Origin: Physcomitrium patens
Taxonomy: Eukaryota > Streptophyta > Bryopsida > Funariales > Funariaceae
Reading direction: 5' to 3'
DNA: 64,000 nucleotides
Assembly (NCBI RefSeq): GCF_000002425.4
Contig: NC_037260.1
Coordinates: 8,340,730-8,404,729, forward strand
The notes under the pieces are model-generated. The model made no database searches. It saw only the letters and a program-made list of their open reading frames with translations, and was not told the origin of the DNA. Both the position numbers and the translations under genes were made by a program. Below, in pieces: positions 1 to 64,000 of this stretch (position 1 is its first letter; every line of letters starts with the position of its first letter).

Positions 1-1091
1 TCCTACTTCACCAGTTCGTGCTTGTTCCACGTCTCCCCGGTCTCACAAATGACGCGCACAATCATAAACTTCCGCATAACTAAATCCGCTCTCTAGCTAC
101 GCGATTCAGAAACCACCGGTGATGTTCTCTTCTCCTGCTCAAAAGAATCAAGGACGAATAAAATCATTTGAATAGCCAATTTCAAACTCAACAAACAGCA
201 CCGCGCTGTATTTGAATTCAAATATCTGCCCGCCGGGATACTGACGCGGGAGCTGGAGCGGACGACGGAAACTCCTTACATTGATTCAAATAAAATCGTG
301 AAGAATGGGTTTCCTCGTATTAGTGCTTTATTCTCATCCATCGTCCTCAACAGCCACATGTGAATTGCTATAACTTTGGCTGCTTGACCCATTGACAATT
401 TGTGTATCCCCATCTCCGAAGCCATTACAGTCTGTATTAGAATCTTGTACGTAAAATTCTCTCGCTTCTACGCGAGGAGCGCAATCAAGACCGTTCCCGA
501 TTTCAGCATCTTGTCTTCTTGCAAGGTTGTGGTGGAATCAGCGTTTTCTTGGTTGATTTGTTTGAGGATGTGTGAATTATCAGCCGAGTTTTGAGATGCC
601 CTTTGTGTGTTTTTAAACATATTTAAAGGAACATGATCCCTCCAATCTCTCTGCAGAAGACCAATGTGAAAGTGATGATCGTCTCCGTGAGCTGTGCGGC
701 TTTGAGTGCAGGGCAGCATGCAACCTCGTTGTACCTCTGAGGATACACGAAGATTACGAGTTTCTTTGTCTCGATACTATTGATTTGTTTTATGTATAGG
801 CGATGGATGTTTCCAACATCCCCCACTCACTAATGCCCTCGACAAATTTCCCGCTACTCGGGGCATCACTCGGTGTCAAGAGAGCGCCTTCATGATCACA
901 AACAGCAGGTGAGAGCGATTCCTAACCTCCGACTAAACCATCGAATACGTACCCATAAGTTGTAGCCCTGAGGATAGAAGTGCAATTCTAAGGCGCCGGA
1001 AACTCTTGCTCTAAAACTGTTGGCATTATTCATCCAACATTCATCCACATAGGATTAGGTTTCAGCAAGTGGCACCGTAGTCCATCCTCGC
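1..1091. other. Left-edge region without a recognised gene
   Basis: This stretch has moderate GC in its first 1 kb. Short open frames occur (for example 468-719 minus) but none shows a domain, conserved motif or splice structure I can defend. Toward its right end the repeated ATCCA/TTCATCCA words begin that recur in the dispersed repeats of this window. It may hold the end of a gene lying to the left; I see no proof. Confidence 0.3.
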
Positions 1092-1234
1092 TGTTAGGAT
1101 TCCATCCATGCCCGACGGATGGCACATGTTAGTTTATTTGTCATCCAGTTCACATATTACTTAAAGCATATGTATTTTTTTTTATTAACACAAGCAAATA
1201 TAGTGCCAAAGTGCACCAAGTTTAATTTCTAACA
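1092..1234 (+). repeat. 5' LTR of a decayed Ty1/copia element
   Basis: The segment begins TGTTAG and ends CTAACA, the inverted termini usual for copia LTRs. It is followed at once by TGATATCAAAGC, which resembles the initiator-Met tRNA primer site TGGTATCAGAGC. A copia-type gag start follows 150 bases later. I did not find the matching 3' LTR, so the left boundary rests on the termini alone. Confidence 0.55.
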
Positions 1235-1766
1235 TGATATCAAAGCTATGATATTGAGAGAATATTGTAGAGTTCTTCTTTGGCAACTTGAATAGGCAAA
1301 GTCATTCAAGGAGAGAAAAGAAAGGTTGTTCTTACTTCTTTATTATTTATTCTTTCTTGTATTTATACGTTTAGAGTGTAGAAACATGGATCCACTTGTA
1401 AGAGACATAACAGATTCTATGAAGTTAGAAGGAGCTTTGAACTACAGACTATGGAGCTACAAAGTTCAAATGATTTTAATATAAGAAAACTTGTGGAGAT
1501 TGATAGAAATAATCCCATTCTTTGCTGATAATTCTAAAGAGTCTATAACATCTTCAAATGCTATAGCTACAAATAGAGAGCTTGCCTTGAGAAAAAAACT
1601 ATACCCAATTTTCTTACTAGAAAAGAAGGATTTAGATGAATATTTGCAAGAAATCAATTTATTGCTTAATCAATTAGACAAAATAAGAATTATTGTTTGT
1701 AATAAAGACATTGTTGCTCTAACCTTAAACAATATATCAAGCAGTTGGTCGATTTTTAAGCAAATT

Positions 1767-1767
<1 letters not shown>

Positions 1768-1799
<32 letters not shown>
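1768..1799 (+). repeat. Poly(A) tract, 32 A
   Basis: An uninterrupted run of A interrupts the gag-like frame of the copia remnant. Runs of similar length recur at 29,477, 36,727 and 52,624. Confidence 0.9.
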
Positions 1800-1801
<2 letters not shown>

Positions 1802-2759
1802 ATATTATCGACCTTTCTCAAATTAGAAGGATTACTTTTATAAGAAGAAGTTTGTCATCAAGTTGAAAAAAATAGAGATAATAAAGAAGAAATATTATAT
1901 GCAAAAAGAAATTTTCACAACACTATATCCAAAAAATAAAGTTATAATCAAAATTTTAGAGATTATTTTCTTAAACATCATCTTTAAAGAAGAGAATATA
2001 ATCCTCATCCATCTATAAAAAATAACAATATAAGCAAGTTAGAAAGTAGATCAAAATACACTATCACTTGCCACAAATATAATAAACTTGGTCATTTTGC
2101 TTAAGCATAAGATATGAAGATATTAAAAAGTAAAATAGAACAACTACAACTACAACTATAACTATTTAGATTAATAAATAAACAGTTATATCAATAGAAG
2201 ATGATAAAGAAGAACACTCAATGGATCTATCAATTGAAGCTATTATGAATGCATATTTTAATGCATTTGATTCCAACAATACATGGTTCTTAGATTTTGG
2301 AGCCAACTTATATGTAATTAAAAATAAACAATTAATTATAAAATTTGAAGAATAAAATATTTCTAATATAAGAATAATTGGAGAGCAAACTCTCTTTATA
2401 TTTGGACAAAGAAGTGTATCCATTGAAATTTTTTTTGAAAAAATAAAAGAAATCAAAATTTTCTTTATGTTTCTTGTATGAAAATAGATTTACTATCTAT
2501 TGAATTTTTTTTTGATTTGGAATATGCTATATTATTCAATGCTACATCATGTTATATATTTCACAAAGATAATTTTAAAAATATTTATATATAAATAAAT
2601 TGAATGAGAGTTAAGTTTTATAATGTGAAAAAGAAAGTAATTTAGTGTTGCTACTTCATGTGATTTAGTGTTGATGATTTTAAACTAAAAGAAAGTAATT
2701 TAGTGTTGATGATTGTAAACTAAAAGAAAGTAATTTAGTGTTGATGATTGTAAACGAAA

Positions 2760-3180
2760 ATTAATCTCTACAAGTTTGATGTCTATCTCAATTCATAATG
2801 ATTTAGTTATCTAATAATTCTAATAACTTCCAATTATTATTTAACTAGTATTCAATAAATCTTATAACTTCTCAATTGTGAATTAAATAAATTCTTCTAG
2901 TAGGTAATATATTTTAATTCACAACTATTAATTAACTTACAAATTGATTACGTAAAATATACATCTATTTTTTTTTATTAAAATCCTTGATTTTCTAACT
3001 AGTTAAATTTCACATTTAGACATCTATAACAATAATACAATCCACTTAACAACACAAAAATCCTATATACTTCAAAAAAAATTATAATATATATATATAT
3101 ATATATATATTATTTTAAATTAATATTCATCTAAATTTAATTCTCTCATCTGCCTATACGTTCATCCACTCTAGAAATTT
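2760..3180 (-). repeat. Dispersed AT-rich repeat D, copy 1
   Basis: On the minus strand this copy shares blocks with three other places in the window: an AATTAGAA/CTTCCAA-type block and, at the other end, a run of short GGATGA-like words (seen here as CATC/ATCC near 3125-3170). It is the most decayed copy, with edges approximate. It may be LTR-derived. Confidence 0.4.
3083..3113. repeat. (AT)n microsatellite
   Basis: Alternating AT dinucleotides in an AT-rich retroelement background. Confidence 0.85.
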
Positions 3181-3560
3181 TTACTAAATTTATTGATGAC
3201 AAGCTTAAATGGAGGTAGTGAATATAGAGCAGCTATGGCTCTAGGTCTAATTTTTATCTCAAAGAATATAGCACCTAAGTAGAATTTGAGGTAATCTTAT
3301 ACTTGGTAGTATAGCACATGAATGATTGGAACAACTACAATAGTTTTCGTATTCTATTTCTATAAATGTAAAAATAAGTAGTCCCTATAATACAAGTGCA
3401 TTACCTAATTCACTGAGAAATGGCTATAATCTAGAAATCACTATATATTTTTTGAAGGTTCTTTTAACAAAAATTCCACATAAGTGTAACAATTCCTATT
3501 CCTTTCTTTTCTTTTCTTAGATACATAATAATTTTAACTTTACATATAGCCACTAACTTT

Positions 3561-4145
3561 AGCTCAGGTTGATGACATTCTTCAATAGAAAGCAAAATGG
3601 GATGATATTGACTAGTTACTTAAAAGATAATTAGAACAAAATATTGTTGAAGCAATGACTATTGTACTAATTAAATATAAAAATCAATAAATGCTCCATT
3701 AGCTAAATGCTCCCTCTTGTCATTCTTGGATACAAGTCATCTAAATATGTAACTACTAAGCATCATCCTTGATTATTTGTCACTCTACTAAATTTAGTGC
3801 TCTTGACCAACTATTAACCATTGATCTACTCAATGTTCCATTTTGTCCTTGGAAGTAAGGTCGCTTGACCTTACAAATGTAGTATCCAAGCAATGTAGAC
3901 AAAGGCACATAATTCTTATTAAGTTGATGCTCTATTTAATAAATAAATAAATAAATAAATTAATTAATTAATTAACAATCATAATGTGCAATCTTCAAAT
4001 AGAAACCCAATCAAAGAAGAAGCACCAGTACTATTGTTTTATTCTGATATTTAGAGTCTACTAACTAGCCTTGCTACTTCCACTTCAATAACATCAGCTT
4101 TAGTAGGTACAAGTCTTTACAACACCAAAAGAATCGAAGAAAGAA

Positions 4146-4192
<47 letters not shown>

Positions 4193-4789
4193 CATCCAAT
4201 TATTGTTCTACCTTTGGCAAACAACCACCACTAAAGATTCATATTGTAACCAAGGCAATGAAATAATATGCCTTCTATACTATGCTCTACTATCACTTTG
4301 ATGTTTCTACAGCTTTAAAATACAATAATAAGGGGAAAAAAAGATAACTAAACCATGTTGATTACTACTACACTTACTAGATCTATTGTTCTATTCTTTG
4401 GCTCGATGACTAGGTGCTCACAAGTACCATCAATCACAGTGGAGCACTAATAGCAAAAGTCTACAAAAAGCAAAGAGAAGCAAAAATAAAAGAGAGAGAG
4501 AAGTAGAAACTATTATTAGTAAATAAGTCTAGCAAGTTTTAATAGAACAATGTGATCCGACAATGGAAAGAATGGCATGGTCAAAGAGAATTGATGCAAC
4601 CACACAAAGAAGAGATACTACAAAAAGACAAGATCATCGTCAATATTGTCACTTTGAAATAGTACCCATACACACAAGATACTAGACATAAGAACTAGAT
4701 ATATCAACTAGATATAAGAATTTTAATATATCCTTATGACTTTCCACTACCAGATACATGATATCCTTAGTTGTAATAAACTCAATATA
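3561..4789. other. AT-rich intergenic region, no gene seen
   Basis: This holds low-complexity AT DNA with two microsatellites: a TAAA/TTAA run at about 3937-3976 and an (AT)n run at about 4152-4189. Fragments may be retroelement debris, but I see no readable domain. Confidence 0.5.
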
Positions 4790-5275
4790 AACTAAAATAA
4801 ACTCCTACTAGTTGGAAGTCTAATCTAGTTTATAACAATCTAATTAATTAAATGTTCTAATAATATTCTATTAGCATTTGATTTTTGTCCAATAAATCCT
4901 ATAACCTTCTAATTGTGAGCTAAAATAAATCATTCTAACAAGAAATTTATTTAAAGTCACAATTGCTAATTAACTTTTAAATTAATTACCTAAATGCTAT
5001 TGCTTAATTTTTTTCTTAAAACATTTAAGCTTTTTAAATAATTAAATGGTAGTCTCACATTACAACACTACAAAGCAACCAACAAAAAATACTACGAAAA
5101 CACATCCTCTTTGAAAGGAATTTTTATATGATTTTTATGATTTAATATAATTTTTTATTTCTATTGAATTGTCTAGTAATAAAAACTCATCTAAGATTAT
5201 CATCCAAGACAAATTCTCATCCACAAATGAATTTCTCATCTGCAAATGTGAATTCATCCACTTAAACCAATTTCC
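4790..5275 (-). repeat. Dispersed AT-rich repeat D, copy 2
   Basis: Plus-strand text AGTTGGAAGTCTAATCTAG near 4813 is the reverse complement of a block also present at 22,330 and 40,690. The far end (5165-5270) is a run of CATCC/TCATC words, the complement of the GGATGA run at 21,800-21,900. It abuts a GC-rich island, as does the copy at 21,790. Confidence 0.5.
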
Positions 5276-5279
5276 ATTC

Positions 5280-6655
5280 ACCAAATTGCATCCAAATAGT
5301 TTGTCCAATTATAACATGACCCGAAATTAACTTCACTTTTTGGAGCTCGTACAAAAATTATTCGAATGCAGGTCGACGATGTGCCACCACGGACTCCGAC
5401 ACCTCTTCGAGCAACAGTCGCAGTAGGTCGTAGCTCTAAGGAAGAGGCTTCCTGCGTTTCCTTGGATTGTGCTTCTGTTCTTGTGTTTTGCAAGTTCGAA
5501 AAGGGTGAGGTCTCCAATGCCAATTAATCACACTGTTGATTCAGCTTGGGTCCTGCTAAACCCTCTACCACCTCATACCTAAATCACCATGCACCACCTA
5601 CTTCTATCTCTACACAAAATTATACTTAAACTTAATTCTGAACAATTGCAACACGGAAAGTCTACGTCGGTGCAGAATCTGATCCAAGGGTAGGCCGCTG
5701 CAGCGCTCGATGACGTGAGATTTTTTGCCCTTCTCCTCTTTTGCTGACTTAATGTCGATTGCTAATCTCGACTGTGAAGTGGCAAGATGCGGTGCTTGTG
5801 CTACTTCTTGCACGGCTGCTAGACTACAGGTTACCATAATTTGAGATTCTAGCGAAATCGCATGGATACTCTGATAGAGATAAGATGGGGCAAGGGTTGC
5901 AACGGGAACTAGCTCCTGATCATCATACCGATTTTCCTTTCTATTATGTGAATTTCCACATCCAGTCGTCGTTCGGAGAAAAATGCTGCCGTAACACGAG
6001 ATGAAGGTGACGCTGCTCGAAGTGCTGAATTCAATAAAGGAGACGATCGAGGTAATACTTTCAGCAAAGTGAGGACAAGTCGGCAGAAGTCCACGTAAAC
6101 GTAAAGAAGACCAGATAGCGAGGGTCGACGACATGGGATCCTCAACACCTATATTAGCTCAAGGAGAAATTTTAATAATTTTGCTGTCCACACCACCAGA
6201 CCTGGTTCTCGCTAGAGACATAATCCTCAGGTTGCCTCGGCACAACTTAGCCTTCAGCTATAAGCACAGCTCAGGTCACCTCAGATCAGCTCAACTCCAC
6301 TTGGGGGCTGATTGCTCAACATTAGCAAGGAAGAGACACAGACGAGCTTGCTACCGAGCCACTCTGCCCGACACACAAAGCGAATATGAAACAAAAAGAG
6401 GGAACAACAACGCCGTCGTAGCTCCAGTCGCCACGAGATCGAATGTCGTCGACAAGGAGATCAACACACAGAACACGGCTCAGCCTTGACCACCGCAATA
6501 ATGACCGTAGGAAGAAAAGAAATACAGCGATACAAGATCATTGCACGACAGCGATGAGAGGACAAACTACACACCTCCTGCATCGCATCAAGGAGGAAAA
6601 AACGACACGGGTTTTCCTAGTTCCGCTCTTCGCAACTGAACATAAAAAATAAAAA
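5280..6655. other. GC-rich island without a recognised gene
   Basis: GC rises sharply against the AT-rich flanks. Several 60-174 codon frames overlap on both strands (for example 5610-6134 minus and 6133-6489 plus), which is what GC-rich DNA produces by chance. None has a recognisable domain. Its place between AT-rich repeats suggests it is part of a long repeat or element leader. Confidence 0.4.
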
Positions 6656-6657
6656 AA

Positions 6658-7020
6658 AACTCGGGGTCCAGCCGGACCCCTATTGCGGTCGACCCCTCAA
6701 CAATGGCAGTGACACATCCGGCCACTATTTTGCTAACTCTATTTTGCTTACATTTAGTTTTTTTCACCTAATCTTTCACAACTTGTAACTTGATTTGGTG
6801 ACTCACACTTGGCTCAAACTTCCGCTCTCCATCAATGCAACTCCATTAAAAAACTCCAAATTCAAAACACAGACAAATAAGAAGCTATGAGCAGAAGGAA
6901 GCCGCTTCATCAAATTCGAAGCTCCAAAACTCCACAAAGAAAAGTAAAAAAAAGAAAGTAAAAAGTTTAGGGTCCAACTAGACCTCTATAGCAGTAGCTC
7001 GTGACAACAACGGAAGTGGT
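6658..7020. repeat. Imperfect direct repeat carrying a short palindrome
   Basis: Two blocks about 306 bases apart share the order A-run, a GGGTCC...GACC palindrome, and a downstream AACAACGGAAGTG-like stretch. In the first block the arms GGGGTCC (6663-6669) and GGACCCC (6674-6680) pair perfectly around a 4-base loop. In the second (6969-6986) the arms have decayed by C-to-T type changes. Confidence 0.5.
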
Positions 7021-7194
7021 TACTATGCCCAAAGTCTATAACCAGCTACCCTATATTTAGATGACGAGATCCTTTGTAAATTAATAACCAACTAACTTGT
7101 ATCTTTATTGTATGTAGTATAGTGCTTGATCTATATCCTTCAAAACCTCCCTCTTTTACCAAGACCCTCTTACTAAGATTCATCACCTATAGCC

Positions 7195-7292
7195 TTTTGC
7201 TTCTATGAGTCTCAAACAATAAAGAAGTGTTTGGAACTGCACTTACCTTCTTCTTAACTTTTTCATTTTTATAATCATTGGAATAGTTTCCC
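7195..7292 (-). pseudogene. E0 gag fragment, C-terminal piece after the E2 insertion
   Basis: On the minus strand the frame continues directly from the E0 zinc-knuckle fragment that ends at 12,265, once the E2 element is skipped. It reads NYSNDYKNEKVKKK and runs to a stop near 7200. The expected His and final Cys of the knuckle are replaced by Asn and Tyr. No E0 pol is visible further left. Confidence 0.5.
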
Positions 7293-7589
7293 TGTCACGA
7301 ACACAAAAATACAGGCTCGAGATCTAACAAGAAGTTCAAAAAGAACTGGCAAGAACTAGATTAATCAGATGAATACAAGAACAACACCAGAGAGGTGAGC
7401 TAGAGCTCCAAGAGATATGTTGTCGAGACTGAAGAACTCTTCAGCCTCGATTCCAATATATACTCCTATTTAGGAAGCTTTTGAAGTAACTTCTACCAAC
7501 TAGGAAGCTTCTAAAAGGTTCCAGAGACTTACTTCTAGAAGATTTTAGAAACTTGTCTCTAGAAGGTTTTAAGGACTATATCCCTAACA
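7293..7589 (-). repeat. E2 3' LTR
   Basis: It starts TGTCACGA and ends CCTAACA on the plus strand. The purine-rich GGAGGGGGTGA just inside (7590-7602, minus sense) is the polypurine tract. A TATA box (minus sense TATATATT, 7462-7455) lies 32 bases upstream of the predicted RNA start at 7430. Confidence 0.9.
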
Positions 7590-7639
7590 TCACCCCCTCC
7601 TTTAGCTTCGAGGTCTCTGAGAAGCAATATTGTTGTTAA

Positions 7640-7795
7640 TCAATACCAATACAAGAAAATGAAGATCTGTCACATAAAGTCTGCTATGAACTCCAATTAT
7701 TGTTCAAGAGGCAAGTGGTTCATCGACCCTTGAAGCCAACGGTAGTGGCCCACTCCTTCAACTTTTGACCAAGCATGAACTTCCGTGTCCTCATT
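7640..7795 (-). pseudogene. E2 third-ORF remnant
   Basis: Between the chromodomain and the polypurine tract a minus-strand frame reads WSKVEGVGHYRWLQG and then an EQ-stop. E1's intact third ORF has WSSRPGMGHYRWLRG at the same place. The shared core is GHYRWL-G. Stops and lost upstream sequence mark it as dead. Confidence 0.7.
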
Positions 7796-7864
7796 AAGTA
7801 AGCTTTAGAAGAAAGCTATTGTTGAACTGGCTTAGGTTTATGAGGATGTTGTTGATAAAACTCT

Positions 7865-10767
7865 TATACCGTTTGCGACGCATTGGTAAGATTTTCAGCT
7901 GGCTCCCATGTTCACTCATTAATGTCCTAGCCGCACCAATGAATAAGATACTCCAACTTACCCCACCTTCGCCATGAATCTAGCACCTTTTTAACCTCGT
8001 ATTCTTCATGGTTCTCGATCTCAATACTAGGTGGTGGACATTGCACTCTTCCAGAAAAAGACGACTCTCGATAAGGCTCCAACAGAGAAACATGAAAGAC
8101 TGGATGTATCTTCATAGAAGCCGATAATTCCAGACAGTACGCCACTGGATTGATTTGCTTCTAGATGATAAATGGTCCAAATCTTCGATAGTCCAACTTA
8201 TCACATGGTCGCTTGGTCTTGATATTCCATCAAAGAAGCCATGCTTTATCTCCAATTTTGAAAGTAGGTGCTTGATTCTGAAATCTATCTGTAGACGCCT
8301 TGTAGGATTCTTGAGCGGATTGTAATTGAAGCTTCAACATATTTTGAAGCTCTGATAGTTGTTTCACAAATCCTTCAGTTGCTGGATTGTTGTTTGTTGA
8401 TGGACTCAATAAATCAAGCTTCGGATGATACCTATAGTTGGAAAAGAATGGTGTGTATTGAGTCGACGCATAGAGGGTGTTGTTATATGCAAACTCGGCT
8501 AGCGACAGATATGTGGTCCAATCATCTTGCTAATAGTTGATGCTGCATCATAAGTATTGTTCCAAGACTTGGTTCTCCCGTTCCATTTGGGCGTCAATTT
8601 GAGGATGAAAAGTCGAAGAAAGCTTGATATCCACATTCAATATCTCAAAGAGAGATCTCCAAAACTTTGATACGAATTGGGTTCCTCGATCTGATACGAT
8701 ATCATCTGGTAGTCCATGATATCGATACACATTATTGAGAAAGAGCCTTGATGTGACTTCACTAGACGATGTCTTCTTGCAAGGGACAAAGTGCGCCATC
8801 TTTGTAAGCCAATCTACCACGACAAAAATGCTGTCAAATGAGTTCGATGATGGCAGGTCCGTGATGAAGTCCATGGAAACTGAAGACCATGGTCGACGTA
8901 AAATCGGCAATGGCTGTATGAGTCCATAAGGGCGATGCCGAGGATTCTTGGATCTTGAACAGATGTCGCAGGAGAGGACAAAATCTTTCACATCCTTCCA
9001 CATTTGGGGCCACCAAAAATCTCGAGAAATAAGCTCCAAGGTCTTGTTGAATCCAAAATGTCCCACAGTTGAAAAATCGTGGTGAGATTGAAGAACTTGG
9101 AGTCGTGCTGGTCCTTTTGGGATATACAATCGCTTCTCAAAGTATAAAAGATCTCCCTCCACCTTGAACTTGTCGTCATTGGTACTATGCTTAATATCAA
9201 TGGCTACTGAATCTTCAATGGTCACGGCACGTACTTGATTCAGGAAGTCAGCATCAATTGGCATAATAGTAGCACAAAGCTGAAATTGCTCTGGCTACAA
9301 CAATGTTGTATATTGTTGATTAAACGCTGCTTCTCCAGCCTTTGGTACAAGATACGATCTCCTCGATAAGGCATCAGATAGTTCTTGCTGCTTTCTAAGT
9401 CGATAAGTGATAACAAAATCGAACCTAGATAGCAATATACTCCATCGAGCTTGACGTCGATTTAGAACTCGAGCCAACATGAAATACTCCAAATTCTTAT
9501 GATCTGTGTATACGGTCACTGGGTGTGCAGCTCCTTCAAAAAAGTAACGCCATTCTTGGAAAGAATCCACTATAGGAAGAAGTTCCTTATCGTGGATCTC
9601 ATAATTGATTTCAGCAGCAGAGAACTTTCGTGAATAGAATGCAACCGGATGGAGCTTCTTGTCTTCTCCCATTTGTGAAAGTACAGCTCCCAAAGCAAAA
9701 TCCGAAGCATCAGTTTCCAAATAAAAGGCCTTTGTAAAGTCTGGATGTACCAAGATTGGAGCCGTAATAAATGCGGTCTTCAGGTCTTGAAATACCTTCT
9801 CCGCTAGAGGTCTCCATTCCAGCTTATCCTTGCATGTCAATCGAGTGAGAGGAGCAACAACTTGAGAGTAATTCTTGATGAAGATCTGATAGAAGTTGGC
9901 AAAACCAAGAAAGCATTGTACGTCTCTAACCGTCTTCAGAACCTCCGAGGACACAATTGCTTCCACCTTCTTGGGGTCCATCTTCAAGCCTTCCGTAGTC
10001 ACAAAGAATCCCAGAAACTCCATCTCTATTTGGTGAAATAAATCGTCAAGGTGCTCTCGGAAAATGTCATTCATCATATGTTGAAAGACCGTTGGAGCAT
10101 TGATAAGACCAAAGGGCATGACATTATACTCAAAATGGCCATACCTTGTACGGAACGCTGTCTTCCACTCATTTCCTTCCTTAATTCGTACGAGGTTGTA
10201 AGCTCCCCTTAGATCAATTTTTGTAAAGATCCTTGCACGTCCAAGTTGTTCTAAGAGACCAAAAATCAAGAGTAACGGATAACGATTCTTCTTTGTTACC
10301 TTGTTGAGGCCTCGATAGTCCACGCACATCTGCAACGAGCCATCTTTCTTCTTCACAAATAAGATAGGTACTCCAGTTGATGATTTTAAATGATGGATGA
10401 AGTTCTTGGCTAGATTCTCGTCAATGTACCTTTGTAATTCTACCAACTCCGTCTGCGATAGATTGTAGATTGGGCCAAAAGGCGGTTGTGCTCCTTCTCG
10501 CAAGTCTATGGTGCAATCATATGGTCAGTGTTCCGGTAGCATGTCGACATTCTTCTTTTGAAACACGTCTTTAAAATCCTTATATTGCTCAGGTATACTT
10601 GCTATCGAGATCTTCTCCTCGGTAGTTGGAGCCGCATAAATGACAAACGGTGTGCCTTCCTTGGATGATCTTGTAAACGCTCTTGCTCCAATGAATAAAG
10701 ATTTTTCTATTCGGGGTTTTCTACTAGGCTTGTTCTTGAGTGGTATTGTGGAAAAGGTCATCTTCAC
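7865..10767 (-). pseudogene. E2 pol: reverse transcriptase, RNase H, integrase, chromodomain
   Basis: The order is normal. Reverse transcriptase and RNase H occupy 9295-10,503; integrase 8548-9264 holds the HHCC region and [10 protein letters not shown] decayed stretch leads to a chromodomain-like end near 7927-8145 (LEYLIHWCG). At about 10,060-10,020 the RT frame jumps from FREHLDD straight to LFHQIEMEFLG: compared with E1 this in-frame deletion of roughly 43 residues removes the YLDD catalytic box. Upstream, the protease with its DSGA site is missing between the gag knuckle and about 10,767. Single in-frame stops also separate RNase H from integrase (near 9292) and interrupt the C-terminal part. 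Confidence 0.85.
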
Positions 10768-11687
10768 CGCAATACAAGCATAGACCTTCCTCCATGCACC
10801 GCTTTTTTTCTTCTAGAATAAGGGATTTGACACGTACCGCATCAATTTGTATGTCTTCTACCTCTGAATGTGAATTCATGCTGCTTGCCGACATAGTTGG
10901 GGCATGGCGAACCATATGTTGTCTTAAACGTTGGTCTTGGCGACGTTGGAATAGGCGATTTCTTACACTTCACAACTTAACTAATAGCTTTGTTGAGCGT
11001 TTGCGGATCAGGAAGAGTTAATAGTAAATCCTTCACATCGTCCCTTAAACCCCAATAGAATTGACTCATCAACGCTTCTTCGTCCCAATTGATGTCGCAT
11101 ACTAATTGCCTGAAGTCCGATGCATAGACTGATGTAGAGCGCATCTCTTGTTGTAGTGACCGGATCCTTGTTGTAGCCCATCAAACCTTGTCGTGTTCAC
11201 CAAATGCTTCCGCAAACGCCTCCAAAAAGGTTTCAAAGTTTTTTAGTATGGACGATCGTTTCTGAAACAAAAGAGCAAATCATGATAGAGCTTACCCTAT
11301 AAGTAAGGTTCCAACAAGCCCAACACGTGACTCCTCCGTTGGATAGCGTTCGGGCTGTAAAACTGTTATCAACCTGATTTGATTGACGAATCCTCGAAAC
11401 TTGGAATGCGTACCATCGAACTTGTCCGGAAGGCTAACTTGGGGCTCTTTATGTTGTAGAACCAGCGGTGCTTGTCGAACTTGAGGCAAAGTTGCTTCTC
11501 CCAGTACAGAAGTTTGAAGCTGGTGCAATCTAGATTATGCCATCCCAGATGCTCCATCATTATGAAGCCTTGCCACGACTCCTTCAATCTCTGCAGTTCT
11601 TTGCGATAACGTAGCGAGGGCATTCATGATAGCATCCAACTTAGACTCTGAACTTTCCAACATACTAATGTCTTGGCCTCCGGCCAT
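10740..11687 (-). pseudogene. E2 gag
   Basis: The ATG at 11,687 (MAGGQD) begins a capsid protein homologous to E1 gag, sharing PDKFDGTHSKFRGFVNQ with its PEKFDGTRSKFRGFINQ. Stops occur after VARLHNDGASGMA, in LLIG-stop-ALS and beyond. A zinc knuckle start, CLYCGE, survives near 10,790, after which the frame runs into the deletion that removed the protease. Confidence 0.8.
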
Positions 11688-11731
11688 TCTAAGAGAAGGA
11701 CAGAAATGATTCTACAAGAAGACAATATCGA

Positions 11732-11761
11732 TTTAGAGGAGGGTACTCCGCAACCTCTAAA
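11732..11761 (-). ncRNA. E2 leader RNA hairpin, second copy
   Basis: The arms TTTAGAGG and CCTCTAAA form 8 pairs around a 14-base loop. It lies just upstream of gag and duplicates the hairpin at 11,846. The loop has one change relative to that copy (GGAGTACCC for GGATTACCC in sense orientation), while both arms are unchanged. Confidence 0.55.
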
Positions 11762-11845
11762 ATGCCTTAAGAGCTTCAAGAAAAGGGGTAATCCACTCTC
11801 TCCAAGAAGAATAAGACTTCAATATTGTAACAAAGGAAGTATCAG

Positions 11846-11875
11846 TTTAGAGGAGGGTAATCCGCAACCTCTAAA
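11846..11875 (-). ncRNA. E2 leader RNA hairpin, first copy
   Basis: The arms TTTAGAGG and CCTCTAAA pair perfectly around a 14-base loop containing GGATTACCC. The same loop with a partly different but still pairing stem lies in the leaders of E1 (18,700-18,727) and E3 (38,346-38,373). Confidence 0.6.
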
Positions 11876-11954
11876 ATGCTAATACACTTCCTTGCAAAGG
11901 GATAATCCACATTCTAACGAGGAAGAAACTAGCTCTGATATCTGAGGTGAGTGA

Positions 11955-11965
11955 AGTCTCGACAA
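11955..11965 (-). promoter_or_regulatory. E2 candidate self-priming site
   Basis: In minus (sense) orientation the 11 bases TTGTCGAGACT start 2 bases after the 5' LTR. They are perfectly complementary to AGTCTCGACAA inside the LTR (plus 12,095-12,105), which lies 31-32 bases downstream of the TATA position. Pairing stops on both sides, giving exactly 11 pairs. A tRNA-Met-like motif ATATCAGAGC lies farther inside at 11,932-11,941. Confidence 0.75.
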
Positions 11966-11967
11966 AC

Positions 11968-12264
11968 TGTCACAGACACAGAAATATAGGCTCGAGATCT
12001 AACAAGAAGTTCAAGAAGAACTGGCAAGAACTAGATTAATCAGATGAATATAAGAACAACACTAGAGAGGTGAGCTAGAACTCCAAGAGATATGTTGTCG
12101 AGACTGAAGAACTCTTCAGCCTCGATTCCAATATGTACTCCTATTTAGGAAGCTTCTCAAGCAACTTCTACTAACTAAGAAGCTTCTAGAAGGTTCCAGA
12201 GACTTGCTTCTAGAAGATTCTAAAAACTTGTCTCTAGAAGGTTCTAAGCACTATGTCCCTAACA
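11968..12264 (-). repeat. E2 5' LTR
   Basis: Right-hand copy of the 297-base LTR, with TG...CA termini. The TATA box of this copy is weakened (TACATATT in sense) compared with the left copy. Confidence 0.9.
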
Positions 12265-13008
12265 GTCCCTTTAGTTGACACTTAAAGCAAGTCATGCTAG
12301 ATGCGCTTGCTTTTATCTTCTTCAGACTACTCCCTTGGCTTTCTTTTGCCTTAGGCTTGAAGAATTGAGGGCTTATGTCTTCAAACCTTCTTTTTAAAAA
12401 TGAAAGAGGTTGCTTGTTGCTGTAGAAGGATTTAGCTCTCTTCTAGAAACTAGGTTTAACTTCCCAAGTTCTAATCTAGGTGCTTACTTTGCCATAATTA
12501 ATCCCTTGTATTTGATTTTCAATTGTGATGCTAAGAAAAAAGCATTGCTAATGTTGGTGGAAATAGTCTCTTTTTCTAATACTTCTTCCTAGTTGCTATA
12601 TAGTAGAAAAAAAATAACAAGCACTTCTCATAATGCAATTGAGTATAGGCTATTTGATTCTAGAAGTTTCCAATATACTTAAAGAACAAGGTTTTCCTTG
12701 CTTCTTGCACAACCTTGAGCAACTACAATCTTTCTATGAAGTTTTTGCCACTTGCTCTCAAATCTCCTAATAAATCTATCACATACTTTGTTCTAAGTGG
12801 TTTTTTAGGCAAAGTTAGAATTAGAATTGATTTTTCTATCAAACCAATCTAATACACTTTTTTCAAGTAGATCAAATAGAATTTTAATCCTTTCTATATC
12901 ACTTTCGATATCATTTGCCAAGTGCCAATGCTCAATCTCTTTGAGAAACCTTCTCGTGGTTCTCTTGTGCTCCATACCTTGCCACTTCTTGGGTTGGTCA
13001 ATTTTAGC
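12265..13008 (-). pseudogene. E0 gag fragment, central piece
   Basis: This minus-strand capsid remnant includes KIDQPKKWQGMEHKRTTRRF, LDWFDRK, FIRRFESKWQKL and, at the left end, the knuckle start CFKCQLKG. Two stops interrupt it. At its right edge (13,004-13,008, TTAGC) E1 has inserted; at its left edge E2 has inserted. Reading across both insertions keeps the frame, which shows E0 was one gag gene before the insertions. The family is retroelement gag; a more exact class is not clear. Confidence 0.65.
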
Positions 13009-13548
13009 TGTCAAGGACAAGAACTCGATGAAAGCTAAAGAGTAAGTGAGACTTTTCTCAAAAAGAAATAGGACAAAATAGAAATATGTATATTAAGAAA
13101 GAAACTGGAATGGCTATTGCCAAAATACAAGAAAACTAGAGACCCTTGAAACTAGACTAGAAGCAAGAAAGGAGTTGACAAGAGTGAAGAGGGCTTCACT
13201 CTTGCCTCTATATATACTATCTAACTAGAAGCCACGTGGCGATGTTCTATAAGACCTCCAATATATGTTGACTTTCTAGGCCACATGCCTTTGCTTGCAA
13301 GGCAAGTTTTCTATGGATGGACCACGTAGTTAGCTTGTTCTTTAAGCTTCCAACATGTGTGGCACATGGCTAACTTGTTGACCAAGTTTCTAACCTAAAA
13401 GTCAACTATAGACTCCTATAAAGTCAAAGCAGCGTCTATGAAGCTTCTAAGAAGCTTCTCTAGAAGATATTACACAATTAACCTACTTTTATCTACTTTT
13501 ATATACTTTTATCTATTCATATAGGTAATTATATGTATGTCCGTGACA
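13009..13548 (-). repeat. E1 3' LTR
   Basis: Plus-strand termini are TGTCAAGG and CCGTGACA. The polypurine tract (sense AAGGGGGGG, 13,552-13,560) lies 3 bases inside. The predicted RNA-start segment is at 13,175-13,185 and the TATA box at 13,209-13,216. Confidence 0.95.
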
Positions 13549-13589
13549 TTACCCCCCCTTCTAGGGACGAGTTCCACGAGGAGCGGTGA

Positions 13590-14012
13590 TTATATATTGA
13601 GAAAATCTAATATGCGGCGAATTATATTTGCTACATACTCTGATCTTTGTTCTCTTCGAAGATAGTTGATGGGTCCTCTTAGCCATCGATAGTGTCCCAT
13701 TCCAGGGCGAGAAGACCACCCTGTTATTTGATCACTGTTGAGGCCTTCATAACTTCCTTCAAATAATATATTTGAAACACCATCAGGAGTCGTTCCTATC
13801 TCCAATAATATCACCAAACATCGAGAATCTCTTCCAAGGTCGTGATACCAAACACGTTGTATCTCACCATCTATTCGAGGAAGAACATGTCGTTCTTGAG
13901 GGTCTTCATCTCGGTTGCGTCGTCTTGAAGGTTGTGACAATCGCAATGTCTCATCCGGTAAGTCAGCAAACGAAGGTTCTTGAGTTGAATCCGTTGGTTG
14001 TTGGCTCTCCAT
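13590..14012 (-). CDS. E1 third ORF, conserved protein of unknown function
   Basis: This intact 140-residue frame begins with ATG at 14,012, 95 bases after the pol stop, and ends 41 bases before the 3' LTR, in the slot where some Ty3 elements carry env-like genes. The N-terminal third is polar (many Ser, Gln, Pro, Arg and acidic residues). The C-terminal two thirds look folded, with IQRVWYHDLGRDSRCLVILL, FEGSYEGLNSDQITGW and GHYRWLRGPINYL. I see no signal peptide or membrane segment, so it is unlikely to be an envelope. E3 (34,330-34,520) and E2 (7640-7795) hold remnants with the same amino-acid core, so it belongs to the element family and is not a chance frame. Its function is unknown. Confidence 0.8.
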   Translation of the reverse strand: MESQQPTDSTQEPSFADLPDETLRLSQPSRRRNRDEDPQERHVLPRIDGEIQRVWYHDLGRDSRCLVILLEIGTTPDGVSNILFEGSYEGLNSDQITGWSSRPGMGHYRWLRGPINYLRREQRSEYVANIIRRILDFLNI

Positions 14013-14107
14013 CTAATTAGCGTCACAAAATGCAAAGAAGTTACAAACAAGGATAGGAAATTGAATGTTATCTTGCCTCAATCTTGTCTCTTTTATAAGA
14101 GAGGTTT

Positions 14108-17100
14108 TCATCTTGGTTTTGATGGATGTCGTTGATGAAAAACTTTGACTTTAGCTGATGCATTTGCTAGATTCCTGGATGGCTCCCAAGTGCGCTCACT
14201 AATATCATATCCGCACCAATGAACAAGATATTCCAGCTTATTTCGGCGCCGCCTTGAGTCTAATATCTCTTCCACCTCAAATTCTTCATTATTATCTACT
14301 TCTATAGGAGGCGGTGGCATTTGTCTTCTTCCTTGTATATCCACTGCCTTATATGGTTCAAGAAGAGACACGTGGAATACAGGATGGATCTTCATTGACT
14401 CCGGTAGATGTAACCGATATGCAACTGGGTTGATCTGTTCAGAAACAGAAAAGGGGCCAAGCCTACGATAGTCCAATTTGTCACAAGGTCGAGTGGTCTT
14501 GATATTGCGACAAAGTAGCCATACCTTATCACCCACGTTGAGTTGTGGTTGCTCTTTACGATATACATCTGCATTTATCTTTTGTCGTTCTTGAGCTTTC
14601 TTCAACTGCGCCTTCATTATTGCATGTAACTCTGACAACCGATTTGCCATATCTTCTGCTGCAGGATTATCAACTTTTGAAAAATCAAAAGTATCAAGTC
14701 GTGGATGATAGCCATAATTGGCAAAGAAAGGTGTTTGTTGCGTGGAGGAATGTACCGTATTATTATAAGCAAACTCTGCCAATGGCAGAAGGTTTGTCCA
14801 ATCATCTTGTTGGTAGTTGATGGTACACCTTAAATACTGTTCCAAGACTTGGTTTACGCGCTCTGTTTGTCCATCAGTTTGAGGATGGAAAGCTGAAGAT
14901 AGCTTTATGTCCACTTTTAAAATCTTGAAAAGAGTCCTCCAGAATCTCGACACAAATTGAGTTCCCCTATCCGATATGATATCTTTAGGTAATCCATGAT
15001 AGCGATAGATATTATCAATGAAAAGCTTAGCTGTTTCTTCACCTGTGATAGATTTTGTACATGGCATAAAATGTGCCATCTTGGTGAAACGATCTACTAT
15101 CACAAATATAGAATCATAAGATCTTGAATTTGGAAGATCTGTGATGAAATCCATAGAAACAGAAAACCATGGTTGTTCTGGTATAGGTAATGGCTGAAGA
15201 AGTCCGTAAGGTCGATGTCGAGGAATTTTTGATCTTGAACAAATATCACATGATTGTACAAAGTCTTTGACTGACTTCCACATTTGTGGCCACCAAAAAT
15301 CTCTTGATATGAGTTCTAGAGTCTTATTATATCCAAAGTGCCCTGCTGCTGGAAAGTCATGACGTGCTTGAAGAACACGCAAACGTGCTTTTCCTTCTGG
15401 AACATATAGGCGTCCTTCAAAATATAATAGATTATTCTTGAACTCGAACTTAGAAGAATCATGAGACTTGGAAGAATTATTCTCGATATCATGAACAAGA
15501 GGGTCTGAGGACATACTGGACTGGATTTGCTTGAGAAAAGTTGAATCAACAGTCAATGTTGATTTCACTGCTCGGAGATGAAATTGCTCCGGTTTCAAGA
15601 GGACCGTTCTTTGTTGCTCAAAAGCTGCATCTCCTTCTTTTGGTGCAAAATAAGAACGTCTAGACAGGGCATCGGACAAACCTTGTTGTTTTCCTGGCCG
15701 ATAAGTGATAATGAAGTCGAATCTTGACAAAGACATACTCCAACGAGCTTGACGACGATTCAACACGCGTGCTGACATGAAATACTCGAGGTTCTTGTGA
15801 TCTGTATACACAGTGACTGGACTAGAAGCACCTTCTAAATAATGACGCCATTCTTGAAAGGAATCCACGATTGCAAGAAGTTCTTTATCGTGGATCTCAT
15901 AATTGATCTCGGCTGCTGAGAATTTTTTTGAATGAAAAGCTATCGGATGAAGTTTGTCATCTGTTCCCATTTGTGATAAAACTGCACCCAAGGCAAAATC
16001 CGATGCGTCTGTTTCCATAAAAAATACCTTGGAAAAGTCAACACTATATAAGACTGGTGCAGAGACAAACGATGTCTTCAAGGCTTCAAATGCTGCTTCC
16101 GCTTCTTGATTCCATTGGAATTTATCTTTACTAGTCAAGCGTGTAAGTGGAGCTGCAACTCGTGAGAAATCTTTGATGAAGATCCGATAGTAATTGGCAA
16201 ATCCCAAGAAACATTGGACATCTCTTACAGTCTTTGGAATCTTCCAATCCATGATTGTTTGGACTTTCTTAGAATCCATCATAAGACCATCATTTGAAAT
16301 GATGTATCCTAAAAAGTCAACTTGAGTAGTGTGAAATACACACTTTTCCATCTTGGCGTACAATCTTGCATCTCTGAGTTTTTGTAATACTTGACGAACA
16401 TGTATTTCATGTTCTTCAACATTCTTAGAATAAATCAGGATATCGTCTAGGTAGCAGACGACAAAATTGTCTAAGAATTCACGAAATACATCATTCATGA
16501 GATGTTGAAAAGCAGCTGGTGCATTCGTGAGTCCAAAAGGCATGACATTATATTCAAAATGCCCGTACCTGGTTCGAAACGCAGTCTTCCATTCATCTCC
16601 TTCTTTGATCCGTACTAGATTATATGCTCCTCTTAGATCTATTTTTGTATAGATCTTAGCTTGATTTAACTGGTCAAGGAGTCCTGATATCAAAGGTAAT
16701 GGATACCTGTTCTTGATTGTGATCTTGTTGAGTCCTCGATAGTCAACACACATTCGTAAAGATCCATCTTTTTTCTTTACGAATAAAATTGGAGCTCCTG
16801 CTGGAGATTTTGAATGGCGTATGAAATTCTTTGCTAAATTCTCGTCAATATATGTCTTGAGTTCAGCCAACTCATCTTACGATAAACTGTAAATTGGTCC
16901 AAATGGTGGCAGAGTTCATTCCTTGAGATCGATTGAACAATCGTATGGGCGATGCTCAGGAAGAATATCTGCATTCTTTTTCTCAAAAACGTCTTGATAA
17001 TCCTGATATTGACTTGGAATGCCACTTGAAGTCTTTACGCTTTCAGAAATAGGTGCAGCATAAATAGCAAAAGTTGATCCTTCTTTTGCTGCGTGTATAA

Positions 17101-17692
17101 ATGCTTTTGCACCTATAAGTGCGGGTTTTACTATACTAGACTCATGGTTTTTTACTTGATTAATAGAACTGTTACTAATGCTCTGAGGAAAATCAAGTTT
17201 ACGAGAAATCCAATCTATTCGAGGATTATACTTTTCTAACCATGATAAGCCTAAAATAACTGGATTAGAGGGAGATCTAATTATATTAAAAATTACGCAA
17301 CTACTATGACCATTTATTACTACATCTACAGGAAGTGTTTCGTGAGTTACATCTCCAGAAGACAACGGACGACCATCTATGACTTCTACGTGTACAGGTT
17401 TAGTTTTTTGTATTAATGATATTCTATGACATCTAGCAAATTCTTCATCTAAAAAACAAGATGAGGCTCCTGAATCTACCAAGGCAGAGGCTTTGTAATT
17501 ATTAGGTCCTAAACGCACATCTATTATAAAACAAGGAGATGGTTCTGAGGAGAGGATAGGACCTTCATTAGAAGTTGTACAAGATTCCAGCCGCACGGTC
17601 CCTATTGTAGCTGGACGTACTCGTTTTCCGACATACTGTCTTCTTTGATAGCCGTACTCCTCATTTTGTAGTTGCATCGCTTCTTTGGACAA
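14108..17692 (-). pseudogene. E1 pol polyprotein with two in-frame stops
   Basis: The first part (17,692-16,916) carries the protease: ALVDSGASSCFLDEEFA gives the catalytic DSGA, followed by ILGLSWLEKY. A TGA (16,916-16,918) and a TAA (16,871-16,873) interrupt the same frame 45 bases apart. The main part (16,870-14,108, 920 residues) holds reverse transcriptase (YLDD at about residues 140-143), RNase H ([15 protein letters not shown]), integrase (HHCC around HFGYNK...CDIC, then D, D, E in [18 protein letters not shown] and [13 protein letters not shown]), and a C-terminal chromodomain ([19 protein letters not shown]). Relative to gag it lies in the -1 frame, with about 100 bases of overlap. 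Whether the stops are read through or kill the copy is open. Confidence 0.93.
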
Positions 17693-18609
17693 TGTTGAGC
17701 AGTGTGCTTAGGTTCTCCACAATATAAGCACAATCCTTCTTGGCGACGACGAGACTTTTCTTGCTCAGTAAGAGGTTTGAAACGTACCGCATCAATTTGC
17801 ATATCCTCTACTTCTGAAGGTATGTGTTGAGGAGACGTCGGTATTGCCATTGAATTGTAGTAACATTGAGGCCCACTTGTGCGACTCTCAGATCGAAATT
17901 CAAAAAGTCGATTGTCGCACTTCACAGCAAAGTCAATTGCTTGACTCAATGTTTGAGGATCAGGTAAATTAAGCATCAATTTCTTTACCTCATATTGTAA
18001 TCCGTAGAGAAATTGACTCACAAGTGCGGCATCATCCCACTTGATATCAGTTGCAAGTTGTCGAAATTGCGAAGCATATAATGTTACTGATCGATTGCCT
18101 TGTCGCAAAATACGGATCTTGTTGGTTGCAACACGAATTGCATCATGTTCTCCAAACATGGATCGAAACTCCGCCAAAAAAGCCTCCAGATTATCCAATA
18201 TTGGATCTCGTCGTTCAAGAAAAGATGAAAACCATGACAATGCTGAACCTGAAAGAAGTGTACCAATGAATCTAACTTGTGACCCTGGAGTTGGATAGCT
18301 CTGGGGTTGAAGTTCAATCACTAGTTGGACCTGATTGATGAATCCTCGAAACTTGGATCTGGTACCATCAAACTTCTCGGGCAAGGCAACTCTCGGTTCT
18401 CTAACACTCGAAGGGTGTTCCATTCTGGGAGAAGGGACATGGTTTGGTGCAGATGTTGAAGCAGCCCCAATCATCTCTATATCTTCACTTCCTACCATTC
18501 TTGTTGCTCCTTGTGGTGGTAAATTGAGTTGATGCATCGCAAGCATTAACTCCCTCAATTGTTCTTGCATTTGTGCCATTGCACTCTTCATTTCAACAAG
18601 CTCTGCCAT
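17602..18609 (-). CDS. E1 gag (capsid/nucleocapsid)
   Basis: This 335-residue intact frame starts at ATG 18,609. The capsid region includes LPEKFDGTRSKFRGFINQVQ, LLSGSALSWFSSFLE and FGEHDAIRVATNKI, all typical of Ty3/gypsy retrotransposon gag. The nucleocapsid knuckle CLYCGEPKHTAQHC (CX2CX4HX4C) lies near the C-terminus. The end overlaps the protease frame by about 100 bases, so Gag-Pol would need a -1 shift or reinitiation. I saw no canonical slippery heptamer in the overlap, only an A4 run in TACAAAATG. Confidence 0.93.
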   Translation of the reverse strand: MAELVEMKSAMAQMQEQLRELMLAMHQLNLPPQGATRMVGSEDIEMIGAASTSAPNHVPSPRMEHPSSVREPRVALPEKFDGTRSKFRGFINQVQLVIELQPQSYPTPGSQVRFIGTLLSGSALSWFSSFLERRDPILDNLEAFLAEFRSMFGEHDAIRVATNKIRILRQGNRSVTLYASQFRQLATDIKWDDAALVSQFLYGLQYEVKKLMLNLPDPQTLSQAIDFAVKCDNRLFEFRSESRTSGPQCYYNSMAIPTSPQHIPSEVEDMQIDAVRFKPLTEQEKSRRRQEGLCLYCGEPKHTAQHCPKKRCNYKMRSTAIKEDSMSENEYVQLQ

Positions 18610-18699
18610 AGTAGCACTTAGAAAAGAGAAGATGTCTAATAACGCTCAAAATAGAAGAGAGGAATTGATAACAAAGAAAATACTAAGAACAATATCAGT

Positions 18700-18727
18700 T
18701 TAAAAGAGGGTAATCCGCAACTTCTAA
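18700..18727 (-). ncRNA. E1 leader RNA hairpin
   Basis: In sense orientation the arms TTAGAAG and CTTTTAA give 7 pairs, one of them G-U, around a 14-base loop with GGATTACCC. E2 has the same loop with stem TTTAGAGG/CCTCTAAA: the second pair from the loop changes from G-C to A-U and the fourth from G-C to G-U. That pattern suggests a conserved RNA structure, perhaps for packaging or priming. Confidence 0.6.
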
Positions 18728-18785
18728 TGCGCTTATGTCTTATCAAGAAAAAGGGGTAATCCACTCTTAATCAAGAAAAGACAAA

Positions 18786-18795
18786 GCTCTGATAT
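18786..18795 (-). other. tRNA-Met primer-site-like motif, displaced
   Basis: The sense sequence ATATCAGAGC matches most of the plant primer site TGGTATCAGAGC but lies 22 bases from the LTR, too far for normal priming. The same motif is 26 bases away in E2 and 22 in E3. It may be a relic of tRNA priming. Confidence 0.5.
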
Positions 18796-18804
18796 TGTAA
18801 GTGT

Positions 18805-18815
18805 ACTCTTGTCAA
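18805..18815 (-). promoter_or_regulatory. E1 candidate self-priming site
   Basis: In sense orientation TTGACAAGAGT starts 2 bases after the 5' LTR and is perfectly complementary to ACTCTTGTCAA within the LTR (plus 18,984-18,994). Pairing fails on both sides, so it is exactly 11 pairs. The LTR segment lies 31 bases downstream of the TATA box at 19,018-19,025, so it would form the first 11 bases of the RNA. In Tf1 of fission yeast the first 11 mRNA bases pair with the primer site in this manner. Confidence 0.8.
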
Positions 18816-18817
18816 TC

Positions 18818-19357
18818 TGTCAAGGACAAGAACTCGATGAAAGCTAAAGAGTAAGTGAGACTTTTCTCAAAAAGAAATAGGACAAAATAGAAATATGTAT
18901 ATTAAGAAAGAAACTGGAATGGCTATTGCCAAAATACAAGAAAACTAGAGACCCTTGAAACTAGACTAGAAGCAAGAAAGGAGTTGACAAGAGTGAAGAG
19001 GGCTTCACTCTTGCCTCTATATATACTATCTAACTAGAAGCCACGTGGCGATGTTCTATAAGACCTCCAATATATGTTGACTTTCTAGGCCACATGCCTT
19101 TGCTTGCAAGGCAAGTTTTCTATGGATGGACCACGTAGTTAGCTTGTTCTTTAAGCTTCCAACATGTGTGGCACATGGCTAACTTGTTGACCAAGTTTCT
19201 AACCTAAAAGTCAACTATAGACTCCTATAAAGTCAAAGCAGCGTCTATGAAGCTTCTAAGAAGCTTCTCTAGAAGATATTACACAATTAACCTACTTTTA
19301 TCTACTTTTATATACTTTTATCTATTCATATAGGTAATTATATGTATGTCCGTGACA
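18818..19357 (-). repeat. E1 5' LTR
   Basis: 540 bases, read as identical to the left copy. By the TATA position, U3 is about 363 bases (19,357-18,995) and R-U5 about 177 (18,994-18,818). Confidence 0.95.
19018..19025 (-). promoter_or_regulatory. E1 LTR TATA box
   Basis: TATATATA in sense orientation; its first T is 31 bases upstream of 18,994, the predicted RNA start. E3 (31 bases) and the left LTR of E2 (32 bases) show the same spacing. Confidence 0.75.
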
Positions 19358-19362
19358 TTAGC

Positions 19363-19703
19363 TCTATGGGAATTTGATTTGTTTTTTTGGCTTTCTAATA
19401 AGGCTTCTTTCTTCATGTTTTTTCTCATCAAAGAATCAATGAGAAGCTTATTTACTTCCAACTTTATCTCAAACTCTAAGTTCTTTTCTTCTCTAGCTTT
19501 ATTATCATTTTTTTCAACTTTGCTAAAGAAAATTGCATTTGATTTCTCTACCTTTGAATTCTCCATTAAGATTTTGGATGTTTTGGAAGCACTTTGCTTT
19601 TGTGACCTAGGTTCCTCACTTCTTTATCACTCTCCTCTTCTTCATTGTGAAGAATCTAACCTTCTTATTATTTCCTTGTGGCCTTTGTCATAGAAGTGGA
19701 TGA
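19363..19703 (-). pseudogene. E0 gag fragment, N-terminal piece
   Basis: The minus-strand frame reads KKEALLESQKNKSNSHRA and continues in frame into KIDQPKKWQG at 13,008 once E1 is removed. Upstream, a likely start MSSTSMTKATRK lies near 19,703, followed by stops. It is rich in Lys, Glu and Asn. The TTAGC duplication of E1 borders it. Confidence 0.55.
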
Positions 19704-19709
19704 CATAAT

Positions 19710-20360
19710 TGACTCACTTGTGGGTTTTAATACAAAAAAGAAACTCTTATAGTGCCTAAACTCACTAATTAGGGAGTTGATGTAGAAATGAGATGTAAAT
19801 AGTAAATAACAAGATGTAGTAGCTAGAATAGGTCTTTTGCAAAATTCTTTGAAAAAGAATTTTAAAATAAGTAATTGATCTTTAATTGAACCAATATAGA
19901 TGTACAATGTCTTTTATGTAGATATATTCCATTAGAAATTAATTGGATTAGAAGCAGAGTATAAATTTGAAGTGGTCAATTTCAAAAAATAAAGCAAAAT
20001 AGAAAAAAAGAAGGTAGACAACTAGTAGGAGAGAGTAGGGAAAGAAAGAAGAGGAGAAGGGAAAGAAGAAGAAAAAAAAGAAAAGAAAAGAAAGATAAAA
20101 TACAAAGGCGATCAAGAGGACGAGAAGCTGCACTTGAACGGCGGCAGCCTCTTTGTTGAATCCCTCTCTCTCTTATTTTTTTTTCGGTTTTTTCAGCGGC
20201 GTTGCAGACACTCTGAGGGGGAGCTTCCTTTTGTGGTTTTTTCTGTTCCGACTTGAGGTGCTGTGGTGCGGCCTTCTCTTGCTGCGGCGTTGGTTGCTGT
20301 GAGCGAAAGTGCGGCGCTTTGGCTTGGAGCAACTACGGTGGTTTTTTTTTTGTACTTTTG
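19710..20360. repeat. Long repeat R, copy 1 (AT-rich block plus start of GC-rich block)
   Basis: The block matches 30,020-30,620 in the same orientation: shared words include AATTGACTCACTT/AATTGACTTACTT, GAATTTTAAAATAAGTAA, CCAATATAGAT and ATGTCTTTTAT, then an A-rich purine stretch, then CCTCTCTCTCTT. Here it lies directly upstream of the E0 gag start on the minus strand, the place of a 5' LTR. Confidence 0.6.
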
Positions 20361-21785
20361 TTCTCATCGACAGTGGTTGATGAGCGGCGGCCGTTGGAAT
20401 CGTTTTGGTTTGAGTATTGTGGCGGTGGGGCTTGGCGGCTATTAAACTTGGTGGTACTGGCTGGAGTAGGGTCTTAGTGCGGCAGGAATATGAGTCCTGT
20501 GCCTTATGTTCCTCGTGGTGCTACTAATGCTGGTCGCTGTGGAGCATCAAATTGCGTCTCCTTGCATGTGTATCCTCATTGCGGAAGGAGTAGCAAATGC
20601 TCGACTTGGCTTGTCATCATTGCCTAGCATGCGATGGAGCATGAAAATCTCTCTCTCTCTTCATTTTTTCTACGTACCCAAGGAAGGACTCCAGAGTTAT
20701 GGACAAGCAGCCAAATTCTACGGTGGCTGTGCTATTGGACTTTGAAGGAGTATCAACGTCCTTTTCTTTCCTTCCGAGTCAATGTTCAAGAGTAGTGATC
20801 TGAAATCGCACTACTGTTCTATTAGTTGCTCGACAACGCGTGAGTGTGTGGTGTGGTTGGTGGAAAAATTGTTGGCTACTGGATTTGCGCAGAGCTCATG
20901 GCCTTGGCAGTAGATCTAGGTTGACATCAACAATCTAGATGTGGTCGGGTTTATGATAAGCGCTAACAATCCAATTTTAGATTTTTTTTGACATTGGCGG
21001 TTACATTGTGAATGGTATAGCAAAGGTCGAATGCGTAAAGAAGTAGATAATTGAGCATTTCTCCTGAACATAATCGTCGAGGTGCGGCGGACAACACCCT
21101 CGCTCCTTTCTGTAATCAACAAATTTCGTGCCCTAAGCGAAGAGTTTTATGACGCAAATGAAAACTCCCTCCAACAAGAGGATTTGACCGTCGCTGTCGT
21201 TGATAGCATGGCTTTGTTGGAGCCATGTTGTTGTTGTAGGATCCAAAATTCAAACAGAAGCATGCTTTTGATCAAGCCGGTAACCGGGTGCAACTGAAGA
21301 CCATTTTTCGTTCAACCGTGTCCTTGATGTACTACAAGGTTCTTGGCCTTGTCTTTGAAGTACCTTATAATACAAAGGTGCGGCGAACGTGGAAAATTCA
21401 CGCAGACAGAAGGGTGTCTATCTTAGCTCCAGCATTCTCTTCCTCATCAGCCTTTCGGATTGTGAATGAACAAGGCAGTCGGTGTTCTAAGGTGATATAG
21501 TCGAAGGTTGCGAATGTTGTCGATAGAATGGAAGCTTCGGCATTATACGTCTAGTCAATTTGTGATCGAAGCTCTTAAGACGAAGGCTTGCTATCATCCT
21601 TGAACTGAATACTACACAACTCCCGGAGTCAACTCGGTTGGAGGAGTTCTGCATTCAAAAGCCCTATTGAAACCAGAAAAGAATGAGGATCTGAAGCACA
21701 CATCAACGTCAACGTGGAATCAAATAAAAAGAATCTGTTCATATAAGCATTAGATCCTGTTGATGACATCTGGATAGATGATGTT
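20361..21785. other. GC-rich island, no recognised gene
   Basis: GC is high and several 60-79 codon frames exist, but no domain is visible. It continues repeat R and ends where the GGATGA-bearing repeat D begins. It is best read as element-derived, non-coding or decayed sequence. Confidence 0.4.
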
Positions 21786-22420
21786 AGGGTAGGGATAAAG
21801 CTAGGTTATAAATAGATGAATAATTGTGGATGATTTTTATTTAAGATGGATGATAAGTTATTCATGGATGATAAATTGTACTTGGACGACCTTTTGTTAA
21901 TTGATGAAAATAAAAATAAAATAAAAAATTAATAAGAAAATAAGGAAATAAAATAAAAATATAATAATAATAATAATATTTAAATTAATTGATTGAATTA
22001 AGTTAAGTATTAAGGAAAGGAATTTTTAAGCTTGCATTTTGTGAAAGAATTATAATTAGTGTAAATTTCTAGTAGGAGTAGAGCTTAATTACTTGAATGT
22101 TTAAAAGATTAAAGAGTGATTTAATTAGAATATAAATAAGAGTCAAAATTTGTGAACTTGCATAGTTAAAGCAATGGTGGCGAACTAGGATAACTATCCA
22201 AATAGTAGAGGTTCATTTATCTCACACTTGGATGATTTAAGGATTATAAGTGAATTAATTATCAATTCAGTTAGAGCTAAAATTTCTAAGAATTAAATAA
22301 TTAATTTACTTATTGTGAATTAGAATAGACTTCCAACTAAGGGGGGTTTATTTCACTTCACATTTTGGTGAATCTGCTAGGAGTCAAGTGGTTCTAATTG
22401 TTTAGAAGACAAGTAGTTTT
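21786..22420 (+). repeat. Dispersed AT-rich repeat D, copy 3
   Basis: It begins with a cluster of GGATGA words (21,820-21,900) and includes GTGAATTAGAATAGACTTCC, nearly the same as GTGAATTAGAATAGGCTTCC at 40,678. It is the plus-orientation counterpart of the copies at 4.8 and 2.8 kb. Confidence 0.6.
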
Positions 22421-23750
22421 GTTTTGTTGGTTGGTATTTGTATATAGAATTATCAAGTGGATTGCAATCTTGAAGTGGCTAAGGGATTTGATTTTTTAGA
22501 AGAAGAGTTCATTTGCAAGGATCATCACTCTTCTTCCTAGTAAAATTCTTGTGAAGGGTCTTTTTCTAGTGGTAAGAAGAATTAATCACCTCTTCTACCC
22601 CTCATATCACTTCTATTCACAAGAATAATAAAGGAGGAGCTAACAAGGTCTTAGAAAGAATTTTTTGTCAACAAGAGAAGATAAAGAATTTTAAGAAGAA
22701 AAAATAGGTCGACAAGAGAAGATAAAGAATTTCAAGAAGAAAACATAGGTAGATAATAGAATTTTGGAAAAAAATATGAAGGGAGAAAAGAAGAAAAGTG
22801 AAGATCTATAATTACAAGTCATAATTTAGGATAAATATCTTTTCAACAAATACATTAAAGTTTTTATTAATTTTGCTAAGACAAGTTGTCGGTTGAGAAG
22901 GAGTATAAGAAGAAGGGAGTAGCATTAATAGCTAGCAAGCACATAAGTTTTTAACCTCTTATCATTTTTTATTTTTTCATTTTTTTATTTTTTTGAATTT
23001 TTAGAAAATTACTTGAACTTGAGGAGCCGGAGCTAGAAATTTGAGGTTAGAATCTAGGAAGAAGATGCAAGAAGAGATAATCTCTTCACCTTTTTTCAGA
23101 TTTTTTCTAGGATCAATAGAGCCTAAAGATCCTTTCTTTCTCCAATTTAGAAGTATTTTTTCAATCTTATAATTTGGGATTGACTAAGGAGAAGTTGCAT
23201 ATTTTAGATTTTTTTAACAAGTATTAGGTTGGGTGGCGATGCAACGAGGTAAGTCCCTTTGTAATATGGTATGAATCATTTTGCAAAGAACTATTTTTGT
23301 AACATAATCTTATTCATTGACTATAGTAGTAGGTAATTTCTTAATTGTCTTATTGTGAGAAGGCAAGAAAAAAAGGAAAACTTGGGCTCCTTGTTGTCTT
23401 GGTATGGAATTCTTTTTTATGATTAAGATTGTTTAGAATTACTCCTATACAATGGTAGTTTTGTATAATAATTAAGCACAAAAAATAAATCTTGCTTAAG
23501 ATTGTACTCAAGCAAAAAATTCTTTTTTGATTATTTTTGTTTCATTTTCCTTTCTTGTTGGAAGGTATTCTAATTGGTAACAAAAACTAAAATTACTTGT
23601 AATTTGGTAGATGAAAATGCATTAAGTTGAATGGTGGATTGATATTTGTGTAGATGCATCATTCTATTAGATCTAGGTAATTCAACCTATTATCAACTAT
23701 AAAAAATCTTGAAGCAGCTATCAAGAAAAATAAACCAAAGACCAAATAAA
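22421..23750. other. AT-rich region, no gene seen
   Basis: Low-complexity, A/T-rich DNA between repeat D and the first readable gag fragment of E4. It probably holds the LTR and leader of E4, but I could not fix termini. Confidence 0.4.
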
Positions 23751-26700
23751 TAAATATTCAATACTTAAGTAAATAACCTTCACCTCCAATGTTAGAAGAC
23801 ATTTTTGTCTTAAATCCACTTAAAGCAAATCTAAACGATTGAGCAAGAGGAGAAAGATTAGAACTTCATTCACTCAGTTTGTTTATAGAGGTAAATCAAG
23901 AGATAAAAGAGTCAATACTTCCTTCTTTTTTAATAGAATATGAGAGAGAATCAATACCCACTCTTATATCCATCAACTCCTTGGTTTAATTAAAGGACTT
24001 ACCAATTGTAATTCCTAAGGATTTATAAGCAGTTCCTATGTCATACAACTTTTCTATATTTAAAAGAACTAGGGATGATGATTCATTGGCATACATTGAG
24101 AGATTTATGGAACTTCTCATGACATTTTTAATAACCAATCTAGGTTATTACCTTATGTGGTTTTCAAGTACCTTAAAAGATGGGCTTATGAATAATATAT
24201 AAATCACATCCTTCTCCTTTAAACCTTTAAGAACAAGAATATGCTCATGAGAGCATTTCTTTAAAAATTTAGATCAAAAATAGGACAGAGTAATGCTCTC
24301 ATGGCCTTTTTTTTTTTTTTGAAATAAGAAAAAAAGAGAAGAAATTATCAAATACACTAAGTAATTTGAGCTGATAATAACTCAGTTCATAGAAACTCTT
24401 CTCAAAGATGATACTTTTGCTCATTTTTTTATTTAAGGATTTAATAGTAAACGAATAATTTAAAAGATTCTTAAAAGAAGGCTAGATAATTTAGAAGAAG
24501 CTAAAAAAATAGCTTAGATAGTCAAAAACATTGACAAGTAGCAAGAGAAAATGTAGAAGAAAGAAGACCATAGAATCTCTAATTTTATCCTTATATATGC
24601 CCAAAACATAAGAAATTCTCAAAGACATTTGTATAAAAGTGTCGAAATTCTATTTCAATCCATAAATCACTATCTAATACCTTTAAATGTTAAACTACCT
24701 TCCATGTTTTTTGAATTGACATATCCAAAAGATAGAAATAGATAGAAGGAGGACTTTAAAAATGAAGTCTTTTAAAGCTAATGTAGGTTCCAAAATGAAC
24801 TTGCCTAGGAAATAAAGGCTATGCAAGAGCAGATGACTCTTTTAATTAAGAGTCAAAATCCAAATCAAGCTCCATCTTCCATAGAATTGGATAGGCATAC
24901 TTCAAGGCTTTGGTGCATTCATTGCAGTCAATTAGGGCATATAAGCTAATTTTGCTTAAACTAAAAAAATTATCAACAAAATTAAAGAAGGCTACAATTA
25001 TATATTCCACTTTATGAAAATCAAAATATGATCGATTCCAATTTCCAATTTCAACCTTAAAAAAATACTACCTAAGGTTTTAGAAACCAACAATGACAAT
25101 AACAAGAGGTATACAACTTTTGCAAGAAAAACCATCTATTGAATAATTGTTATATAGAGAATAGAGTAGTACATGGAAATTGTGGGGAAAACCATCCTAT
25201 AAATGTGTATTGATAACATAATTAAGTATTTTTCTTTAAAAAATTATAAGGAACTTATCAACAATAAGTCCAAGATTATTTGAAGGACATAAGAATTCCA
25301 AATTCAAATAATATCTTAAGTTGTTTTAATTTATTTTATAATTATAATAATAAACATTAGATCCAATATCTTCTTTCAAATTTGAATACACAAAGAAGAT
25401 TTATTCCATTAACTATTAATAAATTTCAATATGGCCAATAAATTAAGGGACAAAATTCACAAGATATAATGTATTTGGAAATGCCAACTAAGGAACAAGG
25501 TTTTCAATCCATTTAAGATCAATTGTTGTCTTATCACAGATATTACATCTTCTACAAAGAAGTTTCTAGAAAGATTAAAGAGCTTTCTAATATGGTAGAT
25601 TGGCAATTATGACAAGGTCTAGATATATTAGCTCTATCCTTTGAACTTTAATAGAAAGTGAAAATAGTTCAAAAGATTTTTTTTTACTTCTCTAATTTAA
25701 ACGAAGCTTCAAAAGAGGCAATGGATGATATAAGGAAATTAGGACCATTTTTCCATGAATTAGAATCCACTACCACTCCAAAAACCAAGATAGTAAAGGA
25801 AAAAAATCCTTGCAGAAGAATTCCCTTCTACAAAAGAATAGAAAGATCCTATTGTCTTAAAATCAAAATGTGGTATTTTAATTTCCTTAAAAAAAGAGAA
25901 TCAAGATTATTCTTATGATTTGTGGAAAGACTTGAAACAAATCAAGGCTAATATAAAAATTTCTCAATTATTAGAGGTCTTTCTAATAATAATAAGAAAC
26001 TTTAAAATGGGCCTTCTTAATGATTTTTCTTAATGAAAAATATCTTATACCTTTGGCATTAGTAGATAAAATCATGTCTTACATTATGATGAATGAAGAT
26101 AGTAGATTAAATATTATGCTAGTGAAAACTATAGAAAAATAAAAAAATTAATATTAATAGACCTTCTTCTTATGTAATTAATATGATTAATTAAAGCTAA
26201 GACATTCATTTGAAGTTGATTAATAGTTGTAAAGTGATGATGGATGGTAAAGAGTATTACCTTTTATTCCATATTATTTATATGTATCCAAGAAAAAGTT
26301 CCTATCCCTTACTCTTAGGTAGACTTTGATTAATGGCAACTAATGCAAAAATTGAGTATGGTAGTAACAAGCCTCATATCATTTACAGTCCATCAAAAAA
26401 CCTCACAAAAATATTTATTCAACCTTAAGAGCTATCATTGGCCAAAATCTTGGTCCAATCTTTAAAAGATGAGAGTTCAAGCCTACAACCTAAGAAGGAA
26501 TTTAAAATAAATAAATAAATAAATAATATATATTTGTAGATTTGAGAACTAAGGTAGTAATTCACTCAAGAATTTTCCAACCAATTCCATTAGGATGTAT
26601 GGGCCTTAGATTGTATGATTGGAAAGATAACAAGGAGATCACTAAATGATTAAAGAATCATTCTCATTCAAGTGCAAACGAGCTTATGAAGATTAATTTC

Positions 26701-29400
26701 ACAAATGATTTTGTTATTTGGCAACAAGATGAATTTGAAGTAGATCTTGAAACCTTAATAGACAACATCAATTATGAAGATGTTTATAGGGTGAAGTTTG
26801 ATAGTACTCAAAGTCAAGAATTAGAAGACATAATTGAAAAGATTGATGTAAATTCTCTCCTAAAATTTAAACAAACTTCTAATAGTCTTATGAATGGAAA
26901 TGATGTAGCCATCTATCTAAAAATTTCAAACAATTCATATAGAAGCCCCACAAAATAACCTCATGTATATAAACTTGACTACAAATTAATAGATTTGTCT
27001 TTGAAAAATTATAATTCAAAACTCATCAAAGTAGGAATTCAAATGACAAAGGATGAATTAAAAAATTATAAGTTATTATTTAGAGATGTATTTATATGGA
27101 CTTATAAAAATCTTAAGAATATACCTTTGAAAGTAACCTAACATAGAATCCCTCTCTTTCTTAATTCAATTCTTATCAAACAAAAAATAATTAAAAGTGA
27201 ATTCCAATCTTCAATAAGTTATCAAGGCAAAATTAGAAAAACTCCTTCAAGTCAAATTTATTCAACTTATGGAGATCATGGATTGCATTTTATTTTATGG
27301 TATTAATAAAAAATTAAAATAAAAAATAAAAAATAAAAACTCCAATTGTAAATAGACTATATAAAACTTAATAAGTGAATTCAAAAGAATCATTTTTCTT
27401 TGCTATTTATTAACACCATTTTAAAAGAAGAGGTAAGTCATGAATTTTATATGTTTATAGATGGATATTCGGAATATAATCAAATATCCATAATCCAAGA
27501 GGACCAATATAAAAAAAATTACTATATTTTGAGGCATCTTTATCTATATAGTGATGCCTTTTAAACTTTGCAATCTTCTTGCAACATTTCAAAGAGCAAT
27601 GTTGTATGCCTTCTCAAATCTACTAGTCAAATCAATGATCATGTTCATTGATGATTTAAGACAATATATCATGATTGTATAAAAATTAATCTTTAAAGGT
27701 ATAGAAAAGTTAGGATACCTTTGAATCTTAACAAAATATTTGTAGGAGTTAAAAAGATAGTTCTACTAAGATATATAGTATCAAAAAAGGATAGAAAATT
27801 TGAACTTGAGAAAGTCAAGCTAATTATAGAATAAAATCTTCATTCAATAATAAAAGAAGTAGAAAGAACCTTAAGATACATTGGATGGTATTGAAAAGTC
27901 ATATAAAGCTATGCTTCACTTTCTATGCCTATAATTTAACTAATATAAAAAGAGATGAAGTTTGAGTGTAGAAAAAAATACCAAGAGGTATTTAATATCC
28001 TTAAAAGAAAACTTAGTACCTTTTTAAACTTAAGTCCATTGAATTGGTCATTATTCTTTCATGTACTGTGTGACGCTTTGTTGGTAGTAGTAGAAAGCAC
28101 CTTTTATCAAGCAAGTGGAGAGAAAGGCAAGAACTATTTCATAGCCTTTGCTAGTAGACAATTGAATCCCACAAAAAAAAATTACACTACCAAAATATGA
28201 AAATGATTTTCCATGGTTTTTTTTATGAAGAAGTTTAGGCAATACCTTCTCCTAAATCTAGTAGTATTTTTTGTAAACCACATGACAATCAAATACTTTA
28301 TTAACAAAGCAGATTTGAGTGGTAGACTTATAAGATGGATTCTTCTACTTGAGGAATTTGAATACATGGTAGAATACAAGCTTAAAAAGATACACAAGCA
28401 AGCAAATCATTTATCTAAGTTGTCAGAGAAAATTGGAAAAGCTCCAATTAATAACACTTTTATAGATGAAAGCTTGTTTGTTGTTTTGACTACTCTTATT
28501 TGGTATGAATAAATTATTAAGTTTTTGAAAATTTAGGCCCTTCTTTCTTATCTTTTTAAAATAGAACATAAGAAGGTAAAAATCAATAGTAGACACTTTG
28601 CCATTATTGAAAAAAAATTATATAGACAAGAAATTAATAAGTTTATAAAGAAGTGTGTGATAGGGAAAGAAATTCCTACCATTCTATCGGCATGTCACAA
28701 TAGTGTATGTAGAGGTCACTTTGAAAAATAAAGAATTGATTATATTGTAAAAGTAATTAAAGCCAATAATGCCAGGTAAGCCGTCAAATTCCTTTATGAG
28801 CACATTATTACTAGATTTCAATGTCCAAAAATCTTTGTTAGTGATAGGAATTTTTTTAAAAAAATAAGGTGATAGAAGACTTCACCGCACAATTTAAAAT
28901 TGATCATAGGAAGACTATTCCTTATTACCCTCAATTAAAGATTATTTAGTTAAAAAGTCTTGATAAGGCAAGAAGATGAAGTGATCAACATATAGTGGTA
29001 ATTCAAAGAAGAAGAAAAATTACCTTTGACAAACGATACAAGGTTAGAACCTTTAAGTCTAACATATTGGTAATTTTACAAGATGCTAGGAGATGAGATT
29101 TATGAGGTAAATTGATGTTGTATGGTTGAGACCTTATTTGATCAAAGAAGTCTTCTTAAACAATTTAGTTTGGTTACAAATTCTTAATAGAGAATATTTT
29201 CCTAATAAAACTTTGAGAAATAGATGTAAAGAATATAGAGTGTGATTTTTATCATATACAAGGTTAAATGATTCATCTTTAAATTTACTTTTATTCAATT
29301 CTTTAAATGATGAATTATTAAAACTAGGTAGAATTTAAGAAACTAAAACTTTGAAATTTAAGACTAGCAATAAATATATTCATTCATCTTGTCTTTTTTC
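23751..29400 (+). pseudogene. E4: heavily decayed Ty3/gypsy gag-pol
   Basis: Plus-strand fragments appear in canonical order. Gag with a knuckle CIHCSQLGHIS-stop-FC lies at about 24,914-24,955. A protease-end block PLLLGRL lies near 26,300. Reverse transcriptase is readable around 27,340-27,700 (FINTILKEEVSHEFYMFIDG, YNQISIIQEDQY). RNase H spans 27,955-28,510 (LFFHVLCDALLVVVES, FASRQLNPTKKNYTT and the C-terminal YMVEYKLKKI), and integrase pieces lie at 28,590-28,950. Stops and frameshifts are dense throughout and the DNA is very AT-rich. This subfamily differs from E1-E3 and shows no chromodomain that I can read. Confidence 0.75.
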
Positions 29401-29469
29401 AATTAAGTTCTTCACCAAAAATCTCAAAGATTTTAAGTAAATAAAAAGAGTACTTGATTAGACTCTTAG

Positions 29470-29476
<7 letters not shown>

Positions 29477-29502
<26 letters not shown>
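29477..29502 (+). repeat. Poly(A) tract, 26 A
   Basis: An uninterrupted A run just after the E4 remnant. It might mark a retroposed end, but no target duplication is evident. Confidence 0.9.
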
Positions 29503-29504
<2 letters not shown>

Positions 29505-30019
29505 ATTGTTAAGAAGTGGTGGTTAAGTCTTGTTTAAGCAGCCAAAGGTTGTAGAATTGTTGATCAAGTGAGAAATTATTAACGAAGTGTTCTTGATTAA
29601 AATCCAATCTTGATTGAAAACAACATGCTATCTCATGAGTTAGTATTAATGCAGGAAAGACTAATAATAAATAGTATAAGGATATGTAAGCCTTGTAAGA
29701 CTTGATGTCATGCACTTCTTATATTATAAAGATTCTAGAATATTAAATTCTTTTAATTTTTTAGTACCTTCTTGTTTTTAAAATCTTAATCATAAGATAG
29801 ATTTTAAATTCTTCTATCTTCTTAAAGTAGTGCTTTGAAATAATCCAAGTTAATTGGAATATTAAGTGGCAATGTCTCACTTATTCTAATCTTGAAAAAA
29901 TTGACAACTTTTGTAGCCATATCACTTCATAGGTAGTAGATTTCACATAGTCAATTCTAGATTCTTCTCCTATAAAAGTTGTCCCATATGGTCACGATGT
30001 GTGAATCACACAATTGACT

Positions 30020-30620
30020 TACTTCTGTTGTTAGTACAAAAATTACACATAGGGTGCTTAAAATTACTAATTTAATGAGTTAATATAGAAATTTGGAAAT
30101 AAATAGTAACAATAGGATTTTTAATACAAGGCTAGGTCCCTATTAGGGTTTTTGAAGGAAGAATTTTAAAATAAGTAAATTGCTCCTTAATAGAGCCAAT
30201 ATAGATTTACTATGTCTTTTATAATAGAATTATTCCATTGTAAATTAAATTGATTAGGAGCAAAAGGTATATTTGAAGGGATCAACTTAAAGAAAAAAAT
30301 AAAAAACAAAAAATTTTAGAAAGAAAAGTAGAGGAATAAAAACAACAATAAAAAAACAGAAAGAAAAGAAAGAAAATAAAAAAATAAAATAAAATAAAAG
30401 GGAAAAGATGCCAGAAGAAGAGAGGTTGCCGTCGAATTCCGACAGCCTTCCTGTTGATAGAGGTCCGAGCCGCCCCAAATCCTCCCCTCTCTCTTGTTTT
30501 GTCTTTTTTTTAATCATTTTTCTCTCGTCACTGCGGTGTTGCGACCTGATACTTCCTGTTTTGTTGGTTTTATTTCTGATCATACAGGGCTTCACGATAG
30601 GTGGCTAGTCTTGTTTCTCT
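30020..30620. repeat. Long repeat R, copy 2
   Basis: Same orientation and order of blocks as 19,710-20,360, ending in a GC-rich stretch with CCCCTCTCTCTTG and a CACTGCGGTGTTGCG block that aligns with CAGCGGCGTTGCAG of copy 1. Confidence 0.6.
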
Positions 30621-32300
30621 GTTTCTACGGTTAGATTGTGGATTATGGCAAAAGCCCAGCAAACTCCTCTTCTGTTGTTTTTGTATTGGGTAGAGCTTTT
30701 AATAGCGGAAGCAGGCTTGCCAAGCGCTCCCCTTGTTTCTTGGCGGTGGTTGGTTTTTGCTGGAAATCCACCATTGCGAAGCGGTGTGCAGCCAGAGCCA
30801 CAGTGGTGCTGGGGTCTAGTTTGACGTTTGGCTACATTTCATCTTCTACTCAGGTTCGTGCGATGCGACTATGTCGTTCTGGTGGTTTGGTGCTACGTCG
30901 AGCGTTACCATTTTTTTTTTAATTTTCCATCTGCGGCTCGAAGGCGATGGTGATTCAAGGCGTATCGTTGTGGTCGTCATCAATCGACACAATAGGCGCA
31001 CTGATTGTGATGGTATTGTAGAGGCAACATGTTGGAGTGTATCGCGCTGCAACGACAACTTGGGTGTTGGAACAATTGGTTGGATTGGTTTTGTTTTGTA
31101 TGATTCGGTAGTGCGCTACTGCCATTGACATGTTGTTGTCACAGTGGCAGCTAGATAGCCTCTCCTTATGTAGATAATGTGAGTATTATCGATCTCGGTG
31201 GTTAGCGTGCGGCGACATTGTAAGCGTGGCTAAAGACTCCAGTACTAGTTGCTACGGATCTTACCAGTTGCAGATTACTATTGGCGACGATTTATATCTT
31301 AACTCCCTCGAGTGACTGACCTGAGCAAGCTCAATATTATTTAATTGTTCTAACTCATGGTCTATTGCTCGTGTTCCTTCTCTAGCGGTTGTTGACAATC
31401 TATGCACTTTGTTGGTTCTACGCTACTTGTTCTTCTCGTGTTACAATTTTGTGCTGAGTTTTGTGCAAGTAGTGCCACCACAATAGTCGCTTGAGGACGC
31501 CCCGTTGTTCAGAAGAGGCTGTGATGAAGAGCGGTTCGGAATAGAGCAAAGGAATATCTTGTTCAGTTGCGGTGTTGCAGATTGAGCGGACTACGGCGGC
31601 GGTTTTTCTGGCGACTAGACAAACTAGCAGATTGTTGTGTGGCTAGACCTTGCCCTCATAAGGGTGCTCACGATGGTCTTAGTTGAAATAAAATTTGATT
31701 GAATGTTGTAGAAAAGATTGTATGGTAGAGCATTTCTTGTGGTTCTTAATGTGTGCGGGATTAAGTTGAGTTCCGCAAATTGTTACTCAGAGGACTTGAA
31801 TTATCATAGAAGGTCTAAACGGAGATTTAGGCAGTTCGAATGGTGTCTGTCGACATTGACGGTGTATGTGTTTTCTGCTCCAACACCATTTGACGAGATT
31901 CCATTTATCGACGTTGTTATGTGGAGGAGATCAAAATCAAGAACAAATACAAGGTGAGGTTGGAAATCGTGGTGTCTAAACTTAAAATCTTGAAGAGGAT
32001 CAACATTGGAGGGACAACTCTTCCAATGCTTCAAATGTATCAATCTTCTGCATAAACACTCTCAAAGTGACAGCCGTAAATTGAAGTTCTATTTGCTTCT
32101 TTTAATTTTAATTGCATAATTTCTTAACATAGATTTTGAACTTTTTTTTATAAGTGTAGGAATAGTATCTCCATGATTCACGTTGGAATTACATGAGATT
32201 TTTACTCTTGGAATGCTAACAAGCTCATGAAGAATTTTACTAAAATCTACTCTTAAGTCTCTCTTATATCATCCAATGTGTAGATACCATCCAAGGTAGA
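30621..32300. other. GC-rich island, no recognised gene
   Basis: Several overlapping frames of 60-94 codons occur on both strands with no recognisable domain. The composition resembles the island at 20.4-21.8 kb, with weak similarity after the first few hundred bases. Confidence 0.4.
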
Positions 32301-32309
32301 TGCCTCTAC

Positions 32310-33200
32310 TAGAAGAATTTAATTACATGGTAGAATAGAAGCTTGGAAAAATATACAAGCAAGCACATCATTTATCTAGATTGTCAAAATAAATTAGTGA
32401 AATTCCAATTGATGACACCTTAAAAGATGAAAGCTTGTTTGTTGTTTCAACCAATCTTATTTAATATGATAATTATCTTCTTTTTTATTTTTTAAAAATA
32501 AAATATAGAAAAATAAAAATCAATAATAAACACTTTGTCATAATTGGAAGAAAATTATATAGATAAGGAGTTGACGAGATGTTAAGGAAATGTATGATAG
32601 GCAAAGAAATTCTTATTATTCTATCAGCATATCACAATAATGCATGTGGGGATCACTTTTTGAGAACCTTTACTAAAAAAAAAATCCTTAAATTTGGCTA
32701 TTATTGATCTATATTATTTTAAGACACATATAAATATGCTAAAATTTGTTATACATGTTAATGATATGCAAAGAATGACGTAAAGATGAGCTTATTTCTT
32801 TATGTATTCCTACCTTTAGTCCTCTTTCAATAATAAAGAATTGGTTATATTAGAGAGGTTTATCCCAATTCTATTAGTATGCTAAAATAAATTGTAATAG
32901 TAATCAAATACTTGACCAAGTGGACTTAGATAAAAGGTAGTTAAAACCAATGATGCCAAGCAAGCTGCTAAATTCATGTACAAGTAGATTATGACTAATG
33001 TTGGATATCTAAAAATCTTCACTAGTAATAGGAGAAAATATTTTTTGAATGAAGTAATAGAAGATTTTATTACATGATTTAAAATTAATCATAGAAAAAC
33101 TATTTTTTTTTTACATTCAAACTAATAAGCATATGGAATGGATCTATAAGCTCAAATTCTACCACTCTAAAAAACTAGTGCTAGACAACAAGTTCGAAAG
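32310..33200 (+). pseudogene. E5: gypsy RNase H/integrase fragment related to E4
   Basis: The block at 32,310-32,470 closely repeats E4 28,340-28,510: both hold ACAAGCAAGCA followed by ATCATTTATCTA and GATGAAAGCTTGTTTGTTGT. Integrase-like debris follows to about 33,120. It is truncated at both ends and full of stops. Confidence 0.65.
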
Positions 33201-33307
33201 ATAGAATGGAAAATTCACAATTATACATTACCTTGATTAATAGAAATGTAGGTCTTTGTAATTCAATTCAACTTATTTCTTCTCAAATAATAATTATTAA
33301 TGTTAAA

Positions 33308-33338
<31 letters not shown>

Positions 33339-33742
33339 TTATTTATAATTTATAATTTATAAACTCAATTTTAATTTAATTTAATTTATTAATTTATTTA
33401 TATATTTATTTATATATATATAAATAATAACAACAATAATTTATTGATTTATTTAATGTATAAAAGTTATTATATACATAGAAGATTGAAAAAATAAAAT
33501 AAAATAAAAGTAGAAGTGGAAGCAAAATAAAAGTAAAAATGGAAGTAAGAGTGAAGTAAAAAATAAAAATAGAAATAAAAGTAAAAGTAAAGAATAAATT
33601 AAAATTAAATTAAAATTAAAAGTTGGAAGTTAAATATTAAATTAAAGTTAAGTCAAAATTTGGAAGGTGAAGGATAAAAAGAAAAAAAAATAAACAAAAC
33701 AAAACAAAACAAAATAAACATAGAAAGAACTAACCTTAACCA
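33201..33742. repeat. Low-complexity AT-rich tract with (TTA)n
   Basis: A (TTA)n run at 33,308-33,338 is followed by TATATA stretches and a purine-rich AAATAAAAGTAAAA-type tract up to the left LTR of E3. No gene is seen. Confidence 0.75.
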
Positions 33743-34289
33743 TGTATCAAGAACACAAACTAGAAAAAGATGTATAAAGTCATGGAATTTGTATCAAAAA
33801 AAAAGTAACAAAATAGAAGAAAGTGTGTATATTCAAGGAAGAACTGAAATGGCTATTGCCAAATATTAGAAAACATAAGTCTCTTGAAACTAGACTAAAA
33901 ACCAAGAAAAGAATTGACAAGAGTAAATAAGGCCTCACTCTTACCTCTATATATATTACTTAACTAAGAAATATGTAGCGACATGCTATATGACCTCTAA
34001 TATGCGTCCAACTTGCAAGACATATGTCTAATTTGTAAAACAAGTTTCCTAGGTATGCGCCATATGTCCAACTTGTATTACAAGTGGTCAACATGTCGAC
34101 ACATGGCTTCTTTGTTGGCCAAGTTTTCAATCCACCAATCACCTATAGACATGTATATAGGCAAAGCAACATCTAAGAAGCTTTTAGGAAGCTTTCTACA
34201 AGATATTATCATATTTATCTACTTTGACTTACTTCTACCTATTCTTATTATCTAGATAATTATTAGGATAAATATGTATGTCTGTGACA
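33743..34289 (-). repeat. E3 3' LTR
   Basis: It is homologous to the E1 LTR at lower identity. The polypurine tract (sense AAGGGGGAG) lies just inside. The predicted RNA-start segment is at 33,914-33,924. Confidence 0.85.
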
Positions 34290-34329
34290 TTACTCCCCCT
34301 TCTACAGACGAGTTCCATGAGGAGCGGTG

Positions 34330-34525
34330 ATTACATGTAGATGAAGTTCAAGATGTGCCAAACTATATTTGTCACATACTCTGATCTTTATTCCCTTCAA
34401 AGGTAGTTGATAGGTTCCTTCAACCATTGATAATGTCTCATACTAAGGCGAGAAGACCACCTTGATATTTGATCATTATTGAGGCCTTCATAACTTCCTT
34501 CAAACAAAATATTAGTAATATCATC
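34330..34525 (-). pseudogene. E3 third-ORF remnant
   Basis: The minus-strand frame reads NILFEGSYEGLNNDQI, then RWSS and HYQWL, PINYL-stop, aligning residue by residue with E1's third ORF. The N-terminal half is lost in the deletion that also removed the chromodomain. Confidence 0.75.
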
Positions 34526-34529
34526 ATAA

Positions 34530-36723
34530 GGACAAATAGTTTTAATATTATGACAAAGTAACCATATCTTATGATCTATGTGGAATTGAGGTTGTTCCTT
34601 GCAATAGACATTTGCATTGGCTTTTTGTCATTCTTGAGCTTCTTTTAATTGTGCCTTCATTGTTGCATGTAGCTCTGACAATTAATTTGCCACATCTTCT
34701 GCAGTAGAATTATCAACTTTTGAAAAATCAAAAGTTTTAAATCATAGATGATAATCGTAATTGGGAAAGAAAGGTATTTGTTGAGTAGAAGAATGTACCA
34801 AATTATTGTAAGAAAACTCTACCAATGGCAAAAGAATTGTCCAATCATCTTGTTGATAGTTGATGGTACACCTCAAATATTGCTCTAAAACTTGATTTAT
34901 CCATTTTGTTTGTCTACTAGTTTGAGGGTGGAAAGCTAAAGATGGTTTTATATCCATCTTCAATATCATGAAAAGAATTCTCTAAAATCTTGATAAAAAT
35001 TATATTCCTTTGTCTGATATAATATCCCTTGGTAATCCATGATAGCAATAGATATTGTCAAGGAAGAATTTAGATGTTCCTTCAACTATGATAGATTTTG
35101 TACATGGTATAAAATGTGCCATCTTAGTGAAATGATCTACAATCATGAATATGGAATCATATGAACTTGAAATTAGAAGATTCGTGATAAAATCCATAGA
35201 GACAGAAGACCATGGTTGTTGTAATATAGATAATAGTTGGAGGAGTCCATAAGATTGATGATGAGGAGTTTTTGATCTTGAATAAACATCACATGTCTAT
35301 AAAAATTCTTTAACAACCTTCCACATTTGAGGCCACCAAAAATCTCAAATCTTGACAAAAACATACTCCAACAAGCATAACGATGATTCAAAATATGAGC
35401 TGATATGAAATATTTGAGATTCTTATGATCCATATATACGGTGATTGGACTTGAAGTGCCTTCTAAATAATGAAATCATTCTTGAAAAGAATCCACAATT
35501 GCAAGAAGTTCCTTGTCGTTGATTTTATATAATTAATCTTGGCTACTAAAAATTTTCTTGAATGAAAAGCTATTAGATGGAGTTTGTTATTTGCTCCTAT
35601 TTGTGATAAGACTGTACCCAAGGCAAAGTTAGATGCATCTATCTCCATAAAAAATGCTTTAGAGAAGTCAATGTGATGTAGGATTGGTGTAAAAGTAAAA
35701 ACTTTCTTCAAAACTTCAAATGATGTTTTTGCTTCTTTATTCTACTCGAGCTTGTCTTTACAAGTTAAGCATATAAGTGGTGCTGCAACTTGAGAAAAGT
35801 TCTTCACAAAGATCTAATAGTAATTGGCAAATTTTAAAAAGTATTATATATTTCTTATTATTTTTGGAATCTTTTAGTCCATGATTGTTTGAACTTTTTT
35901 AGAATCCATCATTAGACTATTGTTTGAAATGATGTATCCTAAGAAGTCAACTTCAATAGTACAGAATATACACTTTTTCATCTTGGCGTACAATCTTATA
36001 TCTCTAAGTTTTTGTAATACATGACAAATATAAATTTCATATTCTTTTATATCATTAGAGTAGATTAAAATATTTTCTAAGTAATAGACAATAAAATCAT
36101 CTAGAAACTCACAAAAAATATCATTCATAAGATGTTGGAAAGCAACAGGTACATTCGTGAGTCCAAAAGGTATGACATTATATTCAAAGTGCCCATACCT
36201 TCTTTAAAATGTAATCTTCCATTCATCTCTTTCTTTAATGCAGACTAGATTATATGCTCCTCGTAGATCTATTTTTGTATAGATCTTAGCTTGATTTAAT
36301 TGATCAAGAAGTCTAGATATCAAAGGCAAAGGATATTTATTCTTGATAGTAATCTTATTGAGTCCTTGATAATCTATGCACATTCATAATGATCCATTCT
36401 TTTTCTTCACAAATAAGATAGGAGCTTATGCATGAGATTTTGAATGGCATATGAAATTCTTGGCCAAATTCTCATCAATATACTTCTTGATTTTAGTTAA
36501 CTCATTTTATGCTAAATTATAGATTGGACCAAATGGTGGTTGAGTTCTTTCTTTAAGATCGATTGAGCAATCATATGGACGATTCTCCGAGAGAATATCT
36601 GCATTCTTCTTTTCAAAAACACCTTAAAAATCTTGATATTGACTTGAAATTTCACTTGAAATCTTTCCATTATTTAAAATGGGTGTGGTATAAATAACAA
36701 AAGACAATCCTTCTTTTACAGCA

Positions 36724-36763
<40 letters not shown>

Positions 36764-37345
36764 CTACAAGTATAAGTTTGGCTATACTAAACTCATGGCT
36801 TTCTATTGGATTAGAAAAACTCTTAATAATGTTTGAAGAAAAGTTAAGTTTATGAGAAATTCAATCTATCATAGGATTATATTTTTTTAGCCATGATAAA
36901 TCTAAAATGACTGGATTAGAAAGAGATCTAATTATATTAAAAATTACATGACTATTATGACCATTTATTACTATATCTATAAGAAGTGTTTCATGAGTAA
37001 CATCTCTACAAGATAACAGATGACTATCTATGATTTCTACGTATATGGATTTAGTTTTTCATACTAATTATATATTATGAATTTTAACAAATTCTTTATC
37101 TAAAAAAGAAGCAGAGGCTCTTGAATCTATTAAAGCAAAGGCTTTGTAGTTATTAGATCCTAAATGGACATCTATTGTAAAACAAAGAGAGGGTTTTGAA
37201 GAGAGAATAGGACCTTCATTAGGAATTGTACAAGATTCTAGCCACACGGTTTCTATTATAGCTGGACAAATTTTTTTTCCGACATATTTTCATCTTTGAC
37301 AACAGTACTTCTTATTTTGTAGTTGCATCATTTCTTTTGACAATA
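34530..37345 (-). pseudogene. E3 pol remnant
   Basis: Integrase (34,742-35,197: [19 protein letters not shown], and MDFITNLL), RNase H (about 35,173-35,711: MEIDASNFALGTVLSQ) and reverse transcriptase with a damaged active box (35,874-36,128: YYLENILIYSND, so YLEN in place of YLDD) are in order. Most differences from E1 are C-to-T or G-to-A. At the codon where E1 has its TAA before reverse transcriptase, E3 also has TAA, while E2 has a Gln codon. The upstream E1 TGA is an Arg codon here. Confidence 0.85.
36727..36759 (+). repeat. Poly(A) tract, 33 A, inside E3 pol
   Basis: It replaces a short E1 sequence at the equivalent position after the protease, so it arose after E3 inserted. Confidence 0.9.
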
Positions 37346-37349
37346 TTGA

Positions 37350-38259
37350 GTAGTGTATTTAGCTTCTCTATAATATAAACTTAGTCCTTCTTGACAACGA
37401 CGAGTCTTTTTTTGTTTGGTAAGAGATTTAAAATGTACTACATTAATATGTATGTCTTCTACTTTTGAATGCTTAGATTAAGAAGTTGTTGGTGTCATCA
37501 TTGAATTGTAATAACATTGAGGTTTTCTTATGCAATTCTCAAATCGAAACTCAAAAGTCGATTGTCACATTTTATAGTAAAGTCAATTGCTTAACTTAAT
37601 GTTTGAAGATCAAGTAAATTGAGTATGAATTTCTTTACTTTATATTATAATCCGTAGAAAAATTGGCTGATGAGTGTTGCATCATTCCACTTAATATCTA
37701 TTACTTATTGTCAAAATTATGAAGTGTATAATATTACTAATTGATTGTCTTATTGCAAGACATAAATCTTGTTGGTTGCAATATAGATTGCATCATGTTC
37801 TCCATAGATAGATCAAAACTCCACTAAAAATGCTTCCAAATTATCCAATATTAAATCACGTTGTTGAAAAAATGATGAAAACCATCATAAAGTAGAACCT
37901 AAATGTAGTATTCTAATAAACTTCACTTGTGATCTTTGAATTGGATAACTTTGAGGTTGTAGTTCAATCACCAGTTATACTTGATTGATGAATCCTCAAA
38001 ACTTAGATCTTGTACTATCAAACTTCTCAGACAATCTAATTTTTGGTTCCTTAAAACTTGAACGATGTTCCTATGTAGAAGCAGTAGTATGGCTTGGTGT
38101 AGATACTGAAGCAACTCCAATCATCTCTATATCTTTATTGCATGATAATCTTATTGCTCTTTGTGATGGTAGAGTGGGTTGATGCATTGCAAGTATTAAT
38201 TCTCTCATTTGCTCTTATATTTGAGCCATTGCACTCTTCATTTCAGCAAGCTCTGTCAT
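37350..38259 (-). pseudogene. E3 gag remnant
   Basis: The ATG equivalent to E1 gag is at 38,259. Homology to E1 gag extends through the capsid to the knuckle region, but many stops and short indels break it. Confidence 0.8.
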
Positions 38260-38345
38260 GCTAACACAATAAAAAGAAAAGTATCTATTGTCACAAAATA
38301 TAATATTTAAGAATCAAAAAAAATAATTCTAGAAATAATATCAGT

Positions 38346-38373
38346 TTAAAAGAGGATAATCTACAACTTCTAA
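38346..38373 (-). ncRNA. E3 leader hairpin
   Basis: The arms TTAGAAG and CTTTTAA are the same as in E1. Loop bases have changed (GGATTACCC to AGATTATCC in sense) while the stem is intact. Confidence 0.5.
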
Positions 38374-38450
38374 TATGCTTATGTCTTGTCAAGAGAAAGA
38401 GATAATCCACTCGTAATCAAGAAAAGACAAAGCTCTGATATTGTATGTGC

Positions 38451-38461
38451 ACTCTTATCAA
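38451..38461 (-). promoter_or_regulatory. E3 candidate self-priming site
   Basis: Sense TTGATAAGAGT begins 2 bases after the 5' LTR. It pairs with ACTCTTGTCAA in the LTR (plus 38,633-38,643) at 11 positions if one G-U is allowed. The TATA box starts 31 bases upstream of 38,643. Confidence 0.65.
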
Positions 38462-38463
38462 TC

Positions 38464-39008
38464 TGTCAAAGATACAAACTAGAAGAAGATGCATAAAGTC
38501 ATGGAATGTGTGTCAAAAAAAAAGTAACAAAATAGAAGAAAGTGTGTATATTTAAGGAAGAATTGAAATGGCTATTGCCAAATATTAGAAAACATAAGAC
38601 TCTTGAAACTAGACTAAAAACTAAGAAAAGAGTTGACAAGAGTAAAGAAGGCCTCACTCTTACCTCTATATATATTACTTAACTAAGAAATATGTGGCAA
38701 CATGCTATAAGACCTCTAATACGCATCCAACTTGTAGAACACATGTCTAATTTGCAAGACAAGTTTCCTAGGTATGCACCATATGTCCAACTTGTATTAC
38801 AAGTGGTCAACATATCGATATGTGGCCTTCTTGTTGGCAAAGTTTTCAACCTACCAATCACCTATAGACATGTATAAAGGCAAAGTAGCATCTATGAAGC
38901 TTCTAGAAAGCTTTCCACAAGATATTAACATATTTATCTAATTTGACTTACTTCTACATACTCTTATTATTTAGATAATTATTAGGATAAATATGTATGT
39001 CCATGATA
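38464..39008 (-). repeat. E3 5' LTR
   Basis: Right-hand copy, starting TGTCAAAG on the plus strand and ending TGATA, a decayed form of TGACA. Confidence 0.85.
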
Positions 39009-40239
39009 CCATACTCCATTTGAAGGCAATAGCCCTTCTTCTACTCCAAAATTACCAAAAATTTGAATCAATTCCAAATCTGATGGTTTTTGCTTATTTG
39101 AAAAACTCACTTGAAAGTTGAGTAATTGAAACTGCAACTGCAGTCTATGCCCTTTTTACTTGGAAATTCACCAAAATTTCAAATTGGCTTCAATTTCTAT
39201 GAAATTAGTGTCTTTGGAAGCTTATCTAACAAAAATTATTTTTTTTAAAGCTTTAGAATAATTCAATTAGAAGGCACTGAGAAATACCTTTTCAAAATTG
39301 AGTAATCCAAACTTCCAAGGCAGCCAACCCCTTCACACTCAACAATTCACTAAAAATTCGTTCTAATTCCATATAAAGCAAGCCTTAGCTTGTTGGAAAA
39401 CTGAAAACAAAGGATATGTGCTAAAAAAATTCACTAATAAAAACATAAAAATCCCACATATTGATTGAGGAGAATTCAAGGCCCTTCAAACTCCTTTGAC
39501 TATTGAAGTATTGAAAATCACTAATTCCAATGGAGTGTCTTCTAATCTACAACGAGTACTACCTACAACACAAAATCAATGCTTCTACACATTCACAAGA
39601 TGTACAATGGGATCTAGAATCCAAAGTGAGATTAGAGTTAGTATTTGAAGCCAAATTTTGATATGGCTTTGCTCTTCACTAAAAAGGAACAGAGCTAGAG
39701 AGCTTAGGCAACCAAGCCTTCTTATACAAGTGGGTAGAGTCTCATGGTAGGTAGCCACATCTCTACCCTTGATCTCTAAGATCTCTGATCTAGATCGATG
39801 GCCTTCAATCAATTAAAAAAATCTCATTACCACTTGGATTTGTTGAATTCGGAAAAAAACTTTAAAATTGCCACTATTAAACTTTACTAAAATCTTCTAG
39901 AAAATTATAATTCTAATTCATTCTAAATCATATGAAATGATTGTATGTAAACTCATAAGCTCTCAATCAACTCTTATAGCAATGATTAACAACCTCTAAA
40001 TTATTAAAACTGATTAAATTATTATTCTACTTTTCTAAATTTTTATCACTTTGATCCTAATTAATCCAATTTAAGGAATTAAATTATGATTTGTACCATC
40101 AAAGGTTACAACCTTCAAAATTCTATAAAATTAGATTTTTTTATATAAATTATAATCTAACTTATTTAATTACCATGAAATAAGATTTTTTTTTTATTTT
40201 AGAACATAATTGAAAGCTCACAAGGATGATTAATTATTG
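39009..40239. other. AT-rich region, no gene seen
   Basis: Short frames such as 39,585-39,812 (minus) have no recognisable features. No repeat boundary could be fixed. Confidence 0.4.
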
Positions 40240-40770
40240 ATAATTAATTATTGAAATTAGATAAATTTTTATTTGTAGATAAAAATTTATTCATGGATGA
40301 AAAATTATTAAAAGAAGGTTCAAATTTTAATGAATTTTTATTAAAAAATTAAAGAAAAAAATCAATATAAAACTATGATAAAATTAATTAAAAATAAAAT
40401 TAAGAAAAAAATAATAATTTGTTAGATGTGTGTGGTTTGAGTATTATTGTCTGGCTTATATTGTGGATTGTGATTGTTTGAGAATAAATTTAATTACAAA
40501 ATTGGTTAAGTTTTCTTATCAAGAAGTAAGAAGAATTTTTATTTAATTACTCATAAGTTGATTAATGGTTGGAAATTAGATGAAACCACCTACTAGGGTA
40601 GTATGTTATTAAAATTCTTGGATATCAAATAATAAATTAATCAACAATTGTTAGAACATTTAGATAATTAAATTGTTGTGAATTAGAATAGGCTTCCAAC
40701 TAGTGAGGGTTAATTTTAGTTCACAATTGGTCAAGTAATTGGTTTTTTATTTTGGAAAAGTGGCTGATAA
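40240..40770 (+). repeat. Dispersed AT-rich repeat D, copy 4
   Basis: It shares the GTGAATTAGAATAG-CTTCCAACTA block (40,678-40,702) and ATTCATGGATGA words (near 40,290) with the copy at 21.8-22.4 kb, in the same orientation. Confidence 0.55.
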
Positions 40771-40799
40771 AAGAAGTGTTAAATCTACTCTTTAGTTCT

Positions 40800-40875
40800 A
40801 AAACCTTTTGGTGCAGTGGTTACAAGCCGTTGGACTTGACTTGCCAATTTCTGACCACTTGCTAACAGACTAACT
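40800..40875 (+). repeat. Possible tRNA-derived SINE head
   Basis: TGGTGCAGTGG at 40,809-40,819 fits the RNA polymerase III A box (TGGCNNAGTGG). GTTGGACTTGA downstream resembles a Ser/Leu-type tRNA anticodon arm. No convincing B box follows at the usual distance, so this is weak. Confidence 0.25.
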
Positions 40876-40984
40876 TAAAATCTCCTCGCACTAATATATT
40901 TTTTACCCCAATTTCTAATCCTCAAGCCAGGGTGTTATATTTGGCTTGGTTTCAAGTGGTGTTCTTTTCTAATTTTTGTTGTAT

Positions 40985-41700
40985 CATTCGTTTTTTTTAA
41001 TCTTTGGAACTTTGTAAAACAATGCCTATATCCAATCCGAACTTTTCACTATTCGATCCATCAAAGTACAGACTCCATAATCTAGAATCCATCCTAATAC
41101 TCGGACTGCAATCTGTTACTTCCGGAAAGATCCAAGTTTTGCACAGTGCTCTCTATTTCACTGTTATATTCTTTCTTTTAAAATCTCATGCTATTTTTCT
41201 TGACTTTTTGAGCTCTCTTCGATCTCTTATTGATCAGGATTTAGTTTCGACACGCAAAATAAAAATTTAATTATTGGCAGACTACCTGCTTTTAAAGATG
41301 AGAAGATCATGATCCTAACAATACTGACCCTTCAGGGAAGGCTTTCTCAAGGCCATACAATGGTTCTAATCTCCTCTCATTGCTTGGTATTAATATCCAT
41401 CCATGGAGGTGTTTATGAGATCAAAACCGGCCCTGTCTATGTCATTGACTCTCTCGGGATAGAAATAAATTCCTGTCCCGGCAATGGAACCAAAGATGCA
41501 ACTTGTTTTCAGGTTCATGGGACTCGTTTAAGATTGGACGCCTTGAGAATGGACCACTCCGATGACCCATCCCTACTTCTGACTTCGATCCAGAATACTA
41601 GATTAGCACCTGAGAAGCACGAGAATCATCCTCTACTAAACAAATTCGCCATGGCTGATAACAAAAACCTAAACTTTATTAAACGAAGGTGACACAAAGG
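40985..41700 (+). other. Unrecognised higher-GC segment with open frames
   Basis: Frames at 41,004-41,270 (88 codons) and 41,309-41,692 (127 codons) stand in a segment less AT-rich than its flanks. The second contains IKTGPVYVIDSLGIEIN and HGTRLRLDALRMDHSDD, which reads like protein. I do not recognise a family, the start is not an obvious gene start, and no splice structure joins the two frames. It could be a gene fragment or element debris. Confidence 0.3.
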
Positions 41701-42039
41701 TCACATGTTTACATGAATTATGTAGCTCTCATTGGCAAACACATGGCTTCATGCTCGATTTATACTCATAGGCACTAGCAAGCTAACAGATCACTCATCA
41801 CGCAAGCTGGTGAGTCCTCTTCCAATTTCCACTCCGCCTTGAGACTCGTGCCTCATGTCGAGGATCAAGAAGTAGTCTTCAGAATCGGATCACCGCAAGT
41901 TGGTTAGGTCGCCCCGAACTAACCTTCGTAAAAACTTGAAATCTTGAGCATGCAAGAAAAATCTTCAAGTCACGTAAAGTAATAAATCCCATTTTAGACT
42001 CCAATAGGGCATGTTTGAAGCAGTGCTGCTTGTGGAGGT

Positions 42040-42141
42040 TAGAAGAAACTTTGCATATCAAAAGAGATAAAAGACAAGTATTCCTCCATACACATTTTCC
42101 TTGTTAAACAATTGGGTCTGTAGAGGATTAAACAATTGTAT
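42040..42141 (-). pseudogene. C-terminal part of a frame split by the copia insertion
   Basis: Reading on the minus strand, the frame from 47,609-47,411 continues in phase here across the proposed TGTAT target site, ending at a stop after DMQSFF. The protein family is not recognised. Confidence 0.35.
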
Positions 42142-42322
42142 TGCAACATTGTGTTGAGAGAATAAGAGAACAATGAAATAAAATATGTTTTTAGCTCATT
42201 GTAGAAGTACACAAAAGGTCTCAATATGTACTGATTATGGGTAGTTTCATGCTATGGATGTAGGGCTCTGTCCATGATGAATGAGAAAGAACTTTATGGT
42301 TGACGAGGAGTAATATCTAACA
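42142..42322 (-). repeat. Copia 3' LTR
   Basis: 171-181 bases, depending on which of two possible left edges is right (42,142 or 42,152). The right edge ends CTAACA. Confidence 0.7.
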
Positions 42323-42423
42323 CCCTCCCTTATTCCGAGGTAATTGTAAAAACAAAGTATTGGTGATGAGCCAGCTGTCAAGACGGTGACGAGATCACAC
42401 ACAAGATATCATATTTATACTGA

Positions 42424-42966
42424 GATTCATGTGGCTTTAATAGTGTTGATTCCTCTGTTTTTGATCTTGAATTCTCATGTGGTTGTGTTCATGATAGTGT
42501 CCAAGAGGTTCTTTTGGAGCATTTTGTTGATCTTGAGCTTGTACAAGAATTTCATTGTTCCACGCTCCTCAGGATGTGCCTGAAATTGGTTGATTTGACT
42601 TCAGGGTTTTCTGATGAAGAGTACACTACAGAGGAGTGGTCTAGTTTTTTGAAGGTCAAGATGTCCGTTTTGGTGCGTTTGTCTTCTGGAAGTTGTAGCC
42701 CAGAAAGAAAGGTAGAAGTTGATGCAAATCATGATGATGTCTTAGGTAGTGAGATCAAGAAAGAAGTAGAATGTTTGATTGAACAGAGGGATGTTCTACA
42801 TAGTGTTCTAAATGAGGTATGGGCGGAGGTTGCTTGTATGTGTAAGATTTTGCTAGAGGCCACAGATGAGGTCATATTTCCCTGCTTGTGCGATGAAGCT
42901 ACAATTGTCGATCGTATGTACATGCTTGCAAAGAATTTGCGGTGTGTCAATAAATTGTGGCATTGA
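42424..42966 (+). pseudogene. Antisense open frame inside the copia element, possible captured gene fragment
   Basis: A plus-strand frame of 181 codons, opposite to the element, lies between the RNase H end and the 3' LTR. It is free of stops in an otherwise stop-rich element and reads like a folded acidic protein: HDSVQEVLLEHFVDLELVQE, SFLKVKMSVLVRLSSGS, EVECLIEQRDVLHSVLNEVW and CDEATIVDRMYMLAKNL. No ATG opens it (the frame follows a TGA at 42,421). After its stop the same frame continues with only scattered stops to about 43,080. I do not recognise the family. Capture of a host gene piece in reverse orientation is the best guess. Confidence 0.4.
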
Positions 42967-43113
42967 TTTCTACATAACTATGAGCTTCAAATGGTGAGGA
43001 AGAGAGAATCTACTGAATAGGTGTTCATAGATGCAAAGAAGATGACTAATTGCGAGAGGGGAAGAACCGTCAACATGAAAATTGTGAGTTAGATGAGAGG
43101 CTAATTTTTGGTT

Positions 43114-46100
43114 CTAGAGATCAGTTTGTTGATTGCATGGTGGTTGATTCACCGCATTGTAATTACATAGGCCCAATCTATTTTTGAATTTTTTGAATAA
43201 AGTTTTTTCTAATGGTTCTGTGAAGAAGTCAGCCTTCTGTTCTATTGATGGCATGTATTCTAGATGAATTTCTCTACTTGTGATTTGGTCTCCGGTAAAG
43301 TAATAATGAGCAGATTTGCGGGTTGATATCAAGATTGTTTGTCATTTTCATACTTGCCTCATTATCACACTGAATCTAGACAAGTTTGTGTATTGTTAGG
43401 CCGAGATCTCTTATCAACTTATCTAACTAAGCAGATTCTTGTGTGGCAATAGAAAGCATGATGTATTCTATTGCCACACAATTGTAAAATAGGGCACAAT
43501 CCATCTTCTACATATATTGGTTGCCATCTACTACATATATCTTGGACAAATTTAGTGCCACTATAACATGTTTCTTTGACAATTAGGTGATAGGTCCATC
43601 CTTGAGTCAGAATACAAAGCCCATAGTAGATTGACCATCTTCCAAATCACCCATCCAATCTGCATCTACATACTTTGTAATTTACATGTTGATATCTCAC
43701 TTTTAAAATATCCCATAATTTATTGTTTTACCCAAATAATGTACAATTTTTTTGGCAGCTTGAAGATGTAGCAGTTGAGGTCTTGCCATGAAGTGTCTCA
43801 CTATTCTTATAAAGTAGAAAATATCAAATTGTGAATATATAAGATGAATTAATTTTTTGACTAATAAACGGTATTATTTTGGATTATAGTAGAGAGCTTG
43901 CATATTAATAAGAAGTTTGATGAATTAATTTAGTATCAAAATTGGCTAGCATGATGTCATCTAGAATAGCTCAAGGATTTATACTAGGTAGGTGCATTGG
44001 ATAATAAAATTTCCTCCTTTCACTTGAATGCATTTTACTTTTTAAAAAATGTCATATTTCCTTCACCAAGATTGGACATCTCAAAATATGTTTTTAATTG
44101 TATCTTTACCTATGCAATCTACTTTAGAAATTTTTTGGTGACTAGTAAATCATCTACATATAAAACTAGCGGTAGGGTTTTATTTTTGACATGAACAACA
44201 TACAAGTTATAATCATTTTTTCTTTTGATAAATAAGAATGTTCTAATAAGAATGTGTTGATATTGGTGTATCAAGCCTTTGGTACTTATTGCAATTTATA
44301 GAGAGCCTTGTAAAGCTTAGAAATAAGGTGTTCTTTTTTTGCTATTTTGAATCCATGTAGTTGTGATATGTACACCTCTTGCTCGAGAACTTTATATAAG
44401 AAGGTTATTTTCACATTCATATAAAAAAAAGGCTAGTTTTATTTGGCAACCAATATATGTAGTAGATAGATTGTGCCCTATTTTACAATTGAGGCAAATA
44501 TATCATTGTAGTCTATTCTTATAGGATGTTTAAAATCCCATGCTACTATGTAGACCTTTTCCTTCCAAACGGTGCTATTTGCTTTGAGCTTTGTCTTATA
44601 AATCCATTATGTTAAAATAAAAACTTTATTTAGTAAAAGTTAATTAAGAGTCCATGTTTTATTTTTGTATATTGATTCAATTTCTTCTCACATATAATTG
44701 CACCAAGTTAGATCTTAGGTGACTTTATGAAAGGTGGTTGATTCTAGTAGAAGCTTATTGAGGCCAACAAAATAATTGTTGAAGTAAATAGATTGACTTC
44801 TTGAATGTTGATTGATGCAAATAGTGGTATTGGATTCTACCATGGTGATGGAATCATGATTATTTTGAAGATTACTAAATTCACTTAGCATCTTTGACAT
44901 CAATATGAAATTTTTATTACTATCATTGGTTGACTAATCCTTGAAGTTATCAACGAAAGACTAATATGAGCTAAAATTTGATGTGGATGATATTATTGGC
45001 AGTAAGTGATTTGATTGGTGTAGTATCACCAAAATTAGTATTATTTGTCATTAAGTTTTATCAAATTTAGTACATACAAAGAATAGCATGATCATATTAT
45101 TGATATTAGAAGAATTTGGCAAGTAATTTGAAGTCTCTATTTTGGATTTTGTATTGCATTATATTACTAAAGTATTATTAAAAATTTGGTACATAAAAAT
45201 TAGATTTTATAAAAATAGTGCATCAAAATTATATATTGAGTCAACCAATAGTATATCAAGGAAATAATTTTTGTCAAAGACAACATTCCAAGTAATTAGA
45301 GTTTTTCTTTTAATGTTATATAGATTTGGTATATCTTAGGTTTGAGATCAAAGTCCATGTAGATGCCAAAGATGGACCATTCTTCAAGCTTTCTTCTTTC
45401 AATCTTATCTAGATAGACAATATTTATATATCCAAATATGTGGACATTTTTTAAATTGAGTTTATATTTCCAAAGTACTTTAGTAGGCGTGATACCTATA
45501 TTGGACTTAGTTGAAGGACATGTACCATAGTTTGCATAGCTTTTGTCTAGAAGATCTTTGATACCTTAATATATTAGTTGTGAATTTATATAAATTATTT
45601 GATTTTTTTTTTTTTCTTGAAGCAACTACTTAATATGTTTTGGTTTTGGTAAAATCTACACATGTAGAAGAATAAAAAGAAGCTATGTTTTCAAAATTTA
45701 TAAGTTTTTCTACTGAGACAATGTTCCAATAGAAGCCTAGTACATAATAAATATCTCTAAGGATTTTTATTTCAACAAATAGAAAAGAAACCTTAGCAAA
45801 ACCTTGCCTTTTAATTACATATGTATGGCTTTCCGCCAAAGTCACAAAATTAGCATAGGGTGGATCTAAAAATTGAAATGAATTATTGTCTCCTAAAAAA
45901 TGTATTAAAGCACAAAAGTCAAACGGCTAGTATCTTTCTCTCAGATTAATTTTTAGACTAAGTGCATCAAGTGCAGATTCAAGAATTACCTCAAAAAGAA
46001 AGTGAGATGAATAAATCTCACTACTTGTTTCTTCTAATATGTTGGCACCATAGTTAGAGGTGAAGCACACCTTGATGTTGTCCAAAATAGGGTAATATTT

Positions 46101-47060
46101 TAGTGTTGTGAAATTTTTCAAAATATGCTCCTAACAATCTTAATCTTTGTATAAATGGTACAAACTAGGCGGGTGTTGGTCCTAACAATATTGAAAGATG
46201 TATCCCTATTTTTTATACATATTGTAGATGAATTCATTTAGGTTAAATTATAGATGATGTTATTGATTACCTAGAAGATGTCTTCAAGGTTAGAAATTAT
46301 AAGTATTGTAATGTGGTTTGTAGTAACATTGCACCATGTTTTGAATTCTCATTATAAGAGCTTTATTGACCTCATTCTTTTGAATGAAAATGAAGTATTG
46401 TTCATTGTGAAGTTGAGCAATTAATTCTTCCAAAGACAAAATGGTTCTTTTATTTTCAATCTATTGAGCTAAGTATTGAAAATAGGATAGTAATCTATTC
46501 AGGATGTGATGTACAATGATAGCATTTGACTGGAATTGATAGATAGTAGTCATTTTCTATTAGATATTGTACACTTTAGTAATGAAGGTAGAAACGTCCA
46601 TCTATTCATTCATATAAATATTATCCTATTTGTTGAATACTAGCATTGTGTCAACAATCGTGTTTGTTTAGTACATTAATACTAAGCAATTCCAAAAAAC
46701 TCTTGGATCCAAGTTATTTTGGATACAAATATGCAATTTAAGTTGGGTCAAAAGATCAATGTTGGACTTTATTGTTATTTGCTTTTGCCTAATTGTGTCA
46801 CTCTCAATAGATAAAGCTTTTATAGTAGTGGACGTAACTTGGATGACTTTTGGGGTGGCCCTTAAATCATTGAGTTCTAATGTTGATGTCTCCAAGGCTA
46901 GAAATATATCCTCACTCATGACATCCTAGAGATTATTCTTCTTCAGGATGTTTTGTAGTGTAGAGTGCCATAGCTTGAAGTTAAAAGATCATGATAGCAT
47001 GATATCCTTAGATACAACAGTATCCATTGTGCCCATGGTTATCTTAGCTACTATTTCTAA
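43114..47060 (-). pseudogene. Copia gag-pol remnant
   Basis: The RNase H C-terminus is clearest (43,114-43,332: YFTGDQITSREIHLEYMP, then KADFFTEPLEKTLFKKFKNRL). Reverse transcriptase and integrase debris fill 43.4-45.9 kb, and gag-like frames lie at 46,100-46,920 (MSEDIFLALETSTLELNDLR). Stops and AT enrichment are heavy. Confidence 0.75.
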
Positions 47061-47234
47061 TGAGTGTATCTAATTGATGATTGAATATAAAGAGAGCAAA
47101 AACAAAATAGTTCTACAATGGAGAATTTGAGCCCACACCAAAGTTTGCAAAAAGTTGATTACTATACAATCTAAGTGACAATAATAATAATAACAAGAAG
47201 GATCCTTAGCAAAGTCATAGGACCTATCCCACTT

Positions 47235-47410
47235 TGATACATTAACAGAATAAGAGAACAATGAAATAAAATATGTATTGTTCATTGTAGAAGTACACAA
47301 AGGGTCTCAATATATACTGAGATTATGGATAGTTTCATGCTATGGATGTAGGGCTCTGTTCATGATGAATGAGAAAGGACTTTATGGTTGACTAGGAGTA
47401 ATATCTAACA
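47235..47410 (-). repeat. Copia 5' LTR
   Basis: Right-hand copy, homologous to 42,142-42,322; the inner edge is either 47,235 or 47,242, depending on the primer-site reading. Confidence 0.7.
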
Positions 47411-47609
47411 TGTATTGGCTACCCTGTTCATGGAATGTGATGTGAAACGTCATCAGCCACAGCAACTCACACTCCCCGAATTGTTCGAAGACAAATGCGA
47501 TATCACTAACTCTAAGTCCGTGGGAATTAAACCAGCAGAGAAAACCAGATTCTTCACCAATAAAGTCTAAATGTGCATCGTAGAAATTGTGTTTCACGCG
47601 ATCTAACAC
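47411..47609 (-). pseudogene. N-terminal part of a frame split by the copia insertion
   Basis: The minus-strand frame includes HNFYDAHLDFIGEESGFLCW and RVSDIAFVFEQFGECELLWL. It follows a stop two codons upstream and has no ATG at its beginning, so it may be an internal exon. The family is not recognised. See 42,040-42,141 for the continuation. Confidence 0.35.
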
Positions 47610-48147
47610 CGTTCAATCGCCAACAGTCGCTGGTTGAGATTTTCTTGAAGCATCACATAAACAACGGGGTTGAAAATTGCACCTAATCCTAGACTTCCAT
47701 GGTGGCTCGTCATTGACAAGAGGCAAATTTGTTGCAAATTTTAAATCGTATCAACATGACCACATATCTATGCACATCTCAAAACCCTCCACCAATACCA
47801 TTCTTCCACCATTTAGTAACTGCTTTACAGATGTCAATAGTAAGAATGCCTTCACGCCATTCGCAAAGTCGCAGATTCTAACTGAAATGCTCAGAGAGGT
47901 TGAAGAAATGAAAAGAGTTAAAAACACTTGTTCTATTACCTTAGAATTACTCATTAAAAATTCGCACTTCAGGTTCAGAAGAGCGACTTTATTCTCAACA
48001 TGAAAGGGTGGAGCCAAATCATTTGTTATGTAACTTAAAGAAGTGCTAGGTATTCACATATACATGCTCAACTCCTTCGTACATGAATAATACACGAGCC
48101 TCAAAATGTGGTGCTCAATGACTAGTATCGGACTATGAAGTGTCATG
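47610..48147. other. Region 3' of the AP-3 beta gene
   Basis: It holds overlapping frames on both strands (47,677-48,003 plus, 47,751-48,017 minus) with no recognisable domain. The right part probably includes the AP-3 beta 3' untranslated region. Confidence 0.35.
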
Positions 48148-51100
48148 CTATGAACTGAGGATGGTCTCGAGCTGCTTGAGCAGATTCAGCCCAAAAACCG
48201 TGTCCTCACAGTTCACCTTGATCAAAACTGCATTCTCTGTATCAAATGTTACAGAGATGAGACACTTGAGCCGCTCAGTCAAAGTCTCACCAGCAAAACA
48301 TAATTGTAAACCGCTGAAGCCTATGGCATCAGAAATTGGAAGGGTTGCAGAAACCACTGCTACATGGGCAACTCTTAGGACACTAGAGGCAATTGCTCGT
48401 GAAATAAAAAGAATCTTATCGTCTCCAGTATTGCTGGTTTGCGAGTAGGAGCTACCCAGTAGGCACCTATCAAACAAGAGCATTCGCCGACATGTATGAG
48501 AACTTTTTTATAGCAATATTACAAAGGATCATTTAAGATGATAAAAATTGATTATAACCCTCGAACACATAGATTTTCATAAATCTCAACATCAAGCTGG
48601 TACATGCCACTCATAAGGAGTCAATGCATACCTGCGAGACGATTCAAGCATTCCTGAAATACGCGATTGGGCAGTGATGAACTGATTTCGAGTCAATTGC
48701 AACGGACAAACAAGAGCCCCGACCTCGGGAGCGATCTTCGCTGGGTACGTTTTTCCATTCAACACAACAAAGAGTTTGATAGGTGTGAGTTGATGCTTGA
48801 ACTCAACCTGAAGATCTCTTTCAATAGTATCACCAGGAGCCAATTCAGCTATCTCCTCGAAAGAAATCACCTTACGACCTTCCGAAGTTACACCTGCTTG
48901 ATCCCTACATATTCAGCCAGGATACAATCGGTTAAATAAGAAATGAAAAATAAATCAAATATGAAATAAAAAAAATGGAATCAAGATGCTTGGATGGACT
49001 GATAAATCCAACCTCTAACAGCACGGTTGCATCCTCTGCAATGTTCGCAAATATTTGATGATGAAAATTAACATCGAAAGATCTATTTTCTGAAGATCAT
49101 TCTATGCATCAATGTTTGGCAGCGGTGTTCTTGGCTGACAAAAGATGCACCACATTCCACCTCTACTAAGGTAAATGAATTCACTATCTCAAAGAAGACT
49201 TACGCATTATCAACTGAGGCTGGCTCCTCCATTCCCTTCACAGATATTTTCAACATTGGGTCTCCAGATCGGTTGAAGAAATACAGCCGAAGACATACCA
49301 TTTCCTGTGAGCAAATTGCAGGCTCCCTCACATAGGTGTATTTTACGTCTAATCCATCTCCATTTGTATAGTCTAAGAGAGTTATTTTGCTTAAAACAGG
49401 ATTCAAGGGTCCTAAAGATATGGAGGCATAGCCTAGCAAGCTAGAAGGGTCAGCAGTCTGGGAGTAGCCTTTAGCTTCTACATCTTGAGAGTCTAACCAT
49501 GAGTCCAAGTCTCTGTCTGACTTTACAGGCAAGCCATAATAAAGAGAACCATTTCCTTTTGTTAATTCTCCTCCCGCAGATTCATCATCCATTGAAATCA
49601 GCGGTGCAAGATCCGTACCACCCTGCCCTTGAATTTGTGTGCCCTTGCCCAGGATATTTTGGCTTGAAGAGCTCTCCTCGTTTCTACTGTCTTCACTTCC
49701 GCTATCATAGGGCCCACTGTCATCCGAATAGCCATCACTATCACCACCCCCAGAATCTCCAGAGGCTTCAGTTCCACTTTCTGTGTAACCACTAATTAGA
49801 CTACGCTCATGCTTGTGCAGTGTAGAATCCCTAGCAGAACCCGGAGTATTGCCATCAGCTACCACGTCCAAACTGTGAGGCTTCGGCAGTGACGTATAAC
49901 CTGGAGCATTATGGTTGACTATGTGGGACATTGTGCCAGGCAAAAATGATGATCTATCAGGTGCAAGAGCAGGCAACACGGGAGGAGCTTTGGGCACAAG
50001 TAGTAGTTGTTTTGCAAGCTTTGTAAGCACATCTGCTCTACTCAGTTGAAATGTAGCGTGACCATTCGCGCCCAATACGGTCTTAGGTTCTTGATTTGAC
50101 ACATTCGTTGCCTCGTTGTCAACTCCCAAAGACTGCATTTGTTGAGCCAAATCCAAATGAATCTCCCTATTCTTACTCTGTGAAATGACGTGTGATTTGG
50201 GAAGAACTAGTCGCCGTAACATCCGTGCACGGTCACGTATGTCGTTATTCGTATCTAGATCACTCAAGTTGAGGGTGTGTTCTAAAACCAAGGTAGCAGT
50301 CTCTTTCAGTATAGATGCAGAAGCCTCCTCCAGCTTTAGAACAATCTGGTAACATCGTAAAACACATCAGGACAGCTTTCATCACACATAAAAACTTCAT
50401 TTTCGAAACCGGCCCATGTGACAAACACCTGAAGCCAGCCAGAGTTGGAATGGAGAGGATGAAATCCCAAGATTTCAAAGATATGAGACTCCCACAGCTT
50501 AAAACAGGAAGCCAAAGATAAAATTGTAACTCCATAGATCCAATAATATACCACACAACCCACGATTCCAATGGTAATTACCTTCGCAGCACAGTTGAGT
50601 ATTTGGAGCTTTGTTTCATCTGCTTCTTTTGTGAAAGAAACTGCGAGGTATCTCAAAACAACTGGCAGCATCTGGGAAACAAGTTCACTATTTAAACCCT
50701 CTTCACCTACCATCCAGATTACCACAGCACGAGCCTCTGGAACTTTCATGTGATCAAGAAGACGAACTAGGCGAGCAAAAACCTGAAACGGAAATCACAA
50801 AATTGTTAATATTCTTGCAATATGACACATTAAATATTACCTAAGATAATACGTGCAATAAAAGCTCACCATCTTCAAAAATGAAATGGCAAGCCCAGAT
50901 TGTTTACAAGCATACTGATTTTTAAACGAAAATCAAATGCGGAGAATTTCACTTCCAACTGTAAGCTGTCCTACTAGCAATTTCAATGACCGATAAGGAC
51001 AGTGAAAACTACATTTGAATTTGAGTTAATTTTTTCGCTAAATATTGCGCACTGTTTGCTTTGAACTATTTACACAACTGAAGGAGATAAAACTAAGCTT

Positions 51101-52623
51101 ACGTACAGACCCTGGATAAAGACATTAAAAAAGACATCCTAAAGAATTAACATTCATATTCGTGACAACATGCTGATCTACAAAGGGTTCAGCACCTGTT
51201 CTTGTTCAGAGGGATTTTGTTGCACTATGGACCGAAGTGCCAACACAGATTGAGCAACAACTCCAGCCTCCTGACTTAACTTCTCTTTTGCTGGCATTTT
51301 TAGTCCTCCTTGACAAGACAATTGTTCAGCCTCGTCTTTGCTGTGACTTACTCCATCTCCAACTATGACTCCTTTGGCGAGCATTAGCAGACCATCTACA
51401 CATGCAGAACGTACAGCTGGTAACCGTACTGCACACCTGCCTATGGCACTCACAGTATTCGCCGCAAACTGACGGTTTACGTCCCTCAAGTAGGCCTGAA
51501 ATAGGATAATATTAGCATTTTGAATTTAGAACAATAATTTCAACCTCTGCGATAATTATCTATAAGAGCAATCTTCACAAAGCATATCGTCATCAACGGC
51601 AAGGCAAGTCTAAAAGACTTCTAATTCAGAACAACATTTTAAAACAAAACATAATCAGAAAGGTATTTCGAATGATCTTTGAATTCAGCATTCACAACAA
51701 ATGGACAGAGAAACAATATCCCGACACTTTTTTTCATGAGTAGATTATTGAACTATCCAGAATCTACGCGCTTCAAAATATTTGCAAAAGAAAACTTCTG
51801 AAAACTTAAGACAATGAGCAACCTGAAACTCGCGAAGAATTGTGTGAATTGAAGCTTCAGTAGCAATGGTGGTCAAAATGTCCAGCTTCAGTGCACGAAT
51901 CGGATCAGTGTCAAAAGAACGCACAAAGAACTCCTCGAAGTAGCTAGCAAACAGAGGTGGCATCTGAAGGGCAAAAGTTGCGATGTTTGCCAACACCTGC
52001 AAAATAGAAAGAAGTATGACATCCCCCCCCCCCCAATTCCTTCTTCATCTGGCTTTATATAAAGTAACAATCGCGGTAAATGTGTGAAAGTCGAGAATAC
52101 TATTGAAGAGTACAAGTTGCAATTGAGTTTCAAACACAACCAAGACCAGAATCATTGAGCTTGCTACCTTACCACATAGTGTGAATCCTTGGATGATCGG
52201 AGTAAAAATAGAAGAGGTTGCACAATTTTCTTCAGATCCGTATCAGGTGCGAAAACCCAGTATAAAGTAGCGACTGCCATGACCACAGCACTATTTTGAC
52301 TTCGAAATAGCGGAGTTGACCAGTGAAGCAAACCTCGTATATCTGCTGGAAGTTCCACTTCACTCGCCTCTTCTGCAGAGTGATCAGAATTGTCTGTACT
52401 ATGCATCTTCTGCACCTTATGCTGTAAGTCATTCCTTGCACAAGAATTTTGTCCAGCACCTCTAACACAACCATACCTGGAAAAGAATATCGATGGCAGC
52501 ACAAATGTCAGTCCACTCTGACAAAGAAGCTATGATACCTATCCAAACTTGGACTGCACAGTCAAAGGAAGATTAGAAAATGTTCATGACCACAATGTTG
52601 AACACATTCGAAGGATAAATATG

Positions 52624-52658
<35 letters not shown>

Positions 52659-54301
52659 CGATTACTCCCCTTGATAGATCTAAGATAAGACCAACAGAAT
52701 GATTTAAATTATTAGAAGTGAGTGACCACAATAGTTATTACAAATGCTATTCCGACATACCTTGCAACAGCATAACGCATGAGGATGTCCAGCAAGACCG
52801 CTTGACCCCATTCGTCAACATCGGGAAGCATCTCACAAAGTTTCCTGAATCTTGGACCTAGAATAGAAAGCTTCTCTGGACATATAATCAAGAAAGCCGA
52901 TGCTGCGGCACCAATGACACTTGGAGAGCTGTCATTTAACAGCAAATCTACCATCTGCAAAACCTTGCAAATCAACTACCAAATACACAGACATTCATGA
53001 CGTATGGTGTGTAAAAGCAAGAAAACTATGCTGCACGATAGAGGAGATCTATGTTAACTTTCTACAGTACACATCTTACATTGCCTAAGACCTTACCTAA
53101 TTTATACAAAAGTTTTGGATGCTCTCAAACAACGAAGACATTAAAAATGATCCAGATATGAAGGGACAAATATAATCCTAACGCGAGAAGAAAAATTACC
53201 TCTTCCAAAGCTTCTTTGTGTAAATCACGTTCTATGGCGTGTATCTTTGGGATGGCATGAGCTGCACAGCGTCGTACATATGGCGATGGATCTCGAGTGC
53301 ACTTGGTCACAGCCATGACAACGAGAGGTACAACGACTCGTACTCTGATCCCTGACATTGCCCGAAGAGACCATGCCCTAACAAGAGGATTCAGATCAGA
53401 TAGATCTTTTTGAAAGCTGTTGATGGACAGCAATGCTTCGTCCGGGCGTCTGTCAAAATACACACGAGACATGTGAGCAACTAATCATCCCAATGAAGCA
53501 ATAGACTACCCTTAATTATGCATCAAGATTGCTGAATGCACATAGGTTTGAAAACGCTTACTATTCTAGACGAGCGAATGATAGAACAGCAACAATGTGG
53601 ATTTACTAGAGTCTGCTAGTATTCAAAGAAGAATTTTTGTTGAGCTGCTATTGATGCACAACATCCAAGTGAGAGGCCATCGTACTTTTCGGCATAATGT
53701 ACAAGGTAGATGTAGACCAGTTTCTTAACCTCCAGCGATGTTGTTGCAACATTTTTGACCACCTGCCCAAAAACCACGACTATCTTTTAGAAACCAGTGA
53801 TTAAGAAGCTAAAAGAAACCCATCACAATTAGATGCGTCAGAGAATTTTTGATATTTAAGTTTTGAGCACTTTGGGTGTCTCTAGGTCCACATTGAAAAC
53901 GCTTCAGGAACGTCAATTGTAATGATCTGAAAATGATCAAGTAAAGGATACGTCCATTTCACAATGCTTGCGATTAAATCGTGTCAATCTAAATCATCGA
54001 GGAAAGAAGCCATTTAACTCAAACCATACTCCAGGAACAGTTCTTATTAAGAGAACAGCAGATACACTGCAGAGGACACACACACCTGAGGAAAGAAACT
54101 TGATACATCGCGACCTTGGGACACTAAAGCGATCAAGCGCTTCATCCCTTCCACTTTCTCCACCTCGAATTTGCTGTCCAACAGCATTGCAATGTTACCG
54201 TCCTCCGGGTCATCGTACAAATAGGCATCTGTTCCCACTCTGTTCATCAACGACGTAGCCCGCGTGAGCGAGGCCGCCGTGCTTGCAAACTGCGGAAACA
54301 T
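48148..54301 (-). CDS. AP-3 complex subunit beta (beta-adaptin 3)
   Basis: Large subunit of the AP-3 adaptor, which sorts cargo from Golgi/endosome to the vacuole. Exons (minus): 54,301-54,086; 53,762-53,686; 53,449-53,200; 52,954-52,761; 52,476-52,173; 51,996-51,823; 51,495-51,196; 50,782-50,582; 50,345-49,204; 48,904-48,632; 48,466-48,148. All introns are GT-AG and phases close to 3,450 bases (1,149 residues). The ATG at 54,301 gives MFPQF, as in Arabidopsis. The adaptin HEAT trunk (about 1-600) includes GTDAYLYDDPEDGNIAMLLD and LVRAWSLRAMSGIRV. A Ser/Asp/Gly/Glu hinge lies near 755-805, and the C-terminal ear ends VNCEDTVFGLNLLKQLE. The hinge is highly acidic. I inferred the exon borders by reading; the last two junctions are least certain. 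Confidence 0.93.
52023..52034 (+). repeat. C12 homopolymer in an AP-3 beta intron
   Basis: Twelve C (G12 on the coding strand) in the intron between exons 5 and 6. Likely length-variable. Confidence 0.9.
52624..52656 (+). repeat. Poly(A) tract, 33 A, in an AP-3 beta intron
   Basis: T33 on the coding strand, in the intron between exons 4 and 5, about 150 bases upstream of the acceptor. Confidence 0.9.
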
Positions 54302-55118
54302 GCTGCTCCAATCCACTTCTCGCACGAGCTCTCCTTCACAGCCCCTCACGAATTCTCGACACGCCCTTGCTGGCCCTCAACAATCCAGCTCATCACCTCT
54401 CCTGTAAACCTATATTTCTCCACAGCAAATCGCCTTACAGAAATTCCCAGCAGAGGCTACAAACTCCAGAATCTCCATCCCAATAACACACAATCGCCAG
54501 TTCATACTCACCCGAAATCCTGATTAAACTAACGACAATCTGGACATCCCAGAACCCTAGCTCCGTTCAGACAACACGGACAAAGAGTAATCAAACGTCC
54601 AAGTGCACAATCACGCGATTTTCCAAACCTAATGCTCAATTGAAAGCTCGTCTATTCGAGGAATCCAATCAGACACCGATTCCGAATGCACCAGTGAGGC
54701 AATGTTGCGACGAATGACAATCAAGCTACCGAAGAAATTGATCGTACTCTAGCAGGTACTCTGAAACGAACCCTATTGTACCTCAAAATATATAATAAAT
54801 GAATAAAGATAAATATATATAAACTATATGAGTGCATAGAAAACAATTCATCTGAAGCAGCAAAACCTTGATACTGGGTTGAATCCATGATACCCGGGTC
54901 CCAGGACCGACGGGTGTCAAGTATAGCAAAATAAGGTTCTAAATCAGGGTATTAAACTAGTCCATGCCTTGCAAGCTTTGCTATCTTTCCAGCACCTTCG
55001 AAGTGCTCCGCAATCGCAATTGAAATATTTCGCAGAGCTGTTGCTGCTGCTTCAACTACCTTCGCATCGACTTTCCTCGGAACTGGAGCTGCGGGTTGGA
55101 ACTGCACCCGTGTGATCG
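54302..55118. promoter_or_regulatory. Divergent upstream region of AP-3 beta and the TTC1-like gene
   Basis: The two genes point away from each other. The segment includes the AP-3 beta 5' leader and, at the right end, a likely non-coding first exon of the TTC1-like gene. I see no unambiguous TATA box, and start sites are not fixed. Confidence 0.4.
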
Positions 55119-56201
55119 GTGAGTGTGACAAACCTCCTACGCTTTGATCTGTGAAGTTTTTTGCGCTTACGGGGATGGGATTGGTGCTGAGTTGCTCGTA
55201 TGGTGCGTCTGTGGCGCTCGTGGTTTTTTTTTTTTTTTTCTTAATCTCTCGGCGTAGAAGGCAAAATTTTCGGTTTCTGATGTGCGGCTCTGCTTTTGCA
55301 TTGGGGGATTTTAAGATTTTTGTTTCTTCATCAAGTTGCAGTGCAGCTTTTGATTCCTTAGTTCTGGTTCGTTTCTAGTTAAGGCGTTGAACAGGTTTTC
55401 AATTGTCGTCTTTCATTTCATGGAATTTTGATCATATTTGATGTATATTTTTTGTTGTTCTATCTTGTTACCTGTCTTTGTTTGTACAGACGCGCAAACG
55501 TAGGACAGTATCGGTCGATAGTGCGTTGAATTGAGAATGAAAAGGAATAAGAGCAAAGACAGTTTGCTTTGTGTGAAGCGCGTTGTGTTTTGGTTGTGTG
55601 CAATTTTCTGATAGCTCTGTATTTTTGAAAGAACTCAATGTGTGTTTTTTTCTTTTTCTTTTTTTTCTTTTTTGGAAGAAAAAAATGGCTCGCTGACTCC
55701 TCGAATGACAATTGGACACCTGTGAAATTATTTTGGCCCTCTTCGATGAATCTTACTATTTTTATAGTTTTCCGCTTGTGTTACAGCTGCTCAGTCAAAT
55801 TAGGGCTGAGTCTGCCAGAGGTATTATTTGTTGTTCTTGACTTGTCATCCTTAACTTGGTACCTCCTTACTGAAGGTAAAGATATCTATTGTTCATGTTG
55901 CATTCAAGAATATGCAATAAGGGAAACCGTGATGTACGAGGTTTTTTATGTTAAGTGGAGTTGAGGTTTTGGGTTTAGTGATTATATCTATTGACATTTA
56001 AGCCAGCTGTTTTCCCTCGAATGTTCAACTTTTATGTAGGTGCTCTTAGCGCGTTCAGCATTTGTGGTTGTCTTCCCACGAGGATTGTGCTTAGCTATAT
56101 AATTCGCAAGTGAACCTCTATCTTTAGAATTCATCATGCCATCACAGATTCGAATGAAGCTTACGATAATTTGACATCATCTGATTTTTTGTAACGATCA
56201 G
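55119..56201 (+). other. Probable 5' UTR intron of the TTC1-like gene
   Basis: A good donor ATCG|GTGAGT at 55,119 and an acceptor GATCAG ending at 56,201 bracket a T-rich interval of 1,083 bases. The coding start follows 35 bases after the acceptor. No coding similarity is seen inside, despite frames such as 55,151-55,378. Leader introns are common in plant housekeeping genes. Confidence 0.45.
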
Positions 56202-56235
56202 GATATACTCTGCCTGAGGTTAGCACACAGAAAAC

Positions 56236-58645
56236 ATGGTGTTCATTGAGGTTGCAGAAGTCGATGCTCCTGAATATGAGCAGCAGAAGTTAAAGAAGAA
56301 CCCGAAGTCGACTTCTTCTGTTACTCCAGAAGCGGCTTCTCACAAATCTGGTAGCCTACCAGTGGAAGAAAAGGACACTAGTGTTTCAGTTAGCTCCGAG
56401 GGCACGAATATGCCGGATAAAGGTGGTGAATTTAGTGACTCTCCTGATGAGTTGTTGATAAACGCTGTAATCGCTACCTTTCCTGGTTTGTTTTTATGAG
56501 TTTGTCTGAAATCTCATCCGAGTGCTCGTGCAATTAGTTTGTAATTGAACTATTCAGGTCTGAAGCTATGAATTTTAGTTGCGAGGTTCCTTGTCTGTTA
56601 TGTTAAGTTAATTGTACATAAAACATGTAGGAATAGAAGGTGCATATCGTTATCTCGTCTAAGCATATGCTACACTTCGTTAACTCCATTCTGATGTTCA
56701 TAAAAAATATGAATTTGGTTGTAAAAATTGACTCAGCTATGTTTCTTACAGAAGCATTACATCAGGCTAAGTCCAAGCAAAGAGGTAACTTACATGCTGA
56801 AGGTGAAGGAGATGGATGGGATACCGCAAGTGAAGGAGACGAGGTAGTCGGTGAAGAGAAGAACGCTTCAAGTTCGAACGAGAAATCAGCTACCACATCA
56901 GGAAGCACCGAAGATCATTTTGAGGATGCTTTGACTGAGGAGGAGCTCCGAGCGGTGTGTGAAATACAGAACACTCCTTTTCTCTTATTGTGTGATCACT
57001 GTTATGCAACCATTTCTCAACAGTTTCTCGCGAGTTTTAATCCTCAAGTGCTAGAATTGATAGGCCTCCCCCTAAAAAGAATAAGCTAGTGTCATTGGAG
57101 TACGATATACTGACTAATCATATGTATCAGCTGCTGTAAATTACACGTACTCGTATCATGTTTGTTTAGTCGATTTTGTAGATGAAGTTTACTTTTTACG
57201 ATCCTTGATGAGTATTGTGTGCGACGAGTGGACACAGAAAGCCATATCTCTAGCAAATGCAGCGAAGTCTCAAGGCAACAATTTGTATGCAGCCGGCAAA
57301 TACTCGGAGGCCTTGGAATGCTACGCTAGTGCATTGGAAGACGTTGCCAATGATCCAAGTGCAAATGAGCTGCGTGCACAATGCTACTCAAATCGAGCTA
57401 TTTGCGAAATCAATCTGGTAATTCACGAACAGATCTGAGTATAATAATCATGTCAGTTATACCCAACGATTGATTTTTGCCATCCTTTTTACACAACCTC
57501 TGGTGTTATTTGGTGGCTGCTTTTGCAACGTCCGTGGCATCATTTCTCGACATCTGAGCCATCATTTCTTTCTGATTTATTATTGTAACCTTCATCTGCT
57601 CATGAAGTTAGAGCTGTGTGTATGGAACTAGTGTAGCAGTTACACGCTTGTTGGTCAGATACCAGTGCCTTGAGCTGAGGGGTTTAATTAAAAAGTTCAC
57701 TTTAAATTCTTATTTTGCAGAATAATTACTCGGCTGCAGTGAAAGAGAGCACGAAGGCTCTAGAGCTTAACCCGAACTACTTGAAAGCCCTAATGAGACG
57801 TGCGCAGGCCAATGAAAACCTTGAGAAATTTGAGGAAGCTCTTTCTGGTATGCAGTATGAAGTACTTGTGCCTGTGTACAATGTTTTTGAGTATCTGTTT
57901 TCCATGATTTTTGAGGTAGTTATAAAGAGGATGTCCATCATAAACAGGTGAAAAATTTATGCTGATTTTTAATTTGTTATCTTTCACAATCAATGACCCA
58001 AGATCGATATTGAAATAAATAGAGGTGAAATGCAGCTCAAGTATCATGTTAATTCTTCTGTTGCAGACTTGAAGAAAGCTCTTGAACTAGATCCTTCCAA
58101 CAAAGCAGTTAGGGCTTCGATTATCCGGCTGGAACCAATTGTTGCCAAGAAAAGAGAGGAACTCAAGGATGAAATGATCAGTAAGATGTTTCCATAATTC
58201 AGACGTGTACTTTGTTTGGGTTAAGTTGAACATTTTTGTTAATGAACTGCTTTGTTTCTGTGAATGTGTTTGAAGTCGTTGTTTGTTTCAAACGATCAAC
58301 CCGCTCTCGACGGTTGGAGGGATGTAAGAGAGGGCCAAACGTGACTTTTGATTTTTCTTTAGAACTCATTCGTTGCTCAACTCTCTGTTAACGCCGTTCC
58401 TATCACTAGGTGCGGAAGGGGCTTTTAGCTAAAAATTGTGTAGCATGCGCTTGATACAAGTGTATTCGAATTGGCTTCAATATGGTTTGAAAAGGGAATT
58501 TACTTCTAAATTTGGCTATTGAGCAGCTAAATTGAAGGACCTCGGTAACAACGTACTTGGAAAATTTGGCATGAGCGTGGACGACTTCAAAGCAGTGAAG
58601 GATCCCAACACTGGAAGCTATTCCATTTCTTTCGGCAAAAGTTAA
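56236..58645 (+). CDS. TTC1-like tetratricopeptide repeat protein
   Basis: Exons: 56,236-56,485; 56,752-56,954; 57,238-57,417; 57,721-57,847; 58,067-58,180; 58,527-58,645. All introns are GT-AG and phases close to 993 bases (330 residues). The N-terminal 150 residues are acidic and probably disordered (EGEGDGWDTASEGDEVVGEE). Three TPR units follow from about residue 155: KSQGNNLYAAGKYSEALECY, then ELRAQCYSNRAICEINL, then LNPNYLKALMRRAQANENLE. The C-terminus LKDLGNNVLGKFGMSVDDFK and GSYSISFGK matches the conserved TTC1 tail (human: LKDLGNLVLRPFG...GSYSINF). TTC1 proteins act as chaperone-linked adaptors through TPR binding; the plant role is not known to me. The start is the first ATG after a splice acceptor. 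Confidence 0.92.
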
Positions 58646-59521
58646 GCTGGAAAGGGGGTTTGCTAATATTCCTTAGAGTTGTGAGGTTCTCGTCCTAGCT
58701 GCTCTGGTTCATATGCCTACATGTAAAATGAGTGCGGTTTCTTGTGAAACTGGATAGCTCGTTTGAAATGTAATTCTGCACAACTTTATTAAGTCCTATG
58801 GTGATTAAGATGGATTGTTGCTGGACATGCGGAACGTTACTGTTTCCCTCTTTGGGTTATTTTTTTGCCACAAGGCATTGATAATTGTTCACATCTTTAC
58901 TGCGAGTTATTTGAAGCCAGTCGATGTATTGAGGTGCAAGAAAGAAGCATAAATGGTTAGCTGAATTTGTATTTCTTTATGGAGTTGTGAAAACCACTCC
59001 TGTATCCGCAATTTACATTCCATGTATCTGCACTTGTTAGTAACAACGAGATATGGTTGAACAAGGATGAGGACGGAATTGCTCTACTGGATGGATACCA
59101 GCTCTTGTGGCTGTGTACAAATGTTTTGATTTCACTAGGTTTGCTTGGAGTGTAAGAAGTTGGAGTGTAAGAAATATGAAGGGGAAGGTGTTTAACTCAA
59201 TTCTCCTCAAACAAAATGTAATGATTTTTGTTGCATGTATTAAAATTTTAATTCTTAATGTAAATTAGATATGACAAGTGTAAGTATTTTATTCCAAAGT
59301 AAAAATCCAATTATGTAGAGTTTAAATGACAACTTCAAAATGTTTCTATTGTAAAAAGAGATGTAAACATGTAATATAGTGTAAAAATTTTAGAAATCTT
59401 AACAAGGCAATCTTTGTTCACGATCAACTCATATAATTTCTATTTTGTCAACTACGAAAAGTTAATTATTGCATTTGTGTCAAAAATAAATCAATTAATT
59501 AAAAATACCCTGGAGGAAAGA
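58646..59521. other. Intergenic region downstream of the TTC1-like gene
   Basis: It probably holds the TTC1-like 3' untranslated region, then AT-rich DNA. No other gene is seen. Confidence 0.5.
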
Positions 59522-59848
59522 ATGGTACAAGAGGACGATCGAGATCGCAGAACCCAAGCACCAGATTCTCCACGATCAATCCTTCGTCAACGGCGGGCCC
59601 AAGAAGAACGTCAACGACAATTCGATTCAGTGCCATATGGGCCAGAAGACCTTCAAAGTATCGTAGCGAATGCAAGAAACAGCCCTCGCTTTCGAGGGAG
59701 CATCACGGCTCTGGAAATATACGCTGCAACAGGTCAACTTTCACGACTGGTTGGCGGATGGAAGAGAATACTTCAACCTTGGCAATCGTCACCCTCGTTA
59801 ACCCCAAGCACACCGCAGGAGCACAATCAGGACAACTCACGAAGGTAA
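59522..59848 (+). CDS. Small unrecognised open frame, possible exon
   Basis: A frame of 108 residues from ATG 59,522 stands out by higher GC against AT-rich upstream DNA. The first half is very polar and Arg-rich (RSILRQRRAQEERQRQFD); the second half looks folded (DLQSIVANARNSPRFRG, ALEIYAATGQLSRLVGGW). Its end ACGAAG|GTAAGC at 59,846 is a good splice donor, so it may be an exon reading on to the right. The polar N-terminus with a compact C-terminus resembles the style of E1's third ORF, but I could not align them. A retroelement origin or a small lineage-specific gene are both possible. Confidence 0.35.
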   Translation: MVQEDDRDRRTQAPDSPRSILRQRRAQEERQRQFDSVPYGPEDLQSIVANARNSPRFRGSITALEIYAATGQLSRLVGGWKRILQPWQSSPSLTPSTPQEHNQDNSRR

Positions 59849-60376
59849 GCACAGATAGGACAGTTTCCAATATGATTACATTATGTGCAGGTACAAGCCA
59901 AATTAGCCTGGCTTAGCCGAGCTAAATGAGTTGTTATACACGGCCTTAGGTCAACAATTAGGACAAACATCTCGCCGTGGCCAAAACGGGAGTGCGTAAC
60001 CATAATGGCCGCATCCCCGCTACCGGGCGGTTAGCCAATACCAACGTGTCACGGCACCTCCTGCACTGCACTTCGGTGCTTATTTTTTTTTAACCCGGGA
60101 GGGGATTTCAAGGTTTGTCTAGACTGGCTTCACCGACAGAATATACTATGGGATCCAGCAAGGGTCTCGCATCGCAGGGTCAGCATAACATTTTGCCGTT
60201 GTTTCTCGAGGCTCAATTTTATCGTTTCGATTGATTGTCCCTGCAGTTCGGAGACCAGAGTTGGCAAGGTGAGCGCAGGACCTGACGATGGAATTGGTAC
60301 AAGGTGGATGAGCCTCCTGTTGTTGTTGTTGTCACTTTTGATCTCGATATTAAAAAACAGGAACGCGGAGGAGGCT

Positions 60377-61876
60377 ATGGCGACAAAGCAGAGTGGTGGT
60401 GCTCGGCTTAGCCCCCCGGTCTCCACAGAGCTATCGTTGAGGTCGGAGGAGGACCGGAACTTGCTTCTGGATTCATCTTCTAGCAAGGAGATTGTTGAAC
60501 AGGAGTTGCCAGTGGCTTGGTATAAACAATGTCAACATGGGAGGTGGCACTCTTACGCAGGTGCAGCTTTCTGCTTGGTTGTAGCACTGGTCATTTGTGT
60601 GCCATTCTTGAGCTATGAGGTTTTTAGTAGATGGGCATCGCGAGGTTTGCATCCTTGGGGTACATCTCGCCCGCTGCAGAAGCTGGACAAGCCGGTTGTG
60701 ATTCTCGTCTCCTCGGATGGGTTTAGGTTTGGGTATAACTGGAAGGCGGCCACGCCAAACATCGATAGGTTGAGGATGGAAGGGACCGAAGCTGACCCGG
60801 GGATGATTCCTGTCTTCCCATCGAAGACATTTCCGAATCACTATAGTATTGCTACGGGGCTGTACCCCGCGTACCATGGCATTGTAGGGAACTACTTCCG
60901 AGATCCTAATCCTGGGAGCAATGACACGTTCAAACCTGGCGAATTGGACCCGAAGTGGTGGTTGGGAGAGCCGATCTGGGAGACGGTGGTGAATCAGGGA
61001 TTGCAAGCTGCGACCTACTTCTGGCCGGGATCGCAGGTTAAGAAGGGGAATTGGACGTGCGAATCGAGGTTTTGCCAGGATTACAACAGCTCGGTTCCTT
61101 ACGAAGACCGCGTGGACACTGTACTAGGGTATCTGGACTTACCTTCACGTGAGCGGCCGAGCCTCATTACGCTGTACTTCGAATCTCCAGATGAGCCGGG
61201 GCATGAAACTGGCCCGGACGCGCCGCAAATCACAGCTGCTGTAGTGCGCATCGATACTATGATAGGGCGGCTTCTTGCAGGACTGGAGAAGAGGGGACTG
61301 GACAAAGATGTCACCATAATCCTAGTTGGGGACCACGGAATGGTTGGGAAATCCGAGGACAAGATGATTTATTTGGAAGATCTTGCCTCCGAGGTTCTGA
61401 TTCCTCGAGAGTGGGTTATGGATTACACCCCTGTGCTGCACATTCGACCGCCGCCTAACCTTGACGTCACAACCATTCACAGCAGCATGGCACGCGCGCT
61501 CACGTCATCCAACATGAACAACGCCGAGTTCTTAGAGATCTACTTAAAAGAGCAATTGCCGCCCCGGTTGCACTACTCGCACAGCCCCCGCATTGCTCCC
61601 ATTGTGGGTTTGGTGGCAGAAGGCTACACCCTCGCCTACGCTCGAACTGACAAGCCCATCACCTGCGGAGGTGAACACGGCTACGACAACGTACTACTCT
61701 CTATGCGAACAATCTTCATAGCCCGTGGCCCTCAGTTTGCGCAAGGGAGGCGAATTCCATCCTTCGAGAATGTGGAGCTGTACGAGATCATGGCTAACAT
61801 CCTCGGCCTCACTCCGGCGCCCAACAACGCCAGCCTCAATTTTGCTGCGTCTGTTCTTCTTCCCCTCCGCTCATAG
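60377..61876 (+). CDS. Ectonucleotide pyrophosphatase/phosphodiesterase (NPP family)
   Basis: A single-exon frame of 499 residues. NPP enzymes hydrolyse phosphodiester/pyrophosphate bonds in nucleotides and nucleotide sugars using two zinc ions. The sequence has a cytosolic tail, one membrane segment near residues 65-85 (AAFCLVVALVICVPFLSY), then the alkaline-phosphatase-fold domain: metal Asp in LVSSDGFRFGYNW, nucleophile Thr in FPSKTFPNHYSIATGLYP, metal Asp/His in FESPDEPGHETGP, Asp-His in VGDHGM and His in GEHGYDN. All metal ligands are present. Type II topology with a lumenal or extracellular catalytic domain is inferred. Start: ATG 60,377 has a good context (GCTATGG); an upstream in-frame ATG at 60,308 would add a Leu-rich stretch and cannot be excluded. 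Confidence 0.93.
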   Translation: MATKQSGGARLSPPVSTELSLRSEEDRNLLLDSSSSKEIVEQELPVAWYKQCQHGRWHSYAGAAFCLVVALVICVPFLSYEVFSRWASRGLHPWGTSRPLQKLDKPVVILVSSDGFRFGYNWKAATPNIDRLRMEGTEADPGMIPVFPSKTFPNHYSIATGLYPAYHGIVGNYFRDPNPGSNDTFKPGELDPKWWLGEPIWETVVNQGLQAATYFWPGSQVKKGNWTCESRFCQDYNSSVPYEDRVDTVLGYLDLPSRERPSLITLYFESPDEPGHETGPDAPQITAAVVRIDTMIGRLLAGLEKRGLDKDVTIILVGDHGMVGKSEDKMIYLEDLASEVLIPREWVMDYTPVLHIRPPPNLDVTTIHSSMARALTSSNMNNAEFLEIYLKEQLPPRLHYSHSPRIAPIVGLVAEGYTLAYARTDKPITCGGEHGYDNVLLSMRTIFIARGPQFAQGRRIPSFENVELYEIMANILGLTPAPNNASLNFAASVLLPLRS

Positions 61877-64000
61877 CACTCCCAATTCTTTGTACCTGAT
61901 CTTTGCTACCTTTGGTCTGTCTGTCCATCCCTTGTCCAAAATCCGACCTTTGGTACTGAACTTGCGGTGACGCTTTCCGTAAGTCTCAGATGGTTGATTC
62001 CGGAAGCTGGAGCATATGGTATTATATCTTATTATTGTGCTCCGCATTTCAGAGCTACATAGTTAGTTGTACTAAGATTGCGATTCATTGGTAGCGTTAG
62101 TGCAGTAGTGTCTGAGTTCCGGTAGTGGTTCTGTCAAATTTTGGTTGCAAATGCTCGGCATTGTCGAATCCTAGTGCTTGAAATTGAGGATCCTAATGCA
62201 CTGATGTGATGGGATTTAGTATCTTATTGCCGTTTATGTTGGTAGTTGGTGATGATCTTGGTATCTACAGTTTGAATTCAGGCTTTGTATGGAATTGCTG
62301 CAAAAACAACACCTAAGTTTTGTTCACTGCTCATTGAATTCCTAAAGAAAGATTTGTTATTCTACACGCTCCAAAAGAGTTGATGCAAATAGGTGGTGTA
62401 ATTAACAATTGCTTTGCTTAGCTTAAAAGGTTTGTGTAATATATCAATTATATATAATTGATGGTGTAAGTAGTCAAATAGTACTAATCTCTGTTCAATG
62501 ATAGAATAACGTCAGCAACCAAATCCATTATGTATGTAAGTAGAATTTGTAACGTTAATGGCTTTGTGATTTTTCAATCATTCATACCAAATAATGATGA
62601 GATTTTGATAAGAACTATCAATAATTTTGCAATTTAGACACAATTTTTAATGCTTCCTTTCTTATTCAATATCTAAGATAATCACATAAAAAAATGTCTT
62701 TTAGGTTCATTGTAAAAGCTACAAATGTTGATTTTAGCTGCAATATTGTTGAATCTAACATTAAAGATTGTACGTAGGGTGCATTAAGGTAATTAATTTC
62801 ATTTATTTATTAACATTTTGTTCAAAATCTACAATAATGTTCAAATAATAAGTATTATGAAATACATTGTTTAGTAAATAGCATAGCTCTATCTGTCAAT
62901 ATAATGATATAAAAAACCCCCAAAGGTTATGAAGTTGATATTACAAAACAATTGTTTATAGATTAACATTTCAATAGTTTTTATAAACAAAAATAAATAC
63001 ATTTTATGTTAAAAAAAATATGTTTAATAAAATACTTTAATGTGTTTTTTTATACATCTTATAAAATAGTTACTAATTATTTTTGAAAAAATCATGTATA
63101 TTTATATGTTTATAAATCTATCCAGACACATTATACTCATGCAAGTTTTATTTATTTTATTAATGATCTTAAAAGCAAAGTGTCAATGTTAAATATATTA
63201 TACAATGTAATTTCATACTTTTTATATAAAATATAATTTCATAAAAAATATATATATATATATATATATATTCAACATATGCTTTGTAATGGTCTAGGGT
63301 TATAGGGGTCTCAAGGTTTGGCAACGCAAGGTGAGCAACTTTGCTATCTAGATGAATTGACTTCCCAATTCATCACAAACTTTCGTCCAGATTTGCAACA
63401 GAGTTCATATTGAAATGACAACAGGACATGCAAGAGCAGGAGTGAGGAGCAGTGCATTTAAAGCATATGACATGAGATGCAATAGGATCACTTGCCTTTG
63501 CACACAAGAATTTTGTGCTACGCAAGGAAGTTGTGTAAGAGATAAGAGGGATAGTAAAAAGCTTTGGAATTGCTTTTTGCAAGATAAATGATAGGATATG
63601 CTTGGTTGGGAAGTAGAAAGGAGAGATGAATCCAATGCTCCTGAGATCATACGTACACATGAGCGGAGTTTTGTTCTATGGCTAGAGCGTGTACTAATTG
63701 AGATGGTGTAACCAAGTGTGCAGAGAGGTTCAATCGACACATAGCAAGTTACTAAATTCAAGATCCATGCTGCCTCTACTATGTGCTAGGAATTGATCAC
63801 AAATTCCAAATTCAGTGACAACAGCACGAGTTCAACTCGTTATTGTGCAAGTTTTGTACGAAATGTACAGAATAATTAAACCTCTTTAAAAGTAGAGAAT
63901 TCTGGAAGAGGGTGCAAGAGTATCAAGGCATGACTCTTCATATCCCACTTGCAGCAAGCTCCACAAGAAAAAGCAGTTACACAATTACTACTTAAAAATT
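61877..64000. other. Right-edge intergenic region
   Basis: The first few hundred bases are the probable 3' untranslated region of the NPP gene; the rest is AT-rich. An (AT)n microsatellite lies at about 63,246-63,271. Overlapping minus frames at 63,373-63,761 show no recognisable domain. Confidence 0.5.

Follow-up and report, generated by a model that had tools for sequence, protein, structure and literature searches.

The window, meaning the whole 64-kb stretch of DNA that was analysed, contains three related elements (E1, E2 and E3), all on one strand (minus), to which the features of the three elements given below belong. E1 is bounded by a 5' LTR of 540 nt (18818..19357; TGTCAC...TTGACA) and a 3' LTR of the same sequence (13009..13548), with no differences between the two across 544 aligned bases, and by reading it is flanked on both sides by GCTAA (19358-19362 and 13004-13008). 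As the LTRs are identical and GCTAA is present at both flanks, the insertion of E1 is recent. A purine-rich tract (13549..13562), also recognised by reading, precedes the 3' LTR. Domain matches identified a gag reading frame (Retrotrans_gag; 17602..18645) and a frame encoding reverse transcriptase (RT), RNase H, integrase, SH3_Tf2-1 and a chromodomain (14108..16876), and a protease frame that ends in a stop codon occupies 16916..17707. The pol of E1 is split by two in-frame stops (16916-16918 and 16877-16879) located between protease and RT, and a protein 99% identical to that of E1 (P0001) reads through both of these positions. The chromodomain was detected as a Chromo domain match, and reading by eye against HP1 placed F, W and Y at what we take to be the aromatic cage positions. 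Between pol and the 3' LTR lies a further open frame (140 codons; 13590-14012), which gave no Pfam match, and the leaders of E1 and E3 (18686-18768 and 11719-11915) contain repeated units with GGATTACCC / GGATTATCC motifs.

The LTRs of E2 lie at about 38464-39007 and 33735-34288, and those of E3 at 12264-11968 and 7589-7293. Transitions make up 41 of the 51 substitutions between the E2 LTRs, as expected of old, methylated DNA, and decay is also seen at the LTR ends. Comparison of the E3 and E1 LTRs gave no blastn match over 60 bp. Three further pairs of repeats in the window (28312-28745/32273-32685, 42139-42345/47227-47430 and 19830-20030/30130-30335) could be aligned, and by reading none of them is an LTR pair of the E1 kind.

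In a tree of 32 pol rows, made by a quick method without bootstrap and lacking named rows for Tf1, sushi and Tcn1 as well as any classified plant chromovirus, E1 was placed in the same clade as a chytrid row (97) and then with frog and fish rows (84). Its pol is thereby grouped with fungal and vertebrate rows, apart from the small number of rows that seed plants contributed; rows from Tanacetum and Closterium are found on the other side, where two of the relatives described below (L004 and L005) were also placed. The window also contains a host gene for a phosphodiesterase, whose best-scoring named matches were in Ceratodon (58% over 88%), Diphasiastrum (59% over 88%) and Physcomitrium (64% over 78%). 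When 30 of the 120 listed matches were put in a tree, it belonged to a 9-row clade that lay, at a weakly supported fork (73), on the side of mosses and liverworts. A second host gene, AP3 beta, had 11 matches. On the best reading, E1 belongs to the Ty3/gypsy elements with a chromodomain and is of the Tf1/sushi-Tcn1 type, and its host is probably a non-seed land plant, which we take to be bryophyte-like.

An 11-nt complement next to the 5' LTR of E1

The original prediction held that 11 bases within the LTR of E1 are perfectly complementary to a site that starts 2 bases after the 5' LTR. Inspection of the sense strand bore this out: the putative self-primer ACTCTTGTCAA (18984..18994), predicted to form the 5'-terminal 11 nt of the RNA, pairs without a mismatch to a putative primer-binding site (PBS), TTGACAAGAGT (18805..18815), which begins 2 nt past the LTR end at 18818. 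Pairing had also been said to stop on both sides, and the complement is indeed exactly 11 nt long, because the next bases at either end fail to pair. A TATA box, TATATATA (19018..19025), is present in the 5' LTR, and counting from its first T gives the claimed spacing of 31 nt to position 18994; the prediction of an RNA start at 18994 derives from this TATA box only. The chance of finding such an 11-mer, as estimated from base composition, is about 2 x 10−4 anywhere in the E1 LTR and about 2 x 10−6 at one of the six sites from TATA+29 to TATA+34, and when the E1 LTR was subjected to mononucleotide shuffling, 12 of 20,000 shuffles held a 10-nt match.

This arrangement resembles that of Tf1 from Schizosaccharomyces pombe, the first 11 RNA nucleotides of which are described as pairing with a PBS close to the 5' LTR, with a cut between bases 11 and 12 (PMC7175516), and the same layout is described for Tj1 (PMC4600332) and Tosmo (PMC10085805). 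E1 shares with Tf1, as also with Tf2, Tj1, Tosmo and sushi, an RNA 5' end, predicted in the case of E1, that is complementary to a PBS by the 5' LTR (in E1, over 11 nt at an offset of 2), and its pol is, like that of Tf1, of the chromovirus polymerase type. It differs in that its host is a plant, and the likeness to Tf1 is drawn from the published description of that element.

Matched changes among related elements

Covariation between the two 11-base segments in other family members had been proposed as a check, and it was found within the window. In E2 the self-primer is again ACTCTTGTCAA (38633..38643), and it pairs with the PBS TTGATAAGAGT (38451..38461) at 11/11 positions, one of them a G-U. 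The self-primer of E3, AGTCTCGACAA (12095..12105), differs from that of E1 at three positions and all three partners have changed to match, so that its PBS TTGTCGAGACT (11955..11965), also located 2 nt past the LTR, is a perfect complement of exactly 11 nt. The TATA sequence of E3 is TACATATT in the 5' LTR and TATATATT in the 3' LTR.

A search of contigs filed as bacterial genomes yielded seven related loci (L001-L007), and a search of viral contigs for such loci gave none that was confirmed. By reading, three of the seven (L001, L002 and L005) show both an LTR and the segment that follows it; the remaining four (L003, L004, L006 and L007) do not show both and were left out of the priming count. 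As no contig shows two LTR copies, LTR ends in the three informative loci were inferred from CA and, in L001, from likeness to E3. Each of these loci has a complement of 10-13 nt starting 1-2 nt past the inferred LTR end. L001, whose pol is 77% identical, carries the letters of E3 with 12 nt paired, and TATATATA is found 32 nt before its primer. The more distant L005 (44% identical; candidate self-priming region at 4845-4965) has a 10-nt complement 2 nt past the inferred LTR end and TATATATA 33 nt upstream. In L002 (49% identical) the complement extends up to 13 nt, and no TATA was found within 45 nt.

Across E1, E2, E3 and L001, standard pairs were observed in 44 of 44 cells of the primer:PBS alignment, with a change on both sides in 3 of the 11 pairs, and sliding the partner by 1-3 columns as a control lowered pairing to 32-41%. 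The observed pairing and covariation score were reached by 2 of 500 column shuffles, and two further measures, which count pairs or types, by 278 and 373 of 500. The four elements do not amount to four independent tests, because there is one main contrast between them (E1/E2 versus E3/L001). Judged from these sequences, the primer:PBS complementarity is not a product of chance, and E3 repeats the layout with different letters. During plus-strand synthesis a retroelement could copy its primer into a new PBS; if so, covariation would follow automatically and would point to self-priming rather than to compensating mutations that arose separately.

In predicted folds, the probability of the primer:PBS pairs was at least 0.9 at most positions in E1, E2, L001 and L002. 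The minimum-energy fold of E3 lacked the duplex and its pair probabilities were 0.4-0.7, and in L005 the probability was at most 0.1. In addition to the central duplex, the three-duplex 'pretzel' RNA described for Tf1 has extra duplexes (PMC10085805). The elements of the window may differ from Tf1 in this respect: the central duplex was found, and flanking duplexes in E1, E2, E3 and L001 did not rise above shuffles (8 tests, lowest fraction 0.12). The corresponding shuffle fractions were 0.29 and 0.08 in L002, and 0.53 upstream in L005. Downstream, the LTR of L005 forms a very strong duplex with the stretch beyond the PBS (0 of 300 shuffles).

Probable self-priming and alternative primers

With the sequences, positions, covariation and polymerase grouping observed here, Tf1-like self-priming, as put forward in the original prediction, is by far the best explanation for E1 and is very probably correct; it gains support from the recurrence of the layout with matched changes in the divergent E3 and from the placement of the polymerase with fungal and vertebrate rows. 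By analogy with Tf1, the E1 RNA would begin at 18994, and its first 11 nt would fold back onto the site 2 nt past the 5' LTR. The element's own RNase H would then cut after nucleotide 11, and the freed 3' end of the 11-mer would prime minus-strand DNA, with no tRNA borrowed from the cell.

Self-priming in E1 is well supported, but it is not the first of its kind. The suspicion that it had gone unreported for plant chromoviruses proved wrong, as Neumann et al. (2019; PMC6317226) predict it for the majority of plant chromoviruses of the Tcn1 clade, which they place in mosses and club-mosses only. The same source identified tRNA-Met in most chromoviruses and, among plant chromovirus groups, self-priming in Tcn1 only. 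Self-priming has also been proposed for Tcn1 of Cryptococcus (PMC7175516), and in SM-Tcn1 of Selaginella self-priming and tRNA priming alike were reported as not found (Novikova et al. 2010; PMC2864245). E1 resembles the plant Tcn1 clade and Cryptococcus Tcn1 in being a chromovirus with a Tf1/sushi-type pol; for the plant clade, the text available from PMC6317226 presents self-priming as a prediction only, and the text available from these sources makes no mention of a U3/R hairpin. The present data thus add covariation evidence in a plant group for which prediction (PMC6317226) and one negative case from Selaginella (PMC2864245) are on record. The seed-plant chromoviruses Tekay, Reina, CRM and Galadriel are, like E1, plant chromodomain Ty3/gypsy elements, and they differ in that tRNA-Met is the primer reported for most chromoviruses (PMC6317226), whereas the PBS of E1 has no TGG start.

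TGG was sought 0-5 nt past the LTR in E1, E2, E3 and L001 and was absent, the letters following the LTR being GATTGAC, GATTGAT, GTTTGTC and GTTTGTC, respectively. A motif that could point to a tRNA primer lies further in: TATCAGAGC follows the complement at a distance of 10 nt in E1 (18786-18794) and E2 (38432-38440) and of 14 nt in E3 (11932-11940), and it resembles the inner portion of the PBS for plant tRNA-iMet, minus its TGG. Were this the working PBS for initiator tRNA-Met, the 11-nt complement would be incidental. The three letters preceding TATCAGAGC are not TGG in E1, E2 or E3, though, and it is TGG that should pair with the terminal CCA of the tRNA, so that without it the 3' end of a tRNA at this place could not be extended. 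Besides, TATCAGAGC lies 23 nt past the LTR in E1, L001 lacks it and yet keeps the complement, and tRNA priming would leave the primer:PBS covariation unexplained. Priming through TATCAGAGC was consequently rejected, for the missing TGG and the absence of the site from L001, and we regard it as very unlikely; the motif is possibly a relic of tRNA priming.

A further reading, compatible with self-priming, is that the family primes itself, or once did, and that this copy of E1 is a dead relic. The two stop codons between protease and RT would fit such a relic. Against it, the LTRs are identical, so the insertion was recent; E1 keeps intact RNA signals, which could be served in trans; and P0001 is an example of a nearly identical protein free of the stops of E1. 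On balance, we consider it somewhat unlikely that E1 is dead.

A hairpin at the U3/R border

The self-primer of E1 overlaps a potential hairpin (18986..19015) whose arms, 19015-19003 and 18998-18986, form 13 bp including one G-U around a 4-nt loop, and whose 3' arm contains 9 of the 11 primer nucleotides. Hairpins of 12-13 bp over the predicted start, burying most of the primer sequence, are present in E1, E2, E3 and L001. The primer is known in six elements, and in five of them (E1, E2, E3, L001 and L005, not L002) it is overlapped by the 36-nt window of greatest stability; for L001, L002 and L005 the ranking covered only what the contig contains of the LTR, or a stretch trimmed at a start that we chose. 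Counting E1/E2 and E3/L001 as one lineage each, such overlap in 3 of 4 lineages has a chance probability of about 0.004, in a test framed after the pattern had been seen. The RNA z-scores of the hairpin were -4.5 in E1, -5.5 in E3 and -4.7 in L001, and weak in E2 (-1.6) and L005 (-1.4), where the primer is mostly within the loop; L002 has no such hairpin (RNA z +1.9).

Covariation was also apparent here. In an alignment of six LTR rows, pairing was seen in 96.2% of the 78 cells and two-sided change in 3 of the 13 pairs; slid controls gave 41-51% pairing. The pairing and score were reached by none of 500 shuffles, and the two counting measures by 226 and 474 of 500. Primer and U3 arm have changed together, with three two-sided changes (E1/E2 versus E3/L001), and these joint changes cannot be explained by copying of the primer into the PBS. 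The energies calculated for the hairpin and the primer:PBS duplex were, respectively, -19.7 and -14.4 kcal/mol in E1, -12.6 and -12.5 in E2, -19.3 and -16.2 in E3, -22.7 and -16.2 in L001, and -13.7 and -13.0 in L005.

The strong inverted repeat across the predicted start in E1, E3 and L001 also raises the possibility of a palindromic promoter element acting as DNA, since DNA folding scores (z -4.3, -4.6 and -4.1, respectively; -0.5 in E2) are nearly as extreme as those of RNA. As an account of the primer:PBS complementarity, which would then be a by-product of this element with a chance match next to the LTR, it is extremely unlikely, given that a promoter palindrome needs no complement about 180 nt off, placed 2 nt past the LTR and tracking the primer at 3/3 positions changed in E3 and L001. 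For the hairpin itself, a promoter palindrome is the main alternative, with the same DNA folding scores in its favour. Pol II promoters near polyadenylation signals are reported often to involve a hairpin (PMC3601003).

A role as RNA may be envisaged if Tf1-like self-priming operates. The genomic RNA would bear the primer sequence twice, with the U3 arm accompanying the 3' copy only. If the start is set by the TATA box, the RNA 5' end would lack the U3 arm, which would still precede the 3' copy. The hairpin could then hide the 3' copy, locking it in a structure no weaker than the primer:PBS duplex, and the 5' copy, beginning inside the hairpin 3' arm, would be free to prime. Such a switch for copy selection is a speculative model of the hairpin, and we think it unlikely to be right. 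If true, it would explain how an element that primes itself keeps the wrong copy of its primer from being used, which becomes a testable question with these sequences. A literature search on the hairpin and on compensatory changes found no report of a U3/R hairpin in the text available from the sources, and the hairpin at this border may be new.

Among the loci left out of the priming count, L006, assigned to a cyanobacterial bin, contains what reads as the 3' LTR of a more distant chromovirus (7891-8529), its PBS falling beyond the contig. This LTR has a 9-bp hairpin (z -3.4) that begins 23 nt downstream of the first base of TATATAA and ranks only as the third-best window in the LTR.
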